From: Marinococcus sp. PL1-022
Lineage (GTDB): Bacteria > Bacillota > Bacilli > Bacillales > Marinococcaceae
Length of the DNA: 64,000 nucleotides
Assembly (NCBI RefSeq): GCF_033845285.1
Contig: NZ_JAWXCX010000001.1
Coordinates: 1,627,495 to 1,691,494, forward strand
Direction: 5' to 3'
In this document: positions 1-64,000 of the stretch, in pieces
Layout of the letters: the number at the start of each line of letters is the position of its first letter
Numbering within the stretch: the first letter of the stretch is position 1
The notes under the pieces: model-generated
Told to the model about the DNA's origin: nothing
What the model saw: only the letters and a program-made list of their open reading frames with translations
Databases searched by the model: none
Made by a program: the position numbers and the translations under genes

Positions 1-3000
1 CAGCAGCACTCTGGACATTTTTCCCGTACGCCTCTTTCAGGGTTTTTATTTCCTGATGCACAAAGAAGTCCTTTGCCGAACGGAAGTACGTTTCATATGC
101 CTTCGCATCCACCTCTAAGTCAAGCGTCTTTTCAGGTTTTGGGATAAAGGAACGGCTGGCGTCAGGAACCTGAAACATCGGGAAGTCCGCCTGAACCTCC
201 CTGTACTGTTCTTCGGTCTCCTGCTTCAACTGCCGTTTCATTAATTCCTCCAGACGGATGAACGCCGTTTCTCTCTCCTGCCCTGCCTGCACCAGTATCT
301 CTTCCTTAATTTCCATCAGTCTTCCGGACAGCTGCCTGCGCTGTTCTTTTCGTGAGGAGCCGTCTATAGTGACTGGGTTCACCACTTTATTAAAGTAATC
401 CTGATAGAATAAATACAGGCGCTTGCGCACGTGAATCAGCCGTTCTTCGGTGTCTGAAGCGAGTTCTTTTCGCAGCCGCTCCATATGAAAATGTTCCGGC
501 ACTTCTTTATACTGGCCGAGCTTTTGCTTCAGCCGTTCTGCTTCTGCAGCCACGCTTTTTGCATCGTGCTTCTGCACCTGCAGCGCCCGCCCGAGCTGTT
601 CTTTTAAATTAAGCGCCTGTTCGATGACATACTGCTGCTGCACGACAAGAAGCTCCTGCCAGATTTGTCCGGATAAATAGTTTTCAAAGGCTGAAAACAT
701 TTCGTCTTCCCTGCCCTGCTGCTTTTCCTCCAGCCCACGCTGGCTTGAAACAGGAAGCAGAAAAGGCTCCTCAAACCCATTCTGCCGCAGCTGACCGCGC
801 ACATGGTTGACAACCTGACGGCGCTCGTTCTCGTCTTTTGCCAGATCTGCGGCATTGATCAGAAAGTACAGCTTATTTTGTTCAAATTCTTCATTTGCCC
901 GGGAGAGCTGCTGGATGAATCTTTCATCGGCATCCGAGAACGCATGATTAAAGTACGTGACGTAAAAAATGGCGTCCGACTGACGCAGGTGATCAAATGC
1001 GACATTGGTGTGGCGTCCGTGGATCGAATTCACCCCCGGCGTATCGGTCAACACCAGGCCCCGATCCGTCCAGTAGCTCCCGTAATAAAGCGTCACCTGT
1101 TTGACAAGACACGCCTTCTGCTCATCCGCCACCCAGGACCCCCAGTCCTCCATCCCAATCGTGCGGGTCTCCCCGAGTGTGGAGCGGTGTTTTTTGATGC
1201 TTTCCTGCAGCGTGAACATGTACTGGCTGTAGGTTTCCATCCGTGCATCCCGGGTGCGGTTCGGCTTTCTCCATTTTTGGATGGAGGCAAGCGTGTACAC
1301 TTCCCCGAGCTCCTTTGATACGGCCTGAATTTCTTCGTCAAGAAAAGCCTCATCCTTCAGCTGCAGAATAACCGTACCGTGTGTGTACTCCTTTTCCGGG
1401 GCCCGCACAATATTTACGGCCGCTGTGGTCGGATGCGGCGAAACAGGGAGTGCCGGAGCACCGAGAAGCGCATTGATAAAGCTAGACTTCCCGGCACTGA
1501 AAGCACCAAAGACTGAAACATGAAGCTCCTGGTTCTGCAGATTTTCACATAAACGCTGCAGATGCTTCTTTTCCTCTTCGATTAACGGAGATTCGGAAGA
1601 ATCGGCGGCAAAGGACTCCACCATCTGGATTTCTTCGCTGTACGAAGGAAGCTCCTTTTGTCCGGGAGAAGCACTCTCCTGCTCTTCCACCGCTTCATCC
1701 TCCCGGGAAATGGAAATCTCCGGAACATCGGACGGGGCTTCTTCGTTCATCATCTGCCGGATTTCCTGTTCCCATTCCCGCCGGGCGGATACGCTTTCCA
1801 TCTGGCGCTCCACCTGGGCGATTTCCTGCTCCAGCCGTTTTTTTTCCTCTTTCCATCCATGCTGAAGTTCATTTAATTTCGTCTGCTCTGCTTCTGTTAA
1901 AGCCAGGCCCGCGGCGGAGGTAAGCACACGCTCTTTTTCTTCAAGCAGCGGCTCCGCCTGGTCCTTGAACCGCCGGGTAATTACGCCGGCCAGCTGGTCG
2001 GTTACTTGAAACACATACTGCCTGCCGGTTTCACCTTCTGGAATAAAGGGCTCCAGGTCCGCGTGTTCAAGCTGTACATCAATATTTTGCACCTGGTCAG
2101 CATAATCGGCACTGTGGAAGGAAACGTCCTGCTTTTCCGGCTGCAGCAGTTCACGCACATGGAACGTCAAAGACGCTTTAATATTTTCATTTATATCTGA
2201 AAGCAGGGCCTCCGCCCGTTCCTTGCGGGCTTCTTCCGTTTTTCGTTTTTTATTAAACAGGGAGCCTGCTTTGAACCCCGGCTGCCAGCTTTCAAGCCAG
2301 TCCCTGGCTTTATCCACAGTGGAGGCTGGAAACAAATGAGCCTGATTCAGCGTTCGCTTCCATTCCCTGAACCAGCTGCTCCACCTTTCGTCACTGTCCG
2401 GCTGATCGTTATAATCCATCAGCTGTGCAGGTAAGCCTGCATGCTCCGCCCGCTCCTGCCAGTCTTCGAGGGCTGTCTGCTGTTCCTCCCGCAGCCTGTC
2501 ACGGATTCGTGACAAAACGGTCTGGCGCATCCGTTCCTCACTTCTTTCCAACAGTTCGCTGCCGTGGTACAGAAGGCCGCGCACATGAGAGGAGAATGTT
2601 TTCAGTTCATTGTCCGGGTGCTGCTCATCGCGCATGGAAATATAATATGTGGCAAGCACATGCACCTGATTTCGTTCAAGCGTCGCAGCAATCTGGTTGC
2701 GGTAGGACCGCATCGTGATTTCTTCTTCCCGGTGCTTGTCCATCTGATTGATAACAAAAATAATCGGTTTGCCCTCCGCTGTCAGCTGCTGTAAAAACCG
2801 GATGTTTGTTTCCGACTGGGCATGATTGTAATCCGTCACATAAATAACAGCATCGGTCGACAGCAGTCTCTCCATTGTTACTGCCTGATGCAGCGGATCT
2901 GTCGAGTCCACCCCCGGCGTGTCCACCATCCGGCTGTAAGATCCTAAAAATGGCAGCGGGGCCTGCATACGGATCGATCTGATATCCGCTGCGTCCCTGC

Positions 3001-3325
3001 CCCACTTCTGCACTTGTCCCCACGGGATATCGGATTCCCAGGCTTTCGTCTGGCCTTCGCCCGTTTCAACCTCGAGCCCAAGCTCCCCGTTTTCAATCGA
3101 TATAATATTGGCGCTTGTTGGAATCGGACTCGCGGGCAGCAGCTCGTTTTGAAGCAGGCCATTTAATACGGTCGACTTTCCGGCTGAAAAATGCCCGCAA
3201 AAAGCAACTTCAAAATAAGGATGCTCAATTTTTTTTTGCACGTCTTCAAGCATCGCGGTTTCTGCCGGATCCAAATGCATGTCTGTCTGCAGCCATTGTT
3301 GTTCCCAACCGCTCGTATATGCCAT
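1..3325 (-). CDS. dynA: Double dynamin-like GTPase DynA (3' end beyond window)
   Basis: Large bacterial dynamin with two GTPase-dynamin units in one chain. The B. subtilis protein tethers and fuses membranes and helps the cell withstand membrane damage and phage. About 1108 codons are open from the ATG at 3325 to the window edge, and the C-terminus is missing. The first P-loop (GHFSAGKST) is at residues 44-52 and DTPGVDST at about residue 135. A second P-loop (GAFSAGKSS) lies near residue 605, followed by a second DTPGVNS. Each GTPase is followed by long, charged, helix-rich sequence, as expected of dynamin stalks. The start has a good Shine-Dalgarno (AAAGGAG) and lies 14 bases after the ypoC stop, so the two are probably co-transcribed. 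In B. subtilis, ponA-recU follow ypoC instead. The internal duplication is normal for this family. Confidence 0.93.
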   Translation of the reverse strand, partial: MAYTSGWEQQWLQTDMHLDPAETAMLEDVQKKIEHPYFEVAFCGHFSAGKSTVLNGLLQNELLPASPIPTSANIISIENGELGLEVETGEGQTKAWESDIPWGQVQKWGRDAADIRSIRMQAPLPFLGSYSRMVDTPGVDSTDPLHQAVTMERLLSTDAVIYVTDYNHAQSETNIRFLQQLTAEGKPIIFVINQMDKHREEEITMRSYRNQIAATLERNQVHVLATYYISMRDEQHPDNELKTFSSHVRGLLYHGSELLERSEERMRQTVLSRIRDRLREEQQTALEDWQERAEHAGLPAQLMDYNDQPDSDERWSSWFREWKRTLNQAHLFPASTVDKARDWLESWQPGFKAGSLFNKKRKTEEARKERAEALLSDINENIKASLTFHVRELLQPEKQDVSFHSADYADQVQNIDVQLEHADLEPFIPEGETGRQYVFQVTDQLAGVITRRFKDQAEPLLEEKERVLTSAAGLALTEAEQTKLNELQHGWKEEKKRLEQEIAQVERQMESVSARREWEQEIRQMMNEEAPSDVPEISISREDEAVEEQESASPGQKELPSYSEEIQMVESFAADSSESPLIEEEKKHLQRLCENLQNQELHVSVFGAFSAGKSSFINALLGAPALPVSPHPTTAAVNIVRAPEKEYTHGTVILQLKDEAFLDEEIQAVSKELGEVYTLASIQKWRKPNRTRDARMETYSQYMFTLQESIKKHRSTLGETRTIGMEDWGSWVADEQKACLVKQVTLYYGSYWTDRGLVLTDTPGVNSIHGRHTNVAFDHLRQSDAIFYVTYFNHAFSDADERFIQQLSRANEEFEQNKLYFLINAADLAKDENERRQVVNHVRGQLRQNGFEEPFLLPVSSQRGLEEKQQGREDEMFSAFENYLSGQIWQELLVVQQQYVIEQALNLKEQLGRALQVQKHDAKSVAAEAERLKQKLGQYKEVPEHFHMERLRKELASDTEERLIHVRKRLYLFYQDYFNKVVNPVTIDGSSRKEQRRQLSGRLMEIKEEILVQAGQERETAFIRLEELMKRQLKQETEEQYREVQADFPMFQVPDASRSFIPKPEKTLDLEVDAKAYETYFRSAKDFFVHQEIKTLKEAYGKNVQSAA

Positions 3326-3339
3326 ATTTTACTCCTTTA

Positions 3340-3864
3340 TCATTCGTGATTTCGGGAGCGCTTTGCCAGCGCTTCTTTTTTCTTCACTTCTGTGTACAGC
3401 TCCTTCAGCTGAAGGTAGGAATGAAAATAATTCGGATACTCAAGCAGAAAGCCGAGACGCTCCTCTACGTTGATCGGCTTATGCGCAAGCTTCCTGCTTT
3501 CTGCGATCAATTCCTCCGGCTCTGCCGAAGGCACCGGCCGTTCGTTCATCCAAAACAGCGTGCACAGCCAGTGGGCGAGCCCGAGTCTCATGTATGGAGC
3601 TGCCTTTTCCTTGTCTCGTTCGTCCCAGCATTCATCCAAAAAAGGCAGATGCTCTTCCCACCACTGCATAAATCCTTTAATGTGCTGATTAATGTTTTCC
3701 TGCCACGGAGGTGTACCGGCGATGCCGTTGTCATAGGCAATCTCATACCAGAACGGGTGGCTCAGAGCCGCCGTCTGCCGGTCTGTTTTTTCATCTACTT
3801 CGATCTGCGTTACAGTATAAAAAATTTCGTGCTGAAATGACGCTGGAATTTGTATGTTTACCAT
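3340..3864 (-). CDS. ypoC: YpoC family protein, function unknown
   Basis: A 174-residue protein of the uncharacterised YpoC family, identified mainly by its place directly after nth and by its size. It is soluble, rich in Trp, Glu and Lys, and has no signal peptide or membrane segment. A Trp/Glu-rich centre (MQWWEEHLPFLDECW, about residues 66-80) and the later LAHWLCTLFWMNERP are the most distinctive stretches. Its ATG overlaps the nth stop by 7 bases, which implies translational coupling in a dnaD-nth-ypoC operon. No function can be read from the sequence. Confidence 0.8.
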   Translation of the reverse strand: MVNIQIPASFQHEIFYTVTQIEVDEKTDRQTAALSHPFWYEIAYDNGIAGTPPWQENINQHIKGFMQWWEEHLPFLDECWDERDKEKAAPYMRLGLAHWLCTLFWMNERPVPSAEPEELIAESRKLAHKPINVEERLGFLLEYPNYFHSYLQLKELYTEVKKKEALAKRSRNHE

Positions 3865-4520
3865 GCTGCACCTTCTTTCCGCATCCGTTTTTGCCCTTCC
3901 CTGCAGTAGTCAAGCACTGGACAGGACGTACACTGGGGGGTCTGGGACTTGCAGTGGTAGCGGCCGAAAAAAATAAGCTGGTGATGCATCTGGGACCATT
4001 TTTCTTTTGGCAGCCGCTTCATCAGCGTCTGCTCCACCTGGGTGACGTTGTCTTTCCATCTGCATATGCCTAAACGCTTGGACACCCGCTCAACATGCGT
4101 ATCCACCGCAATGGCCGGTACCCCGAATGCTACTGACGCTACCACATTCGCCGTTTTTCTGCCGACGCCCGCAAGCTCGACCAGCTCTTCCTGTGTTTCC
4201 GGCACGCGCCCGTCATGGCGTTCGAGCAGAGACGTCGAAAGCTTTTTTAAATTTTTCGCTTTATTGCGGTAAAGTCCAATCGAACGAATAGCCTGTTCAA
4301 TATCCTCAAGCGGTGCCTCAGCGAAGTCCTCCGGGGAGCTGTACTGTTCAAACAATCCAGGGGTCACTTTATTCACCAGTGCATCGGTTGCCTGGGCGGA
4401 AAGCACGACTGCTACCAGCAGTTCAAAGGGATTGCGGTGATTCAGTTCACATTCCGCTTCCGGAAACATGTGCTCGATCCGTTCAATCACAACTTGTAAA
4501 TCTTTATTCGTTAATGCCAT
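3858..4520 (-). CDS. nth: Endonuclease III (DNA glycosylase/AP lyase)
   Basis: Base-excision repair enzyme that removes oxidised pyrimidines and cuts the abasic site. The 220 residues match the family length. The helix-hairpin-helix is ELAGVGRKTANVVASVAFG, with the catalytic lysine in GRKTA, and the catalytic aspartate is in AVDTHVERV. Four cysteines at 190, 197, 200 and 206 (C-x6-C-x2-C-x5-C) form the [4Fe-4S] site. It sits between dnaD and ypoC, the conserved Bacillus order. The start ATG at 4520 follows GAGGAG. Confidence 0.96.
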   Translation of the reverse strand: MALTNKDLQVVIERIEHMFPEAECELNHRNPFELLVAVVLSAQATDALVNKVTPGLFEQYSSPEDFAEAPLEDIEQAIRSIGLYRNKAKNLKKLSTSLLERHDGRVPETQEELVELAGVGRKTANVVASVAFGVPAIAVDTHVERVSKRLGICRWKDNVTQVEQTLMKRLPKEKWSQMHHQLIFFGRYHCKSQTPQCTSCPVLDYCREGQKRMRKEGAAW

Positions 4521-4531
4521 TTTTTTCTCCT

Positions 4532-5218
4532 CTACTCTTCATCCAGCCAGTTAATATTGGGGTATTCCGGCAGTTTTTCCGACTGAGCCGCCTGCGTGCG
4601 CCGTCCGCCTTTTTGTTTAAACTGTTCGGTCTGGGCCTTAGCATCTTCTTTGGTCTGAATGCCTTTGCGCTTCCATTCGTGCAGCATCCGGTCCATGTAG
4701 CGAAGACTGAATTTCTGATTCATGACCGCTTCTTTCAGTGCAATCTGGATCATATCCGGCGAATAATGATCCTGGTCAAGCCAAACATTAATCGTTTCCC
4801 ACTCCATGGGGGAAAGCGGGCGGGAAAACTCCTGCTCAATGTTTTGAAACAAATGCTGCTCTTCAATCTGCTCCCCCTCCCCGGACGGGGCCTCCGCTGT
4901 AAGAGCCTGGCGGAAAAAAGGATAGAGTGAGTATGATTCCTGCCGGATTTGATCGCGTTCAAATTCATCAATCTGCAGCAGGTTCCGTTTAATCATCGAC
5001 CGCAGGCAGCCCGCGCATTCATTTTCATCCATACTCATTTTTTCAGCCAGCTCTTTCGGTGTTGGAAGCGGCACATTGTTCTGGCCGAAACGGTATATAT
5101 GCAAAAGCATCATTGCTTCTGTTTCATTTAGTCCAACCTGCTCGTACTTGTCCAGAATAATTACTGGAATGGAAAGATGACCATGCATGAGTGCTTCTAT
5201 TTCTTTATCTTTGTTCAT
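4532..5218 (-). CDS. dnaD: Primosome protein DnaD
   Basis: DNA-remodelling protein that, with DnaB and DnaI, loads the replicative helicase in Firmicutes. The chosen ATG at 5218 gives 228 residues beginning MNKDKEIEAL and is preceded by GAGGAGGATAAACA. An upstream in-frame ATG at 5263 has no ribosome site and would add 15 unlike residues. The N-terminal half is a winged-helix domain (GLNETEAMMLLHIYRFG, then PTPKELAEKM). The C-terminal DnaB/DnaD domain includes WETINVWLDQDHYSPDMI and ends in the family's YPNINWLDEE-type tail. It lies 79 bases after asnS and 11 bases before nth. Confidence 0.95.
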   Translation of the reverse strand: MNKDKEIEALMHGHLSIPVIILDKYEQVGLNETEAMMLLHIYRFGQNNVPLPTPKELAEKMSMDENECAGCLRSMIKRNLLQIDEFERDQIRQESYSLYPFFRQALTAEAPSGEGEQIEEQHLFQNIEQEFSRPLSPMEWETINVWLDQDHYSPDMIQIALKEAVMNQKFSLRYMDRMLHEWKRKGIQTKEDAKAQTEQFKQKGGRRTQAAQSEKLPEYPNINWLDEE

Positions 5219-5266
5219 TTGTTTATCCTCCTCTTCACCCAGCCGGCTGTCGGCAAAGTGCATAAA

Positions 5267-5292
5267 GGAAAACCCCCGGGACGGGGGCTTTT
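5267..5292 (-). terminator. Hairpin terminator after asnS
   Basis: On the minus strand a G+C stem (CCCCC-GTCCC-GGGGG) is followed by TTTTCCTTT, just past the asnS stop. The run is broken by two Cs, so termination may be partial and some transcripts may continue into dnaD. Confidence 0.6.
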
Positions 5293-5296
5293 TCTC

Positions 5297-6586
5297 TTAT
5301 GGATACAGCCTGTTTAACAAACGCGGAAACGGTATCGTTTCCCGGACGTGTTCGGTGCCGGCAATCCAGCCGACCGTCCGTTCCAGACCGAGACCGAATC
5401 CGGAGTGAGGCACGGTGCCGTATTTTCTTAAATCCAGATACCAGCCGTAGGCTTCTTCCGATAAATTGTGTTCTTCGTACCGCTGCTTCATAAGCTGCGG
5501 ATCATCGATGCGCTGACTGCCGCCGATAATCTCCCCGTAGCCTTCCGGAGCAATAAGGTCGGCACAGAGCGCAGTTTCCGGATAGTCCGGATCAGGCTTC
5601 ATGTAAAAAGCTTTGATTTCGAGCGGGTAATTAGTAATAAACACCGGCTTTTGAAACTGCTCCGCGATATATGTTTCGTGCGGAGCCCCAAAATCCTCGC
5701 CCCAGCTCACTTCGTAGCCAACCTCCTGCAACATTTCGACTGCTTTGTCATACGTGATGCGTGGAAACGGCGCCTGGATGGCTTCGAGTTTGGAGGTGTC
5801 ACGCTCCAGCGTAGTAAGCTCCTGGCGGCAGTTGGCAAGCACCGCCTGCACGACATGGGAAACATACTGTTCCTGAATTTCAAGACTTTCATTGTGGTCA
5901 CAAAAAGCCATCTCCGGCTCAATCATCCAAAATTCAATTAAATGCCGGCGGGTTTTTGATTTTTCCGCCCGAAATGTCGGTCCGAACGAAAACACACGCT
6001 GAAAAGCGAGAGCCGCTGCTTCCATATACAGCTGACCGGACTGGGACAGATACGCATCTTCATCAAAGTATTTTGTATGGAAAAGCGAGGTTGTTCCCTC
6101 CGCTGAGCTTCCGGTCAGAATCGGCGGATCCACCTTGATAAACTGATTCTCCCGGAAAAAAGCATAGGTCGCCTGAATAATTTCATCGCGTATACGCAAA
6201 AGTGCGTGCTGCTTACGCGAGCGCATCCACAGATGACGGTTGTCCATTAAAAATTCTGTGCCGTGCTCTTTCGGGGTGATCGGGTAAGGCTCCGCTTCCT
6301 GGATAATTTCAAATCCGGTCACCTGAAGCTCCACGCCGGTCGGGGAACGGTCGTCTTCTTTTACTGTTCCGTCCACATACAGCGAGCTTTCCTGGGGAAG
6401 ATTCTTCGCCTGGGCGAACAGCTCTTCGCCGACATCATTTTTCACAATGACCCCCTGCACAAAGCCAGTGCCATCCCGCAGCTGTAAAAAGGCAATTTTG
6501 CCGCTCGAGCGCTTATTGGCCAGCCATGCGCCAAATCTTACTTCCTGGCCGATATATTGATTCAAACGTTCAATAGTTGCTTTCAC
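5297..6586 (-). CDS. asnS: Asparaginyl-tRNA synthetase
   Basis: Class II aminoacyl-tRNA synthetase that charges tRNA-Asn. The 429 residues are close to the roughly 430 usual in Bacillus. An N-terminal OB-fold anticodon-binding domain (about 1-110, with [20 protein letters not shown]) precedes the catalytic core. Motif 2 reads [25 protein letters not shown]. Motif 3 is [13 protein letters not shown] near the C-terminus. The start is GTG at 6586 after GGAGGGACTATC. It follows aspB by 38 bases, as in B. subtilis. Confidence 0.97.
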
Positions 6587-6624
6587 GATAGTCCCTCCGG
6601 TTCGTCCTGTTTATACTTATTGAA

Positions 6625-7794
6625 TTATTTTTCTACAAAACGGCGGATTCTCGCCACCGCTTCTTCAAGCTGCTCCAGGGAAGTTGCGTAGGAAAGGCGC
6701 ACGTTTTGCGGAGAACCGAAGCCGCTGCCTGGAACCACTGCTACGTTTTCCTCCTCGAGCAGCGCCTTTACCCATTCGTCAACATCTTTATACGAAGCAG
6801 CTGCCTCCTCGACATTTGGGAACAGATAAAAAGCGCCTTCCGGCTTCACGCAGGTGATTCCCGGAATCGAAACAAGCTTGTCGTAAATGGTGTTCAGCCG
6901 TTCGCTGAATGCCTGGCGCATCGTCTCAACAGCACCGTCATCCTTCGTATAGGCAGCGATAGCTCCGTACTGGGCGTTCGTCGTCGGGTTGGATGTTGAA
7001 TGGCTCGCAAGGCTAGTCATTGCCTTTACAATGGCACGGTTGCCGGCTGCGTAGCCGATTCTCCACCCGGTCATCGAATGGGATTTGGAAACGCCGTTGA
7101 CGATGATGGTCTGTTCCTTTAGCTCCGGGGAAAGCTCTGCTATGGAAGTGTGCTGCTTGTCCCCGTAAATCAGTTTTTCATAAATCTCATCGGAAACAAT
7201 CAGCAGCCCTTCCGCTCTTGCGGCTTCGCCTAGCGCCCGCAGCTCCTCCCGGCTGTACATGGTGCCGGTTGGGTTACTCGGAGAATTAATGATGACGGCC
7301 TTCGTTTTTTTCGTTACAGCCCCGCGCAGCTGCTCTGGAAGAATTTTAAACTGGTTTTCTTCCTTACCGTCCACAAATACCGGGCGCCCGCCAGCAAGCT
7401 TGACCTGTTCCGGATAGCTGACCCAGTAAGGCGTCGGGATAATCACTTCATCGCCTGGATCAAGAATGGTTTGAAACAGCGTAAACAAAATGTGCTTGGC
7501 ACCGGTGCCGACGATGATTTCGTCGCGGGTATACTCAAGGCCCTGATCCTGCTTAAACTTTTGAATGACTGCATCCTTCAGTTCCGGGAGGCCGCCGGAA
7601 GGAGTATATTTCGTTTTCCCTTCCTGCATGGAACGTACGGCTGCATCAATGACGTACTGCGGAGTATTAAAATCCGGTTCGCCGGCGCCGAGGCCGATCA
7701 CGTCCTGGCCGGCTGCCTTTAGTTCATTGGCTTTGGCAGTAATCGCCAGGGTTGTTGAAGGGGTAATTTCTTTCACTCGTTGGGACAATTCCAT
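6625..7794 (-). CDS. aspB: Aspartate aminotransferase
   Basis: Fold-type I PLP enzyme that interconverts aspartate/2-oxoglutarate and oxaloacetate/glutamate. The 389 residues are typical of subclass I-gamma. The PLP lysine is in NGVSKSHSMTGWRIGY, the substrate-carboxylate arginine is in the C-terminal VRLSYA stretch, and SPSNPTGTMY and VSDEIYE are the usual cofactor contacts. The ATG at 7794 follows GAGGAGGAAAGAGT. It sits directly before asnS, which could supply aspartate on the way to asparagine. A putative promoter lies in the 90-base gap to ypmB. Confidence 0.95.
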   Translation of the reverse strand: MELSQRVKEITPSTTLAITAKANELKAAGQDVIGLGAGEPDFNTPQYVIDAAVRSMQEGKTKYTPSGGLPELKDAVIQKFKQDQGLEYTRDEIIVGTGAKHILFTLFQTILDPGDEVIIPTPYWVSYPEQVKLAGGRPVFVDGKEENQFKILPEQLRGAVTKKTKAVIINSPSNPTGTMYSREELRALGEAARAEGLLIVSDEIYEKLIYGDKQHTSIAELSPELKEQTIIVNGVSKSHSMTGWRIGYAAGNRAIVKAMTSLASHSTSNPTTNAQYGAIAAYTKDDGAVETMRQAFSERLNTIYDKLVSIPGITCVKPEGAFYLFPNVEEAAASYKDVDEWVKALLEEENVAVVPGSGFGSPQNVRLSYATSLEQLEEAVARIRRFVEK

Positions 7795-7839
7795 ACTCTT
7801 TCCTCCTCAATAGTTTCCGTTCTCAATCTATCCATAGTT

Positions 7840-7868
7840 AGTGTAAAGAAAAGCGAAAAGGAGTTCAA
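7840..7868 (-). promoter_or_regulatory. Putative sigma-A promoter for aspB-asnS
   Basis: In the gap between ypmB and aspB the minus strand reads TTGAAC, a 17-base spacer, then TACACT. Both boxes are close to consensus and transcription would start about 40 bases before aspB. Confidence 0.5.
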
Positions 7869-7884
7869 GCGTGGTATCCGCCGC

Positions 7885-8361
7885 TTAACCGCGCTCCAGG
7901 CTGAAGCTTTTCACAAATTCTCCCGTTTCCATATCAATGTACACATAATGCTGCTGGTTTTCTGTCCGGTATTTTCCTTCATAAACCGGACGCCCGTCTT
8001 CGTAGCCTGGTGTCACTGTCCGCACGGCGTCAATTCCCTCTATTTCCACTATTCGCTCTTCAGCCTCCTGGATACTCAGTGTTTCAGCAGCCGCCAGGCG
8101 TTCGAGCATTTCCCCGTTGTGGAAAAACAGCCAGTCCCTGCTGCCGTCGTTGGTTTCGACGCGTGCTGTTTTCACCGGCTGTTTGCCGTTATATATAAAC
8201 GTGTTCTGTACTTCGGCGACATTGTTTTCTTCAAGGGCCAGTGCCTCTGCCCGCTCCCTGTCGTCAGCAAGCGGCGCACGGGCCTGAAAATAGCCGGCCA
8301 CAAGCACCAGAACGACTAGAAAGACAATTGAAAAAGCCGCGAGCGTTATCCAGTTTTTCAC
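7885..8361 (-). CDS. ypmB: YpmB, membrane-anchored PepSY-like protein
   Basis: A 158-residue protein with one N-terminal membrane segment (about residues 5-25, AAFSIVFLVVLVLVAGYF) and an extracytoplasmic part resembling tandem PepSY-like folds. The second half, with VYEGKYRTENQQHYVYIDMETGEFV, fits that fold. Function is unknown. The start is GTG at 8361, and its GGGGG ribosome site overlaps the ypmA stop, so the two genes are coupled. The order ypmA-ypmB-aspB is conserved in Bacillus. Confidence 0.85.
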   Translation of the reverse strand: MKNWITLAAFSIVFLVVLVLVAGYFQARAPLADDRERAEALALEENNVAEVQNTFIYNGKQPVKTARVETNDGSRDWLFFHNGEMLERLAAAETLSIQEAEERIVEIEGIDAVRTVTPGYEDGRPVYEGKYRTENQQHYVYIDMETGEFVKSFSLERG

Positions 8362-8372
8362 GACATATCCCC

Positions 8373-8546
8373 CTATGTGCGGTAAATGGTAAACACCATC
8401 TGTTCTTCGTTTTCCTTATCAAGAGAAAGGCCGAACATTAACTCCTCCTGCTTTAACGTCCGATTCAGTGTATCAACAATTTTGTACAGATCGGACGACG
8501 CTTCGATTTTGACCGACGCGACAACTTCAAGCTGTTCATTTCCCAT
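8373..8546 (-). CDS. ypmA: YpmA, small conserved protein
   Basis: A 57-codon gene with product MGNEQLEVVASVKIEASSDL at the start and MVFTIYRT at the end. It matches the YpmA family (DUF4264) in size, sequence pattern and position between dinG/mtaD and ypmB. It is a soluble, acidic protein with no membrane segment or metal-binding motif. Function is unknown. The ATG at 8546 lies 21 bases after the mtaD stop. Confidence 0.85.
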   Translation of the reverse strand: MGNEQLEVVASVKIEASSDLYKIVDTLNRTLKQEELMFGLSLDKENEEQMVFTIYRT

Positions 8547-8567
8547 CGTTTCACCTCACCCGGCGTA

Positions 8568-9875
8568 TTATAAGTACGCTTCATTTAATTTGCGGTAATG
8601 GCGGTTGGCCTCGGCGGTAATTTTTTCTTCATCGAGTGTCAGAAGTTCGCCGTCTTTCATCAGCTGTCTGCCGTTCACAAAGCTGTCTGTTACATCCCGC
8701 CCGGAAGCAGCGTACACCAGATGCGATAAAATATTATCGTATGGCTGAAGCGCGAATGACTCGCTGTTAAGCAGAATAAAGTCCGCTGCGGCTCCTGCTT
8801 CCAGTTTGCCGCTGTCGCCAAAGCCCATCGAGGCTGCCCCGTTTTCTGTTGCCATTTTCCAGACCGCTTCCGTTTCAATCGAACTCGGGTCCTGGAAGGC
8901 GACCTTCTGCATCAGGGCTCCCAAACGGAGCTCCTCAAACATATCGAGATTGTTATTAGACACGGCGCTGTCGGTTCCGATCGTAATCCGGAGACCGCGC
9001 TTTTGCATTTCGGGAATGCGTGCAATACCCGAGCCGAGCTTGGCGTTGCTCATCGGATTATAGGAAATCGTCACTTCCGGTACATTCATGTCGTCCAGGT
9101 CTTCGTCTGTCGCATGCACGACATGTGTAAGCATTGCCGGGCGTGTATAAAACCCGATTTCTTTTAGCTTTTTGGCCGGCGTCATGCCGTAGTCACGCTG
9201 ATAATCCGCTACCTCTCTGGCCGTTTCCTCAAGGTGAATGCCCAGCGGCAGGCTGTGTTTATGCCCGGCATCAACCACCTTTTCCAAAAACTCCGGCGTG
9301 CACGTATACGGAGCGTGCGGGAAAAGCATGCCCGTTATCCGGCCGCTTGTGTCCTGCTCCCATTCCTTTAAGTCACGGGCCGCCGCTGCAAGCTTTTCGC
9401 TCTGCTCCTCCGGTGTTCCAATACTCATCATTCCCTTGGAAATCATGGATTTGATGCCAGAGCTTTTCACGAGCTCATATGTGTTCTGCATCCCCATATG
9501 ATACATATCAAGAAACCCGGTCGTTCCGGTCCGGATCATTTCCGCAAGAGCAAGACCTGTACCGGCCTTCGCCGTTTCGTTGGTAAACAGGCGCTCCCGT
9601 GGCCATACATGGTTGTTCAGCCATTCCTGGAGCACCACATCATCCGAGACGCCGCGCATCATTGTCATTGGGGTATGTCCATGGGTGTTATACAGGCCCG
9701 GGCTGAGCCACTTGCCCCGCCCGTCCAGAATACTGACGCCGTTCTCTCTTTCCGGATAGTCTCCCGGCTTTACTGTAACAATTTTACCGTCCTTGACTTC
9801 AATATAGCTTTTAACTGCCCGAACGCCCCGTGCTTTTGGGATCGGGTAAACGTGCTCGATTACAAAGTGTTCCAT
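8568..9875 (-). CDS. mtaD: 5'-methylthioadenosine/S-adenosylhomocysteine deaminase
   Basis: Metal-dependent amidohydrolase. Enzymes of this type deaminate methylthioadenosine and S-adenosylhomocysteine to the inosine forms, clearing by-products of SAM use. Visible ligands are the HGHTPMTMMRG strand near residue 65, HLEETAREV, LTHVVHATDED, and the aspartate in IGTDSAVSNNN. The HxHTPMTxxRGxxDD pattern favours MtaD over general cytosine or guanine deaminases, though other nucleobase or triazine deaminases cannot be excluded. The ATG at 9875 has AAAGGAG seven bases upstream. The in-frame GTG at 9881 is too close to that site. It lies between dinG and ypmA, which are adjacent in B. subtilis. Confidence 0.82.
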   Translation of the reverse strand: MEHFVIEHVYPIPKARGVRAVKSYIEVKDGKIVTVKPGDYPERENGVSILDGRGKWLSPGLYNTHGHTPMTMMRGVSDDVVLQEWLNNHVWPRERLFTNETAKAGTGLALAEMIRTGTTGFLDMYHMGMQNTYELVKSSGIKSMISKGMMSIGTPEEQSEKLAAAARDLKEWEQDTSGRITGMLFPHAPYTCTPEFLEKVVDAGHKHSLPLGIHLEETAREVADYQRDYGMTPAKKLKEIGFYTRPAMLTHVVHATDEDLDDMNVPEVTISYNPMSNAKLGSGIARIPEMQKRGLRITIGTDSAVSNNNLDMFEELRLGALMQKVAFQDPSSIETEAVWKMATENGAASMGFGDSGKLEAGAAADFILLNSESFALQPYDNILSHLVYAASGRDVTDSFVNGRQLMKDGELLTLDEEKITAEANRHYRKLNEAYL

Positions 9876-9887
9876 CTCCACACTCCT

Positions 9888-12692
9888 TTAACGTTTTTTT
9901 GCTTCTTCAAAAAAGTCAGCGATACGGTCCAAAACCGCATCCATCGGTTCATAATACGTATTTGTCCGGGGAATCGAATCAATAAACGACGAGCCGTAGG
10001 AAGCTTCCATAATCCGCTTATCTAGTACTGTTACCACGCCCCGGTCCTCGGAATGACGGATCAGCCGGCCAAAGCCCTGTTTGAATCGGAGAACAGCGTG
10101 CGGCAGGGCCTCTGCGTAAAACGACCTTTTCCCCTGACGCTGCATTTTGTCCGACACAGCTTCGTATACGGGGTCTGTGGGCGGAGAAAAAGGCAGACGC
10201 ACAATGATCACGTGCTGCAGCTTTTCCCCGGGAATATCGACGCCCTCCCAGAAAGCATTGGTCCCAAGAAGAAGCGCATTGTCCTGCTGCTGAAACAGCT
10301 TGGTCAGCTTGGCGTGGGTACCGCTCGTAATTCCCTGCCCAATGACGCTCAGCGTCGATTCTTCAGTCCATTCTTTCAGCTGGTGATACACCTGCTTAAG
10401 CATGTTAAAGGACGTAAACAGAACCATCGTTTTTCCTTCCGTAATATTGACAGCATGAAAAATATATTCAGCTGCTTCCTGTGCAAAATCAGCGTGTTTA
10501 TCATTCACGCCGGAAATATCTTTTGGAACGAGCAGCTGCGTCTGGGAAGCATAATGATAGGGGGAATCAATCAGACTTGTCTGCGGCAGAAAATCGTTCA
10601 GCCCCATTTTTGATTTCATGTATTCAAATGAGCCGTTTACTGCAAGGGACCCGGAGGTAAGGACGACGCTTGCTTTTTTCATAAACAGCTGCTCACTAAG
10701 CTCCGAGGCCACCTCCACCGGCCGGGCGTAAATGTACGCAGCATTTTTAGCCCCGCTCTGCTCTGCTTCCACCCAGTAAACATGCTCAGGCTCCCGTTCA
10801 AATAACAGATGGAACAGATTGTCCCCAAGCTCGTCCAGCTGTTCGAGATAGGCGTTCAATTCGGCAAGTTCATTTACAAAGCTTTTGGAGGACGGCTGCG
10901 TCTCCCATACTTTTCCGAACGCTTCCCATGCTTTAAATTCCTGTTCCAGAAGGGTGAGAAAACGCCGCCCGGCATCCTCCACCTGCTCCCACACCGGCCC
11001 GGATTCCCTGCCAGGCATAAAGCGCTGGCTGTACCGGCCCACTTCCGAGCGCCGACGGCCGGAAGCCGAGCGGCACCAGCGCGTGAGCAGACGAAAGAGC
11101 TCGTCGCATTCATACATCAGCACCGCATGGTTATCCTCGCGTTCCTGGTACCAGCCAGGCTCAAACACGATGCCGGCTTCTTCCCCAAACCAGATGAGCG
11201 GGCGCACGACGCTCTGTTTTGTATCCAGGCCGAACCTGCGGAGCAGCCGGTTTGCTTTTGTATAGTGAACGGACCTGCCTGCATATTTTCCTGCCGTTTC
11301 CGGCAGGTGATGGGCTTCATCAATGATCACGTACGGATAGGTGGAAAATAAATTTTTCCCCTGGTACATATCGCTTAAAAGCATCGCATGATTGGTGACG
11401 ACGATATCAGCATATTCGGCTTTGCGGCGGGCGCGAGCATAAAAACAGTACTCCTCCCACCCTCTTTGAGCGTGCTCATCCTGGTAATGATTCTGGCGGA
11501 GGCTTTCCCAGAGAGCATTCCTGCGGCCGCCGGCCATATTAATTTCATCAAGATCTCCGTGCCGGGTTTCCGTCAGCCATATCAGCACCTGGCCGAGGCC
11601 GAGCGCTTCTTCGAGCGAAAACTGACGGTGCTGCAGCCATTTTTCAAATCGCTGCAACGAGATGTAGTTGCCGCGGCCCTTTAAAACAGCCACAGAAACC
11701 CGGTCATCAATCAGCCGCTCAAGCAGCGGGAGATCTTCATTCATCAGCTGCTCCTGCAGGGTGAGCGTCTGAGTGGAAATTAATATTTTCTGGTTGTATG
11801 TACGATGATATTTTACGGCTGGAAGCAGGTAGGCGAGCGTTTTCCCCAGACCGGTTCCCGCTTCTATAACGGCGTGGGAGCGTTCCTCAAACGAGGCATA
11901 GACCATTTCTGCCATCTCCAGCTGGCCCGGCCGCTCTTCGAAACGGTCCCAGCCTCGGCTTTTAGCATGACTTCCACTCAGGATCTCCTGCATCGATACA
12001 TTTCTCTGCTCCGGCTTTTCCGCCGGAAGCTCTTTGCGGAACACAATGCCGTGGTTTTCCTCTAAATCATACGGAAGCTGCTGCGGCGCTTTTGCGATGC
12101 AGCGCTCAATGTACCGGTGAAGATCACTGTGCAGAGAGGCAGCCAGGCGGTCCAGACGGTGAAGCACGTCCTTTGGAAGCACAGCTAACTTTTTACGGAT
12201 AGATATCCACAGCTCTGCAGTGACGAGGGCATCGCTGTCCGCCCGGTGCGGACGGTCATGGTCGAGGTCCAGCCACGACGTAATCTGTGACAGCCGAAAC
12301 CCCGGCGCCTCTGGGTAAGCGAGTCTCGCACACTCTACTGTATCCACCACTGGTCCCTGAAACAGCGGGAATCCGGCTTCCTGCATGCCTGCATTGATAA
12401 AGGCCAGATCAAACTGCACGTTATGCCCGACAAAGGTAGCGTCCTCCAGCCAGGCGGTTAATGTGGGAGCCACCTCATAAAACTCCGGAGCATGCTCCAC
12501 GTCCTGATCCCGGATGCCGGTAAACTGCTGGATAAAAGGAGGGATCGGCATATGCGGCTGAATAAAGGTGGAAAGAGTGTCAAGTACTTCTTCGTCCTCC
12601 ATCAGCACTGCGCCGATTTCAATTATTTTTGCTCCTTTTCTCGGAGACGTGCCGGTTGTTTCTACATCTATGACTACATATTTTTGTCCCAT
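9888..12692 (-). CDS. dinG: DinG-type helicase with N-terminal 3'-5' exonuclease domain
   Basis: The 934 residues match the long Firmicute DinG. An N-terminal DnaQ-like exonuclease (residues 1 to about 165) opens with VIDVETTGTSP and carries HNVQFDLAF. A superfamily 2 helicase of the XPD/DinG group follows, with Walker A GTGLGKT near residue 280 and the DEAH box (VIIDEAHHLPE) near residue 457. The C-terminal motor motifs include LLGTNAFWEGVDIPG and RFKQGFGRLIR. The four cysteines that hold an Fe-S cluster in E. coli DinG are not evident, as expected for this subtype, where the S. aureus protein acts mainly as a nuclease. It follows birA by 21 bases; panBCD, which separate them in B. subtilis, are absent. 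Confidence 0.95.
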   Translation of the reverse strand: MGQKYVVIDVETTGTSPRKGAKIIEIGAVLMEDEEVLDTLSTFIQPHMPIPPFIQQFTGIRDQDVEHAPEFYEVAPTLTAWLEDATFVGHNVQFDLAFINAGMQEAGFPLFQGPVVDTVECARLAYPEAPGFRLSQITSWLDLDHDRPHRADSDALVTAELWISIRKKLAVLPKDVLHRLDRLAASLHSDLHRYIERCIAKAPQQLPYDLEENHGIVFRKELPAEKPEQRNVSMQEILSGSHAKSRGWDRFEERPGQLEMAEMVYASFEERSHAVIEAGTGLGKTLAYLLPAVKYHRTYNQKILISTQTLTLQEQLMNEDLPLLERLIDDRVSVAVLKGRGNYISLQRFEKWLQHRQFSLEEALGLGQVLIWLTETRHGDLDEINMAGGRRNALWESLRQNHYQDEHAQRGWEEYCFYARARRKAEYADIVVTNHAMLLSDMYQGKNLFSTYPYVIIDEAHHLPETAGKYAGRSVHYTKANRLLRRFGLDTKQSVVRPLIWFGEEAGIVFEPGWYQEREDNHAVLMYECDELFRLLTRWCRSASGRRRSEVGRYSQRFMPGRESGPVWEQVEDAGRRFLTLLEQEFKAWEAFGKVWETQPSSKSFVNELAELNAYLEQLDELGDNLFHLLFEREPEHVYWVEAEQSGAKNAAYIYARPVEVASELSEQLFMKKASVVLTSGSLAVNGSFEYMKSKMGLNDFLPQTSLIDSPYHYASQTQLLVPKDISGVNDKHADFAQEAAEYIFHAVNITEGKTMVLFTSFNMLKQVYHQLKEWTEESTLSVIGQGITSGTHAKLTKLFQQQDNALLLGTNAFWEGVDIPGEKLQHVIIVRLPFSPPTDPVYEAVSDKMQRQGKRSFYAEALPHAVLRFKQGFGRLIRHSEDRGVVTVLDKRIMEASYGSSFIDSIPRTNTYYEPMDAVLDRIADFFEEAKKR

Positions 12693-12713
12693 CTGCCTGC
12701 CTCCTTTCTTCCG

Positions 12714-13697
12714 CTATTCCGGTGGGGGACTGTCCAGAATTTCACCGCTGTGTACCGTTTGAATACTGCCATCTGTCTTCTGGACCTGAAGAGCCCCCTC
12801 TTCGGTTATACGAAGAGCCGTTCCCTCCACTGTCTGCCGGGACGTTTCGACCTGGATAAAACATCCCAGTGTATCTGTTTTAGCGGACCAGGCAGCTTTG
12901 ACTGCACCGAACCCATTCGTTAAGTATTCATTATACCAGGACTCATAGCTTTTTAAGATAGATGCAATAATCTGCGGACGACTCTGCCGGGCTCCTGCGT
13001 ACTGCCGGATGGAAGCGGCTTTTTCCGCAAGCTCTCCGGTAAAGTCCCCGTCAGCCTGGTTTACGTTAATACCCATGCCGACAATGACCGTCTGTACTTC
13101 ATCCATGTCTGCCTGCATTTCCGTTAGTATACCTGCGAGCTTCCTTTTATGAATACGGATATCGTTCGGCCATTTAATCGCCGTGGGCTCCGGAAGATAG
13201 CTGTCCAGCGCCTCGGCAAGAGCCACCGCTGACAGCAGCGTAAGCTGTGGAGCATAGCGGGGAGGCACCTGCGGACGGAGCAGCAGGCTCATCCATATGC
13301 CCTGCTCCGGACTGCTCTGCCATACACGCCCCAGTCTTCCCCGTCCCTCTACCTGTTCATTCGCTACAGCAACAAGACCCTCTTCCGCTCCTTTTTCAGC
13401 CTGTCCCCGTACAATTTCCTGGGTGGAGGGCACGGTATCGTTATAAACAATCGACCGGCCAAGACGAGCAGTTGTAAGATGAAGCATAATTTCTTCTGTG
13501 CCGACCCGGTCCGGAAACCGAACCAGCCGGTACCCTCGCCGGGATGCCGCTTCAATTTCATATCCATTTTTCCGAAGCTCTTCGATCTGCTTCCATACAG
13601 CGGTACGGGACACCTGCAGTTCGTCGCTGAGCTCCTGGCCGGATACCGGACGGTCCCGGTGGTTCATCAACAGCTGCAGCAATCGGTTTTTATTCAT
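12714..13697 (-). CDS. birA: Bifunctional biotin protein ligase/biotin operon repressor BirA
   Basis: Attaches biotin to carboxylases and represses biotin synthesis or uptake genes. The 327 residues hold an N-terminal winged helix-turn-helix (residues 1-60; SGQELSDELQVSRTAVWKQIEEL), so this is the regulatory class II form. The ligase core has GRGRLGR near residue 120, KWPNDI and GMGINVNQ. The small C-terminal domain ends with VHSGEI. The first 8 bases overlap the 3' end of cca. Confidence 0.96.
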   Translation of the reverse strand: MNKNRLLQLLMNHRDRPVSGQELSDELQVSRTAVWKQIEELRKNGYEIEAASRRGYRLVRFPDRVGTEEIMLHLTTARLGRSIVYNDTVPSTQEIVRGQAEKGAEEGLVAVANEQVEGRGRLGRVWQSSPEQGIWMSLLLRPQVPPRYAPQLTLLSAVALAEALDSYLPEPTAIKWPNDIRIHKRKLAGILTEMQADMDEVQTVIVGMGINVNQADGDFTGELAEKAASIRQYAGARQSRPQIIASILKSYESWYNEYLTNGFGAVKAAWSAKTDTLGCFIQVETSRQTVEGTALRITEEGALQVQKTDGSIQTVHSGEILDSPPPE

Positions 13698-14847
13698 CGT
13701 TCATTTCCTCCAAATAGGCTAACAGCTTCTGTTCACTGTTTTCCACCTTTTCATTCACGACTGCCTGTTCCAAAAACGCGATCGCCTGCCCGACTTTTGC
13801 CGTGCCTTTGAAAGCCGGCATCGAGGCGATCGATTTTGGCGGAAGGGCCAGCTCCTTCCTGGAATGAATCGGAAGGGCCTCCCATTTCTTTTTCCATTCT
13901 GCATAGGACCGTGGCTGGTAAGTAAAATACTTCCACTGTTTGAGCTTCTCCAGATCTGCCACCTGCTTTGGCCCGAAATAATACAGCCACTGCAGCCACG
14001 TGTCAGAAGAAGCAGCAACATCGACTCGTTCGAGCAGCCAGCGGCACTGCTTTCGTACCTGATTGGAAAACCGCCATCCATTCAGCACGTCCAGGCTTTT
14101 TCGTCCATACAGGGCGTACAGCAGTGCTGCCCATGAAACCTTTATGCCTTCAGGGAACTGCACAAGCGTGGGATGATGAAAAGAGGGAGATGCCGGCCGG
14201 ACCTTTTCGGGAAAACAGGAAAACAAACGCAGCTCTCTCATGTTTTCGAGGGCGCACAGACGTTTCTGTCCTTCAAGCAGCTTGGTTATTTCACCGTTTA
14301 TTCGTTCCAAGGCGGTATGTGAAAGCCCTTCTGCAGCTGTTTTCGCTGCCCGTTCAGTTTCCGGATCCAGCGAAAAACCGAGAACTGCACTAAAGCGGAA
14401 TCCCCGTATTACCCGGAGCGGATCGAGGGAAAAAGCGCGTTCAGGCGACTCCGGCGTACGCAGTACCTGGTCGCGGATATCTTTCTGTCCATTGAACGGA
14501 TCGATCACTCTCCCCTGGGCATCTGCTGCCATCGCGTTGCATGTGAAATCGCGATGCTTTAGGTCCTCTTCAATTGTTTCCGCCCCATGTCGGAACGGGG
14601 TAACCTCCACGATGCTCTTTCCACTCTTTACGAGCAGGGTACCGTGCTTTTCCGATGGCTTCACAGCGTGCGGAAAAACAATCAAAAGCTCTCCGGTGGT
14701 CGCTGCTGCTGCAATATCCATATCGCTCGGATTCCGGTTCATCAGGCGGTCACGTACGGCTCCGCCTACAATATAGGCAGTAATTCCGTTGCTCTGTAAT
14801 GTTTTAATAACAAGCAGCGCCTCTTCCCACGTCTGCCGGCCATTCAT
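13690..14847 (-). CDS. cca: CCA-adding tRNA nucleotidyltransferase
   Basis: Class II nucleotidyltransferase that builds or repairs the 3' CCA end of tRNAs. The head domain shows VGGAVRDRLMNRNPSDMDI at residues 27-45, where the DxD-type pair binds metal, then KHGTLLV and HRDFTCNAMA. The neck and body follow (DPLRVIRGFRFSA). At 385 residues it is slightly shorter than the B. subtilis enzyme. The start is coupled to bshA through a TAATG overlap, and the 3' end overlaps birA. Confidence 0.95.
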   Translation of the reverse strand: MNGRQTWEEALLVIKTLQSNGITAYIVGGAVRDRLMNRNPSDMDIAAAATTGELLIVFPHAVKPSEKHGTLLVKSGKSIVEVTPFRHGAETIEEDLKHRDFTCNAMAADAQGRVIDPFNGQKDIRDQVLRTPESPERAFSLDPLRVIRGFRFSAVLGFSLDPETERAAKTAAEGLSHTALERINGEITKLLEGQKRLCALENMRELRLFSCFPEKVRPASPSFHHPTLVQFPEGIKVSWAALLYALYGRKSLDVLNGWRFSNQVRKQCRWLLERVDVAASSDTWLQWLYYFGPKQVADLEKLKQWKYFTYQPRSYAEWKKKWEALPIHSRKELALPPKSIASMPAFKGTAKVGQAIAFLEQAVVNEKVENSEQKLLAYLEEMNDE

Positions 14848-15974
14848 TACTCGTCCTCCACGGTCCGACGGTACACTTCTTCATATTGGGCTACGATGCG
14901 TGAGGAGGAGAAATATTCTTCCACCACGTCGAGCGAGCGCTGTTTGAAACTTTTCATCTTATCTGGATCCGTCAGCAGTCCGACTGCCTGCTGAGCAGCC
15001 AGCTCTACTGCCCCGAGCGGTACAACATAGCCGGTTTCATTATGAAAAACCACCTCAGGAATACCTCCGACATCTGTGCCGAGAACTGGCACGCCGCACG
15101 CCATCGCTTCAAGTGCAGCCAGGCCGAAGCTTTCTTTTTCAGAAAGCAGCAGCATCAGATCGGCAATGTGCAAATAGTCGGCTACCTGCCGCTGATTGCC
15201 TAAAAACAGTACGTCCTGGTCAACGCCGAGCCTTTTCGCCTCTGCCCATGCCTTTTCCCGGTCTGGACCGTCCCCAAGCATAACCAGCTTACAGGAAACC
15301 TCCGTCTGTACTGCAGCAAATGTACGAACGACGTCCACGACCCGCTTTACCGGACGGAAATTAGAGACATGCAGAAGCACTTTTTCGTCCTCGTCAATAT
15401 TGTATGCTTTTTTTAAATCCTTCTTGTCCGTTTTCGGACCGTACACCCGCTCGTCCACGAAATTATAAATCGTATGAATATCACGGCCAACTTCAAGCAT
15501 CTGTCTTGTCTGATCCACCAGAGCGTCCGATACCGCGGTCACTTCGTCCGAGCGCTGAATGGCGTAGCGGATAATATCACGAAGCGAGGAGTCATGGCCA
15601 AGCACGGTGATGTCTGTACCGTGAAGCGTTGTTACTACTTTTACGGGATGATCGGTCATATCTCTGGCTAAAATCGCACAGACAGCGTGAGGCACGGCGT
15701 AATGCACGTGCAGGACGTCGAGCTGCTCCCGGTTGACAACTTCCGCCATTTTGCTTGCAAGCGTTAAAGAGTAAGGCGGATACTGGAACACTTCGTATTG
15801 GTTTACTGAGACTTCATGATAATAAATATTCGGTGAGGTTTCGGTTAAACGATACGGAATCGCCGAGGTAATGAAATGAATTTCATGGCCTCGTTCAGCA
15901 AGCAGCTTGCCGAGCTCCGTCGCAATTACTCCTGAGCCTCCCACCGTCGGGTAGCACGTTATTCCAATTTTCAC
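14847..15974 (-). CDS. bshA: Bacillithiol synthesis glycosyltransferase BshA
   Basis: GT4-family enzyme that joins N-acetylglucosamine (from UDP-GlcNAc) to L-malate, the first step of bacillithiol synthesis. The 375 residues open with KIGITCYPTVGGSGVIATELG. HVHYAVPHA and LHGTDITVLG lie in the acceptor domain. LLLSEKESFGLAALEAMACG is the nucleotide-sugar motif with the E-x7-E pair. The start is GTG at 15974. It follows bshB1 directly, and ypdA at 53.5-54.5 kb encodes the matching reductase. Confidence 0.96.
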   Translation of the reverse strand: MKIGITCYPTVGGSGVIATELGKLLAERGHEIHFITSAIPYRLTETSPNIYYHEVSVNQYEVFQYPPYSLTLASKMAEVVNREQLDVLHVHYAVPHAVCAILARDMTDHPVKVVTTLHGTDITVLGHDSSLRDIIRYAIQRSDEVTAVSDALVDQTRQMLEVGRDIHTIYNFVDERVYGPKTDKKDLKKAYNIDEDEKVLLHVSNFRPVKRVVDVVRTFAAVQTEVSCKLVMLGDGPDREKAWAEAKRLGVDQDVLFLGNQRQVADYLHIADLMLLLSEKESFGLAALEAMACGVPVLGTDVGGIPEVVFHNETGYVVPLGAVELAAQQAVGLLTDPDKMKSFKQRSLDVVEEYFSSSRIVAQYEEVYRRTVEDE

Positions 15975-15976
15975 GC

Positions 15977-16687
15977 TTAGTCACTTCCTTGTCTGCCGGG
16001 CACCTGTTGAAAAAGCATCGGAGTTTCTGCGATAAACCCTTCCGCGTAAGTCACTCCCGTTTCTTTGCCGAATAGTCGGTCTCTTGCCTGAATCGTTTCG
16101 AGGTACCCGTCCGTAAGCGGCGTACTTACGGCATCTTCTCCCGGATTAAACTGGCTTTTATACGCTCTTAAGGCCGCTTCTTTGTCACCGGCCGCCTGGG
16201 TGATATCCACATAAAAGGCGGGCCGGTGGTAGCCGTTGATCATATAATAGTACATGTCCGGTACTTTGTGGGCGTTTTCGTCCACACCCGGATAAAGCTT
16301 GACTCCTGCATCAAACACAGCCCGCTTAACAATATTTCCAGCATCGCCGTGGTCCGGGTGCCGGTCAAGGTAGTACGGGGCAAATATCACGTCTGGCTGG
16401 ATACGCCGGATCAGCTGCACAAGCTGGGTGTATTCTTCCTGGGTTACTGCTGTAAGCATCCGGTCCCTCCAGGTAAGCTGAAGCCTTCCGGCACCAAGGA
16501 TCTCTGCTGCCCGCTCTGCTTCCTGCCGTCTTGTTTCCACGGTCCCATTGGATGAAAGATCCCCCTCTGTCAGGGAAAGCATATAGACGTTATCTTTTTT
16601 ACTGTGCAGTGCTACCGTCCCGCCCATTCCGATTTCAATATCATCAGGATGGGCCCCTACGGTTAACAGCGTTCGTTTATGTGTCAT
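15977..16687 (-). CDS. bshB1: Bacillithiol synthesis deacetylase BshB1
   Basis: Zinc deacetylase of the PIG-L/LmbE family that removes the acetyl group from GlcNAc-malate, the second step of bacillithiol synthesis. The metal site is visible as [14 protein letters not shown] near the N-terminus, with the third ligand in [14 protein letters not shown]. The 236 residues are the family length. The gene starts within the last bases of mgsA and runs into bshA. The cysteine-adding enzyme BshC is not in this window. Confidence 0.95.
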
Positions 16688-17096
16688 ATTGATCTGTAGA
16701 CTCCTTTAAAATATCCCGAAAGGCAAACAATCCATGTTCAAGCCCTTTGATCAGCACCTCAGCTGCGGCCATGTTTGTCGCAAGCGGTACCCCGTGTACG
16801 TCGGCGAGCCTCATCAATGCGGTGATATCAGGCTCATGCGGCTGCGCGGTCAATGGGTCCCGGAAAAAAAGCACCAGGTCCACCTGCTGTTCTGCAATCT
16901 GTGCCCCGATCTGCTGATCGCCGCCGAGCGGCCCGGACTGGTACTGTTTGACGTTCAGGCCTACGTCCTCCTTCAGTCTCCCACCGGTCGTTCCGGTTGC
17001 TGAAAGGGTATGACGCTCGAGGATATGCCTGTATGCTTCGGCAAACCGGATAAGATCATCCTTTTTCTTATCATGGGCAATCAGTGCGATATTCAT
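16677..17096 (-). CDS. mgsA: Methylglyoxal synthase
   Basis: Converts dihydroxyacetone phosphate to methylglyoxal and phosphate, a bypass used when sugar phosphates build up. The 139 residues start [14 protein letters not shown]. The phosphate-binding stretch is ATGTTGGRL, followed by [12 protein letters not shown] and [10 protein letters not shown], which holds catalytic aspartates. It lies between dapB and bshB1. Bacillithiol is used to detoxify methylglyoxal in related species, so the grouping makes physiological sense. Confidence 0.95.
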
Positions 17097-17108
17097 AAAA
17101 GCTCCCCT

Positions 17109-17912
17109 TTACTCCAGAATGTTTTCGAGGCCGTAGACGAGCTCGTTCATCGTGACTACCTGCTCAATCGCAAATTTGACACCCGGCATAAATGAGGCCC
17201 GATTGATCGAGTCGTGACGAATAGTAAGCGTCTGGCCTTCGCCGCCAAACATCACCTGCTGATGTGCCACCAGGCCCGGAAGACGTGTACTGTGAATTCT
17301 CATACCGTCAAGCTCCGCTCCGCGTGCTCCCGGCATCGTTTCTTTTTCCTCCGGGTGCCCCTGTGTTTTTTTAGTCCGATTTTCCTGAATCAGCTTTGCC
17401 GTTTTCACAGCGGTGCCGGACGGAGCATCAAGCTTTCGGTCATGATGCAGTTCGGTAATCTCAACGTCAGGGAAGTAGGCCGCAGCCATTTGCGACATTT
17501 TCATCATCAGTACAGCGCCGATAGCAAAATTTGGTACAATAAGCACTCCCCGCTGCTGCTCTTTTGCTTTCTGACGCAGGCGTTCGAGATCTTCATCGGA
17601 AAATCCGGTCGTACCAACGACGGACGCAAGACCGTAGTCGAGTGCTTTTTCTGTATGTATCTTTCCAATTTCCGGCGTGGTCAAGTCTACAAAAACTTCT
17701 GCTTCGACCTCGTTGAGACACTGGTCAACGTCTGTATAGACGTGTGCCCCGGAATTTGGCATTCCTTCGATTTCCGACAGCAGTGAGCCTTCGTATTTAT
17801 GGTCCACCACAGCGGCAAGCTGCAGATTCTCTGCTGCTTCAATCATATGTACAGCTTCCTTACCCATGTTTCCTCTCGGCCCGGCCACGATAACGCGGAT
17901 TGATTCAGTCAT
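17109..17912 (-). CDS. dapB: 4-hydroxy-tetrahydrodipicolinate reductase
   Basis: NAD(P)H-dependent reductase of the diaminopimelate/lysine pathway, feeding cell-wall synthesis. The 267 residues carry the nucleotide-binding [11 protein letters not shown] near the N-terminus. VGTTGFS is present, and [15 protein letters not shown] contains the His-His and Lys catalytic residues. The ATG overlaps the ypjD stop (ATGA), giving translational coupling. Confidence 0.96.
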
Positions 17913-18250
17913 TTCTCATTCTCCTTTTTCGTCCATCTATCCTGATCTCTTGTCTCAAACTTTTCCATTACGATACGAAACGCTTCATCCAGATCAATAT
18001 CAAGTGAATTCGCAAAGCAGATGAGCACAAACAGCATGTCGCCCATTTCCTTATCCAGTGATTTATGCTCTTCGCTTTCTTTTTTCGGCTTTTCACCGTA
18101 GTAGTGATTAATTTCTCTGGCAAGCTCTCCCGTTTCTTCTGTCATTCTTGCAAGCATGGCAAGCGGACTGAAATACCCTTCTTCAAACTGGCCAATGAAG
18201 GCATCCACTTTTTCCTGCATTTCTTTCATCGTTATCTGTTCCCGGGACAT
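17909..18250 (-). CDS. ypjD: MazG-type nucleotide pyrophosphohydrolase YpjD
   Basis: A 113-residue all-alpha NTP pyrophosphatase-like protein of the MazG superfamily. The metal-binding pattern is visible as [15 protein letters not shown] followed by [27 protein letters not shown]. It probably cleaves an abnormal or signalling nucleotide; the substrate is unknown. The ATG at 18250 follows GGGAGG by 8 bases. It is the first gene of the ypjD-dapB-mgsA-bshB1-bshA-cca-birA series. Confidence 0.9.
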
Positions 18251-18268
18251 TCCGGCGTCCTCCCTTCA

Positions 18269-18297
18269 ATCGTATAAAAATCCATTCGGTTTGACAA
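18269..18297 (-). promoter_or_regulatory. Putative sigma-A promoter for the ypjD-dapB-bsh operon
   Basis: The minus strand reads TTGTCA, 17 bases, TACGAT, ending about 20 bases before the ypjD start. It is divergent from the promoter of the plus-strand YitT-family gene, so the two share a short intergenic region of 127 bases. Confidence 0.55.
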
Positions 18298-18304
18298 ACA
18301 TAGA

Positions 18305-18333
18305 TTGCCTCCTGCTCTGGGCTTTACTATAAT
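18305..18333 (+). promoter_or_regulatory. Putative sigma-A promoter for the YitT-family gene
   Basis: TTGCCT, 17-base spacer, perfect TATAAT. The start codon of the gene is 45 bases further on, with GGAGAGGAGG just ahead of it. Confidence 0.55.
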
Positions 18334-18377
18334 ATAACGGTTGATACAAGCTTTCCGACCGGAGAGGAGGAACCATC

Positions 18378-19247
18378 ATGAGCATTTGGATACATACCCG
18401 TAACATCTTTTTTGTTGTGCTTGGCTCTGCCATTATGAGTTTTGGACTCGTCTATTTTAACATGCAAAACCAGCTAGCGGACGGCGGCTTTACTGGTATT
18501 ACCCTAATTCTTTATAATTTATTCAATATCAACCCGGCCTTCAGCAACCTCGTTCTGAACATTCCCGTCCTGATTTTGGGCTGGCGGCTGCTCGGACGGC
18601 ACGTATTTGTCTATACGCTTATAAGTACAGCTGCTGTCAGCTTTTTTCTGTGGCTGTTTCAAAAAGTCGACCTTCTCCGCCTGCCGCTTCAGGATGATCT
18701 TGTTCTGGTCGCTCTGTTTGCCGGTGTTTTTGTCGGCTCGGGCCTCGGCATTGTTTTCCGGTACGGCGGTACGACCGGGGGAGCCGATATTATCGCCAAG
18801 CTTGCAAGCAACGTATTCGGCTGGACGATGGGACGGTCATTGTTTATGTTTGATGCCTTCGTAATCATTGCCTCTCTGCTGTATTTAGACTACCGGGAAG
18901 CAATGTACACGCTCGTGTTTGTATTCGTGGCTGCCCGCGTCATCGATTTTATTCAGCAGGGGGCGTACTCCGGCAAAGCCGCCATGATCATTTCCGATCA
19001 GGCTCCGGAGGTAGCTGACGCCATTTTACAGGAGATGAACCGGGGAGCAACTATACTAAACGGCAAGGGCAGCTTCACCCGCCAGGAAAAAGAGATTCTC
19101 TACTGTGTCGTTGGCAAAAACGAACTGATGCGCCTGAAACACCTTGTCGAACGGGTGGACCCCCATGCGTTTGTTACGGTTAACGATGTCCAGGATGTTA
19201 TCGGCGAGGGCTTCACGCTCGATGAAAACAAAAACCCGCTGCAGTAA
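18378..19247 (+). CDS. ypjC: YitT-family membrane protein (YpjC-like)
   Basis: The 289 residues comprise about five hydrophobic membrane segments in the first 190, then a soluble DUF2179 domain (AAMIISDQAPEVADAILQEM onward) that resembles a small regulatory alpha/beta fold. GGTTGGADIIAKL is the family signature between membrane segments. Function is unknown; some relatives are proposed transporters. It sits beside ypjD as B. subtilis ypjC does, but on the opposite strand, so the gene has been inverted relative to its neighbours. Confidence 0.82.
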   Translation: MSIWIHTRNIFFVVLGSAIMSFGLVYFNMQNQLADGGFTGITLILYNLFNINPAFSNLVLNIPVLILGWRLLGRHVFVYTLISTAAVSFFLWLFQKVDLLRLPLQDDLVLVALFAGVFVGSGLGIVFRYGGTTGGADIIAKLASNVFGWTMGRSLFMFDAFVIIASLLYLDYREAMYTLVFVFVAARVIDFIQQGAYSGKAAMIISDQAPEVADAILQEMNRGATILNGKGSFTRQEKEILYCVVGKNELMRLKHLVERVDPHAFVTVNDVQDVIGEGFTLDENKNPLQ

Positions 19248-19284
19248 GGCGGATTCGACCCACATCTTCATCAGATTCAATACA

Positions 19285-19321
19285 CAAAAACACCTGCGCG
19301 ATGCCGGCGCAGGTGTTTTTT
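19285..19321. terminator. Bidirectional terminator between converging genes
   Basis: The stem CACCTGCGC/GCGCAGGTG is flanked by an A run on the left and a T run on the right, so it can end both the plus-strand YitT-family transcript and the minus-strand yugP transcript. Confidence 0.85.
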
Positions 19322-19322
19322 A

Positions 19323-20000
19323 CTATTCTTGGCTTGTCATGAGGAACATGGCGATAAAACGCCCCAGTTCCAGCACGGCTACCAGAGCAGCTGCCACGTA
19401 CGTTAATGCAGCGGCATCGAGCACTTTTTTCGTTTCCCGTTCTTCATTGTTGCTGATTATACCGGTCGCCACAATCTGATTCATGGCCCGGCTGCTCGCA
19501 TTAAATTCCACCGGAAGAGTGACAACCTGGAACAGTACGGCGGCCGAAAAGAATACGATGCCCGCCAGAAACATGCCGGTCGACTGCAGCAAAATACCGG
19601 CAAGAATTAAAAAGAAGGAAAGGTTGGACCCGGTCGAAGCCACCGGGGCAAGCGAGGAACGGAATCGTAAAAACGCATAGTTTTCCGCATCCTGAATGGC
19701 GTGTCCCACTTCGTGGGAAGCGATAGCCTGAGCCGCTACTGTCGAATTGTAATAGTTCTCCTCCGACAAGCGGACAACTTTTTTCGAGGGATCATAGTGA
19801 TCCGTTAGTTTTCCTTTAGTCGGCTCTACGCGTACATTATAGATGCCGTTTTCCTCCAGGATTTTTTTTGCCACGGAGGCCCCTGTCATTCCGGATGAAT
19901 TGCTTACGTTCGAATATTTTTTATATGCTTTTTTCACTTTGGACTGTGCCCAAAGCGGAATGAGGATCAGCGCTGCTAAATATAACAGAAGCATTCCCAT
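19323..20000 (-). CDS. yugP: YugP-family membrane zinc metallopeptidase
   Basis: The 225 residues equal the length of B. subtilis YugP. An N-terminal membrane segment is followed by a domain with the zinc motif ASHEVGHAIQDAE (HExxH), then two or more hydrophobic segments (FFLILAGILLQSTGMFLAGI and the C-terminal ALTYVAAALVAVLELG). Probable membrane-embedded peptidase of unknown substrate. In B. subtilis yugP lies elsewhere; here it occupies the ypjB position next to ypjA. Confidence 0.87.
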   Translation of the reverse strand: MGMLLLYLAALILIPLWAQSKVKKAYKKYSNVSNSSGMTGASVAKKILEENGIYNVRVEPTKGKLTDHYDPSKKVVRLSEENYYNSTVAAQAIASHEVGHAIQDAENYAFLRFRSSLAPVASTGSNLSFFLILAGILLQSTGMFLAGIVFFSAAVLFQVVTLPVEFNASSRAMNQIVATGIISNNEERETKKVLDAAALTYVAAALVAVLELGRFIAMFLMTSQE

Positions 20001-20071
20001 TTTTTCTCATCCCTCCATTTATATATACTTATATTGTATGCAGGCAGGGGTATAATGTCAAAGATTCTGCT

Positions 20072-20674
20072 CTATTCCTCCATGAGCCGAAGCTCCGGCC
20101 GGCCGGGGCTGATCCGCCACCAGAGCAGAAGCCCCGTAGAAATAATACTGAGCCAGAATGTGCCATAGCCGATCAGGGAAATGTACGGCTCAAGCGACCT
20201 CGAGACCCAGGGATACATCCCAAAAACGTAGTCAATTATATCATTATGCAGTGTCCATACCGCTACTGCCCCGATATGCCGAAGCTTCACCCGGTAGTAC
20301 GGAAGATACAGGAACGCCTGCAGGGCCATACCCGCGTGAGAGGCGATAAGCATGTAATGCTGCCAGCTGAGAGCCTCTCCGGCCACGCCGGAAAACACAT
20401 TCATTCCCACCGCCCAAAGCCCATACTTTACAAGCGTTATAAAAGCAAACGCTTCCGCCAGTCCGCTCCTTCTGCCGATAATATAGAGTCCGAGAACGAT
20501 CGTAAAAACCAGGCTTGCGGTCGGACTGTCCGGGACGAAGGGCAGAAACACAGCCGGCGTCTGCTGCAGCTGCTGCCCGTACCAAATATAGCCGTAAATG
20601 GTACCGAGCGCGTTAATGATAAAAAGCGGGATTAACACGTAAGGTGTCCCAAACCATCCAAGTAGCTGTTTCAC
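20072..20674 (-). CDS. ypjA: YpjA, DUF1405 membrane protein
   Basis: A 200-residue integral membrane protein with about five to six hydrophobic segments (for example LIPLFIINALGTIYGYIWYG and PTASLVFTIVLGLYIIGR). It matches the DUF1405 family and its conserved place next to ypiA. Function is unknown. The start is GTG at 20674 with GAGG ten bases upstream. The qcrABC and ypiBF genes that lie between ypiA and ypjA in B. subtilis are missing here. Confidence 0.8.
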   Translation of the reverse strand: MKQLLGWFGTPYVLIPLFIINALGTIYGYIWYGQQLQQTPAVFLPFVPDSPTASLVFTIVLGLYIIGRRSGLAEAFAFITLVKYGLWAVGMNVFSGVAGEALSWQHYMLIASHAGMALQAFLYLPYYRVKLRHIGAVAVWTLHNDIIDYVFGMYPWVSRSLEPYISLIGYGTFWLSIISTGLLLWWRISPGRPELRLMEE

Positions 20675-20725
20675 TGTATCATCCGCCTCATTTTATATGT
20701 AGGAAAAGACACCAGGTTCGTGTCT

Positions 20726-21985
20726 TCATTCGCTCATTCGAAGGTCTTCAAGCAAAAGCTGAAGCTCAGTGTTATCCGGCTGCATGGCCGAAGCCTGCTC
20801 CAGATGCTTCAACGCATTCTCCCGGTAGCCGAGCTCAAGCAGCAGACGGCCGTATTCTTCAAGAAATACTTCGTTTTCCTGATACACACTGTACACTTCT
20901 TCGTATTTTTCTTTTGCTTCGACGGGCTCGTCCTGAAGATTTTTAGCCCGGGCGTAGTACCACTGAAAACGCACATCCGGCTCGCCCATTTCGTATAAAT
21001 GATCAATCAGGTCAATCATTGCCTCCGGTTCTTCCTGCTCCATCCACATGCTGAGAAGCGCATTCGCCGCTTCAAGATGAGCCGGATTTAAAGCAAGCGC
21101 CTCCTTGAGATGTTTTTCTCCCTCTTCTTCGTTGCCAAGCGCCATATACAGCTTCCCGGCCTCGGTATATAGATTTTCATTGTATTCATCTTCTTTAATG
21201 CCAGCCTTGGCTGCTTCCAGGGCTTTTTCATGGTCCTCGAGACCTTCGTAGCTTCGCACGAGATATGGATAGAGGGCTACAAAGTCTTTATCCATGTTCC
21301 GGAGCTCTTCGAATTTTTCCGCAGCCAGCTGATAATCGCTGACCTGCAGCGCCGTATAGCCGTACCCAAACAAAGCGTGGAGCTCCGTGTGTTCTTTCAG
21401 TCCGGCCTCGTAGTAGCTCAGCGCATCCTCAAACGAACCGGTCACGCTGTAAGCTTCAGCGAGACGAAGGCTCAGGCTCCCATCCGGAAATTTAAACCCG
21501 GCACCTTCCGCCTGCTTCAAATAAGGAATGCTCTTAGCGTAGTCTCCGCGGGATAAATAATAATCCCCAACGGCGGCAAGCAGCACCGGCTCTTCAGGAC
21601 TCTGCTTTAGTGCATCCAAAAGCTTCTGCTCCGCTACTTCATCGAGCCCCTGCATCTGATACAAGTCAGCAAGCAGCAGCTGCGCCCGCAGATACTCTTC
21701 GTCCGACTCCTTTACCTCAAGCAGCCACTCAATCGCCTCATCCTCATCGTCGAGATCAATCGCATTCTCGGCTGCAGTAGTCAGCAGTGCCCCTTCATCG
21801 GGATAGCGTCCAAGCAGGTCTTCAATCAGCGGCTGTGCCTTATCCGAGCGGCCCAGCTCCTGATACATTTCCACTATATCGTATTTTTCCTGATCATTTG
21901 CAGAGTGGCTGTATTTCTCCATCTCTTCAAGCCCTTTTTCCGTATCGCCGTTTCTTATCGTTTCAAGGATCGTTTCTAAATTCAC
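20726..21985 (-). CDS. ypiA: TPR-repeat protein YpiA
   Basis: A 419-residue acidic protein built of tandem tetratricopeptide repeats from end to end; several show the A-x3-Y-x3-G pattern (for example DYAKSIPYLKQAEGAG and NLYTEAGKLYMALG). A protein-protein interaction scaffold is the likely role; its partner is unknown. The start is GTG at 21985 after AGAAAGG. A TATAAT box lies about 50 bases upstream, so the gene probably has its own promoter separate from the terminated RNA at 22103-22204. Confidence 0.85.
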   Translation of the reverse strand: MNLETILETIRNGDTEKGLEEMEKYSHSANDQEKYDIVEMYQELGRSDKAQPLIEDLLGRYPDEGALLTTAAENAIDLDDEDEAIEWLLEVKESDEEYLRAQLLLADLYQMQGLDEVAEQKLLDALKQSPEEPVLLAAVGDYYLSRGDYAKSIPYLKQAEGAGFKFPDGSLSLRLAEAYSVTGSFEDALSYYEAGLKEHTELHALFGYGYTALQVSDYQLAAEKFEELRNMDKDFVALYPYLVRSYEGLEDHEKALEAAKAGIKEDEYNENLYTEAGKLYMALGNEEEGEKHLKEALALNPAHLEAANALLSMWMEQEEPEAMIDLIDHLYEMGEPDVRFQWYYARAKNLQDEPVEAKEKYEEVYSVYQENEVFLEEYGRLLLELGYRENALKHLEQASAMQPDNTELQLLLEDLRMSE

Positions 21986-22102
21986 GCCGTCAACAACCTT
22001 TCTTCCAGGTAAATCTCGTTTAGCACTGTGTAATTATAGCAAACATTGCCCGCTGTGACGAACAGAAAACCTTCTACACGCAGAAAGTGACAACGTTTAC
22101 AA

Positions 22103-22139
22103 AAACAAAAAAAAACACCTGATGTCTACTCATCAGGTG
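22103..22139 (-). terminator. Strong intrinsic terminator of the candidate sRNA
   Basis: Perfect 9-bp stem, 6-base loop and T9 on the minus strand. It also lies 130 bases downstream of tyrA and would stop read-through from the trp-his-tyr genes. Confidence 0.92.
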
Positions 22140-22204
22140 TGCCGCCACATCGGCTAGTTTTAAGATAAAGAGTATGGATAGGAGTGGAGAGAAACCATAC
22201 GCTA
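22103..22204 (-). ncRNA. Candidate small RNA between tyrA and ypiA
   Basis: A complete transcription unit with no reading frame. A strong promoter (22210-22237) would start an RNA near 22204. Hairpin 1 (22172-22200) has a 6-bp stem GTATGG/CCATAC and a 17-base loop UUUCUCUCCACUCCUAU. A short single-stranded A/U-rich linker follows, then a small hairpin GCCG-AUGUGG-CGGC. The RNA ends in a 9-bp terminator stem (CACCTGATG/CATCAGGTG) with nine U residues. ypiA starts 118 bases beyond the terminator and appears to have its own promoter, so this looks like a free-standing RNA rather than a leader. The C/U-rich loop resembles seed regions of Gram-positive sRNAs that bind ribosome sites. I do not recognise it as a named RNA family. 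It could instead be a tyrA-distal attenuator or an unknown cis-element. Confidence 0.6.
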
Positions 22205-22209
22205 ATATT

Positions 22210-22237
22210 AGTATAACGTAATTGTAAGCGTTGTCAA
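22210..22237 (-). promoter_or_regulatory. Strong sigma-A promoter of the candidate sRNA
   Basis: Consensus TTGACA, 16-base spacer, TATACT on the minus strand, in the gap after tyrA. It is among the best promoter matches in the window. The nearest feature downstream is the hairpin array at 22103-22200. Confidence 0.75.
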
Positions 22238-22270
22238 TGCTTCTCCCCTATTTTTTCATTCTTTTTTCGG

Positions 22271-23371
22271 TTAACCAATGTAGGATTCATAATCGTGCTT
22301 TTCGAGCTGCTGCATGCCGGCCCGCCGGTCGTCTTCAGTACGGAACGTCAGCTGCAGCACGCCCATAATGTCCTCTCTCGTTTCAAGGATCCGGATGTTG
22401 ATAATACTGATGCCGGTGCGTCCAAGAATACCGGTTACGTCCGAGATAACTCCGGGATGGTCCGGCACGTCGACAAACAGGTCATAAATGGCCGGTATGG
22501 CCCCCTGCTTCTTGGCAGGCAGTCCATCACGATAAGACTTGGCGTGCTCAAAAAACTGGTAAATCTGCTCTTTATCCCCCGCGGCAAGCATCTGTTCAAT
22601 GGCGCTCATCTGCTGCTTCCAGTCCTCCATCAGCTGCCGCATCACGTCATTGTTTTTCAGCAGAATATCCGTCCACATTTCCGGGCTGGCTGAAGCGATT
22701 CTCGTAATATCCCGGAACCCTCCGGCAGCGAGCTTTGTCACCCATGCCTGTTCGTCCTCCATCCCCTTCACCTGATGCACAAGGGCCGATGCCACAATAT
22801 GCGGAAAATGACTGATGACGCCTGTCAGCAGGTCGTGCTGTCCGTAGGAGAGCTCAATAAATTTCGCCTGTGTGCCCTGAAGCCAATCTTTGATCTCACC
22901 AATCTTTTCAGCAGAGCCCGGCCCGTTTGGCACCAGCACGTAGTAGGCATTTTCAAACAGACGGACACGGGCAGCGTGGACACCGCTTTTGTGGGAACCG
23001 GCCATGGGATGGCCACCAATAAAATGAACGTTCTTTTCCGAAAGAACGTCTGCCTGCTCGCAGATCGATGTTTTTGTACTGCCGACGTCGGTAACGATAG
23101 CTCCGGGCTTTAAAGGCATGCCAGCCAGCTGCACGAGCAATTTCTCAGTGGTGGCAACCGGAGTGGCAAGCACAACCAGATCTGCTTCTTTTACAGCGTT
23201 CTCCAGGTCCGGGGCAGCCTCATCAATAACACTCAAGGATACCGCCAGCTTTGTCTGGGCTTCATCTACATCTGTTCCTGTAATATAAACACCGGGATGT
23301 TCCTGTTTGATGGCAAGGGCAATTGACCCTCCGATCAGTCCCAGCCCGATAACTGCTGCTTTTTTCTGCAT
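22271..23371 (-). CDS. tyrA: Prephenate dehydrogenase
   Basis: NAD-dependent oxidative decarboxylation of prephenate to 4-hydroxyphenylpyruvate, for tyrosine. The 366 residues start with the Rossmann motif AAVIGLGLIGGSIALA. The middle holds IGGHPMAGSHKSGV with the catalytic histidine region. A C-terminal ACT domain (FVDVPDHPGVISDVTGILG) probably senses an aromatic amino acid. It is the last gene of the aromatic cluster here; aroE (EPSP synthase), which follows in B. subtilis, is absent. Confidence 0.95.
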   Translation of the reverse strand: MQKKAAVIGLGLIGGSIALAIKQEHPGVYITGTDVDEAQTKLAVSLSVIDEAAPDLENAVKEADLVVLATPVATTEKLLVQLAGMPLKPGAIVTDVGSTKTSICEQADVLSEKNVHFIGGHPMAGSHKSGVHAARVRLFENAYYVLVPNGPGSAEKIGEIKDWLQGTQAKFIELSYGQHDLLTGVISHFPHIVASALVHQVKGMEDEQAWVTKLAAGGFRDITRIASASPEMWTDILLKNNDVMRQLMEDWKQQMSAIEQMLAAGDKEQIYQFFEHAKSYRDGLPAKKQGAIPAIYDLFVDVPDHPGVISDVTGILGRTGISIINIRILETREDIMGVLQLTFRTEDDRRAGMQQLEKHDYESYIG

Positions 23372-23402
23372 CTGTTTCCCTCCAGGCCTCTCTTTGTTTC
23401 CA

Positions 23403-23447
23403 TAAATAAAAACACCCGGCCCCGAGCGGAGCCGGATTCCGGGTGTT
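23403..23447 (-). terminator. Hairpin terminator between hisC and tyrA
   Basis: The long stem ACACCCGG/CCGGGTGT, with extra G+C pairs in its interior, is followed by TTTTTATTTATG on the minus strand, just past the hisC stop. It would lower tyrA expression relative to the trp-hisC genes. Confidence 0.75.
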
Positions 23448-23452
23448 GTCCG

Positions 23453-24553
23453 CTAAAGCCTGGCCTGCTGACGTTCAAGCACTTCACTCAGCGTCTGGCG
23501 AAAAGCTTCATTCTGCTCTTCGGTCCCTATCGTTACACGGATCGATTCCGGATAGCCGAGAGCTTCTCCTGAGCGGATGATGATACCCTTTTTCAGCATT
23601 TCGTCAAAAACAACGCTTCCTGCAACTCCTGTATGAATCAGCAGAAAATTGGTCTGCGAAGGGACATAGTCCAGGCCCTGTTCTTCACAGAAGGCTGTCA
23701 TTTTATCGAGTTCAGTTTTATTTTTCTTCCGGCACTTCTCAATAAAGCCGCGGTCCTTCAAGGCTGCCGTTGCCGCCCGCTGAGCTACAGCTGTAACGTT
23801 GAACGGAGGCCGGACCGGATCCAGGGACTGAATCAACTCTTCATGGCTTACGCCATAACCGACCCGGAGAGAGGCCAGACCATAAGCCTTTGAGAATGTA
23901 CGCAAAAGAAGAAGGTTCGGGTACTCCTGCAGCAGCTTCAGCGTATCCGGATAATCCTTTGCGGTCACGTATTCAATGTAAGCCTCGTCCGAAACGACCA
24001 GTACGTTTTCCGGGACCCGATCGAGAAATGCCACAAATGCTTCATCATTAATATAGGCGCCGGACGGATTGTTCGGGTTACATACCCAGACAATACGTGT
24101 CTGTTCATCAATCGCTTCAAGCATTGCTTCGAGCTGATGTTCTCCGTCCACTGCCGGAATTTCACGGATTTCCGCTCCTTCAATGGCCGCATTATGCTTG
24201 TACTGCGAAAACGATGGCACCGCCATGACGGTATTTGTGTCCGGCCCAAGCATGGCCCGGCAGAGCATTAAAATCACCTCGTCGGAACCGGCCCCAAACA
24301 GCAGCTGCTTTTCTCCAACATTCAGCTCCTCGGCCACTGCCTGGCGGAGCTCAGCTGCATAACCATCCGGATAAATTTCCGGATCGGCGGCCGCTTCTTC
24401 GATTGCTTGTTTGGCCTCCGGCGGGGCACCGTATGGATTTTCGTTGGAAGCCATTTTATGGACGGTGGTCAGTCCAAGCTCCCGTTTCACTTCTTCAATT
24501 GGTTTTCCCGGCTGGTAAGGCGTCATGCCTTTGATTTGTTTTTTAATATACAA
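23453..24553 (-). CDS. hisC: Histidinol-phosphate/aromatic aminotransferase HisC
   Basis: PLP enzyme of histidine synthesis. In Bacillus the same enzyme also transaminates tyrosine and phenylalanine precursors, which explains its place in the aromatic cluster. SNENPYGAP lies near the N-terminus, the PLP lysine is in RTFSKAYGLASLRVGYG, and the phosphate-binding arginine is in IRVTIG. I chose TTG at 24553 (366 residues), with GAGGTG six bases upstream; the GTG at 24562 is too close to any ribosome site. It lies 35 bases after trpA. Confidence 0.93.
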   Translation of the reverse strand: MYIKKQIKGMTPYQPGKPIEEVKRELGLTTVHKMASNENPYGAPPEAKQAIEEAAADPEIYPDGYAAELRQAVAEELNVGEKQLLFGAGSDEVILMLCRAMLGPDTNTVMAVPSFSQYKHNAAIEGAEIREIPAVDGEHQLEAMLEAIDEQTRIVWVCNPNNPSGAYINDEAFVAFLDRVPENVLVVSDEAYIEYVTAKDYPDTLKLLQEYPNLLLLRTFSKAYGLASLRVGYGVSHEELIQSLDPVRPPFNVTAVAQRAATAALKDRGFIEKCRKKNKTELDKMTAFCEEQGLDYVPSQTNFLLIHTGVAGSVVFDEMLKKGIIIRSGEALGYPESIRVTIGTEEQNEAFRQTLSEVLERQQARL

Positions 24554-24588
24554 CTTCGTCACCTCGTCTTTGTATGCTGATTACTATC

Positions 24589-25413
24589 TTACGACGAAAT
24601 TAACTCGGAGACAAAGGTTTTAATTTCGTTCAGTGCCTGCTCGCGCTCTGTCTTTTCAGCCGAAACGAGTGCCTCCTGCTGCTGTTCGACGATTTTCATA
24701 ATCGCACTGCCGACGACAATGCCATCGCTCACGCCGTCGAGCAGCTCCACCTGCCGGCGGTTGGAGATGCCAAATCCAACAGCGACCGGCACCGTGCTTG
24801 CTTCTTTCACTTTGCGGATAAACGCATACGCCTCATCCGGGAAAGCGTCTCTCGTACCTGTTACACCAAGACTTGAAACGCAGTACAGAAAGCCCTGGGC
24901 CTGGGAGGCAATTTTTTCAATACGGTGGGCTGACGTCGGCGCCACAAGTGAAATGACCGACAGCTCCTTCTCTCTTGCAAGCTCACTGATAAAACTGCTT
25001 TCTTCCATGGGAAGATCCGGAATCAGTACCCCGTTCGCTCCCGCGGACGCCGCTTCTTTGACAAACGTTTCTTCTCCCATACGGAGCACGGGATTGACGT
25101 AGGAAAACACGACGACCGGAATCGTCAGTCCGCGTTCTCTCATCGTCCGGATCATGCGCAGAGCCCCTTTCAGGCTCATGCCTCCTTTGAGTGCGCGCTG
25201 GGCTGAGCGCTGAAGCAGCGGCCCATCAGCCAGCGGATCAGAATACGGAATGCCAAGCTCTAAAATATGGGCGCCCGCTTCCTGAAGCGAAAGAGCAATC
25301 GAAATGGTCGCTTCCTCATCCGGGTCCCCTGCCATAATAAATGGCACAAACAGAGGGTAAGGCGCCTGCGCTGCTGCTTCTTCCACAGACAGCACATTTG
25401 TTGCTTTATTCAT
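24589..25413 (-). CDS. trpA: Tryptophan synthase alpha subunit
   Basis: Cleaves indole-3-glycerol phosphate to indole and glyceraldehyde 3-phosphate, passing indole to TrpB. The 274 residues include the catalytic glutamate in [16 protein letters not shown], the second catalytic aspartate region (LIPDLPMEE) and the phosphate-binding VGFGIS. The ATG at 25413 has GGAGAGAG close upstream and overlaps trpB by 8 bases. Longer in-frame starts lie inside trpB and lack homology. Confidence 0.96.
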
Positions 25414-26608
25414 CACTGCTCTCTCCTTCCATGCGGCGGCGGATCGTTTCAACGTCTTTATCTCCACGCCCCGAGAGGCAGATAACGATTCGTTCATTTC
25501 TGTCCATCTGTTTGGCCTTTTCAAATGCCAGGTAGAGCGCGTGAGAGGATTCAATTGCCGGTAGAATACCTTCTTTCTTCGTTAACAGCGAAAGTGCTTC
25601 AAGCGATTGTTCGTCTGTCACGCCCGTGTATTCCACGCGGCCGCTTTCGGCCAGATGGGCGTGCTCCGGACCAATGCCCGGGTAGTCCAGTCCGGCAGAA
25701 ATAGAATACGGCTCAATAATCTGTCCATTTTCGTCCTGGATTAAATACGTCAGTGACCCGTGAATGACCCCGCGGGTGCCCTTTGAAATCGTTGCTGCGT
25801 GCAATGCTGTATGAATTCCCATACCAGCTGCCTCTGCCCCGTAAAGCTTTACATCGTCTTCCAGAAACGGATAAAACATGCCGATCGCATTGCTCCCGCC
25901 TCCCACGCATGCTGCAATCGCATCCGGAAGAGCGCCGCAACGCGTCTGCATCTGCCGTTTCGTTTCATCGCCGATGATCCGCTGATAATTCCGCACAATC
26001 ATTGGATATGGATGCGGACCAACGACTGAACCGATTAAATAAAACGTATCTTCGACGTTGGTCACCCAGTAACGGATCGCTTCATTGGTGGCGTCTTTTA
26101 AGGTTTTGTTTCCGGACGATGCAGGCAGTACTTCTGCTCCCAGCAGCTCCATGCGGAAAACATTCAGCGCCTGCCGCTCCATATCCTCTTCGCCCATAAA
26201 CACCTTGCACTCCAGCCCAAACTTAGCACAGACGGTCGCCGTCGCTACGCCGTGCTGGCCGGCGCCTGTTTCGGCAACGATTTTTGATTTCCCCATGCGT
26301 CTTGCCAGAAGCACCTGGCCGATGGCATTGTTTAATTTATGGGCACCGGTATGCAGAAGATCCTCCCGTTTTAAATAAATCTGAGCTCCGCCCAGATGCT
26401 CCGTCAAATGCCCCGCAAACGTCAGCGGCGTTTCGCGGCCGGCATATTCACGCAGAATATCCTGGTACTCCTCGTGAAAGGATTCATCCTCCCAGGCAGC
26501 GTTAAATGCCTCTTCAAGCTCCTCCAGTGCATACATGAGCGTTTCGGGTACATATTTTCCGCCATAATCCCCGTACCGTCCATGTTCATCGGGATATATC
26601 TGCTGCAT
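25406..26608 (-). CDS. trpB: Tryptophan synthase beta subunit
   Basis: PLP enzyme that joins indole and serine to give tryptophan. The 400 residues include [14 protein letters not shown] at the start, the PLP lysine in [13 protein letters not shown], the [12 protein letters not shown] loop and the phosphate-binding GGGSNAIG. The start lies 23 bases before the trpF stop, an overlap that couples the two. The serine used here would come from the serA pathway encoded at 59.7 kb. Confidence 0.97.
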
Positions 26609-27251
26609 AGCTATTCAACCTCTTCTCTAATTGTTCTAATAAACCGGCATCTTTTATTCCGTCTTTTTCCAGTCCACTGGAAATATCAATACCCGCCGGA
26701 TGATACGCAAGCAGGTCTTCAACATTTTCCGGCCGAACTCCTCCTGCGATAAATAGCGGAAGCCGGTGGGCCTTTCCAGCTTTAATATAGCCCGGCACGT
26801 GCTCCCAGGCGAAGGATGCGCCGGCCCCTCCAAACCGGCCATTGACTTTGGCGTCGATGATGAAGCCATCCACGTAGTCCGCATAGGCATCAATCTGTTG
26901 ATGCGTATATTCTCCGTGCGGCAGGGCTTTCCAAACATTCTTGCCAGTACGGTGCCGGATGATCGCCGCTTCTTCCGGCGGCTCCTCGCCGTGCAGCTGA
27001 ATCACGTCTGCCTGTATTTCTTCCACGGTCGCAATCACTCTTCGCACCGGCGCATTCACAAACAGGGCGGTAACCTTTTTATCGTGCAGCGGGTGGACCT
27101 GCAGCCACTCGCGAACGGCTCCCGGCTCCACTTCCCGTTTCCCCGGGGCAAATACAAACCCCGCAAAGTCAGCAGAGGAAGAAGCTGAAAGCCGCACATC
27201 ATTTTCGGAGTGCAGGCCGCACATTTTAAACATCGGTGTCTGTGGAGGCAT
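26586..27251 (-). CDS. trpF: Phosphoribosylanthranilate isomerase
   Basis: TIM-barrel enzyme of tryptophan synthesis, 221 residues. Near the start [12 protein letters not shown] carries the catalytic cysteine. DVIQLHGEE, with the conserved QLHG, and [10 protein letters not shown] with GIDISSGLE near the end form the phosphate site and the catalytic aspartate region. The ATG at 27251 has GGGGAG nine bases upstream. It overlaps trpC by 26 bases and trpB by 23. Confidence 0.95.
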
Positions 27252-28008
27252 GCTCGTTCACTCCCCGCAGTTTTAGTAAAGCTTCACGTACGTCCGGCTG
27301 CCTCATCAGGGATTCACCGACAAGCGCCGCCTCTGCCCCGAGCAGCTGTATATAATCAAGGTCTTCGTTTGTACGGATGCCGCTTTCACTGACGAGTACG
27401 CTGCCTTCCGGTATAAACGAAGCTGCTTTTCCTGTCTGCCCGAGTTCTGTATGAAACGTATGAAGATCACGGTTGTTGATGCCGATAATTTCCGGCGTAA
27501 ACTGATGGAGAAGGTCGTGCAGCTTTTCGGGGGAATGTGCTTCTACAAGCACCTCCATCCCGAGCCCGTAAGCCTGCCGGTACAATTCGTGCAGCTTTTC
27601 CGGCGCAAGGGCTTCTGCGATCAGTAAAATAGCGTCTGCCCCGATCGCTGCACTTTCCTCCACCTGTCTGGCATCAATAATAAAGTCCTTGCGCAGTACA
27701 GGCAGAGAAGATATTTTTTTGACCGCTGTCAGATAGCTGCTGCTTCCCTGAAAATACGTTTCATCCGTCAGCACCGACAGGGCAGCGGCACCTCCCTGTT
27801 CATAGCCAAGAGCGATGGCCTCCGGATCAAAATCGCTCCGTATCAGTCCTTTGGAGGGCGAAGCTTTTTTGACTTCCGCAATAATCTGTACGTTCTGCGG
27901 ATCCTGCTGCAGTGCTTTTTTCAGAGAATAAAACGGTACATCCGGACGCTCACCAACCGTAATATGGGAGAGCTCCTCCTGTTTAGTTTGCAGTATTTTT
28001 TCAAGCAT
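27226..28008 (-). CDS. trpC: Indole-3-glycerol-phosphate synthase
   Basis: Closes the indole ring in tryptophan synthesis. The 260-residue TIM barrel shows EVKKASPSKGLI (catalytic lysine and substrate loop), VLRKDFIID, VEAHS, GINNRDL and SESGIRT. The ATG at 28008 (MLEKILQ...) overlaps the trpD end by 8 bases. The longer reading frame upstream is antisense-like sequence within trpD. Confidence 0.96.
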   Translation of the reverse strand: MLEKILQTKQEELSHITVGERPDVPFYSLKKALQQDPQNVQIIAEVKKASPSKGLIRSDFDPEAIALGYEQGGAAALSVLTDETYFQGSSSYLTAVKKISSLPVLRKDFIIDARQVEESAAIGADAILLIAEALAPEKLHELYRQAYGLGMEVLVEAHSPEKLHDLLHQFTPEIIGINNRDLHTFHTELGQTGKAASFIPEGSVLVSESGIRTNEDLDYIQLLGAEAALVGESLMRQPDVREALLKLRGVNEHASTDTDV

Positions 28009-29026
28009 ACGTTGATTTAACCTCATTTCCCCGCAGGCGCTGCAGCTGCTGTTCGGCTTTGCCCCCGCGGATGACTTCCTCCGCAAGCTGCACGCCGTCT
28101 GCGATTGTTTCTGCCCGGCCGGCAGCATAAAATGCAGCACCCATGTTTAATAGTAAAATATCTTTTGCGGCTCCCGTTTCTGAGCCGTTAAAAATGCTTT
28201 CAATCAGCGCTGCGCTTTCTTCGGCTGTCTCCACCTGCACCTCTTCGACGGGAGCTCTCGTCAGCCCTGCCTCTTCCGGCGTAATTTCATATTTCGTAAT
28301 CTCCCCGTCGCGAAGCTCCGTAATATAGGTACTGTCCGAAATTGTCATTTCATCCAGTCCATCTCTGCCGGTCACAAATAACGCCCGGCTCGCACCCAAA
28401 TTTTTCAGTACGTAGGCCATTTTCTCTCCGTATTCCCGGTCAAACACACCGACCACCTGAATATCAGCATTTGCCGGATTTGTTAACGGCCCGAGCACGT
28501 TAAAGATTGTACGAAAACCGAGTTCTTTTCTTGGAGTGCCTGCATGCTTCATCGCTACGTGGTAAAGCGGGGCAAACAAAAAGGCAAGCCCTTTTTCCTG
28601 CAGTGCTTTAACCGCTTCCTCAGGTCCTGACTGCACGGGCACCTGCAGTGTTTCCAATACGTCGGCGCTGCCGCTTTTGGATGATACCGAGCGGTTGCCG
28701 TGCTTGGCTACCCTGATCCCCGCTCCGCTTAACGCGATCGCAGAAGCAGTGGAAATATTGTACGTTGAACTTACGTCGCCGCCGGTTCCGCACGTATCGA
28801 GAAGAGAAGGCTCCTCATGCTCTAACGAAAGGGCGTGACGGCGCATACTGCGGACAAATCCGGTCAGCTCTTCCACCGTCTCGCCCCGGAAACGCATAAT
28901 GGAAATAAGACCGGCAATCTGGCTCGGTGTAGCCTCTCCCTGCATAATAAAGTCCATTGCCTGTTCTGCTTCCTGTTCTTTTAGTGTATGCCCCTCAATA
29001 CATTTATTCAACAGTGCTTTAAGCAT
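28001..29026 (-). CDS. trpD: Anthranilate phosphoribosyltransferase
   Basis: Transfers phosphoribosyl from PRPP to anthranilate. The 341 residues show LDTCGTGGDVSSTYNISTA (PRPP pyrophosphate loop), KHGNRSVSSKSGSADVLE and the metal-binding DGLDE. I chose ATG 29026, preceded by GGGAGAGAA; it overlaps trpE by 8 bases. An in-frame start at 29047 adds seven unlikely residues. Confidence 0.96.
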   Translation of the reverse strand: MLKALLNKCIEGHTLKEQEAEQAMDFIMQGEATPSQIAGLISIMRFRGETVEELTGFVRSMRRHALSLEHEEPSLLDTCGTGGDVSSTYNISTASAIALSGAGIRVAKHGNRSVSSKSGSADVLETLQVPVQSGPEEAVKALQEKGLAFLFAPLYHVAMKHAGTPRKELGFRTIFNVLGPLTNPANADIQVVGVFDREYGEKMAYVLKNLGASRALFVTGRDGLDEMTISDSTYITELRDGEITKYEITPEEAGLTRAPVEEVQVETAEESAALIESIFNGSETGAAKDILLLNMGAAFYAAGRAETIADGVQLAEEVIRGGKAEQQLQRLRGNEVKSTYA

Positions 29027-30527
29027 GAATATTCTCTCCCTTCTCATCGGTGAACATTGCTTCGGCAGCGGCTACAGTACGGAGAAGAGCGGCTGCTTTA
29101 TTCTGCGTCTCTTCGTATTCCGATGCCGGGTCTGAATCGGCAACGATACCAGCACCGGCCTGGACCTTTGCTGTCTGATTTTCCACAAGCATCGTCCGGA
29201 TGGCAATGCAGGAGTCAATGTTGCCGTCAAAGCCCATATAGCACACAGCACCGGCGTACATTCCGCGTCTTGTCGGCTCGAGTTCCTTTAAAATTTCCAT
29301 CGCACGGATTTTCGGTGCTCCGGAAACGGTTCCGGCCGGGAAAGCAGATTGGAGAGCTGCGACCGGGGAAACGAAAGGAGAAAGCCTTCCTGTCACCTTC
29401 GAAATAATATGCATCACGTGAGAAAAACGGACTGTTTCAAGCAGCACCGGCGTTTCCACCGTGCCGTAGGAGGCAATCCGCCCAACATCATTTCGAGCCA
29501 AATCAACGAGCATAAAGTGCTCCGCCCGCTCTTTTTCATCGGCAAGCAGTTCTTCTTCGAGTGCTTTATCTTCTGTGTCGGTCTGTCCCCGTTTGCGGGT
29601 TCCGGCAATCGGATGAATTTCCACGTGACCGTCCAGCACCTGCACGAGCCGTTCCGGAGAGCTTCCCACCACTTCAGTTTCGCCAAGCCGCAGGTAAAAC
29701 AAGTACGGCGACGGATTAATCATGCGAAGCACCCGGTAAAGGTCGAAGCCACTCACCGTTGTCGGCAGCTCAAAGCGCTGGGACAGCACTGTCTGAAATA
29801 CGTCTCCGGCTACAATATATTCCTTAATTTTCTCCACCGCATCCATGAAATCTTCCTTCGAATAATTGGACTGGACCCGGCTGAAGTCCACGGCTGTATT
29901 TTTTTCAAGCGGCGGATACATCGCGGAGCCGGAATTACCGTTCTGAAGACTTTTTTGAAGCTTCCCTACCGTTGCCTTCGCTTCCTCAAAGCGTTTTTCA
30001 GGTTCTTTCTCTGTATGTTCATCATAATAGATGATCGTCAGCTCTTTGTTCGTCTGATCGAGCGCCATAATCGTGCGGCAGTACACAAAGTGTATGCGTG
30101 ATTCCGGGGCATTCTCCGGCGCAAGCTTTGGCTCAAACAATTCCACAGCATCGTACGAGAGGGCCCCGACAGCACCGCCTTTAAATGGGAGATCCACATC
30201 CGGCAGCGAAGGATCAATATAGTCTGTCGCCTGCTGCATGCAGGCTTCCAGATCGGAAGCTGTAAGTATGAGGGCGCCGTCCGTTTTCTCGAGACGGAAT
30301 TCTCCTCCCTGCTCTACAATCCGGTAGGAGGGATGAAGCCCGACAAACGAGTAGCGCGACCATGGAGAGGCTTCGTCTTTACTTTCAAGCAGATATACTG
30401 CGTCCTCCTGAAAGTGACGAAATACATCAATGGGGGTGAGGGTATCGGAAAAGTAATGCTCCATATATGGAATTGTGCGGTGGGATAAAGACGCGTCAGT
30501 GAATGCCTGCTTCGTTGTTTTGGTCAC
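29019..30527 (-). CDS. trpE: Anthranilate synthase component I
   Basis: Makes anthranilate from chorismate and ammonia, with glutamine amidotransferase help. The 502 residues start at GTG 30527 with a strong AAAGGAGG site. An N-terminal regulatory region contains LLESKD, the usual tryptophan-binding element. The catalytic half shows PSPYLFYLRLGETEVVGSSPE, PIAGTRKRG, VDLARNDVGR and TVSGAPKIRAME. There is no trpG in the operon; as in B. subtilis the amidotransferase is probably shared with folate synthesis and encoded elsewhere. The gene sits behind a TRAP-type attenuator. Confidence 0.96.
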   Translation of the reverse strand: MTKTTKQAFTDASLSHRTIPYMEHYFSDTLTPIDVFRHFQEDAVYLLESKDEASPWSRYSFVGLHPSYRIVEQGGEFRLEKTDGALILTASDLEACMQQATDYIDPSLPDVDLPFKGGAVGALSYDAVELFEPKLAPENAPESRIHFVYCRTIMALDQTNKELTIIYYDEHTEKEPEKRFEEAKATVGKLQKSLQNGNSGSAMYPPLEKNTAVDFSRVQSNYSKEDFMDAVEKIKEYIVAGDVFQTVLSQRFELPTTVSGFDLYRVLRMINPSPYLFYLRLGETEVVGSSPERLVQVLDGHVEIHPIAGTRKRGQTDTEDKALEEELLADEKERAEHFMLVDLARNDVGRIASYGTVETPVLLETVRFSHVMHIISKVTGRLSPFVSPVAALQSAFPAGTVSGAPKIRAMEILKELEPTRRGMYAGAVCYMGFDGNIDSCIAIRTMLVENQTAKVQAGAGIVADSDPASEYEETQNKAAALLRTVAAAEAMFTDEKGENIHA

Positions 30528-30569
30528 GGTTTTTCCTCCTTTAATAGGAAAAGCATGCCAGAACACGAG

Positions 30570-30594
30570 AAAAACCTCTCTGGGGACAGAGAGG
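30570..30594 (-). terminator. Attenuator terminator of the trp operon
   Basis: CCTCTCTG-tccc-CAGAGAGG followed by TTTTT on the minus strand, 43 bases before the trpE start codon. Its 5' arm also pairs with the upstream TRAP-repeat region, which makes termination conditional. Confidence 0.88.
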
Positions 30595-30765
30595 CATGAT
30601 AGAAGAGAACCCTGCATATACTACGCAGGATTTATTGGTTAAATGTGTTGTCAGGTATCTTCTATTCTCCGCTATTCTGCCTCTGCTCTTCTAACTCTCT
30701 ATGCTGCCTCCGGTGGCAGCGCTCATCTATACCTTAACTATCGTTACTCTAGCTTATACTTATCC
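30570..30765 (-). promoter_or_regulatory. trp operon leader: TRAP-binding repeats with terminator/antiterminator
   Basis: The leader between the trp promoter and trpE has the layout of a TRAP attenuator. From 30703 down to 30660 the RNA carries a run of NAG triplets spaced by 1-2 bases; counting two in the 3' arm of the preceding hairpin (GCTGCC-ACCG-GAGGCAGC, 30703-30720) there are 11 (GAG, CAG, UAG, GAG, UAG, GAG, GAG, CAG, UAG, GAG, UAG). A terminator lies at 30570-30594. The antiterminator pairs 30658-30665 with 30599-30606 and 30678-30684 with 30590-30596, using the terminator's 5' arm. TRAP bound to the repeats would block the antiterminator and stop transcription when tryptophan is plentiful. 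A second, looser set of NAG triplets lies 5' of the hairpin (30723-30752). Confidence 0.82.
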
Positions 30766-30791
30766 TACTAGGAATCCTTCTGCTTTGTCAA
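30762..30791 (-). promoter_or_regulatory. trp operon promoter inside the aroH 3' end
   Basis: Minus-strand TTGACA, 18-base spacer, TAGGAT; the -35 box lies within the last codons of aroH. This mirrors the B. subtilis arrangement, where trp has its own promoter within the aro supraoperon. Transcription would start near 30755. Confidence 0.72.
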
Positions 30792-31148
30792 TCCAAGGTC
30801 CGGACGAAGCGCCACCGCTTCGTTTAAAAAGATATGCTGCACATCTTTTGCAGGTACATTTACATCCGCAGTCATCATCACACGGATGCAACGCTCCAGG
30901 CTGCCAGGCACCGGGATTTCCTGGGCACACATTACCGGAACAAACTCCCATCCAGGAATCTCCCTCGCTGCTTTTGCCGGAAAAGCAGCATCCAGATCAG
31001 AAGTGACCGTAAACCAAATATGCGATACCTGGTCTGCGGTAATATGATTTTCCGCTATCATTTCCTTAAGTACCCGTCCGGTTTCTTCCCAGATCTCTTC
31101 TGCGTGGTTTTCTTTTACCGTTGTTGCACCCCGTACACCTCGTATCAC
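30768..31148 (-). CDS. aroH: Chorismate mutase, AroH type
   Basis: Rearranges chorismate to prephenate. The 126 residues match the trimeric AroH fold of B. subtilis. The N-terminus is IRGVRGATTV with a conserved active-site arginine. FPAKAAREIPGW and RCIRVMM contain further active-site arginines. The C-terminus is LRPDLGLTKQ. I chose GTG 31148, which has AGGTG six bases upstream and gives the family's MIRG start. The trp promoter lies inside its 3' end. Confidence 0.94.
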   Translation of the reverse strand: MIRGVRGATTVKENHAEEIWEETGRVLKEMIAENHITADQVSHIWFTVTSDLDAAFPAKAAREIPGWEFVPVMCAQEIPVPGSLERCIRVMMTADVNVPAKDVQHIFLNEAVALRPDLGLTKQKDS

Positions 31149-31161
31149 TGTTGTCACCTGC

Positions 31162-32241
31162 CTATTTATAATAGCGATCGAGCAGCTGCCTGATCGTGTT
31201 TTCTTCCACTTTTGCTGTCAGCGGTTTCCCCGGCTTTTCGAGCAGCACGTAATGAATATCCCCGTAGGAAGCTTTTTTATCTCTTTTCATCGCTTCCACT
31301 AGCGTGTCAGCTGAAAGCCCGCCTGGGGCGTCCACCGGGTAGCCCAGTGATTCGAGCCATGCTTTTTCTTTTTCCAGATCCCAGTGGCCTGCGCCTTCGT
31401 AATTACTTACCGCAAGAGCAAACCACAGGCCGGCCGCCACTCCTTCTCCGTGCGTGATACGTCCGTAGCCCATTTCTTTCTCCAGGGCATGCCCAAGTGT
31501 GTGCCCCAGATTCAAAAAGGCCCGCACACCCTGCTCGCGTTCATCCTCTTCGACAATACGCGCTTTGACTTCAATCGACCGTTTAATCCAGGAAGCTACT
31601 TCGGGCGACTTCATATCCTCCACGCTCTGCACGCGGGCTTTTAAATCCTGCAAAAAGACCTCTCCGTCAAGGTAGGCGTGCTTGATCATTTCGGCAAAGC
31701 CGGAGCGCCACTCGGCGTCGGGCAGGGTGTGCAGTGTCTGCGTGTCATATATGACAGCCAGAGGCGGATGGAAGGCACCGGCCAGGTTTTTGCCTGCACG
31801 CAGGTTAATGCCCGTTTTCCCTCCTACGCTGCTGTCCTGGGCAAGAAGAGTGGTCGGCAGCTGAATATAGTCTACTCCCCTCATGTATCCGGCAGCTGCG
31901 AACCCGGTCAAATCACCGGCCACACCCCCGCCGAGCGCCACAAATACCGACTTTCTGTCCATTTCGCTTTCCGCTGCGAACTCCCACAGCCGGGAAAGCT
32001 CCTCCGCCGATTTGGACTGCTCACCTGACGGCATCACATAGGTGCTCACAGGCAGAAGCCGGGCCAGCTGGCTTTCTGTTTCTTCCCGGTAGAGGGCCTC
32101 CACCACCTCGTCCACGACGAGCAGGAAACGGCTGCTGTCTGCTGTTATCTCCTTTAAAACGTCTGCAAGCTGATAGCGGAGCCCTCCCCCGATTATTACC
32201 GGGTAGCTTCTTTTCTCCGCCTGTATCTGTACAGTTTCCAT
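31162..32241 (-). CDS. aroB: 3-dehydroquinate synthase
   Basis: NAD- and zinc-dependent enzyme of the shikimate pathway, 359 residues. Motifs include PSGEQSKS, ALGGGVAGDLTGFAAAGYMRGV, the TTLLAQDSSVGGKTGIN loop, and zinc ligands in GFAEMIKH, NLGHTLGHALE and THGEGVAAG. It lies three bases after aroF and 13 before aroH, an aroF-aroB-aroH unit as in B. subtilis. Confidence 0.97.
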   Translation of the reverse strand: METVQIQAEKRSYPVIIGGGLRYQLADVLKEITADSSRFLLVVDEVVEALYREETESQLARLLPVSTYVMPSGEQSKSAEELSRLWEFAAESEMDRKSVFVALGGGVAGDLTGFAAAGYMRGVDYIQLPTTLLAQDSSVGGKTGINLRAGKNLAGAFHPPLAVIYDTQTLHTLPDAEWRSGFAEMIKHAYLDGEVFLQDLKARVQSVEDMKSPEVASWIKRSIEVKARIVEEDEREQGVRAFLNLGHTLGHALEKEMGYGRITHGEGVAAGLWFALAVSNYEGAGHWDLEKEKAWLESLGYPVDAPGGLSADTLVEAMKRDKKASYGDIHYVLLEKPGKPLTAKVEENTIRQLLDRYYK

Positions 32242-32244
32242 CGG

Positions 32245-33417
32245 TTAAAAATCCTTCGCTTCCTGTATGTACTCTTCAAAGTTCCGGCGGATACGGTCAA
32301 CATTATCTGTGCCGAACATATCCAGAAAGGAGACGGCTACCTCAAACGCCACGACGTTTTCCATTACAACCGAAGCAGCAGGCACCGCACAGCTGTCCGA
32401 ACGCTCAATGCTCGCTTTAAACGGTTCTTTGGAATCAATATCTACGCTTTGCAGCGGCTTATAGAGGGTCGGGATCGGCTTCATCACGCCCTGGATGACC
32501 ACCGGCATGCCATTGGTCATCCCGCCTTCAAATCCGCCAAGGTTGTTCGTGCTCCGGTAATAGCCGTTCTCTTCGTCCCAGACAATCTCATCATGCACCT
32601 GGCTTCCCGGCCGGTTAGCCGCTTCAAAGCCGATACCAACTTCAGCCCCTTTAAAGGCATTAATGCTTGCAACCGCGCCGACGATTTTGCCATCAAGCTT
32701 GTGATCATACTGCACGTGACTGCCCAGACCTACCGGCAGGCCTTCCACTACAGTCTGGACAACGCCGCCAATGGAATCGCCATCCGCCTTCGCCTTGTCG
32801 ATCGCTTCCATCATTTGTTTCTCCGCTTCAGGGTCCAGGCAGCGGACTGGAGACGCTTCTGACTTTTCCTGAAGCTCCTGCATGGAGGAATAAGACGTCT
32901 GTGCTGAATGAATACCACCTATCGTAAGAACCTGGCCTCCAACTTCTATTCCGAAGGTTTTGAGAATTTTTTTCGCCAGTGCCCCTGCCATCACCCGGGC
33001 AGTTGTTTCTCTGGCCGAGGAACGCTCGAGCACGTTTCTCATGTCACGATGCCCGTATTTAATAGCCCCGTTCAAATCTGCGTGCCCGGGACGGGGACGG
33101 GTAATTTTGCGCTTCACTTTTTCCGCTTCCTCTTCAGAGAGCGGTTCGGTGCCCATAATCTTTTCCCAGTGCACAAAATCGTCATTTTCGACGACCATTG
33201 TAATTGGTGCGCCGGTTGTTTTCCCATGCCGGACTCCACTTAAAAACTTCACCTTATCTTTTTCGATCTGCATTCTGCGGCCGCGTCCGTATCCACCCTG
33301 CCGTCTTGCAAGTTCCTGGTTGATATCCTCTTCAAGAAGCTCCATCTGTGCCGGAACTCCCTCAACGATCGTTGTCTGCTGTGGTCCGTGTGATTCTCCT
33401 GCGGTTAAAAATCTCAT
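32245..33417 (-). CDS. aroF: Chorismate synthase
   Basis: FMN-dependent last step of the shikimate pathway (AroC in other species). With the ATG at 33417 it has 390 residues, the same as B. subtilis AroF. Signatures are [10 protein letters not shown] at the N-terminus, [29 protein letters not shown] and the later [19 protein letters not shown] lies 11 bases upstream of this start. Earlier in-frame ATGs at 33426 and 33444 sit too close to, or before, that site. Confidence 0.95.
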
Positions 33418-33474
33418 ATGTGCCATCTCTCCCCTTTGCTCCATACGTATCTCTTTAGTGCTTTTATGCAGTAA

Positions 33475-33503
33475 ATGATAACATAATCCTCTATTTAGTG
33501 AAA
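33475..33503 (-). promoter_or_regulatory. Putative sigma-A promoter for aroF-aroB-aroH
   Basis: Minus-strand TTTCAC, 17 bases, TATCAT in the cheR-aroF gap, about 50 bases before the aroF start. A small inverted repeat (AAAAGCTaAGCTTTT) overlaps the cheR stop just upstream and could weakly terminate cheR. Confidence 0.45.
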
Positions 33504-33530
33504 CTGCCTTCTTTCATCTTCCTGAAAAGC

Positions 33531-34346
33531 TTAGCTTTTGCGGTAAAAAAAGGTCCCGGCCGGCTCAAACTTATACTTTTCCGGGTGAAACATCTGCTCC
33601 GTGCTTCCGACAAACAAAACACCTCCCGGGCGCAGCGCACCGTAGAACTGCTGGTAGATATAATCCTTCGCTTCTTCTGTAAAATAAATCATTACATTTC
33701 TGCAAATGATAACATCCACCTCCCTCACCGGATTATCTGCAAGCAGATTCTGCTTTTTAAAGCGAATGTCCCGGGCTGCCGCTTTGGTATCAAACTGGTA
33801 GGCCGGCGGACTCGCTTCAAAATATTTCTGCCGATACGCCGGAGGCACATTTTCTACTGCACGGGCCGAGTAGAGACCCATCTGCGCCTGTTCAAGGATG
33901 CGGCTGTCTATATCCGTCGCCGTAATGGAAAAGGAAGAACCCGGAAATGCTTCTTTCATCATCATCCAGAGCGAGTAAGGTTCTTCACCAGTAGAACACG
34001 CTGCAGACCATATGTGCGGATCACTGCGTTTGTTAAGTATTCCCGGAAGAATCGATGTCTGAAGCACCTCCCAACGGGCAGGATTACGAAAAAATTCGGA
34101 AACATTGATAGTCATCCGGTCAAGTATTTCCTTCAAAAGCACTTCGTCTTTCTGAAGACCCCGGTCAAATAAATCTGTGAACGAATGAAAACCTTTTTTC
34201 TGTAAAAAGGAAAACAGCCGCCGCTTCATCTGCGCCTCTTTGTATAAATGCAGGTCCAGGCCGGTTAGGCCCTTCATTTTTTGCACGAACAAACCGTAAT
34301 CATCATCCATTTGATTTTCCACTGCTGCATTTTGCCTGCTTGTCAT
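33531..34346 (-). CDS. cheR: Chemotaxis protein methyltransferase
   Basis: SAM-dependent methylation of glutamates on chemoreceptors. The 271 residues hold an N-terminal helical domain (LYKEAQMKRRLFSFLQKKGF) and a methyltransferase core with SAACSTGEEPYS (SAM loop), ATDIDSRIL, FKKQNLL and ICRNVMIYFTEEAK. The start could be ATG 34346 (GGGGAT upstream) or ATG 34310, closer to the B. subtilis N-terminus. It indicates that the organism is motile or at least chemotactic. The other che genes are not in this window. Confidence 0.94.
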   Translation of the reverse strand: MTSRQNAAVENQMDDDYGLFVQKMKGLTGLDLHLYKEAQMKRRLFSFLQKKGFHSFTDLFDRGLQKDEVLLKEILDRMTINVSEFFRNPARWEVLQTSILPGILNKRSDPHIWSAACSTGEEPYSLWMMMKEAFPGSSFSITATDIDSRILEQAQMGLYSARAVENVPPAYRQKYFEASPPAYQFDTKAAARDIRFKKQNLLADNPVREVDVIICRNVMIYFTEEAKDYIYQQFYGALRPGGVLFVGSTEQMFHPEKYKFEPAGTFFYRKS

Positions 34347-34493
34347 CGTATCCCCACTTTGCTGAGTATCGTTATTATATCACGGCAGCCTTGATTCTTC
34401 AGATTCCGATCAAAGATCTTTTCCATTATATCGACCAGCAGAAAGAAAATATTCACCTGATAACCAGGTGAGTGGCTTTTACCAGTAAATAAT

Positions 34494-34528
34494 AAAAAAA
34501 GCGGGCCCCCTGCAGGGACACGCTTTAG
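34494..34528 (-). terminator. Terminator after the Pmp3-family gene
   Basis: Minus-strand hairpin AGCGtgtCCCTGCAGGGggcccGCT followed by T7, directly after the stop codon at 34530. Confidence 0.75.
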
Positions 34529-34529
34529 A

Positions 34530-34703
34530 TTAATACCTTTTCGCCCGTTTTTCCGCTTTGGAATCAGCTACGACGAAGCAGGCGTGAATGGATGCCGGCA
34601 CCCAGAAAATCAGGAGCAGCAGAAAATTGATAAATGCCTGAAACGGCCGGCCGACGATCAGCACCGCTACCGGCGGCAACAGTATTGCCAGTAAATACAT
34701 CAT
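34530..34703 (-). CDS. Pmp3/YqaE-family small membrane protein
   Basis: A 57-residue hydrophobic peptide. It has two membrane segments separated by the conserved turn: MMYLLAILLPPVAVLIVGRP, then FQAFINFLLLLIFWVPASIHA, with a Lys/Arg-rich tail (SKAEKRAKRY). This is the Pmp3 (UPF0057) pattern, including the LPPVAV and PASIHA elements. Relatives are linked to salt or membrane stress and ion leakage control. It stands alone between ndk and cheR, with a ribosome site AGGGTG and its own terminator. It may be part of a salt or alkaline adaptation, which is inference. Confidence 0.85.
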   Translation of the reverse strand: MMYLLAILLPPVAVLIVGRPFQAFINFLLLLIFWVPASIHACFVVADSKAEKRAKRY

Positions 34704-34772
34704 TGATTATCACCCTTATCTTGAATTGTCTATAAGAGTGTATTCCCAAAAGTGTATCAGCTTAATCTTGTT

Positions 34773-35222
34773 TTACAGCCACGCATCGATGGAGCGTTCA
34801 TATTCAAGTACTTCCTCCGGTTTGAAAAACAAACCGATCTCCCGGTCCGCGCTCTCCAGGGAATCTGAGCCGTGGATAACATTTTTCTCTTTCACGTGCC
34901 CGAAATCGCCGCGGATCGTTCCTGCCGGTGCTTCTTTTGGATCTGTTTTCCCGATCAGCAGCCGCGAAATATGTATAGCATCCTGGCCTTCGAGTACTAC
35001 GGCAAATACGGGGCCCGACGTAATAAAACCGACCAGATCATTAAAAAAAGGTTTTTCTTTATGTTCTTCGTAATGCTTCTGGGCTAATTCAGGTGAAATC
35101 TGCATAAATTTACCGGCGGCGATTTTCAGCCCTTTTTCTTCAAAACGCTGAACAATGCTGCCGACCAGTCCGCGCTGAACCCCGTCCGGCTTAACCATTA
35201 CAAACGTGCGTTCACTTGTCAT
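34773..35222 (-). CDS. ndk: Nucleoside diphosphate kinase
   Basis: Exchanges gamma phosphates among nucleoside di- and triphosphates. From ATG 35222 it has 149 residues, the family length, and a strong GGGGG site seven bases upstream. [13 protein letters not shown] is at the N-terminus, and the phosphohistidine is in NVIHGSDS. It has its own promoter and lies after hepT, as in B. subtilis. Confidence 0.97.
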
Positions 35223-35257
35223 ATTTTTTCCCCCATCCATTACTAATTACCAAAATT

Positions 35258-35286
35258 AGTATAGCAAAAGTTGAAAGCGTTAGCAA
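35258..35286 (-). promoter_or_regulatory. Putative sigma-A promoter for ndk
   Basis: Minus-strand TTGCTA, 17-base spacer, TATACT, in the hepT-ndk gap. Confidence 0.6.
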
Positions 35287-35305
35287 TTACGGACTGGAAG
35301 GGGAT

Positions 35306-36277
35306 CTAATATTTTCTGCCGCCAATATACGCAGCTATATCCTTTAAGGAATCCTTTGCCTCTATGTCCGGCAAAGTGGCAATCGCTTCATACGCTTTCT
35401 CCAGATACCGCTCACTCATTGTTTTCGCATATTCGATGCCCCCGGAACTATTGACTTCCGACAATATACGTTGCACCTGGCCTTCGTCGACTGCCTCCTC
35501 CTGAATAGCTGCACTGATTTTTTCCTGCAGATGCGGATTATGATGCATCGCATACAGCGCAGGCAGCGTTACATTTCCCTGCCTAAGGTCCCCTCCGGCA
35601 GGTTTTCCAAGCTCTTTTTCACTCCCGGTAAAATCGAGAATATCATCGATAATCTGGTAGGACATGCCAAGGTGATAGCCGTACCGGTAAAGCTGGCGCT
35701 GCGTCTTTTTTGATGCTCCGGCGCTTGCAGCACCGAGCTCACAGCCGGCGGCAATCAAAACCGCTGTCTTTCTGCGGATTCTGCGCAGATACGTCCGCAG
35801 CGGCTGCTCCCAGTTGTACTGGTCCCGGATCTGTTCGATCTCGCCGACGCATATTTCGATCAGCGTCTTTGAGATAATCCGGTTGATGACAGGGTCCCGG
35901 TAATAGGCTGCGCGCTCAACCGCACTTCCAAAGATATAATCGCCGGTGTACATCGCTACTTTGTTGTCCCATGCCGCTTTGACTGTAGATTCGCCCCGGC
36001 GCAGCTCAGCATCATCTATCACATCATCATGAACAAGAGAAGCCATGTGTATCAGTTCAAGTGAAGCAGCAGCATGTTTGATATGCCCGATATCATAATT
36101 TCCAAATTTCGCACTTAGCAGCACTAAAACCGGCCGGATTCGTTTGCCTCCAGCTTTTAATAAATGATTCGACGCTTCAGTCAAGACGGCGTGCTTCGAG
36201 TCCACCGCTTCTTCAAGCGTTTTTTCGATCACTTTTATATCCGGTTTTAAATCTCTGTACAGATCCATCAGCTTCAT
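35306..36277 (-). CDS. hepT: Heptaprenyl diphosphate synthase component II
   Basis: Catalytic subunit that extends farnesyl diphosphate to the C35 chain of menaquinone-7; it works with HepS (39 kb). The 323 residues carry the two aspartate-rich motifs: VHDDVIDDAELRRG (first, DDxxD) and IIDDILDFTG (second). GGKRIRPVL and the AKSxxGK-like GKPAGGDLRQG complete the site. I chose ATG 36277 with GAAGGTG six bases upstream; the earlier TTG at 36292 overlaps mqnA. Confidence 0.95.
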   Translation of the reverse strand: MKLMDLYRDLKPDIKVIEKTLEEAVDSKHAVLTEASNHLLKAGGKRIRPVLVLLSAKFGNYDIGHIKHAAASLELIHMASLVHDDVIDDAELRRGESTVKAAWDNKVAMYTGDYIFGSAVERAAYYRDPVINRIISKTLIEICVGEIEQIRDQYNWEQPLRTYLRRIRRKTAVLIAAGCELGAASAGASKKTQRQLYRYGYHLGMSYQIIDDILDFTGSEKELGKPAGGDLRQGNVTLPALYAMHHNPHLQEKISAAIQEEAVDEGQVQRILSEVNSSGGIEYAKTMSERYLEKAYEAIATLPDIEAKDSLKDIAAYIGGRKY

Positions 36278-36288
36278 CTTATTCACCT

Positions 36289-37149
36289 TCAAAATAAATA
36301 ATGCACCTCGTCTCCCGGCTGCAAAATATCTAAACTTTCAACTGCTTCATTTAAATATCCATACTTATAAGCGAGATGGTAATAATAAAGCAGGCCTTCC
36401 TGCTCTCTGGTCCCAAGCGTGAAATGAAGCCCCCGGAAGTAGTTCTGCCAATACGTCCTGCTGCCTCCAAGCCTGTGACTGTAATCACTGGCCATTTCGG
36501 CAAAATTGTCCTGCTGTGCTGTGCGGCGGCTTTGTAAAAAATCCTGATGCAGAGCAGACCATGTGCTCTCAGCCTGATGGAACGATTCGTTTTGAACAGC
36601 AAATACAGCGTAAACCATCGGCAGGCCGGTATGAGCATACCAAAGTTCGCCGAGATCGTAACAGAACCAGTCGCTTTCCTCCCAGGAAGCCCTGATGGCG
36701 TCATCGCCAATTAACAGGTAAGCGTCGTTCTGCTCTTTCATTTTCACCGGATCCGGTGCCTGCGTCTGATACTGCGCTTCTGTCACCTGATAGAATTCCT
36801 GCAGTATAATTTTCAGCAGATGAACGCTTGTCGCACTTGTCGATGTTAACGCAATCCGCCTCCCCACAAGCTCATCAAGAGGGTAACGGGAATAGAACAA
36901 AATGGACCGTACTTTGCCGGCAGAAGCTACACAAAGAGAAGGCAGAAGCGAAAGAGCATGCGTACTGGACCCAAAAGCAAATGAAGATACAGCACTTCCG
37001 CTCAGCTTTTGTTCTTCGAGTTTTCGGTTCAGCGAAGCAGGTACGTCCTGTTCGAACTGCACCCCCTCCTGCTCAAGCTTTTGACGGTCGAGATAATAAA
37101 AAAACGGTTTTGCGTTCGTATAAGCGATTTCTCCCATTGTTATGGACAT
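36289..37149 (-). CDS. mqnA: Chorismate dehydratase MqnA (futalosine menaquinone pathway)
   Basis: Dehydrates chorismate to 3-enolpyruvylbenzoate, the entry step of the futalosine route to menaquinone. The 286 residues have the periplasmic-binding-protein-like fold of MqnA/MqnD. Recognisable stretches are ITMGEIAYTNAKPFFYYL at the start, LLPSLCVASAGKVRSILFYSR, and IALTSTSATSVHLLKIIL. B. subtilis instead uses the MenFDHCEB pathway and has no gene here. The ATG at 37149 follows GGAGAG by six bases. The neighbours (hepT, a UbiA prenyltransferase, menG, hepS) all act in quinone synthesis, which supports the call. MqnB, C, D and E are not in this window. Confidence 0.9.
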   Translation of the reverse strand: MSITMGEIAYTNAKPFFYYLDRQKLEQEGVQFEQDVPASLNRKLEEQKLSGSAVSSFAFGSSTHALSLLPSLCVASAGKVRSILFYSRYPLDELVGRRIALTSTSATSVHLLKIILQEFYQVTEAQYQTQAPDPVKMKEQNDAYLLIGDDAIRASWEESDWFCYDLGELWYAHTGLPMVYAVFAVQNESFHQAESTWSALHQDFLQSRRTAQQDNFAEMASDYSHRLGGSRTYWQNYFRGLHFTLGTREQEGLLYYYHLAYKYGYLNEAVESLDILQPGDEVHYLF

Positions 37150-37199
37150 AACCATCTCTCCAAATCGTATACATCTTCACTGTACAGGTGTACATGTTT

Positions 37200-38060
37200 T
37201 TACATTAAAATATCTCCAAGGGTAAATACTAATATCACGATGCTGATAATCCCATTCATGGGAAAAAAGGCGACTCCAACCTTCGACAGGTCATAAGGCT
37301 TCACCAGAGAATGCTCGTAAATCATGATTGCCGCAGCTGCGGCAAGTCCAATAAGATAAAACCAGCTGAGTGGCGAAAGCAGATACAGTGCAAGCAGGGA
37401 AATCAGACTGACGAGGTGAAACCCCCGGGAAATGTAAAGAGCTTTCGCAATCCCGAAGCGGGCCGGGATGGAATTCAGCCCGACGCGCTTGTCATACTCC
37501 GCATCCTGTGTGGCATAAATTATATCAAATCCACCAATCCACATAGCTACCGCCGTAAACAGCAAAAATGCCTCCGGCTGAAGCGTGCCAGTTACTCCTA
37601 CCCATCCGCCGAGCGGCGCGATACCAATTGTTATTCCTAAAAACACATGGCAAAGCCAGGTGAAGCGCTTTGTGTAGGAATACAGCGTCATAAAAAAGAC
37701 AGGAATCGGCAGAAGGTAGACCGCCAGCATATTTAACTGAAACGCAGCGATAAATAAAACAAAAAAAGATCCAAGCACAAATAAAATGGCTTGACCTCTT
37801 GAAACGTCTCCTGCAGGAATGGCACGTGTTTCCGTTCGCGGATTGCGGGCGTCTATTTCTGCATCAATCAGGCGGTTCAGCGTCATTGCAGCGCTGCGGG
37901 CACCAAACATTGCCAGTGTGATCCATATCCAGTCAGCAATGGAGGGCCAGGAGCCGTTGATCATCAGGCCGCCGAGCGCCGCTCCCAAAAATGCAAAAGG
38001 GAGGGCGAATACGGTATGTTCGAATTTTATCATTTCTAAAATGGTTTTAATTTTATTCAT
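37200..38060 (-). CDS. mqnP: UbiA-family prenyltransferase, probable MqnP
   Basis: Integral membrane prenyltransferase with about eight hydrophobic segments over 286 residues. The two aspartate-rich motifs that bind the prenyl diphosphate are visible: NRLIDAEIDARNPRTETRAIP (about residues 63-83) and DIIYATQDAEYDKRVGLNSIP. It most resembles 4-hydroxybenzoate-type UbiA proteins rather than MenA. Between menG and mqnA its likely job is to attach the heptaprenyl chain to the futalosine-pathway acid (1,4-dihydroxy-6-naphthoate), the MqnP role. The assignment rests on family plus context, not on a unique motif. Confidence 0.8.
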   Translation of the reverse strand: MNKIKTILEMIKFEHTVFALPFAFLGAALGGLMINGSWPSIADWIWITLAMFGARSAAMTLNRLIDAEIDARNPRTETRAIPAGDVSRGQAILFVLGSFFVLFIAAFQLNMLAVYLLPIPVFFMTLYSYTKRFTWLCHVFLGITIGIAPLGGWVGVTGTLQPEAFLLFTAVAMWIGGFDIIYATQDAEYDKRVGLNSIPARFGIAKALYISRGFHLVSLISLLALYLLSPLSWFYLIGLAAAAAIMIYEHSLVKPYDLSKVGVAFFPMNGIISIVILVFTLGDILM

Positions 38061-38090
38061 TGGTTCAACTTCCTTATCACTGTCATTTTA

Positions 38091-38798
38091 TCACTTTTTG
38101 CGTGCAATATGGGCACAGACGGTGCCGGCAGAAAAAGGAGACATCTGCACCCGGCTGAACCCTGCTTCCATGAACATAACCCCAAGCGTTTCTTTTGACG
38201 GAAAGGCCATGGTCGATTCCTGGAGCCAACGATATTCATCGTACCGGTTAATCAGTACTTTCCCTATGACCGGCATGACCGACTGAAAATAAAAGGAATA
38301 AAATTTTTCTACAAGGCTGTTTTCCGGCCAGGATGTTTCCAGGCACACAGCGGTACCGCCAGGCTTCAGCACCCGCTGCATTTCCTTAAGCACCCGCAGG
38401 TAATCGGATACGTTCCGGAGACCGAAGCCTATCGTTACATAATCAAACGAGTCATCCGGAAACGGAAGGCTGTTTACATTTCCATGTATTAAATCGATGT
38501 TTGTGAGTTGTTCCCGGTGCACCTTCTCCCGGCCGACCTCCAGCATTTTTTCACTGAAATCAATGCCGGTGGCGCTGCCGGCTTTTCCTACTGCTTTTCC
38601 AAGCTGAATCGTCCAGTCAGCCGTGCCACAGCATAAATCGAGCGTTTTCGCTCCACGGTGGACGTTCATCTGCTTCATTGTTTTTTTCCGCCAGCGTTTA
38701 TGCAGCCGAAAGCTGATCACGCTGTTCATGTGGTCGTAGTTGCCTGAAATAGACTGGAAGACCTGATATACTTTATTTTCTTTTTGGGTAGCCATCAT
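38091..38798 (-). CDS. menG: Demethylmenaquinone methyltransferase
   Basis: SAM-dependent methylation that completes menaquinone (also called UbiE/MenH). The 235 residues carry NYDHMNSVISFRLHKRWRK, the SAM loop LDLCCGTADW, GIDFSEKMLEVG and the UbiE signature YVTIGFGLRNVSDY. It lies between hepS and the prenyltransferase gene; the hepS-menG-(...)-hepT order frames the quinone cluster. Confidence 0.96.
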   Translation of the reverse strand: MMATQKENKVYQVFQSISGNYDHMNSVISFRLHKRWRKKTMKQMNVHRGAKTLDLCCGTADWTIQLGKAVGKAGSATGIDFSEKMLEVGREKVHREQLTNIDLIHGNVNSLPFPDDSFDYVTIGFGLRNVSDYLRVLKEMQRVLKPGGTAVCLETSWPENSLVEKFYSFYFQSVMPVIGKVLINRYDEYRWLQESTMAFPSKETLGVMFMEAGFSRVQMSPFSAGTVCAHIARKK

Positions 38799-38809
38799 TG
38801 AAACCCCTT

Positions 38810-39568
38810 TTACTCAATACCTACAGCTATCCATTCATCCATTAGCGAGTGCAGCCCCTCAGAGAGCTGTTCGTCTTTTTCGACATGCTGATGAAAAAAG
38901 CTGTGTTCTTGATCGATTAATTGTTTTAATATTTGGCGGGCGCTCTGCGAGTGACCTTCCCAGTGCTGCACCTGGGCAGCGCTGGCTGAAAATTCTTCGG
39001 TACGGCCAAACCATTCCCATTCATGAAGCAGTCTTTTCAAGGCAAAAATAGAGGAGGAAGCCACTGCAAGATGCGGGCGCCCGTAAAAATGGATAACCGC
39101 TTCCACAATGCCCGCTTCACTCATTCTAAGTGTTTGAAGCATATCGGTATAGTCCTGGCACTCACCAAAATGCAGCTTCATTTTCGCTTCATTCATGCTC
39201 CGGATTGCTGATGTGAAAACTATAAGGATTTCCTGATGAAAAGCAGTACTGAGCAGACGATAGTAAAGACTGCTCATCAAATCCCCGTTCAAAATCGTCA
39301 GCTGCCTTATTTTCTTGTCATCGCCGTCGTTATGCAGCTGAATCTGTTCATGAGCCTTAAATGCTGACTGCACGAGCAGTACAGCTGCAATTTGTTCCAC
39401 CATTCGTTCCCGGGGCACTTTGGCCCCACTTAACGCTTCCAGCAGAAGGTGAACCGTCTCTTCGTGCGCTTCCGGCAGCCCGATTTTCTGCTCAATGTAC
39501 GAGTGCTGGGTCAGGCGCTGAAACTCTTTTTTTATTTCCTCTGCACATGGTGTCCAGTAGTTGTTCAT
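38810..39568 (-). CDS. hepS: Heptaprenyl diphosphate synthase component I
   Basis: Small regulatory partner of HepT; the heterodimer sets the C35 chain length. The 252-residue, mostly helical sequence lacks the aspartate-rich motifs of HepT. Typical HepS stretches are FKAHEQIQLHNDGDDKKIRQLTILNGDLMSSLYYRLL and the following helices (described by its key HNDGDD and NGDLMSS elements). It is preceded by a good promoter and lies 98 bases after mtrB. Confidence 0.88.
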   Translation of the reverse strand: MNNYWTPCAEEIKKEFQRLTQHSYIEQKIGLPEAHEETVHLLLEALSGAKVPRERMVEQIAAVLLVQSAFKAHEQIQLHNDGDDKKIRQLTILNGDLMSSLYYRLLSTAFHQEILIVFTSAIRSMNEAKMKLHFGECQDYTDMLQTLRMSEAGIVEAVIHFYGRPHLAVASSSIFALKRLLHEWEWFGRTEEFSASAAQVQHWEGHSQSARQILKQLIDQEHSFFHQHVEKDEQLSEGLHSLMDEWIAVGIE

Positions 39569-39628
39569 GCCGCTTCCCCCAACCCCTTAAATGCTGGTGA
39601 TTTCATTTCTTACGTCCTATGCTCTCCA

Positions 39629-39657
39629 ATTATAGCACAGGCTCTTTGTTTCCAAGA
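39629..39657 (-). promoter_or_regulatory. Putative sigma-A promoter for the hepS-menG-hepT cluster
   Basis: Minus-strand TCTTGG, 17 bases, perfect TATAAT in the gap after mtrB, about 60 bases before hepS. The -10 is strong and the -35 is weak. Confidence 0.5.
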
Positions 39658-39666
39658 AAGATTACA

Positions 39667-39894
39667 TTAATCTTCCCCGCTTCCTGCCTTTATTTCGCCG
39701 TAGCTTGTTTGTATAACCGCGTTGCCGCGCACCTTGATCGCAGATGTATGCTCGGTAAACTGAGCAATAAGTACTTCTCCGCCGTCTAATTTTTCCAAGT
39801 GATGAAAACGAGTGTCCTTGCCGCGGGTCAAGCCCATAACGTTGACACCGTCTTCTTCTGCACGGATGACGATAAAATCATCTCCATTCTGCAT
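39667..39894 (-). CDS. mtrB: Tryptophan RNA-binding attenuation protein (TRAP)
   Basis: A 75-residue protein that forms an 11-subunit ring, binds tryptophan between subunits and wraps GAG/UAG-repeat [21 protein letters not shown] and [13 protein letters not shown] are the diagnostic stretches. The KKR RNA-contact residues are the lysine in HLEKLDGGE and the lysine and arginine in IKVRG. The tryptophan-contact loop TRGKDT is intact. Its main target, the trp leader, is at 30.57-30.77 kb. It follows folE, as B. subtilis mtrB follows mtrA. Confidence 0.97.
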
Positions 39895-39933
39895 TTTAAG
39901 ACCCTCCCTGTTTTCGGTTTGTGCCCATGGTAA

Positions 39934-39962
39934 AGCGCCTGCTTTCTGCAGGCGCCTGATTT
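39934..39962 (-). other. Strong hairpin in the folE-mtrB gap
   Basis: Minus-strand GCGCCTGC-AGAAA-GCAGGCGC, an 8-bp G+C stem followed only by TTTACC. The weak U-tract suggests a partial attenuator or an mRNA processing or stability element that sets mtrB below folE, rather than a full terminator. Confidence 0.5.
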
Positions 39963-39976
39963 TTATCTGCTGGTGA

Positions 39977-40543
39977 TCAGTGCTTAATCAGCGAAAGAAC
40001 TTCGCTCCTTGCCGCCTGATCTTCTTCAAATGTTCCTCTCACTGCGGACGTTACCGTCATAGATCCCGGCTTTTTCACGCCGCGCATCGTCATACACATA
40101 TGTTCAGCTTCAAGAACGACCATCACTCCGTGAGGTTCAAGTGTCGAAACAATTTCGTTTGCAATAGTATACGTGATACGCTCCTGAAGCTGCGGACGTT
40201 TGGCAATTGTTTCCACGGTCCGGGCCAGCTTACTCAGACCTGTCACCATTCCGCCTTTTGGAATGTAGGCTACGTGAGCCTTACCGAAAAAGGGGACCAG
40301 GTGATGCTCGCACATCGAAAAAAACGGAATATCTTTTACCAGTACCAGTTCCTCGTGGTCTTCCCCAAATACAGTTTTTAAATGCTCGTCTGCTGATTCA
40401 TGCAGCCCGGCAAAAACCTCCTGGTATAAACGGGCTACCCTGTCCGGAGTGTCGAGCAGGCCTTCCCGGCCGGCATCTTCACCAACACCTTCAAGAATCA
40501 GCCTGACACCTTCTTTTATTTTTTCGTGATCAAAATTAGCCAC
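39977..40543 (-). CDS. folE: GTP cyclohydrolase I
   Basis: First enzyme of folate (pterin) synthesis; named mtrA in B. subtilis. The 188 residues contain zinc ligands in [21 protein letters not shown], the substrate-binding SKLARTVE, and [12 protein letters not shown] with the other cysteine ligand. The GTG start at 40543 has GGAGG seven bases upstream. It forms an operon with mtrB. The hbs and spoIVA genes that precede it in B. subtilis are absent; gpsA is the next gene upstream. Confidence 0.96.
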
Positions 40544-40599
40544 CGTAAGTCCTCCAATCAACTTCTGCTGCCTTCAGCCACTGCTGTTTGTCTTGAGAA

Positions 40600-40628
40600 A
40601 TTTTAGCACAAGCCCTTTTAGAAAGCAA
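40600..40628 (-). promoter_or_regulatory. Putative sigma-A promoter for folE-mtrB
   Basis: Minus-strand TTGCTT, 17 bases, TAAAAT, about 57 bases before the folE start. Its -35 box overlaps the T-rich tail of the gpsA hairpin. Confidence 0.5.
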
Positions 40629-40657
40629 AAGGGGCGCCTTTAACGTAACAGGCGCAT
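40628..40657 (-). terminator. Weak terminator after gpsA
   Basis: Minus-strand GCGCCT-gttacgtta-AGGCGC, then CCCCTTTTGCTTT. The stem forms within 3 bases of the gpsA stop; the U-tract is short. Confidence 0.5.
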
Positions 40658-41694
40658 TAATCATTATCATCGAGCAGCATGATGGAGTGCTCTTTTTCAT
40701 TTTTCTTTCCACGCTCCATCAGGGACTTTGCCATTTTCTCCGGCGGCACGTGTTCAAACAGAACTTTATACAGCCCTTCTGTAATTGGCATTTCCACTCC
40801 AAGAGACCTGGACCAGTGGTAGACAGCTTCGGTAGTCCGCACTCCTTCAACGACCATCCCCATCTGCTCCAGTACGTCTTCGAGGCTTTTGCCTGAGCCG
40901 ATTTGATTTCCAGCCCGCCAGTTCCGGCTGTGTTCACTTGTACATGTAACGATCAAATCCCCAAGACCCGAAAGGCCGGTAAAGGTAAGCGGGGATGCTC
41001 CCAGATGGGTGCCAAGACGTGTAATTTCCGCCAGCCCTCTTGTCATTAAAGCAGCCTTTGCGTTATCCCCGTATCCAAGTCCTGATGTAAGACCGATACC
41101 GAGGGCAATAATGTTTTTCAGCGCCCCGCCAATCTCGACACCGAGAAAATCATCATTTGTGTATACACGGAAAGCCTGGTTCATAAACAGCTCCTGCACC
41201 CGGGTCTGTACTTGTTCAGAGGTGCCTGACACCGCGACAGTGGTTGGCTGCTGCTCTGCCACTTCTTCCGCATGGCTTGGCCCCGAAAGCACGGCCATTC
41301 CTTTAAAAGAAATATCCGTCCACTCTTCTTCGAGAATTTGCGATACTCTTAAAAACGAGTCAGGCTCGATGCCTTTAGCTGCATGTACGACAATGGTTTC
41401 CGGCTGAAGATACGGCATTAACTCGCGGGCGATTTTTCTGACTGCCCCGCTCGGAACCGCAAGCACAATGTAGGAAGCCTCACCTGCTGCTTCCTTTATA
41501 TCAGTGGTGGCCACTATATTTTCGGGCAGGACAATCCCTTTTAAATAGCCTTCATTTCTGTGTGTGGTGTTGATTTCTTCAGCCAGCGCTTCTCTGCGGC
41601 ACCAAAGACGCACCGAATGCTGATTTTGTCCTAACACAGAAGCCAGGGCCGTTCCCCAGCTTCCTGCTCCAATAACAGCTGCCTGTTTCTTCAT
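40657..41694 (-). CDS. gpsA: Glycerol-3-phosphate dehydrogenase (NAD(P)+)
   Basis: Makes glycerol 3-phosphate for membrane lipids. The 345 residues start AAVIGAGSWGTALASVLGQN (dinucleotide loop). The catalytic lysine is in GGALKNIIALGIGLTSGLGYGDNAKAALM, and GLSGLGDLIVTCTSEHSRN is the second signature. It lies 14 bases after plsY, which uses its product, in a der-plsY-gpsA operon. Confidence 0.96.
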   Translation of the reverse strand: MKKQAAVIGAGSWGTALASVLGQNQHSVRLWCRREALAEEINTTHRNEGYLKGIVLPENIVATTDIKEAAGEASYIVLAVPSGAVRKIARELMPYLQPETIVVHAAKGIEPDSFLRVSQILEEEWTDISFKGMAVLSGPSHAEEVAEQQPTTVAVSGTSEQVQTRVQELFMNQAFRVYTNDDFLGVEIGGALKNIIALGIGLTSGLGYGDNAKAALMTRGLAEITRLGTHLGASPLTFTGLSGLGDLIVTCTSEHSRNWRAGNQIGSGKSLEDVLEQMGMVVEGVRTTEAVYHWSRSLGVEMPITEGLYKVLFEHVPPEKMAKSLMERGKKNEKEHSIMLLDDND

Positions 41695-41708
41695 GTTTTT
41701 AACTCCTT

Positions 41709-42365
41709 TTATCCTTCACTGCTCTTTTTATACAATGAGCTTTCATTGCCACGCAGCAGGCGGACGATATTTGTACGGTGCTTCCATATCGACAGAAGGC
41801 CAAGAAAAACGGTTAAATACAGATAGGTCTCCGGATGTCCGTTGGTCGACTGGGTATAGAAAACCGCCACCGGGGTTAAAACAGCAAACAACAGAGAGCC
41901 AAGAGACACGTAACCGGTAACTGCAATCGCTGCAATCGCTATAATCCCGACATAAATTGCCGGAAAAAAGACGAGTACACTGATAACTCCGATGGCCGTT
42001 GCTACACCTTTGCCACCGCGGAAGCCAAAATAGACCGGCCAGTTATGTCCAAGTACGGCGGCAAGACCGCCAAGAGCGGGAGCCAGACCGTCCACCTGGC
42101 TTAACGACAAAAATCCGGGCAAAAGGGCCGAGGCTGTCCATTGGAAAAAGAAGCCGAGCCAGACCGCCACCATTCCTTTCAGCACGTCTAAAAGCAGCAC
42201 CACCACCGCCCATTTTGTGCCCAGGACCCGCCGGGTATTTGTGGCTCCGGCATTGCCGCTCCCGACAGAACGGACGTCCACCTTTTTTATTCGCTGCACA
42301 AATAGATAACTAAAACTAACTGAGCCGATTAGATAGCCAATCACAACTGCAAGAATTACTCCCAT
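41709..42365 (-). CDS. plsY: Acyl-phosphate:glycerol-3-phosphate acyltransferase
   Basis: Integral membrane enzyme that starts phospholipid synthesis by acylating glycerol 3-phosphate. The 218 residues hold about five hydrophobic segments and the three PlsY loops: GSVSFSYL with GSGNAGATNTRRVLG (loop 1), GHNWPVYFGFRGGKGVAT (loop 2) and LSIWKHRTNIVRLLRG (loop 3). ATG 42365 follows GGGGAG. B. subtilis plsY is elsewhere; here it has joined the der-gpsA operon. Confidence 0.95.
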   Translation of the reverse strand: MGVILAVVIGYLIGSVSFSYLFVQRIKKVDVRSVGSGNAGATNTRRVLGTKWAVVVLLLDVLKGMVAVWLGFFFQWTASALLPGFLSLSQVDGLAPALGGLAAVLGHNWPVYFGFRGGKGVATAIGVISVLVFFPAIYVGIIAIAAIAVTGYVSLGSLLFAVLTPVAVFYTQSTNGHPETYLYLTVFLGLLSIWKHRTNIVRLLRGNESSLYKKSSEG

Positions 42366-42398
42366 TGCACTCTCCCCTTACCAAACCATTTCCGGCTG

Positions 42399-43715
42399 CT
42401 ATTCGTTTTTCTTTCTGGCCACGATTCGAAGCGGTGTCCCTTCAAACGAGAAGGCTTCGCGGCATTTATTTTCCAAATATCTGCGATATGAAAAATGCAG
42501 AAGCTCCGGATCATTTACAAACAACACGATAACCGGAGGGCCTGAAGCCACCTGTGTTGCAAAATTGATACGCAGGCGTTTATTGCTGTGGGTCGGGGTT
42601 GGATTCATAATAACCGCATCCATAATAACTTCATTTAACACATTGGTAGGGACCCGTACGTGATGATTTTCAGCCACCTGACTTACTACCGGCAAAAGGT
42701 TCTGCATTCTCCGCTTCGTCTTGGCCGAAAGGAAAACGATCGGGGCATAGTCGAGGAACTGGAACTCCTCCCGAATTTCTTCGGTGAACCGGTGCATCGT
42801 TTTGTCGTCTTTTTCCACTACATCCCATTTGTTAACTACAATAACGATAGCCCGGCCGGAGTCGTGCGCATAGCCTGCTACTTTTTTGTCCTGTTCCCGG
42901 ATGCCTGCTTCGCCGTCGAGAACGACAACAGCTACATCGGCCCGTTCCATGGCACGCATCGCCCGGAGTACACTGTATTTTTCTGCTTTTTCATACACTT
43001 TTCCCCGCCGGCGCATGCCCGCCGTATCAATGATGCTGTATTTCTGGCCGTCTTTTTCGAACTCCGTGTCCACCGCATCTCTCGTCGTGCCGGGAATATC
43101 GCTCACAATGACGCGTTCTTCCCCGAGTACTGCGTTCACGAGAGAGGATTTCCCCACATTCGGCTGACCGATGACTGCCATATGAATCGTGTCATCGTCC
43201 TTTTCCTCTTCGTCCTCCACAGGAAACCGTTCGAGCACTTCATCCAGCAGATCACCGAGGCCGAGGCCGTGGGAACCGGAAATCGGAAATACTTCTCCGA
43301 GGCCAAGGGAATAGAATTCATACATCTGCTCCCGCATTTCATAGTTGTCTATTTTATTCACGGCCGTGATGACCGGTTTTTTGGATCGAAGCAGAATGTC
43401 TGCGACTTCTTCATCTGAAGCCGTAATGCCGTCCCGCCCGTTCACGATAAAAATAATGACATCTGCCTCGTCGATAGCAAGCTTCGCCTGCTCCCGAATT
43501 TGAGTGAGCAAAGGTTCATCATTCAGTTCAATGCCTCCGGTGTCAATCACGTGAAAGAAGCGGTGCAGCCATTCACCTTCCCCGTAAAGCCTGTCTCTTG
43601 TAATACCCGGCTCGTCTTCGACGATAGCCATTCGTTCTCCGATAATACGGTTGAATATTGTTGATTTGCCGACATTTGGCCTGCCGACAATGGCGACTGT
43701 AGGTTTTACCATCAT
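42399..43715 (-). CDS. der: Ribosome assembly GTPase Der (EngA)
   Basis: Two tandem GTPase domains and a C-terminal KH-like domain, needed for 50S assembly. The 438 residues show P-loop GRPNVGKST near residue 10 with [15 protein letters not shown] and NKID; a second P-loop GQPNVGKSS near residue 183 follows an acidic linker, with DTAGMRRRG and NKWD. The KH-like end includes [14 protein letters not shown]. Start at ATG 43715, with a second ATG next to it. Confidence 0.97.
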
Positions 43716-43810
43716 TTTGATTCCTTTCTGTCTCTAAATCTATCTTCATTATCATAACATGAAACAGATACGTTCCTCTCCCCCAAATTTGTATCCAGCG
43801 GGTAAAACAA

Positions 43811-43841
43811 GGAAAAACCAGGCAGCAAAATGCGCCTGGTT
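43811..43841 (-). terminator. Terminator after fni
   Basis: Minus-strand CCAGGC-gcattttgct-GCCTGG then TTTTTCC, just past the fni stop. Confidence 0.78.
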
Positions 43842-43854
43842 GGTTTTTCTCCCC

Positions 43855-44910
43855 TTATATCGAACGGCGGCTGTATACAGACGTATCAATGCCTCGCTCC
43901 TTCAGCCAGTGGGCTGTGTCCCCGCGCAGAACCACTGGTGCCCTTTGCAGTTCCTTAATGTTTTGAGCTCCAACTGCCGTCATTACTGTTTTCAGTTCCT
44001 CCTGTATCTGCCGGAGAAAAGAAGCAGCGCCTTCCGCTCCGCTGTTTTTCGCTTCTCTTAGGACGGCTCCTGCCATTCCACTGGCGCTCCCTCCAAGGGC
44101 AATAACCCTTGCAACATCCAGGCCGTGTCTTACGCCCCCTGAACCGATAACGCTGCCGGGATGCCAGGCATGCACAGTTTCAGCGATAGCGGCTGCTGTC
44201 GGGATGCCCCATTGATCGAAGAAAGCAAACGGACGCTCCCGTCTTTTGTTTTCAATCATGGAAAAATTCGTCCCCCCGCTGCCACCAGCGTCAATAACGG
44301 CTACCCCGGAGCTTCTCAGCTTAACTGCCGTTTCAAAGGAAATCCCAAACCCTACTTCTTTTACAATTACCGGAACAGAAAGCTCACTTGCAATCCGTCC
44401 GATCCGCTCCAGGGCTCCCTGAAAGTCCCTGTCACCTTCAGGCATAACAAGCTCCTGGATGACATTCAAATGAATCTGAAGAGCATCAGCTTCAATCATT
44501 TCGACCGCCTGCACCGCCTGGTCAACGCTTACCTCACTTCCTGTATTGGCAAAAATAATACCATCAGGATTTTTTTCCCGTACGATTCTGTATGTATAGG
44601 ATTCCTGCTCGTTTTTGATGGCCGATGTTTGAGAACCGACTGCCATAGCAACGCCGGTTGCTGCTGCAGCTTCTGCCAGTGAAGCATTAACAGCGGCTGT
44701 TTCGCCGCCGCCTCCACCCGTCATTGCATTAATAAGAATCGGCGAACTTAACGAAAGTCCGCCGATTTCTACTGATGCATCTGTATAAAGAGAAGCTGAG
44801 TCAGGCAGACTTTGATGGACAAATTGAATGTCATCTAAACTGCTTTCGGCTGAAAAACCTGTGGATAAAGCATATTCAATGTGGTCCTGTTTCCGCCTAG
44901 CCCTTGACAC
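43855..44910 (-). CDS. fni: Isopentenyl-diphosphate delta-isomerase, type 2
   Basis: FMN- and NADPH-dependent isomerase that interconverts IPP and DMAPP, feeding the isoprenoid chain used by HepS/HepT. The 351 residues begin SRARRKQDHIEYAL; INAMTGGGGGETAAVN, the HLNVIQELVMPEGDRDF region with catalytic glutamine, VKEVGFGIS and IDAGGSGGTNF are the FMN and substrate motifs. I chose GTG 44910, eight bases after AAGGAG. It lies 12 bases after rpsA. Confidence 0.95.
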   Translation of the reverse strand: MSRARRKQDHIEYALSTGFSAESSLDDIQFVHQSLPDSASLYTDASVEIGGLSLSSPILINAMTGGGGGETAAVNASLAEAAAATGVAMAVGSQTSAIKNEQESYTYRIVREKNPDGIIFANTGSEVSVDQAVQAVEMIEADALQIHLNVIQELVMPEGDRDFQGALERIGRIASELSVPVIVKEVGFGISFETAVKLRSSGVAVIDAGGSGGTNFSMIENKRRERPFAFFDQWGIPTAAAIAETVHAWHPGSVIGSGGVRHGLDVARVIALGGSASGMAGAVLREAKNSGAEGAASFLRQIQEELKTVMTAVGAQNIKELQRAPVVLRGDTAHWLKERGIDTSVYSRRSI

Positions 44911-44922
44911 AAGCAAATCTCC

Positions 44923-46077
44923 TTACTTTTTATATTTTTTCAACTGATCGCCGACCATATCTCCAAGGGAGAAGCCCGCATGATCTTCTTCCGGTGCTTC
45001 GTATTCGCTTTGAACCTTCGAATCACTGGTTTCAGGATTTTCAAGTTCTCTGATGCTTAACGAAATACGGTGTTCGGCAGGGTTAATATCAAGCACTTTA
45101 GCCGTTACTGCCTGACCCTCTTCAAGAACCTCTCCCGGCGTTCCGATATGACGGTTCGCAATTTGGGAAATGTGAACAAGGCCTTCCACTCCGGGAGCCA
45201 CTTCAACGAATGCACCAAAGCTGACAAGCCGTTTTACCTGGCCGTCGATAACGTCCCCGGCTTCAATTTGTCCTTCAATGGTCGTCCATGGTCCAGGAAG
45301 GGTATCTTTAATCGACAGAGAAACTCTTTCGCTGTCCGGATCAACAGCTAAGATTTTCACTTCGACCTCATCGCCTTCGTTGACGATTTCTCCTGGTGAT
45401 TCTACCCGGTGATGGGCCATTTGCGAAATGTGGACAAGACCGTCGACACCGCCGACATCCACAAATGCGCCAAAGTTAGTCAGGCGCTGCACTGTTCCTT
45501 TCACCGTATCTCCTACATTCAAGTTTTCAAGCACTTCTTTCTTCTTCACTTCGGCCTCCTCGTCCAGAACGGCACGCTGAGATAAAATCAGCTTGTTTTC
45601 TTCCGGATCTATTTCTGCAATTTTTAGTCTTAATGTTTTTCCCTGATAATCTGAAAAGTCTTCCACATAATATCTTTCCACGAGCGAAGCCGGGATAAAG
45701 CCGCGCACGCCCAGATCGACTACAAGCCCGCCTTTGACAATTTCAGCCACCTGGGCCTCAATAACATCGCCGGATTCATACTTTTCCTGAAGCTCGCCCC
45801 AGGATTTATCGGCAAGTGCTGCCCGGCGGGAGAGAACCAGCTCATCATCTTCCATTTTTGTTACTTTGAATTCGAGCTGATCTCCTTCCTTGAGCACATC
45901 GTCTACTTTCTCCACGTGCAGGCTGGAAAGTTCGCTGATCGGAATAACCGCATCCACTTTATAGCCGGCATCCGCGTACGCCTGTTTCTCTTCCACCTTT
46001 GTTACTGTGGCAGTAATGATATCTCCCACGTTAAACTCTTTCATACCTTCAAGTTCGTTGTTCATTTCATCTGCCAT
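44923..46077 (-). CDS. rpsA: S1-domain RNA-binding protein (30S ribosomal protein S1 homolog)
   Basis: A 384-residue protein with four S1 RNA-binding domains, the short Firmicute form (B. subtilis YpfD). Repeated S1 signatures are GDIITATVTKVEEKQAY, GGLVVDLGVRGFIPASLVE, TNFGAFVDVGGVDGLVHISQM and VSFGAFVEVAPGVEGLVHISQI. The C-terminal tail is acidic, then basic. It may act in translation initiation, although it is not essential in Bacillus. It lies between plsC and fni. Confidence 0.94.
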   Translation of the reverse strand: MADEMNNELEGMKEFNVGDIITATVTKVEEKQAYADAGYKVDAVIPISELSSLHVEKVDDVLKEGDQLEFKVTKMEDDELVLSRRAALADKSWGELQEKYESGDVIEAQVAEIVKGGLVVDLGVRGFIPASLVERYYVEDFSDYQGKTLRLKIAEIDPEENKLILSQRAVLDEEAEVKKKEVLENLNVGDTVKGTVQRLTNFGAFVDVGGVDGLVHISQMAHHRVESPGEIVNEGDEVEVKILAVDPDSERVSLSIKDTLPGPWTTIEGQIEAGDVIDGQVKRLVSFGAFVEVAPGVEGLVHISQIANRHIGTPGEVLEEGQAVTAKVLDINPAEHRISLSIRELENPETSDSKVQSEYEAPEEDHAGFSLGDMVGDQLKKYKK

Positions 46078-46139
46078 TGACCATTGCCTCCTTCAGTGTC
46101 CTTAAATCCTGCCTATGGGGTTTTGGGGATTTTGAGGAA

Positions 46140-46745
46140 TTAACCGGACTGCAGCCGGCTGGTGCCTGTCTTCGCCTGCTGATGAACGGCTTTGATTTCT
46201 TCCATGATTACTTCGGTCGCTTCTTCAGCTTTCGCTTTATTCGTCCGAAGGTCCTGCATGGGCACCGGCTGGCCTATCACTACGTTCACACGCCGGAATA
46301 AACCGTAGCGGCCGCTGATAGCAACCGGAACTACTGCCGCGTCTGAACGGAGAGCAAAAAAGCCGGCACCGGTTAATCCTTTTCCTATTTCCCCGCTTTT
46401 ACTCCTAGTACCCTCAGGAAAAAGACATAAAACCTGTCCCTCGTTTAAAAATTGAATTCCCTGTTTCAATGACTTTCGGTCCACTACGCCTCTGCGGACG
46501 GGAAAGGCTCCGACAAAATACATAATAAAACCGAGAATTTTTTTATTAAACAATTCGCTTTTAGCCATAAAGTGCACTTTTCTGCGAATATGAGTGGCAA
46601 GCAGAGGGGGATCAAAGTTGCTGATATGATTCGAGCAGATGAGAACCGGCCCTTCCTTCGGCACGTTTTCCCTTCCGGTCACCCGGACGCGCATAAAAAT
46701 AACCGCAAGAAAGTAGGCAGAATACTTTACGATATTATACATCAT
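46140..46745 (-). CDS. plsC: 1-acylglycerol-3-phosphate acyltransferase
   Basis: Adds the second acyl chain to make phosphatidic acid. The 201 residues show the acyltransferase motifs CSNHISNFDPPLL (HxxxxD form), FPVRRGVVDRKS, LFPEGTRSKSGEI and VVPVAISG. A hydrophobic N-terminus (VKYSAYFLAVIFMRV) anchors it to the membrane. The start overlaps the cmk 3' end by 11 bases. Confidence 0.94.
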   Translation of the reverse strand: MMYNIVKYSAYFLAVIFMRVRVTGRENVPKEGPVLICSNHISNFDPPLLATHIRRKVHFMAKSELFNKKILGFIMYFVGAFPVRRGVVDRKSLKQGIQFLNEGQVLCLFPEGTRSKSGEIGKGLTGAGFFALRSDAAVVPVAISGRYGLFRRVNVVIGQPVPMQDLRTNKAKAEEATEVIMEEIKAVHQQAKTGTSRLQSG

Positions 46746-47421
46746 GGGAGTAATTCACCTTCTCTTCTGCAAGCGCTGTGATCCTGCTGATAACTTCCGG
46801 AATGGTAAGAGCGGTGGTATCAATCTCCACAGCATCCTCTGCTTTTTTTAACGGTGAATGCTCTCTGGATTTATCGAATTCGTCCCGGTGAATGATCGCT
46901 TCGTAAATTTCATCGTAATCCGCCGGCGCGCCCCGCTCCTGCATCTCCTTGTACCTTCGCATTGCACGCTCCTCTGCAGAAGCAACCAGGAATATTTTCA
47001 ATTCCGCATCCGGAAGGATAGTAGTGCCGATATCCCGGCCATCGAGCACCGCCCCTTTTTCTGCCGCAAGCCGGCGCTGCTTAAGGGCCATTTCCTCACG
47101 CACCCCAAGGTGGGCCGCGGTCAGAGATACTACGCTGTCCACTTCACTCGTGCGGATAGCTGCAGAAACATCTTCCCCGTCGAGGTAGACTTCACTCACT
47201 CTCGGATTGCCCACAAGGCGGATATTGGCGGCTTTTAACAGCTCCGTCATTTTCCCGCCGTCGTCCAAGGGCGTGCCTGTGCGCAGCGCCTTTAACGACA
47301 GCGCCCGGTACATTGCTCCTGTATCGATGTATGTATAATCAAGCTGAACGGCACATCCCTTCGATACAGTGCTCTTTCCAGCACCGGCCGGCCCGTCGAT
47401 CGCAATATTGATTTTTCTCAT
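46735..47421 (-). CDS. cmk: Cytidylate kinase
   Basis: Phosphorylates CMP and dCMP. The 228 residues carry the P-loop IAIDGPAGAGKSTVSKG at the N-terminus, YIDTGAMYRALSLKAL, the DGRDIGTTILPDA motif and the arginine-rich lid region (ERAMRRYKEM). The order cmk-plsC-rpsA-fni matches Bacillus relatives. The AGGAGG directly before the ATG is too close to serve it; GGGGTG seven bases upstream is the likelier ribosome site. Confidence 0.96.
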   Translation of the reverse strand: MRKINIAIDGPAGAGKSTVSKGCAVQLDYTYIDTGAMYRALSLKALRTGTPLDDGGKMTELLKAANIRLVGNPRVSEVYLDGEDVSAAIRTSEVDSVVSLTAAHLGVREEMALKQRRLAAEKGAVLDGRDIGTTILPDAELKIFLVASAEERAMRRYKEMQERGAPADYDEIYEAIIHRDEFDKSREHSPLKKAEDAVEIDTTALTIPEVISRITALAEEKVNYSHDV

Positions 47422-47546
47422 CCTCCTGCACCCCGCCCATTAGATTGTTGAACATTTAGCATTTGCTCATCATTTTCAAAACTAACATATTTCGCCCCGT
47501 TTGCATATATTGTACCTGCCGAACTTTTTATTTACCGGTGCTTTAC

Positions 47547-47573
47547 AAAAAGAAAAAGACCGCTCCGGCGGCC
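47547..47573 (-). terminator. Terminator after ypfA
   Basis: Minus-strand GGCCGC-CGGA-GCGGTC followed by TTTTTCTTTTT, eight bases past the ypfA stop. Confidence 0.8.
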
Positions 47574-47580
47574 TAACGCA

Positions 47581-48255
47581 CTAGCTTCCTATTCGTTTTT
47601 CCTGATTCGCTGCGGCCCGCTGTCGTTCAAAACAGTACCGGATTACTGCCTGACGCTCTTTTTCAGCAAGATCCAAAAACTCCATGCTTGCCCGCTTCGG
47701 CCGGCGTTCTTCTTTTTCCAGTACTCTTCTTACCGCAGCAGTACAATGCAGGTAATGCATCGCCCCATCTTCCATCGGGAAAGCGAGCGTAATCTGTACC
47801 TGTTCATCTTCAAGCAGCTTTGCTTTTGACGGCACGACGATCATGCATCCACCGCCGCTCACATTTACCGTAACCGTGGTGAACGGGCGGTAATGGCCGT
47901 GAACAGCTGCATTGACGCCTGCTTCCACACGCACGTAGTTTCTTCGCTGCACCCGCTGCCATTCCTTTTTCGCAGGACGTTCAATGATCAGGGCCGGTAT
48001 ACGCCCCTTTTGGCGGGAAAGTACTGTCGAGCGAAACGAATAAACAGCGCTGTCCTCCCCGACGAACCAGACGTGGACGGCTCTTCCTGCGTGAAAGGAA
48101 GTAATTTTACCGGTCTCTCTTTCCGAAGGCATGGCAATCGTGAACGTGTGTTCATCTGCATCAAGCAGCTGGGATTTATATTGGATATCATTGTCATGTG
48201 GTGCTTTCGTTTTTATATTTTCATGCAGATGCCAAACGCTTCCAATCTCGTACAA
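47581..48255 (-). CDS. ypfA: PilZ-domain c-di-GMP receptor YpfA (DgrA-like)
   Basis: A 224-residue protein with a YcgR-like N-terminal domain (residues 1 to about 95) and a C-terminal PilZ domain. The c-di-GMP site is visible as QRRNYVRVEAG (RxxxR) followed by VNVSGGGCMI (the [D/N]xSxxG element). The B. subtilis counterpart slows swimming when c-di-GMP is high by binding MotA. The start is TTG at 48255 with AAAGGGG nine bases upstream. In B. subtilis ypeB-sleB lie next to it; here yitJ-metI occupy that side. Confidence 0.9.
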   Translation of the reverse strand: MYEIGSVWHLHENIKTKAPHDNDIQYKSQLLDADEHTFTIAMPSERETGKITSFHAGRAVHVWFVGEDSAVYSFRSTVLSRQKGRIPALIIERPAKKEWQRVQRRNYVRVEAGVNAAVHGHYRPFTTVTVNVSGGGCMIVVPSKAKLLEDEQVQITLAFPMEDGAMHYLHCTAAVRRVLEKEERRPKRASMEFLDLAEKERQAVIRYCFERQRAAANQEKRIGS

Positions 48256-48302
48256 TAGCTAAAACCCCTTTTACTAAATATATCGGATAGAAAGAAAAAC
48301 TG

Positions 48303-50144
48303 TTAAATTTCAGTTACGCCGGCACTGGTCTCCTCCCGAACATATTTCGTCAGTTCGGCCGTAATTTCATAGCGCAGAAACGGCGTAATTAAATAAATGC
48401 CATTAAAATAGCGGAGCGTTTCATCAATTAGTTCTTTTGCGATAGCGATACCTTCCCGTTGGGCTGCTTCAGCGTCATCCCCGCAGGCCGCCATCCGTTT
48501 TCGCGTGTCTTCCGTCAATTGAATGCCTGGCACCTCGTTATGAAGAAACTCTGCATTTCCCGCGCTCACAAGAGGCATGATGCCGATAAAAACAGGCGCC
48601 TTCAGCTCCTTTACCGCTTCATGAATTGTTTTAATCCGGTTTATATCATACACCGGCTGAGTCATAAAATAATGCGCGCCTGCATTCACTTTCTTTTCCA
48701 GTCTTTTTACAGCTTTATCAATATGAAGCACATTGGGATTGAAGGCTCCCCCGATGGAGAAATTCGTTTTTTCCCCGAGGGATTTCCCGGAAAACAACCG
48801 TCCTTCGTTCATTTCCCGGATCAGGGAAATAAGTGATACGGAGTTGGCATCATACACAGACTTTGCCCCCGGAAAATCCCCAACCTTCGAAGGATCACCG
48901 GTGATTGCCAACAGATCCCGCACGCCAATGGTATGAAGCCCGAGCAGATGCGACTGTAGGCCAATCAGGTTCCGGTCCCGGCAGGCGATATGCAGCAACG
49001 GCCGGGCAGAGGTCTGCTGCTTAAGCATCGCTCCCATTGCGAGATTGTCGATACGGGGGGACGCAAGGGAATTATCGGCAAGCGTAACCGCATCCGCCCC
49101 TGCGTCATGAAGCGCCTGGGAGCCGCGTATGAATTTTCCAGTTTTCAGCTTTTTCGGCGGGTCAAGCTCCACGATAACTGTTTTTTCACTTTTTACTTTT
49201 TCATGGAGAGGCACGAACGGTTCCTTATCGGCTGTCGCCTCAGCCACCGCAGTCTCCACCTTCACCGGACGCTTCGTTTTTTCCGGAGCGTCGTGTTTGA
49301 CCGCTTCCGCTATCATGCGGACATGCTCAGGCGTAGTGCCGCAGCAGCCGCCAATCAGACGGATGCCCTGCTCTTTAAAACGGAACGCCTGCTTGTAAAA
49401 GTACTCGGGGTTGGACTGGTACACGTAACGGCCGTCGTACCAGTTTGGCAGACTGGCGTTAGGGTAGGCGGAATAATACGCCCGGTCGGTCAGTTCCGCC
49501 TGCTCCAGTGATTTCAATATATGATACGGGCCCATCCGGCAGTTGAGCCCGACCACCGAAGCTCCGGCATCCTCAAGTCGGCTGAAGGCTTCACTGATCT
49601 GCACTCCCCCGTGCATGACCCCGACGTCTCCAAGCGCCACCTGGGCAATAATCGGGATTTCTGCATCTCTGCTCCGAATGTAGCGGACGATCTGCAGAAG
49701 CTCCGGCAGGTCATAGAACGTTTCAAGCAGCAGGCCATCCACCGGTTCCGCCAGCAAGATATCCACCTGCTCCTGCAGCGCTTCTCTTAAAAAGTCATCC
49801 GAATGTTCGCTCACCTGAACGCCTTTTATACCGCCGACCGTAGCAAATACATACGCTGAGCCGCCGGAGGCATTTCTCGCCAGCTGCACGCCGGCCCGGT
49901 TAATATCCTGCACTTTATCTTCAAGGCCGTAGCCTGCAAGCTTCACCCAGTTCGCTGCATAGGTGTTCGTCTGTAAAATATCCGCCCCGGCTTCTGCGTA
50001 TTCCCGGTGAGCATGCTCCACAGCCTCAGGATCCGTTAAATTCATGGCTTCAAACGAGCCCTTATAGCCCTTCTGGTACAGATACGTGCCCATGGCCCCG
50101 TCACCGATCAAAATCGAGGAATCGAGTTTTTCGAGTACGTTCAT
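48303..50144 (-). CDS. yitJ: Bifunctional homocysteine S-methyltransferase/methylenetetrahydrofolate reductase
   Basis: The 613 residues join two enzymes. Residues 1 to about 290 are a zinc homocysteine methyltransferase (GDGAMGTYLYQKGY; zinc cysteines in GLNCRMG and GGCCGTTPEHV). Residues about 315-613 are an MetF-like FAD reductase (VIVELDPPKKLKTG, LLAITGDPSKVGDFPGA, HYFMTQPVYD). It supplies methylfolate and methionine. It lies 26 bases after metI, under the same S-box riboswitch. No cobalamin-binding domain is present. Confidence 0.94.
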   Translation of the reverse strand: MNVLEKLDSSILIGDGAMGTYLYQKGYKGSFEAMNLTDPEAVEHAHREYAEAGADILQTNTYAANWVKLAGYGLEDKVQDINRAGVQLARNASGGSAYVFATVGGIKGVQVSEHSDDFLREALQEQVDILLAEPVDGLLLETFYDLPELLQIVRYIRSRDAEIPIIAQVALGDVGVMHGGVQISEAFSRLEDAGASVVGLNCRMGPYHILKSLEQAELTDRAYYSAYPNASLPNWYDGRYVYQSNPEYFYKQAFRFKEQGIRLIGGCCGTTPEHVRMIAEAVKHDAPEKTKRPVKVETAVAEATADKEPFVPLHEKVKSEKTVIVELDPPKKLKTGKFIRGSQALHDAGADAVTLADNSLASPRIDNLAMGAMLKQQTSARPLLHIACRDRNLIGLQSHLLGLHTIGVRDLLAITGDPSKVGDFPGAKSVYDANSVSLISLIREMNEGRLFSGKSLGEKTNFSIGGAFNPNVLHIDKAVKRLEKKVNAGAHYFMTQPVYDINRIKTIHEAVKELKAPVFIGIMPLVSAGNAEFLHNEVPGIQLTEDTRKRMAACGDDAEAAQREGIAIAKELIDETLRYFNGIYLITPFLRYEITAELTKYVREETSAGVTEI

Positions 50145-50170
50145 AGCTTTGCCCCTCTCCTGCTTATGAG

Positions 50171-51274
50171 TTACAGCGCTCTGAGCGCCTGTTCGAGATC
50201 TTCAATTAAATCGTCCTTATCCTCTATGCCAATGCTGAAGCGGAGAAGACGGTTATCAACACCGTTATGGACCCGTACTGCTTCCGGCATGTCTGCATGC
50301 GTCTGCGTTGCCGGGTACGTAATAAAGCTTTCGACTCCGCCCAGACTTTCTGCGAACGTGATGATTTTAATGTTTCGCAAAAATGAATCCACCCACTCTT
50401 CGTTTTCAAGACGGAAGGAAAGCATGCCTCCCCGACCCGAATAAAGCACATCTGTTACCTTCTCGTGACGGCTGAGGTACTCTGCGATCGCTTTTCCGTT
50501 TTCTGTATGCTGCTTCATGCGGAGCTTTAAGGTTTTCATCCCGCGCATAAGAAGCCAGGAGTCAAACGGGCTTAAAATTGTTCCCATGCCGTTTTGAAGC
50601 GCGCCAATTTTTTCAGAAAGCTCGTCCACGTTTGATACAATCAGCCCGGCAATCAAATCATTGTGGCCGCCCAAATATTTTGAGGCCGAGTGCACCACAA
50701 TATCAGCACCTTCTTCTATCGGACGCTGAAGCACCGGCGTATAAAACGTATTGTCTACAATGAGCCAGGCCCCGTGCTTTTTCGCGAGCAGCGAAAGCTC
50801 CTTCAGATCTGCTTCCTGCATCAGCGGGTTTGTCGGCGTCTCAATAAACAGGGCCTTCGTTTTATCTGTTATCAGCTGTTCAAAGGCTTCGAGATCCCTC
50901 GGGTCGCCGTATGTAACCGTCACGCCCCAGTGCCGCCATCCCTCCTCGAACAGACGGTATGTACCGCCGTAAATATCGCTTGTTGCAATCACTTCATCAC
51001 CGGTTTCAAATATCGCAAACAGCGTCTGGATAGCAGCCATCCCCGAGCTTAGGGCAAACCCATGTTTACCTCCTTCAAGCGCAGCGATACCGTTTTCAAG
51101 CAGATCTCTCGTCGGGTTAGCCGTCCGGGAATAGTCGTATCCTGTGGACTCTCCGATGCCTGTATGCTTATACGCTGTGGAAAAATAAACAGGCGGGTTG
51201 ATCGCCCCGGTCCGCGGGTCAGAATTATTCCCCAGTTGTGCCAGGATGGTTTCTATCTGCAGTTGCTTTGACAT
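50171..51274 (-). CDS. metI: Cystathionine gamma-synthase/O-acetylhomoserine thiolyase MetI
   Basis: PLP enzyme of methionine synthesis, 367 residues. YDYSRTANPTRDLLE is the N-terminal substrate arm, FALSSGMAAIQTLFA the cofactor cap, and the PLP lysine is in VVHSASKYLGGHND. SLGGVESFITYPATQTH and RLLRFSIGIE are typical of MetI. It is very like B. subtilis MetI over its whole length. There is no metC partner after it; yitJ follows directly. Confidence 0.92.
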   Translation of the reverse strand: MSKQLQIETILAQLGNNSDPRTGAINPPVYFSTAYKHTGIGESTGYDYSRTANPTRDLLENGIAALEGGKHGFALSSGMAAIQTLFAIFETGDEVIATSDIYGGTYRLFEEGWRHWGVTVTYGDPRDLEAFEQLITDKTKALFIETPTNPLMQEADLKELSLLAKKHGAWLIVDNTFYTPVLQRPIEEGADIVVHSASKYLGGHNDLIAGLIVSNVDELSEKIGALQNGMGTILSPFDSWLLMRGMKTLKLRMKQHTENGKAIAEYLSRHEKVTDVLYSGRGGMLSFRLENEEWVDSFLRNIKIITFAESLGGVESFITYPATQTHADMPEAVRVHNGVDNRLLRFSIGIEDKDDLIEDLEQALRAL

Positions 51275-51318
51275 GTCACAGCCCTCATTTCTTTAAAATT
51301 AATGCATTAAATGTACGA

Positions 51319-51352
51319 AAAGGCCTTCTTCCTTAGACAGAAGAAGACCTTG
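51319..51352 (-). terminator. Riboswitch-controlled terminator before metI
   Basis: Minus-strand AAGGTCTTCTTC/GAAGAAGGCCTT stem with a T4 tail. The 5' arm can instead pair with AGAAGAAG just downstream of the aptamer, giving the antiterminator. Confidence 0.88.
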
Positions 51353-51354
51353 GC

Positions 51355-51471
51355 ATGCAATACTTCTTCTCATCTCGCAAGCACAGCTTGCAGGAGTTAG
51401 CACCTGACCGCATTGCCTGCGGCTGGTTGCTGAGACTTCCAAGGGCCGATCCCTCCATCTCTCTTGATAAG
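51355..51471 (-). promoter_or_regulatory. SAM-I (S-box) riboswitch controlling metI-yitJ
   Basis: The minus strand carries the S-box consensus in order. CTTATCAAGAGAGATGGAGG opens P1 and P2. CAGCAACC follows, then GGTGCTAACTCCTGC, and finally GAGATGAG closes P1 (aptamer about 51369-51471). Beyond it an AGAAGAAG segment can pair with the terminator 5' arm (antiterminator). High SAM should stabilise the aptamer, free the terminator and switch off metI-yitJ. A -10-like TATAAC lies just upstream of the aptamer. Confidence 0.96.
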
Positions 51472-51531
51472 AAACGTTATATGATTACTTTCCAAAGTAC
51501 AGGAAACGAATTGATATTGCAAGCAGCCTTT

Positions 51532-51696
51532 TTATTCCGGCGCAATATCCACGTGCAGCTGGTTTTCATTACCACAGACGCAGCGGCGAAAACCCGTTTC
51601 CATTTCCCCGGCCTTGTTCTTTCTGCCGCGGAGAATATACTTTTCCCCGCATTTCGGACAGCGGATAACAACGCGGTAACGGCGGTCTTCTGACAT
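51532..51696 (-). CDS. Small zinc-ribbon protein, unknown
   Basis: A 54-residue basic peptide beginning MSEDRRYRVVIRCPKCGEKY. The cysteines CPKC (residues 13-16) and CVC (39-41, in RRCVCGNEN) form a treble-clef or rubredoxin-like zinc knuckle pair, resembling ribosomal or transcription zinc ribbons. The ATG at 51696 follows AAAGGA by ten bases and lies 23 bases after the prsW stop, so it is probably co-transcribed with prsW. The clean reading frame and the cysteine pattern support a real gene. I do not recognise a named family. Confidence 0.72.
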   Translation of the reverse strand: MSEDRRYRVVIRCPKCGEKYILRGRKNKAGEMETGFRRCVCGNENQLHVDIAPE

Positions 51697-51719
51697 AGTA
51701 GCTTCGTCCTTTCGAGTTG

Positions 51720-52367
51720 TTATTTCGCATTGGCTTTATTTGCTTTCGACAACGCAAACCACCACAAAAATAGCATGAACGGGACAAGATAATACAGAAT
51801 ATTGCCTAGAGAAGCACTCAGTATATAGTCGTACAGCCCGTGGAAGATAAGCGGAATAGCGAGAGCAAGGAAAAAAGAGAAGAAGCGCCTGCCATGACGG
51901 GAGGCGCGCTTCGCTGATACCGCATAATACCCCATAATCACACCCAGGAGCGCATGCACCGTTACCGGCAGCAGAGCTCTTGTGACAGCCGTTTCAATGC
52001 CGTTTGCAATTAAGTACAGGATGTTTTCAAGTGAAGCAAAGCCAAGCGACAGGGAAAGCCCGTAAATAACGCCGTCGTATGTATTTTTAATCGGGGCAAA
52101 TCGAAGCACAAACGTATACAGCAGGAAAAACTTGATGCCTTCCTCAAGTACGGCAGCCTGGGTATACTGCGCCGCAAAAAACGGTATGCTTACCCCTTCC
52201 GTTTCAAGCGCATGCTCGATCACAAGTACCGGGAACACAATCAGTACCCCTATGACAAACGCACGGATGACCGGCAGCCTCCGCTCTACGTCCGCCCGGC
52301 GTTTTAATGTGAAATATAACAGTAAAGCAACAGCCGGCGCCAGGGCCGCCATAATCAGTGCGATCAC
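51720..52367 (-). CDS. prsW: Intramembrane protease PrsW
   Basis: Membrane protease that in B. subtilis makes the first cut in the anti-sigma factor RsiW and so activates sigma-W under envelope stress. The 215 residues contain about six hydrophobic segments and the catalytic EEGIKFFLLY motif near residue 75 (EExxK). A second family element, GLSLGFASLENILYL, has the conserved FAxxEN. A histidine in FHGLYDY completes the pattern. It is divergent from ansA. Confidence 0.93.
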   Translation of the reverse strand: MIALIMAALAPAVALLLYFTLKRRADVERRLPVIRAFVIGVLIVFPVLVIEHALETEGVSIPFFAAQYTQAAVLEEGIKFFLLYTFVLRFAPIKNTYDGVIYGLSLSLGFASLENILYLIANGIETAVTRALLPVTVHALLGVIMGYYAVSAKRASRHGRRFFSFFLALAIPLIFHGLYDYILSASLGNILYYLVPFMLFLWWFALSKANKANAK

Positions 52368-52386
52368 CTTTCGTTCTCACCCTCTC

Positions 52387-52415
52387 TTGTTAAACGTATC
52401 GTATCATGCTATGTT
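52387..52415 (+). promoter_or_regulatory. Putative sigma-A promoter for ansA
   Basis: TTGTTA, 17-base spacer, TATGTT on the plus strand, about 55 bases before the ansA start, inside the 103-base divergent gap with prsW. Confidence 0.5.
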
Positions 52416-52470
52416 CAGATTCGTAAAAGAATAATGCCACTCACAGCCGAGCCGACGAGGAGGAATTGAA

Positions 52471-53445
52471 ATGAAAAAAATACTGGTTATTCACACAGGC
52501 GGCACGATCGCCATGACCCAGACGGAGGAAAGCGGCGTGGAACCGGGGCTTCACAATCCGTTAAGCCACTGGAGCCGTATTGCCAATCAAATTGCTGAAA
52601 TTGTGACGAGCGATTTCCTGCATCTGCCGTCCCCTCACATTACTCCGGAGCACATGCTTTCTTTGCACGAGCATATGCTTGAGAAGCTTTCCGAGGATAC
52701 ATATGACGGCGTCGTTATTACCCACGGCACCGACACCCTGGAAGAAACCGCCTACGCGCTCGATCTTTTTCACGACAAAGACCTGCCGGTGGTAGTGACG
52801 GGTGCTATGCGCTCAAGCAATGAGATCAGCGCTGACGGCCCTCAGAATTTCCTTGCAGCAGTCCGCACCGCCGCAAGTGATAAAGCCCGGAAAATCGGTG
52901 TTCTCGTCGTTTTAAACGAAGAGATTCATTCTGCAAAAAACGTGACAAAAACCCATTCATCCAACATCGCCACTTTTCAGAGTCCGCAATATGGACCACT
53001 CGGCTTTGTGACAAACAACGAAATATTTATTCATCACTATCCGGTGAGCCGGGAGCATTTTTCACCGGTCCATATGAACAAGAAGGTACTCCTCTTAAAA
53101 ATGGCAGCCGGCATGGATGCTGCTTTACTTTCCCCGCTGCTTGACCAGCCTCTTGACGGTATTATTATCGAAGCATTCGGTCAGGGCAACATTCCTCCAA
53201 CCATCGTGCCGCTGATTGAGAATTCGATTGCCAAACAGGTGCCTGTGGTTCTTGTCTCCCGCTGCCACAGCGGTGTGGTCCAGGCCACCTACAGCTACGA
53301 AGGAGGCGGCTACCAGCTGAAGCAAAAGGGCGTTATTTTTACGAACGGGCTGAACGGCCAGAAAGCGCGCCTGAAGCTGCTCGCTGCCCTGGATGAAAAG
53401 CGGCCGCTCGAAGACATACGCGACTGTTTTGAATATATTGAATAG
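52471..53445 (+). CDS. ansA: L-asparaginase
   Basis: Hydrolyses asparagine to aspartate and ammonia. The 324 residues match the cytoplasmic type I enzyme: VIHTGGTIAMTQ holds the first catalytic threonine, VITHGTDTLEETAYALD the Thr-Asp pair, and VTGAMRSSNEISADGPQN a further family block. There is no signal peptide. A strong GAGGAGG precedes the ATG. It is one of the few plus-strand genes in the window and is absent from this locus in B. subtilis. Confidence 0.95.
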   Translation: MKKILVIHTGGTIAMTQTEESGVEPGLHNPLSHWSRIANQIAEIVTSDFLHLPSPHITPEHMLSLHEHMLEKLSEDTYDGVVITHGTDTLEETAYALDLFHDKDLPVVVTGAMRSSNEISADGPQNFLAAVRTAASDKARKIGVLVVLNEEIHSAKNVTKTHSSNIATFQSPQYGPLGFVTNNEIFIHHYPVSREHFSPVHMNKKVLLLKMAAGMDAALLSPLLDQPLDGIIIEAFGQGNIPPTIVPLIENSIAKQVPVVLVSRCHSGVVQATYSYEGGGYQLKQKGVIFTNGLNGQKARLKLLAALDEKRPLEDIRDCFEYIE

Positions 53446-53461
53446 CCTCCCCCTCCATATT

Positions 53462-53500
53462 AAAAAGCCACCAGTTTTTCAAAACGAAGTGGCTTTTTTT
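53462..53500. terminator. Bidirectional terminator between ansA and ypdA
   Basis: The stem AAAAAGCCAC/GTGGCTTTTT, flanked by A and T runs, serves both converging genes. It overlaps the last codons of ypdA. Confidence 0.88.
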
Positions 53501-54465
53501 CGTGCTATATTTTCCGCTATTTTTTCTCCATGAAAGCGCCCGTTTTCGATAAATATCTCGTTTGCTTCATCACCGGCAGCGATGACTCCGGCAATATAAA
53601 TGTTTTCCCGGTTTGTTTCCATCGTTTCTTCGTCAAAGGACGGACGGCCCGACTGTTCATCAACGTCGATACCGAGCTGGCGGAAAAAAGCTCTTGATGG
53701 ATGATAGCCGGTCATGGCGAAAACAAAGTCAGCAGGTACGGAGCTGGAGACGCCCCCCTGCTCATAAACAACCTGGTCAGGCTCAATACGCACCACGTCT
53801 GCTTCAAACTCCATATGGGCTGCACCGCGCCGGACCATTGCCTGAAAATCCGGAAGGATCCACGGCTTGATGCTTTTGGAATACGCCTCTCCCCGGTAGA
53901 GCACCGTCACCTGTGCGTTCACCTGCTCAAGGGCAAGAGCAGCATCCACAGCTGAATTTCTGCCGCCGATAATTACGACCTGCTGGTTAAAGTGAGGATG
54001 GGCTTCTTCAAAGTAATGCTTTACATGCGGCAGGCTTTCTCCAGGCACGCCCATATGGTTTGGGTTATCGTAGTAGCCTGTGGCTATAATAACGTGAAGA
54101 GCTTCCCACTCCCGGGTCCCGCCCTGAAGCGTTTCGGTTTGAACCAGGTAGCCGTCGTCCGTTTCCTGGACCGTCTGTACTTCCTCATAGTTATAAATAC
54201 GGAGTTTTTCCGCTTCCGCTACCTTGCGGTAATAAACCAGAGCCTCCTGGCGCCGGGGCTTTCGGTCTACCACCGGGAAGGGATGGCCGCCGATTTCGAG
54301 TTTATCCGCAGAGCTGAAAAACGTCTGATGGACGGGATACTCGTAAATACTGTGAACGATATTTTTCTTTTCTATGATAGCCGCATCAATTCCCCTGCGC
54401 TTTAAAGCGATAGCTGCCGACAGACCGCATGGCCCGCCCCCAATAATAATTACTTGTTCCTTCAT
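53479..54465 (-). CDS. ypdA: Bacillithiol disulfide reductase YpdA (Bdr)
   Basis: FAD/NADPH flavoprotein that reduces bacillithiol disulfide. The 328 residues show the FAD loop VIIIGGGPCGLSAAIAL with the characteristic cysteine (Cys13 in this numbering) that marks the YpdA family. A second nucleotide-binding loop is VIIGGRNSAVDAALAL, and AMTGYHPSR and IYIAGVIAAGDEA lie near the end. I chose ATG 54465, seven bases after AAAGGAG, over the ATG at 54471, which is one base from it. It complements bshA-bshB1 at 15-16.7 kb. Confidence 0.94.
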   Translation of the reverse strand: MKEQVIIIGGGPCGLSAAIALKRRGIDAAIIEKKNIVHSIYEYPVHQTFFSSADKLEIGGHPFPVVDRKPRRQEALVYYRKVAEAEKLRIYNYEEVQTVQETDDGYLVQTETLQGGTREWEALHVIIATGYYDNPNHMGVPGESLPHVKHYFEEAHPHFNQQVVIIGGRNSAVDAALALEQVNAQVTVLYRGEAYSKSIKPWILPDFQAMVRRGAAHMEFEADVVRIEPDQVVYEQGGVSSSVPADFVFAMTGYHPSRAFFRQLGIDVDEQSGRPSFDEETMETNRENIYIAGVIAAGDEANEIFIENGRFHGEKIAENIARKKATSF

Positions 54466-54477
54466 ATTCATACTCCT

Positions 54478-55242
54478 TTATTCGCTGCTGAAATGGCTGT
54501 TTGTCAGCACAAACAGGTGTGTTTCCGCCGGGGCGCCGTGGCGCATCGGTATGCTGGTCGTGCCGTAGCCGTTGCTGATAAACAAAGCCTGGGAGGTTTC
54601 ATCGTACCAGCCTCCCTTTAATTTCGGCCCCCAGCCAAACAGCCGGATCTGTCCGCCATGGGTGTGGCCGGTAAGCATATAGGCCGCACGTCCGGAAAAA
54701 GGGCCGTACCGGTAATACGCTTCCGGGTTGTGGGCGATAAGCAGGTCTGCCTCCGGCAGACCTGCCGGGTTACGGTAGGATTCGTAAAAGCGTTCCTCCC
54801 CGAAGGCAGCAATGGTAAAAGCACTTTCGTTCAACGTATACGCTTTTTTTTCGAGAATTTCGATTCCTTCCTGATGCAGCAGCGGCCTCAGCCATCTGCG
54901 GCCCACCTGCAGGTCATGGTTCCCCCAGACAAACAGGACCGGTGCATAGTTGCGGAGCAGGCGTAGATTCTGTCTGATACGTTCAGCCGGCACCCCGAGC
55001 TCGGCCAGATCGCCTCCGATAATAATCAGGTCAGGCTCCCGTTCGAGCTGCCGGAATAATGCAGGTGACACCCGCCGGCGGTGAATATCGGTAATGAAAA
55101 AGATGGAGCAGCCCTCCACCTCCGGCGGCAGATTCTTGTAATCAAGCTCATGAGTTCTCACTTTGTTCTGCCATGTTTCCTGCAGGACCCTGCCGGCATA
55201 CAGCACAGAAAAAAGAAGAGGAGCCAGCAGCCATTTTTTCAT
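54478..55242 (-). CDS. ypbG: YpbG-like metallophosphoesterase, membrane anchored
   Basis: A 254-residue calcineurin-like phosphoesterase with an uncleaved N-terminal anchor (residues 1-20). The metal site reads FITDIHRRR, IIIGGDLAELG, VWGNHDLQVG and LTGHTHGGQIRL. The active site is probably outside the membrane, or near it. Substrate unknown; relatives include UDP-2,3-diacylglucosamine-type hydrolases. Its stop is 12 bases from ypdA, so the two are likely co-transcribed. Confidence 0.87.
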   Translation of the reverse strand: MKKWLLAPLLFSVLYAGRVLQETWQNKVRTHELDYKNLPPEVEGCSIFFITDIHRRRVSPALFRQLEREPDLIIIGGDLAELGVPAERIRQNLRLLRNYAPVLFVWGNHDLQVGRRWLRPLLHQEGIEILEKKAYTLNESAFTIAAFGEERFYESYRNPAGLPEADLLIAHNPEAYYRYGPFSGRAAYMLTGHTHGGQIRLFGWGPKLKGGWYDETSQALFISNGYGTTSIPMRHGAPAETHLFVLTNSHFSSE

Positions 55243-55372
55243 GATGGAACCCCTCTTTTCCTTTATAAAATTTGAACGTTTCCGGACAATTTAAAAACGA
55301 GTATACGTATACCGTTTATCTCCGCTATACTTGTGTAAGGGAAAAATTGACCGGAAAGAAGGTATTTAAACG

Positions 55373-55579
55373 ATGGATCTTATTGTCTTTTTAGCAGGAG
55401 CCGCTTTATTTGGAGGAGGCTTTTTTTTGCTTTTATATTTTTTATTCAGAAAAAAACCGCTCACCTGGCCATTTGTATTAATGATCTTTGGCGTGATCGC
55501 CTGCTTTGTCGGTCTTCTTCTGTCTTCACCGCTGACTGAAACAACCGCCGCGTTCATTTCTACTGAAACATACTTATGA
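55373..55579 (+). CDS. Small two-helix membrane protein, unknown
   Basis: A 68-residue protein with two membrane segments: about residues 3-25 (LIVFLAGAALFGGGFFLLLY) and 33-52 (PFVLMIFGVIACFVGLLLSS), joined by the basic FRKKPLTW. GAAGG lies 11 bases upstream of the ATG, and a TATACT box (55326-55331) lies about 42 bases before it. It converges on and overlaps the last 20 bases of the minus-strand YpbE-like gene. The hydrophobic pattern is convincing, but no family is recognised. Confidence 0.62.
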   Translation: MDLIVFLAGAALFGGGFFLLLYFLFRKKPLTWPFVLMIFGVIACFVGLLLSSPLTETTAAFISTETYL

Positions 55580-55850
55580 TAAACGGGGATGCCAGGGCGG
55601 TAATGACAATAAATATAAATGCAGCCAACAGCGTATGGGGAAGAGTCAGCATGGGGCTCTCTTCTTCATCGGGTTCTTCATCTTTTCCAGAGTAACGTGA
55701 ACGTCTTGAAGCCTCCTGATTTTCCTCTTCATTTAAAGTCTCCCCGCCCATACTGCCCCGGCGGCGGCCGAGGCGGCTCCGCTCTGCGTCCGGATGCTTT
55801 GCATTTTCCTCCGCACCGGCGTTTCGCCTTTCCATGCGTGTTTTATTCAT
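55560..55850 (-). CDS. YpbE-like membrane protein lacking the LysM domain
   Basis: A 96-residue protein. The hydrophilic N-terminus is very rich in Arg and Glu (MNKTRMERRNAG, later SRLGRRRGS and EEPDEEES). One membrane segment (about residues 72-92, HTLLAAFIFIVITALASPFI) ends four residues before the stop. The start is one base past the recQ stop, so it is coupled to recQ, where B. subtilis has ypbD and ypbE. YpbE has a similar basic N-terminus and single membrane segment but continues into a LysM domain, which is absent here. Homology is suggested by context and pattern only. Confidence 0.6.
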   Translation of the reverse strand: MNKTRMERRNAGAEENAKHPDAERSRLGRRRGSMGGETLNEEENQEASRRSRYSGKDEEPDEEESPMLTLPHTLLAAFIFIVITALASPFIISMFQ

Positions 55851-55851
55851 G

Positions 55852-57336
55852 CTACGCTCTCTCCCTTCCGAAAAACAGCTCCTGCAGTCGTGTTTCCCAC
55901 GGTGCTGTTTCTTGTTCTCTCTCTACTCCCTGAGGCTCACGAAAAGGAACACTGCCCCCGCACCTATCGCAGCAGGGCTCGGGACGTTTCCTTAAAGCTT
56001 CCCCAAAAACCTGCAGTAATAAACGTCTCCGGCAGGCTTCGTTATTTTCCAACCATTGTATCATAGCCTTGAGCTTTTTCTGCTTTTCAAACCATCGCTG
56101 CTGCACCTGCTTTTCCAATTCTTCATGAAGCTCTCCCCGGCGCTTTCCTGGATATTTATCAAGATAGTACGCAAGAAACCGGGCAGCAGTTTCTGTCCAT
56201 CCCATTCTATTTATCAGATCATCTGTTATTTCTCCACGGCTGCTTCCGGCTGCCGTTTCCAGTGCAGGGCCGAGTTCATTAACAGGGGGAAGCTCCGATT
56301 CCATCAGCATCTGCGGAATAATAATGTCTTCCTCCAGGTAGAGCACCGCTGCCCATGCCTGCCTTCCGTCCCTTCCCGCCCTTCCGATTTCCTGAATATA
56401 CGATTCTGCGTCTTTTGGAAAATGATAGTGAAGAACAAATTCGACGTCGGCTTTATTCAGCCCCATCCCGAAGGAATTTGTGCACACAACGACATCCAGA
56501 TCGCCGTGTAAAAACTGCTGCTGAATCATTAATCTGGCCTCATTTTCGAGTCCGCCGTGGTACGCCTCCACCCGGTGGGATGTTTCTTTCTGGAGCAGCG
56601 CTTTAAGCTCTTCGCATCTTTTCCGGCTCGATACGTAAACCAGGCCGGGGCCCGGAGCCTTCTGGACGAGCCTGATCATTTCTTTTTTCTTTTCCCGTTC
56701 GTCTCTGCACTGCTGAACAAACAGAGCGATATTCTCACGATCCACCGAATGAATGTACTCCGCCGGCTCTTCCATCTGCAGCTGCTTTTTGATGTCAACC
56801 TGCACTTCCGGTGTCGCCGTTGCCGTAAAAGCTGCCATACATGGACGTCCCAGCGCTTGCCGTACCGACCCGATTTTCAAATAATCCGTCCGGAATTCAT
56901 GCCCCCACTGAGAAATACAGTGAGCCTCATCCACTACCATCATTGACACTTTTACCGTCTTCAGCCGCTCTACGATAAACGGCAGTGAAAGAGCTTCCGG
57001 GGAAATATACAAAAGCTTTAACGACGAAAGCCGGCCCAGCACCCGGGATTTTTCCTCCGGGGTCATAAAGCTGTTGTAGGCGGCAGCTGTTTTAATATGT
57101 TTCGCCCGCAGCTCCTGAAGCTGATTATCCATTAATGAGAGCAGCGGGGAAACGATAATCGTCAGACCGTTCTTCATTAAAGCGGGCAGCTGAAAGCAGA
57201 TGGATTTGCCGCTTCCAGTTGGCAGAACAGCCAGGGTGTCTGTATCTGCAAGCAGCGCATCCACAATTGGCTTCTGGTATTCATGCAGAGAAGGAAAGCC
57301 AAAGTATTTATTCAGCGCTTCTGTTTTTCCGCTCAC
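55852..57336 (-). CDS. recQ: RecQ-family ATP-dependent DNA helicase
   Basis: 3'-5' DNA helicase of repair and recombination. The 494 residues match B. subtilis RecQ (YpbC) in length. The order of motifs is FGFPSLHEYQKPIV (motif 0), VLPTGSGKSICFQLP (Walker A, about residues 37-51), VVDEAHCISQWGHEFR (DEAH), FTATATPEV, GMGLNKADVEFVLHYHFPKDAESYIQEIGRAGRDG (motifs V-VI, described here by its GRAGRDG core), and a C-terminal region with CDRCGG. The GTG start at 57336 has AGGAGG eight bases upstream and overlaps ypbB by 29 bases. Confidence 0.95.
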   Translation of the reverse strand: MSGKTEALNKYFGFPSLHEYQKPIVDALLADTDTLAVLPTGSGKSICFQLPALMKNGLTIIVSPLLSLMDNQLQELRAKHIKTAAAYNSFMTPEEKSRVLGRLSSLKLLYISPEALSLPFIVERLKTVKVSMMVVDEAHCISQWGHEFRTDYLKIGSVRQALGRPCMAAFTATATPEVQVDIKKQLQMEEPAEYIHSVDRENIALFVQQCRDEREKKKEMIRLVQKAPGPGLVYVSSRKRCEELKALLQKETSHRVEAYHGGLENEARLMIQQQFLHGDLDVVVCTNSFGMGLNKADVEFVLHYHFPKDAESYIQEIGRAGRDGRQAWAAVLYLEEDIIIPQMLMESELPPVNELGPALETAAGSSRGEITDDLINRMGWTETAARFLAYYLDKYPGKRRGELHEELEKQVQQRWFEKQKKLKAMIQWLENNEACRRRLLLQVFGEALRKRPEPCCDRCGGSVPFREPQGVEREQETAPWETRLQELFFGRERA

Positions 57337-58363
57337 CTTTCTCCCCTCCTTTTGCCAGTGCAAGCCGGATCGCAAAATATGTGACATCAACATCCAGCTG
57401 TTCTTTCAGCGCTTTCAGCTTAAACGTATCAAGAGATGCAGCTGTCCGGCGTATTGCTTCCTGCTTTTCTGGCGGCACCAGATGATCAATGGAAAATTCT
57501 TCGACCTCACCCGCAATTTCCACGAAATGGTCTTCAATAGTGCTCTCCTTTAGCCGCCGGGCACGGGCGATTCCATCGAGCGTCATTCCTTGATTTATGA
57601 AATTAAGCGTCTTTTCAGCTGTAACGGTAAGCTTAGGATTCCCTTCGGTATCCAGGCATTCATGAAGCACCGTCCCCGGTTGGTTTTCCGCTTTTTTTAT
57701 TAAAGAGTGCACAGCCCCCTGAAACAAGTACTCAATTTCAGCCTTTTCCCTGCCCTGGAAGCGTGCTATCTGCTCGGTCGTTTTCCCGAGATTTTCCACT
57801 CCTGTCAGCCTGTACGCAAATATAAATGCCTGCACCTCTTTCAGTTCATGCAAACAATTCTTCACTTCTCCATATAACCTGTTCATAACAGTATATTTTT
57901 CCGGGCCCCAGGCCGCAAGCTTTCGTTTCACCCACTTCTGCGCTGCCACGTCCTGAATAATAGGAACAAACTGTTTTTTCTGCTGATACAGGTGGGAGAG
58001 CGTTTGAATCAACAGAGCAATCCTCCTCCAAAAATGCCGTCCCGTGTCACGGTATGTCCATCCGTCAAAGCCCGCCTCCTCTACTATCTTCTCCCACGGC
58101 TCGATGGCAGCGGAAGCCTCAGCACCCGGTACTCCTCCGGCCTTCAGCCAGCCGCGTTGGTAAAAAGAGGCGGTAAGGCGTTTAAATTGCGGCTTATCAA
58201 GTGCAGGAACCGCCCCGAACAGATCCTTTGATTGAAACCATTTGGCATCCGTGATCGTCTGGGAGGAGCGTTTCCCGGACAAAAGATGATAGGCAGAAGC
58301 GTCTGTACGCTCTCCGCGGAGCCTTTTTAATGCTATCAGGATCATCGCCTCTTGAAACAGCAA
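57308..58363 (-). CDS. ypbB: YpbB, helix-turn-helix domain protein
   Basis: A 351-residue, mostly helical protein ahead of recQ, with the same size and place as B. subtilis YpbB. The C-terminus carries a helix-turn-helix of the type found in RecQ-associated proteins (GMTLDGIARARRLKESTIEDH, about residues 255-275, then FVEIAGE). It may assist RecQ or bind DNA. The start is TTG at 58363 with GGAAGAGG four bases upstream. It overlaps recQ, a sign of translational coupling. Confidence 0.83.
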   Translation of the reverse strand: MLFQEAMILIALKRLRGERTDASAYHLLSGKRSSQTITDAKWFQSKDLFGAVPALDKPQFKRLTASFYQRGWLKAGGVPGAEASAAIEPWEKIVEEAGFDGWTYRDTGRHFWRRIALLIQTLSHLYQQKKQFVPIIQDVAAQKWVKRKLAAWGPEKYTVMNRLYGEVKNCLHELKEVQAFIFAYRLTGVENLGKTTEQIARFQGREKAEIEYLFQGAVHSLIKKAENQPGTVLHECLDTEGNPKLTVTAEKTLNFINQGMTLDGIARARRLKESTIEDHFVEIAGEVEEFSIDHLVPPEKQEAIRRTAASLDTFKLKALKEQLDVDVTYFAIRLALAKGGEKGERKNRSAE

Positions 58364-58432
58364 TACGCCTCTTCCTTTCTATTCGTTCATCAAAATGCCA
58401 CACGTTAGGCTGTGCGGGGCATTTCATATCTG

Positions 58433-58461
58433 TTGAAAAGTTTATCATGAAGAAATACAAT
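58433..58461 (+). promoter_or_regulatory. Putative sigma-A promoter for fer
   Basis: TTGAAA, 17-base spacer, TACAAT on the plus strand, about 75 bases before the fer start, in the divergent gap with ypbB. Confidence 0.6.
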
Positions 58462-58517
58462 ATGGAATAGACCTTACGACGCTCTTCGCTCAAGCGCATA
58501 AATTTATAGATATTTAA

Positions 58518-58784
<267 letters not shown>

Positions 58785-58792
58785 GCACCGTT

Positions 58793-58818
58793 CCTCCCGG
58801 CGTCCGGGAGGTTTTTTT
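58793..58818 (+). terminator. Terminator after fer
   Basis: Perfect CCTCCCGG-cgt-CCGGGAGG stem followed by T7. Confidence 0.93.
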
Positions 58819-58907
58819 ACAGATTCTTTCCCCTGCCTTTCTTCCATGTTTCATTCCTGCTATAATGCAGAAGATGTTTACTATACATACTGAAGGAGGA
58901 GATTGCC

Positions 58908-59399
58908 TTGGCAGAGAACAAAGAAGTGGAAGTACTTATTGAAATTCCGACAGGCAGCCAGAACAAATACGAATTTGACAAAGATAAAGGGGTCTTTAAA
59001 CTCGACCGCGTACTATTCTCCCCGATGTTTTATCCAGCAGAATATGGCTACATCGATGATACGCTTGCGCTCGACGGCGATCCGCTTGACGTACTCGTAC
59101 TTGTTACCAACCCAACCTTCCCAGGCTGCGTCATTGACGCGCGGGTCATCGGCTATTTAAACATGATCGATGATGGGGACGAGGACCAGAAGCTGCTGGC
59201 TGTGCCAACGGAGGACCCGCGTTTTGAAGGAGTAACTACGCTTGATGACGTACCCCAGCACAAGCTTGATGAAATCTCCCACTTTTTCCAGACGTACAAA
59301 GAGCTTGAAAAGAAAACGACTAAAATCGGCGGCTGGGAAAACGAAGCAGAAGCAGCTAAGCTTGTGCAGGAATCCATCGACCGCTACAACAACCAGTAA
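58908..59399 (+). CDS. ppa: Inorganic pyrophosphatase, family I
   Basis: Hydrolyses pyrophosphate and drives biosynthetic reactions forward. The 163 residues carry the family I signatures: IEIPTGSQNKYEFDKDKG (Lys and Glu ligands), FYPAEYGYIDDTLA and the metal aspartates DGDPLDVLVL. The start is TTG at 58908 with GGAGGAG six bases upstream. B. subtilis uses an unrelated family II enzyme. It has a TATAAT box at 58861-58866 and a strong terminator. Confidence 0.96.
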   Translation: MAENKEVEVLIEIPTGSQNKYEFDKDKGVFKLDRVLFSPMFYPAEYGYIDDTLALDGDPLDVLVLVTNPTFPGCVIDARVIGYLNMIDDGDEDQKLLAVPTEDPRFEGVTTLDDVPQHKLDEISHFFQTYKELEKKTTKIGGWENEAEAAKLVQESIDRYNNQ

Positions 59400-59410
59400 T
59401 TATCAAACGG

Positions 59411-59444
59411 GCCGGCAGCGGGTATTTTCTGCCGCCGGTTTTTT
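59411..59444 (+). terminator. Terminator after ppa
   Basis: CCGGCAG/CTGCCGCCGG stem followed by T6 on the plus strand. Confidence 0.88.
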
Positions 59445-59512
59445 ATACATGCGCGTAACCGAAGAGGCTGAATACCAGTCTCTTTTTCGTATTTCCGGCG
59501 GCGTCAGGTAAA

Positions 59513-59541
59513 TTGACACCTGTACTGGAGTATGATAAAGT
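59513..59541 (+). promoter_or_regulatory. Putative sigma-A promoter for serA
   Basis: Consensus TTGACA, 17-base spacer, TAAAGT. It predicts a leader of about 105 bases (59549-59652) before the serA ATG, holding a CACAAA/TTTGTG hairpin at 600-625. Confidence 0.65.
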
Positions 59542-59652
59542 TCTTCCCAACTACGCATAGACATTTGTCCTCCAGAGAAATACATTTGGACATTTAAAGC
59601 ACAAAACGTTATCAAACTTTTTGTGAATGAACGAACAAGGGAGTGGAGTAAC

Positions 59653-61269
59653 ATGCAGAAAACTATGAACGAAGAAGAAACAGCAACCAGCAATCAGACG
59701 TTTCGTGTGCTTGTATCCGATTCGATGAGCAGCGAGGGCCTCGCCCCGCTTCTTGAAAGCGATCAGGTACAGTGCGTTCAGCAGCACGTTGATGATGCAG
59801 AAGGACTCGATTCGTTTGATGCCCTGCTCGTCCGGAGCGGCACCACTGTCACAGCAGAAGTAATGGATTCCATGCCAAACCTCCGCATCGTAGCCCGCGC
59901 CGGTGTCGGAGTGGATAACATTGACATCGATGCCGCTACCAAACGAGGGGTTGTGGTGATAAATGCCCCGGACGGCAACACAATCTCCACGGCCGAGCAT
60001 ACATTTGCCATGATGGCTTCGCTCGCCCGGAAAATTCCGCAGGCGAACGCTTCACTGAAATCCGGTGAATGGAACCGTAAAGGCTTCCAGGGAACGGAGC
60101 TTCGTGGAAAGACGCTTGGCATTGTAGGCTTCGGCCGTATTGGTTCGGAGCTGTCCAAGCGGGCCCAGAGCTTTGAAATGAGCGTCATCGTGTATGATCC
60201 GTTTTTGACAAAGGAACGGGCAAACGAAATGGGCGTAGACCTCCGGGACTTCGAAGAGCTGCTCGGGGAGGCGGACGTAATCACCGTTCATACACCGCTC
60301 ACCAAGGATACAAAAGGCATGCTTGGCCACGAGAACCTTGGCAAAACAAAGCCTGGAGTTATGCTTTTAAACTGCGCCCGCGGCGGCATTATTGACGAAG
60401 AAGCACTCGCCCATTATCTCGAAACCGGCCATGTGGCTGGCGCGGCCCTTGATGTTTACGAAGAAGAACCGGCGAATGAAAACCCTCTCGTCGCGTTTGA
60501 CCAGGTCGTCAGCACGCCGCACATAGCCGCTTCAACAAAAGAAGCCCAGTTAAATGTGGCTTCCCAGGTTTCAGACGAAGTGCTTCAGTTTCTGCAGGGG
60601 CTCCCTGCCTTAAACTCTATCAATCTCCCGACAATGTCAAAAGAAAAGTTTGAAGCGATACGCCCGTACTATGAATTTGCCCGCCGCATGGGTAACATCA
60701 TGTCCCAGAGCGTAAAAACGCCTGTTCAGGAGCTGAACGTACGCTACAGCGGAAACGTCACCGACCTTGAAACGTCCATTCTGACCCGCTCTCTGCTCGC
60801 CGGCTTTCTCCAGAGCCGCATCGACGCGCCGGTTAACGATGTGAATGCTTCCACCATCGCCAAGGAGCGGGGCATTGACTACGGGGAGCAGTTCGGATCC
60901 CAGTCGCTCGGCTATTCCAACCTGATTCAGGCGACCGTCGAAGGTGAAGGCCGTTCGTTTGCGCTGTACGGCACGTATGTGAAGGAATACGGCCCACGTA
61001 TTGTCCGCATTAACGACTTTAATGTCGACTTCTATCCGACCGGTCATCTTATTTATATCCAGCATACGGATAAGCCGGGGGTTATCGGTAAAATGGGACA
61101 AATTCTGGGACGGCATCAGATTAACATTGCCACCATGCAGGTGGGACGCCGTGAGGAAGGCGGCGAAGCCATTATGATGCTCGCCGTTGACCGTGAAGCC
61201 AACCAGGATGTGGTAAAGGATTTAACGTCCATTGAAGAAATTTCTCTGGCCGACACGATTGAACTATAG
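59653..61269 (+). CDS. serA: D-3-phosphoglycerate dehydrogenase
   Basis: First step of serine synthesis. The 538 residues are the long type: a catalytic core (to about residue 330) with the NAD loop GFGRIGSELSKRAQ, ARGGIIDE (catalytic arginine), EEEPANENPL and STPHIAASTKEAQ (catalytic histidine). An intervening substrate domain follows, then a C-terminal ACT domain (HTDKPGVIGKMGQILGRHQINIA). I chose ATG 59653, preceded by GGGAGTGGAGTAAC; the upstream in-frame ATG at 59623 has no ribosome site. Serine from this pathway is also the co-substrate of TrpB. Confidence 0.96.
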   Translation: MQKTMNEEETATSNQTFRVLVSDSMSSEGLAPLLESDQVQCVQQHVDDAEGLDSFDALLVRSGTTVTAEVMDSMPNLRIVARAGVGVDNIDIDAATKRGVVVINAPDGNTISTAEHTFAMMASLARKIPQANASLKSGEWNRKGFQGTELRGKTLGIVGFGRIGSELSKRAQSFEMSVIVYDPFLTKERANEMGVDLRDFEELLGEADVITVHTPLTKDTKGMLGHENLGKTKPGVMLLNCARGGIIDEEALAHYLETGHVAGAALDVYEEEPANENPLVAFDQVVSTPHIAASTKEAQLNVASQVSDEVLQFLQGLPALNSINLPTMSKEKFEAIRPYYEFARRMGNIMSQSVKTPVQELNVRYSGNVTDLETSILTRSLLAGFLQSRIDAPVNDVNASTIAKERGIDYGEQFGSQSLGYSNLIQATVEGEGRSFALYGTYVKEYGPRIVRINDFNVDFYPTGHLIYIQHTDKPGVIGKMGQILGRHQINIATMQVGRREEGGEAIMMLAVDREANQDVVKDLTSIEEISLADTIEL

Positions 61270-61278
61270 CAATAATAC

Positions 61279-61310
61279 AAAAAGGCGTGCCCGCGGGCAC
61301 GCCTTTTTTT
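61279..61310 (+). terminator. Terminator after serA
   Basis: Perfect AAGGCGTGCCCG/CGGGCACGCCTT palindrome, then T7. Confidence 0.94.
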
Positions 61311-61360
61311 GTACAGTTTTCCTTCTATCTGTTTTTTTTAAAAATCTTTTAGTGATATCA

Positions 61361-61388
61361 AAAACGACGGGCCCAGGCCCGTCGTTTT
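61361..61388 (-). terminator. Terminator of the 61395-61829 gene and B12 genes
   Basis: Perfect ACGACGGGCC/GGCCCGTCGT stem with T5 on the minus strand (T4 on the plus), directly after the stop of the last minus-strand gene. Confidence 0.88.
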
Positions 61389-61394
61389 CACTTT

Positions 61395-61829
61395 TTATGC
61401 TTTTGGCCACAAATAGCCAAGCAGTTCATTAAGCTGTTTTTCCCGGTTTTCATGCAAAAAAGCACTACCACTGCGGGTAATAAATGCATGCTTCCCGTCT
61501 TTTTGAATCCACTGCTTCTGCATGGCCATCTGTTCTAAAAAGCAGTAGATAAAAATATGCTTCGTTTTAATATGCTTCCCGTGCTTTTCCAGCTTCAGCG
61601 ACTTCTCCATGACTTTCCAGAAGCGCCGGTGGATATGCCCATCCTCATCAAGCCGGATACGTCCATGCACCTTCAGACGGGTCAGAAAGAACAAACAAGT
61701 ATCCAGCAGCCAGTTGTCCCGCACCACTGGCCCACTCTGCTCATTCAGCCAGCGTAGCAGCCCGACGTCAATGAAAACATCTTCACCGCTCAGCTGTGTT
61801 TGAATAGTCTGCTCCGGAAGCTGCTTCAT
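61395..61829 (-). CDS. Hypothetical protein next to the cobalamin genes
   Basis: A 144-residue basic protein of unknown family. The sequence is soluble, Lys/His-rich (KSLKLEKHGKHIKTKH in the middle) and has no membrane segment, P-loop or cysteine pair. SGEDVFIDVGLLRWLNEQS near the start and RSGSAFLHENREKQLNELLG near the end look like ordinary alpha/beta elements; a winged-helix fold is possible but cannot be shown. The ATG overlaps the stop of the adenosyltransferase gene (ATGA), so it is translated with the cobalamin genes and ends the operon at a strong terminator. Confidence 0.72.
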   Translation of the reverse strand: MKQLPEQTIQTQLSGEDVFIDVGLLRWLNEQSGPVVRDNWLLDTCLFFLTRLKVHGRIRLDEDGHIHRRFWKVMEKSLKLEKHGKHIKTKHIFIYCFLEQMAMQKQWIQKDGKHAFITRSGSAFLHENREKQLNELLGYLWPKA

Positions 61830-62413
61830 TTTTTGTTTTTCCTATCCTGTTCCGTAGTAAATACTTCTGCGCTTCGTTCATATTCAACGTCTGCTTTGCC
61901 CGCCCGGCTGTTCGCAATTCTCGCGGCACTGAACAGGTAATCCGACAGGCGGTTTATATACATAAGCACCGGTGCGGGCACGTCTTCGGTTTCGCCTGCA
62001 CGAACAAGCTCCCGTTCTGCCCGCCTGCAAACGGTGCGGGCAAGGTGAAGCTCCGCCGACAGCGGCGTGCCCCCCGGAAGAATAAATTTTTTCAGCGCCG
62101 GGGCTTCCTCCGTGTATTGGTCAATCCGGCGTTCGAGCCATTCCACGGTGGAATTATAAACTTTACGTACCGCCTCAGCCCTTATGTCAGCGACATCACT
62201 GCCACAGTCAAACAATTCATGCTGAATACGCTCAAGATCCTTTTGCAGATCTGTCCCGCTTTTTTCCTCCACCGCCATCAACTGCGCCTTGCCAATCAGT
62301 GCGTTGACTTCTTCAAAGCTTCCAAACACTTCAACTCTGGCATCGTCCTTTTTTCTTTTTCCGCCCACCACGGAGGTGTCTCCGCTGTCTCCCTGTTTGG
62401 TATACAGCTTCAT
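61826..62413 (-). CDS. Cob(I)alamin adenosyltransferase, PduO type
   Basis: Transfers adenosyl from ATP to cob(I)alamin to make coenzyme B12. The 195 residues show the N-terminal ATP loop YTKQGDSGDTSVVGG, the catalytic stretch STVEWLERRID, FILPGGTPLSAELHLARTVCRRAERELVR (key elements PGG, H-AR and RRAE) and YINRLSDYLF. I chose ATG 62413, nine bases after AGAAAGG. It is next to btuD-btuC, as yvqK is next to yvrAB in B. subtilis. Confidence 0.94.
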   Translation of the reverse strand: MKLYTKQGDSGDTSVVGGKRKKDDARVEVFGSFEEVNALIGKAQLMAVEEKSGTDLQKDLERIQHELFDCGSDVADIRAEAVRKVYNSTVEWLERRIDQYTEEAPALKKFILPGGTPLSAELHLARTVCRRAERELVRAGETEDVPAPVLMYINRLSDYLFSAARIANSRAGKADVEYERSAEVFTTEQDRKNKK

Positions 62414-62427
62414 GTATATCATCCTTT

Positions 62428-63747
62428 CTATCCGGAAGCCGAATTGTAGTCATCTAACACTGATTCTATCAATTCTCCGATGTGAAGGTAGTGCCAATGT
62501 AACTGTTCTTCCGAGAATGCTTCATTTTTTTTTACCGGCGCTGTCACCATAATTTCTTTTAGTGCCCGGGGAGAAAGTCCGTGACATTCACGGGCATGCA
62601 TCCATTCGAATGCTTTTCTTTGCATGTACAGCTGTAAGGCTGAAATCTCCGAGGCCGGCCAGCCTTCGGCCATGTGGAGCCACAGAAAGCATGATCGTCC
62701 GGAACCAAAAACAGCCTCCCGGCTGCCTGTGCTTTTTCTCCATACTCGCATGTCCTCTGAAAAATGGATGGTGTGGGCCAGCTGTCCATCAGCAGAAATA
62801 TGTACAGCACCGTTGATTGTATCCACTGAAAACACCGTTCCATAAACCAGCTTTTTTAAGGAAGGGGCATACACATTTAAAGCTGTACGTGAGACTGCTT
62901 CCATTTGATGCGGTGCTTCCGACCATGAAAGCCGGGCATCCGGGCTTTCACTTTCCGGCTGCGGCGGGCGCCAGTGCACGGCTGGTGTTTTTATTTCATG
63001 CTGCAGACTGACATGAATATCGGCCTGGTACACTTGGGCCAAACGGCTTTCGGTAAAAACAGCCGTCGGTTCATCAAACGCTTCCACCCTGCCCTCTGAG
63101 AGCATCAGCACCCGGTCACAGTACAGAGCAGCTGCCTGAATATCGTGCATTACAACTACCACAGCCCGTTTTTCTTCTAAAATCCAGCTGCGAATATAAT
63201 TCAACAGTTCAATACGATAGTGAATATCGAGATGGTTCGTCGGCTCGTCGAGCAGCAGACACTCGGGCTCCTGTGCAAGCAGTCTTGCAAGCAGCACCCG
63301 TTGTTTTTCGCCGCCACTTAACGCGTGGAATGAATGGAATCTTTTAGCCCACACCTGCATCTGCTGCATAGCGTTTTGGATGACTTGTTCGTCTTCTTTA
63401 TTATTCGCTGCCGGCCACAGGCTTTTTCGATAAGCATACCTTCCCATCTCTACGACCTGGCGGACCGAATAGGCTGCTGTTAATTCGTCAAACTGCGGCA
63501 GATAGGCGACAGTCTTTGCTCTTTCCGAAGAAGTGAACGAGCTCAAAGGGATGTTTTTATACCGGACGCTCCCGGCGGCCGCTTCATGCAGACCAGCCAT
63601 CACACGAAGCAGTGTAGACTTTCCGCTGCCGTTCGGCCCGACAATACCGATCATCTCTCCGGCCTCGACGTTAAAGGAGACCCGGTCAACGACCGTACTC
63701 CTTTTTCCGTAGCCGGCAGTTACGTTTTCGACTTGGACTACCCCCAT
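62428..63747 (-). CDS. btuD: Cobalamin/iron-type ABC importer ATPase with C-terminal extension
   Basis: The 439 residues hold an ABC ATPase of the BtuD/FecE type in the first 240 residues: Walker A GPNGSGKST, signature ALSGGEKQRVLLARLL, Walker B CLLLDEPTNHLD and the switch histidine in VVMHDIQ. A further region of about 180 residues follows (about 260-439), with no obvious motif. B. subtilis YvrA has the same extended length. Its ATG overlaps the btuC stop (TAATG). The adjacent adenosyltransferase gene points to vitamin B12 or corrinoids as cargo. Confidence 0.88.
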   Translation of the reverse strand: MGVVQVENVTAGYGKRSTVVDRVSFNVEAGEMIGIVGPNGSGKSTLLRVMAGLHEAAAGSVRYKNIPLSSFTSSERAKTVAYLPQFDELTAAYSVRQVVEMGRYAYRKSLWPAANNKEDEQVIQNAMQQMQVWAKRFHSFHALSGGEKQRVLLARLLAQEPECLLLDEPTNHLDIHYRIELLNYIRSWILEEKRAVVVVMHDIQAAALYCDRVLMLSEGRVEAFDEPTAVFTESRLAQVYQADIHVSLQHEIKTPAVHWRPPQPESESPDARLSWSEAPHQMEAVSRTALNVYAPSLKKLVYGTVFSVDTINGAVHISADGQLAHTIHFSEDMRVWRKSTGSREAVFGSGRSCFLWLHMAEGWPASEISALQLYMQRKAFEWMHARECHGLSPRALKEIMVTAPVKKNEAFSEEQLHWHYLHIGELIESVLDDYNSASG

Positions 63748-64000
63748 TACTGCCACCGCCTTCTTCGCTGATAAAATAAAAGCAGGGCAAATACTGGCGC
63801 TCCGGCCAGAGCCGTAATCACCCCGACCGGCACCTCTGCCGGAGCAGCTGCCGTGCGTGCGATCAGATCCGCAAGCGTTAAAAACACTGCCCCACCGCCA
63901 AAAGACAACGGCAGCAGATGTTTATGATCCGGCCCCCACAGAAGCCGGATCATATGCGGAATCACGAGCCCTACAAAACCAATAGTGCCCGAAACAGCAA
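63747..64000 (-). CDS. btuC: BtuC/FecCD-family permease, C-terminal part (5' end beyond window)
   Basis: The last 84 codons of an ABC importer membrane subunit, open to the window edge. IGFVGLVIPHMIRLLWGPDHKHLLPLS is the family's coupling region (GFVGLVIPH, R-L and DH-LLP elements). PAEVPVGVITALAGAPVFALLLF is the final membrane stretch, with the family's E-PVG-TA-GAP-F pattern. It is followed by a basic tail, RRRRWQ. It overlaps btuD by one base. Confidence 0.93.
   Translation of the reverse strand, partial: AVSGTIGFVGLVIPHMIRLLWGPDHKHLLPLSFGGGAVFLTLADLIARTAAAPAEVPVGVITALAGAPVFALLLFYQRRRRWQ

Follow-up and report, generated by a model that had tools for sequence, protein, structure and literature searches.

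Here, we identified an unannotated small RNA (sRNA) gene that is common to hundreds of Bacillus-like species. It was examined in a 64,000-nucleotide stretch of the Marinococcus sp. PL1-022 genome (hereafter the window). The sRNA spans several orders of Bacilli, has a 24-nt core that is almost free of substitutions, and appears neither in Rfam nor in the papers that were searched. To our knowledge, few sRNAs of Firmicutes are conserved beyond a genus or a family. The predicted gene is almost certainly a real conserved RNA gene, and its best explanation, which we consider likely, is a trans-acting base-pairing sRNA of the class Bacilli (22203-22107, minus strand) that would be repressed by CcpA and would block Shine-Dalgarno (SD) sequences.

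The gene is located on the minus strand between tyrA (ending at 22271 and named through its Pfam prephenate dehydrogenase domains) and ypiA (starting at 21985 and encoding a TPR protein). Promoter spacing, the terminator and the retention of the unit in relatives define a predicted transcript of ~97 nt (22107..22203), with its 5' end near 22203 and its 3' end within a run of nine U. The promoter scan gave a sigma-A type promoter, also present in homologous loci, with the -35 hexamer TTGACA (22232..22237, minus strand) and the -10 hexamer TATACT (22210..22215, minus strand) separated by a 16-nt spacer. Within the transcript, fold prediction placed hairpin 1 (GUAUGG/CCAUAC) at 22172..22200, the arms of which (GTATGG at 22200-22195 and CCATAC at 22177-22172, minus strand) enclose the 17-nt seed loop UUUCUCUCCACUCCUAU (22178..22194). 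An A/U linker separates it from hairpin 2 (22141..22154), which was obtained by direct reading and folding and is formed by GCCG (22154-22151) and CGGC (22144-22141); in many relatives this position is occupied by a short hairpin of unrelated sequence. The intrinsic terminator (22107..22140) comprises a 10-bp stem (arms at 22140-22131 and 22124-22115), a 6-nt loop and nine T at 22115-22107. The initial annotation had listed the promoter, both hairpins and the U9 terminator as parts of a roughly 100-nt unit, and all of them were recovered when the sequence was read directly and scanned. The unit is present as a single copy in its own genome. From the window sequence alone, the evidence for an sRNA gene is modest: the fold had a z of -2.94 (2 of 200 shuffles were equally good), and there were 2 promoter-like sites versus 1.4 expected and 3 terminator-like sites versus 1.2 expected. 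It is the conservation of the core, promoter and terminator in relatives, not these window statistics, that places the gene far beyond chance.

Each of the 28 genomes searched from the window's family contains the 24-nt core AUGGUUUCUCUCCACUCCUAUCCA, 27 of them with a full-core BLAST match and the 28th (G014) as a copy that is degenerate at the loop. Of the 61 relatives searched by BLAST, 33 had the sRNA, these 28 included. When 26 BLAST-found members were used to build a covariance model, the model detected the sRNA in 74 of 397 genomes from the order and in 123 of 399 from the class Bacilli. In addition, a scan of the genomes of 84,980 species for an exact 25-mer yielded 109 stretches, carried by Marinococcus (the window's genus, with M. 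luteus and M. halotolerans as the nearest), Alteribacillus, Salibacterium, Geomicrobium, Shouchella, Halalkalibacter, Halalkalibacterium, Pseudalkalibacillus, Fictibacillus, Aneurinibacillus, Paenibacillus, Melghirimyces and Kroppenstedtia. The core is identical across these genera, an invariance that the exact-match set has by construction; the exact 21-nt core was also found in 18 of 20 lower-scoring members fetched by the model. The sequence 3' of the core diverges throughout the homologues.

In a non-redundant set of 122 loci drawn from several orders, 121 have a promoter with fixed spacing and 9 or more of 12 matches, 121 have an intrinsic terminator, and in 118 the -10 box ends 11-15 nt ahead of the GG of the core; the median length of the homologous RNAs is 96 nt. 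Loss of the promoter and hairpin in close relatives had been named at the outset as an argument against the gene; instead, the promoter, loop and terminator are kept. Covariation, which had been suggested as a check on all three stems, gave limited support for hairpin 1 (92 distinct sequences in a 39-column alignment, with a score of 0.135 that none of 500 shuffles reached), for instance in column pair 7/35 (33 GC, 17 GU and 10 AU). RNAalifold on a MAFFT alignment recovered hairpin 1 alone and without covariation, as the divergence of the 3' half precludes its alignment. Considering the limited covariation, and that the outer pairs of hairpin 1 are missing in members from further orders (L194-L206), selection acts on the core sequence more than on the stem.

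The cre sites on both sides of the unit, its class-wide spread and its target set were all absent from the initial annotation. Two CcpA operators (cre), each an exact match to TGWAANCGNTNWCA, were found in the window. The first, TGTAAGCGTTGTCA on the plus strand (22223..22236), overlaps the -35 box, and the second, TGTAAACGTTGTCA on the minus strand (22088..22101), is located just beyond the terminator and could serve ypiA instead of the sRNA. A cre within one mismatch occurs on the unit in 104 of 122 homologous loci, compared with 1.5% of control segments (of equal length, from the same contigs). In most other genera the site lies inside the terminator hairpin, as seen in 105 of 133 loci, and no cre was evident in the Aneurinibacillus, Melghirimyces and Kroppenstedtia loci and part of the Pseudalkalibacillus loci. 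It is very likely that CcpA controls the sRNA gene; that the control would be repression is taken from established CcpA biology, the sequence providing the sites. More tentatively, we propose that an anti-SD sRNA, class-wide and nearly unchanged, may couple carbon sensing by CcpA to a brake on amino-acid biosynthesis, with a single DNA element (cre within the stem) acting as both CcpA operator and terminator. If the operator-in-terminator reading is true, repressor binding and formation of the RNA 3' end would use one sequence. Such a location also raises an anatomical question, namely why the operator was built there.

The C/U-rich exposed loop, already pointed out in the initial annotation, proved to be the conserved part of the RNA, forming the core of all homologues, and to have complementarity to the SD regions of particular genes, with matches to the ribosome-binding sites (RBSs) of serA, hom, pheA and others. 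Any C/U-rich loop pairs to some extent with SD sequences. The exact loop complement, the 13-mer AGGAGTGGAGAGA, had 24 extra occurrences in 40 genomes containing the sRNA versus 5 in 61 genomes lacking it, the genomes compared not being phylogenetically independent. Most of the fetched sites are 0-5 nt ahead of a start codon, including those of pheA (in the window's own genome, G000:C1:2045946, and two others), hom, serA, serC, two PLP enzymes of the Met pathway, purB and others. When the whole class was scanned for a 12-mer plus start codon, 40 of 123 genomes with the RNA had such a start versus 32 of 276 without it. A 10-mer plus start codon pattern failed to separate the two groups because it is a common RBS.

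The RBSs of pheA, hom and serA, three genes chosen from exact matches in some of the same genomes that were later tested, were fetched from as many as 61 relatives, both carriers and non-carriers of the RNA, and a cut-off of -18 kcal/mol was used for the predicted duplex. The serA RBS passed it in 19 of 25 sRNA-containing genomes versus none of the only five sRNA-lacking genomes, hom in 16 of 32 versus 1 of 18, and pheA in 14 of 33 versus 2 of 17; among 866 genes located close to the RNA, the background was 2.5%. When each genus was represented by a single genome, the difference between carriers and non-carriers held for hom (p = 6e-5) and serA (p = 0.0015). No such difference was seen per genus for pheA (p = 0.52), which is therefore unsupported as a target conserved beyond the window's family. 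Against 300 shuffled loops, the per-genus z values were -5.3 for hom, -4.9 for serA and -2.9 for pheA. The predicted SD complementarity of serA and hom is specific to RNA-carrying genomes, and it is likely that the sRNA blocks these two genes.

On the other hand, a conserved CcpA-controlled sRNA might act mainly as a sponge or via a protein, the RBS matches being ordinary purine-rich SD sequences. The 32 genomes that have such starts and lack the RNA would fit this possibility, and an almost invariant core could be the result of pairing with several partners. RosA is a known example of a sponge RNA under CcpA control, and a role as a sponge of RsaE has been suggested for RsaI (PMC8464778). However, the hom and serA sites are specific to sRNA-containing genera and to the exact loop (none of the 300 shuffled loops was as good for either gene), whereas background genes of the same genomes have no such bias (z = -1.3). 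We thus consider a sponge or protein-mediated role unlikely, though it is the best-surviving alternative to SD blocking.

It is much less probable that the sRNA pairs with SD sequences but activates or stabilises its targets, or that it belongs to a non-carbon response and the cre sites serve the genes next to it. The position of cre 2 between the terminator and a promoter-like site of ypiA would agree with the latter, but the cre is inside the RNA gene itself in the 105 loci mentioned above, and the predicted pairing spans the SD to 0-5 nt before the start codon, the classical blocking position. It is from this pairing position only that we infer repression, and not activation, as the direction of regulation.

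For the SD-blocking sRNA, a further check is provided by the window itself. The start with the best score against the loop in the entire window turned out to be that of serA (phosphoglycerate dehydrogenase; 59653..61269, plus strand; supported by TIGR01327 and a serA match), which makes serA an independent check; its predicted target site is GGGAGUGGAG (59639..59648, plus strand), the same as in relatives. A possible weaker site, GGAGGGAAA (23375..23383, minus strand), is present at the tyrA RBS; the duplex has a predicted energy of -17.9 kcal/mol, the interaction in co-folding was better than that of 98 of 100 shuffled loops, and the mean of the tyrA cluster among relatives is -12.4. Further near-perfect sites in the same genome precede aroG (DAHP synthase/chorismate mutase), ackA, gnd, hisH, panB, and the genes for a lactose/cellobiose-type PTS IIA and a 6-phospho-beta-glucosidase. 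On co-folding with the full RNA, pheA, serA, tyrA, aroG, ackA and the IIA gene scored above control genes. In the same calculations hisH and panB were no better than shuffled loops, and both were rejected as targets in this genome.

Based on these predictions, CcpA with HPr-Ser-P would repress the sRNA gene while glucose or other preferred sugars are present, and the sRNA would accumulate when glucose is exhausted. Its loop would then cover the SD sequences of the serA, hom, aroG/pheA/tyrA and ackA mRNAs, so that ribosome entry would be blocked and translation would stop. Blocking serA would reduce the drain from 3-phosphoglycerate, blocking hom that from aspartate, and blocking aroG/pheA/tyrA that from PEP plus erythrose-4-phosphate and from chorismate, while a block of ackA would stop acetate overflow. 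In this way, the sRNA probably turns amino-acid biosynthesis pathways (serA, hom) down when the preferred sugar runs out. If right, carbon catabolite control would gain a post-transcriptional branch in many bacilli of the environment and of industry, such as Shouchella, Halalkalibacterium, Fictibacillus and Aneurinibacillus, and the prediction would provide a ready target list (serA, hom, pheA, aroG and ackA).

Outside the window's family the recurrent matches are to other genes, namely an ABC-transporter ATPase (f68, large genomes) and an acyl-CoA dehydrogenase (f58 and f76), so the predicted target set varies by lineage. The RBS of the acyl-CoA dehydrogenase gene is AUAGGAGUGGAGAGAAAUG or close to it (in the f58 genomes L308, L309, L307 and L310, and in L358), with up to 17 nt of perfect complement to the whole loop, and this gene is likely a lineage-specific target. 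At the start of the ABC-transporter ATPase gene (MIIDVRKVTWQRDET...), GGAGUGGAGAGA is found in at least seven sRNA-containing f68 genomes (L328-L331, L333, L337 and L342). A loop complement of 13-16 nt was also observed at lactose/cellobiose-type PTS IIA genes in the window's own genome (L566) and in a distant member of the class (L352, 16 nt); its presence in two distant lineages suggests an old sugar-uptake target.

None of the 4227 models of Rfam 15 matched over the sRNA at gathering or permissive thresholds, and 17 divergent members gave no Rfam match either, RoxS/RsaE, FsrA, SR1 and riboswitch families included. This agrees with the initial annotation, which had seen no resemblance to RoxS or FsrA. 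The RsaOG model (RF01775) had no match in the window region 22050-22290 at E up to 10 and, with a limit of E = 0.1, none among the 17 divergent members; the relatives searched with it had no match, and control genomes were equally without one. In the open-access journal papers searched, we found no prior description of the core sequence or of such an RNA, and none of an sRNA at tyrA/ypiA or of CcpA-controlled sRNAs in Brevibacillus or Paenibacillus.

Several characterised sRNAs resemble the predicted one in part. RsaI (RsaOG) of S. aureus is repressed by CcpA, freed on glucose starvation, and pairs with the SD sequences of glcU_2 and fn3K to repress their translation (PMC9266662). Predicted CcpA repression and SD pairing are shared, here as read from sequence alone, but the predicted targets are serA, hom, aromatic genes and ackA rather than glucose uptake, and RF01775 fails on the window region, so the two RNAs are set apart by the model and not by the S. 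aureus sequence. SR1 of B. subtilis, which inhibits translation, is produced under gluconeogenic conditions, whereas CcpN and, to a lesser extent, CcpA repress it under glycolytic conditions (PMC8464778). Its regulation resembles that predicted here; however, SR1 is 205 nt long, encodes SR1P, targets ahrC and kinA, has its cre ~260 bp upstream, and gave no match in the Rfam search. RosA of B. subtilis is likewise under CcpA control (PMC8464778), but it is a sponge whose G-rich regions bind RoxS and FsrA, whereas the RNA described here is C/U-rich and complementary to RBSs. RoxS/RsaE and FsrA are short Firmicutes sRNAs whose C-rich regions pair with RBSs, the FsrA target leuCD belonging to amino-acid biosynthesis (PMC8464778). 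They differ in being under ResD/Rex or Fur control, and their models match neither the window nor its relatives.

The unit had initially been described as free of reading frames. A 12-codon AUG frame, MVSLHSYPYSLS, does exist within the predicted sRNA, although it looks fortuitous, since its stop position shifts between genera and third codon positions hardly vary. The core opens with this AUG, followed by a frame of eight conserved codons, after which the stop positions vary. The RNA could accordingly be read as an mRNA that encodes a tiny, conserved peptide (MVSLHSYP...) or as a dual-function RNA that also encodes it. We regard this as very improbable: third codon positions are also unchanged in members found by the model or BLAST (searches that do not depend on an exact core), a constancy that a peptide would not need; the AUG is ~7 nt from the predicted 5' end and has no SD; the C-terminus is not conserved; and two divergent members (L074 and L075) have indels in the frame. 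A peptide gene was rejected on the third-position invariance and the indels.

In most carriers, the predicted sRNA gene is found in the gap adjoining the end of the aro/his/tyr operon and ypiA. The weakest reading is that of a terminator-controlled, riboswitch-like 5' leader or attenuator acting in cis on ypiA or another downstream gene: in this genus ypiA does follow on the same strand ~120 nt beyond the terminator, but in 29 of 98 loci the gene that comes next downstream has the opposite orientation (mostly the RNA being inverted inside the same gap), downstream genes differ among loci, the core alone is conserved with no anti-terminator arm, the scan gave ypiA a promoter-like site of its own (the initial annotation had noted an apparent -10 box), and the suggested Rfam check revealed no matching riboswitch family. 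The leader of ypiA is therefore largely refuted, by the inverted orientation and differing neighbours in particular, and the original proposal of a trans-acting sRNA with its own promoter is supported by the retention of the predicted unit in relatives.

Several minor observations were also made. In many carriers (among L083-L187), the RNA and ypiA are separated by the gene of an uncharacterised protein (MEYILENVWTTDK.../MAYIIKNVLKELD...). L074 and L075 are two degenerate members of the window's family with small deletions in the loop, and in the genome of L075 (G014) the serA and hom sites still correspond to the loop in its normal form. The only Rfam match in the window is a SAM riboswitch (RF00162, 82 bits) at 51367-51473 on the minus strand. 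Between the tyrA stop codon and the -35 box, AUAGGGGAGAAGC (22238-22262, minus strand) is partly complementary to the sRNA loop, which could be due to chance or to a sponge in the tyrA 3' UTR; other Marinococcus (L003/L004) have AUAGGAGAGAAAC in its place.
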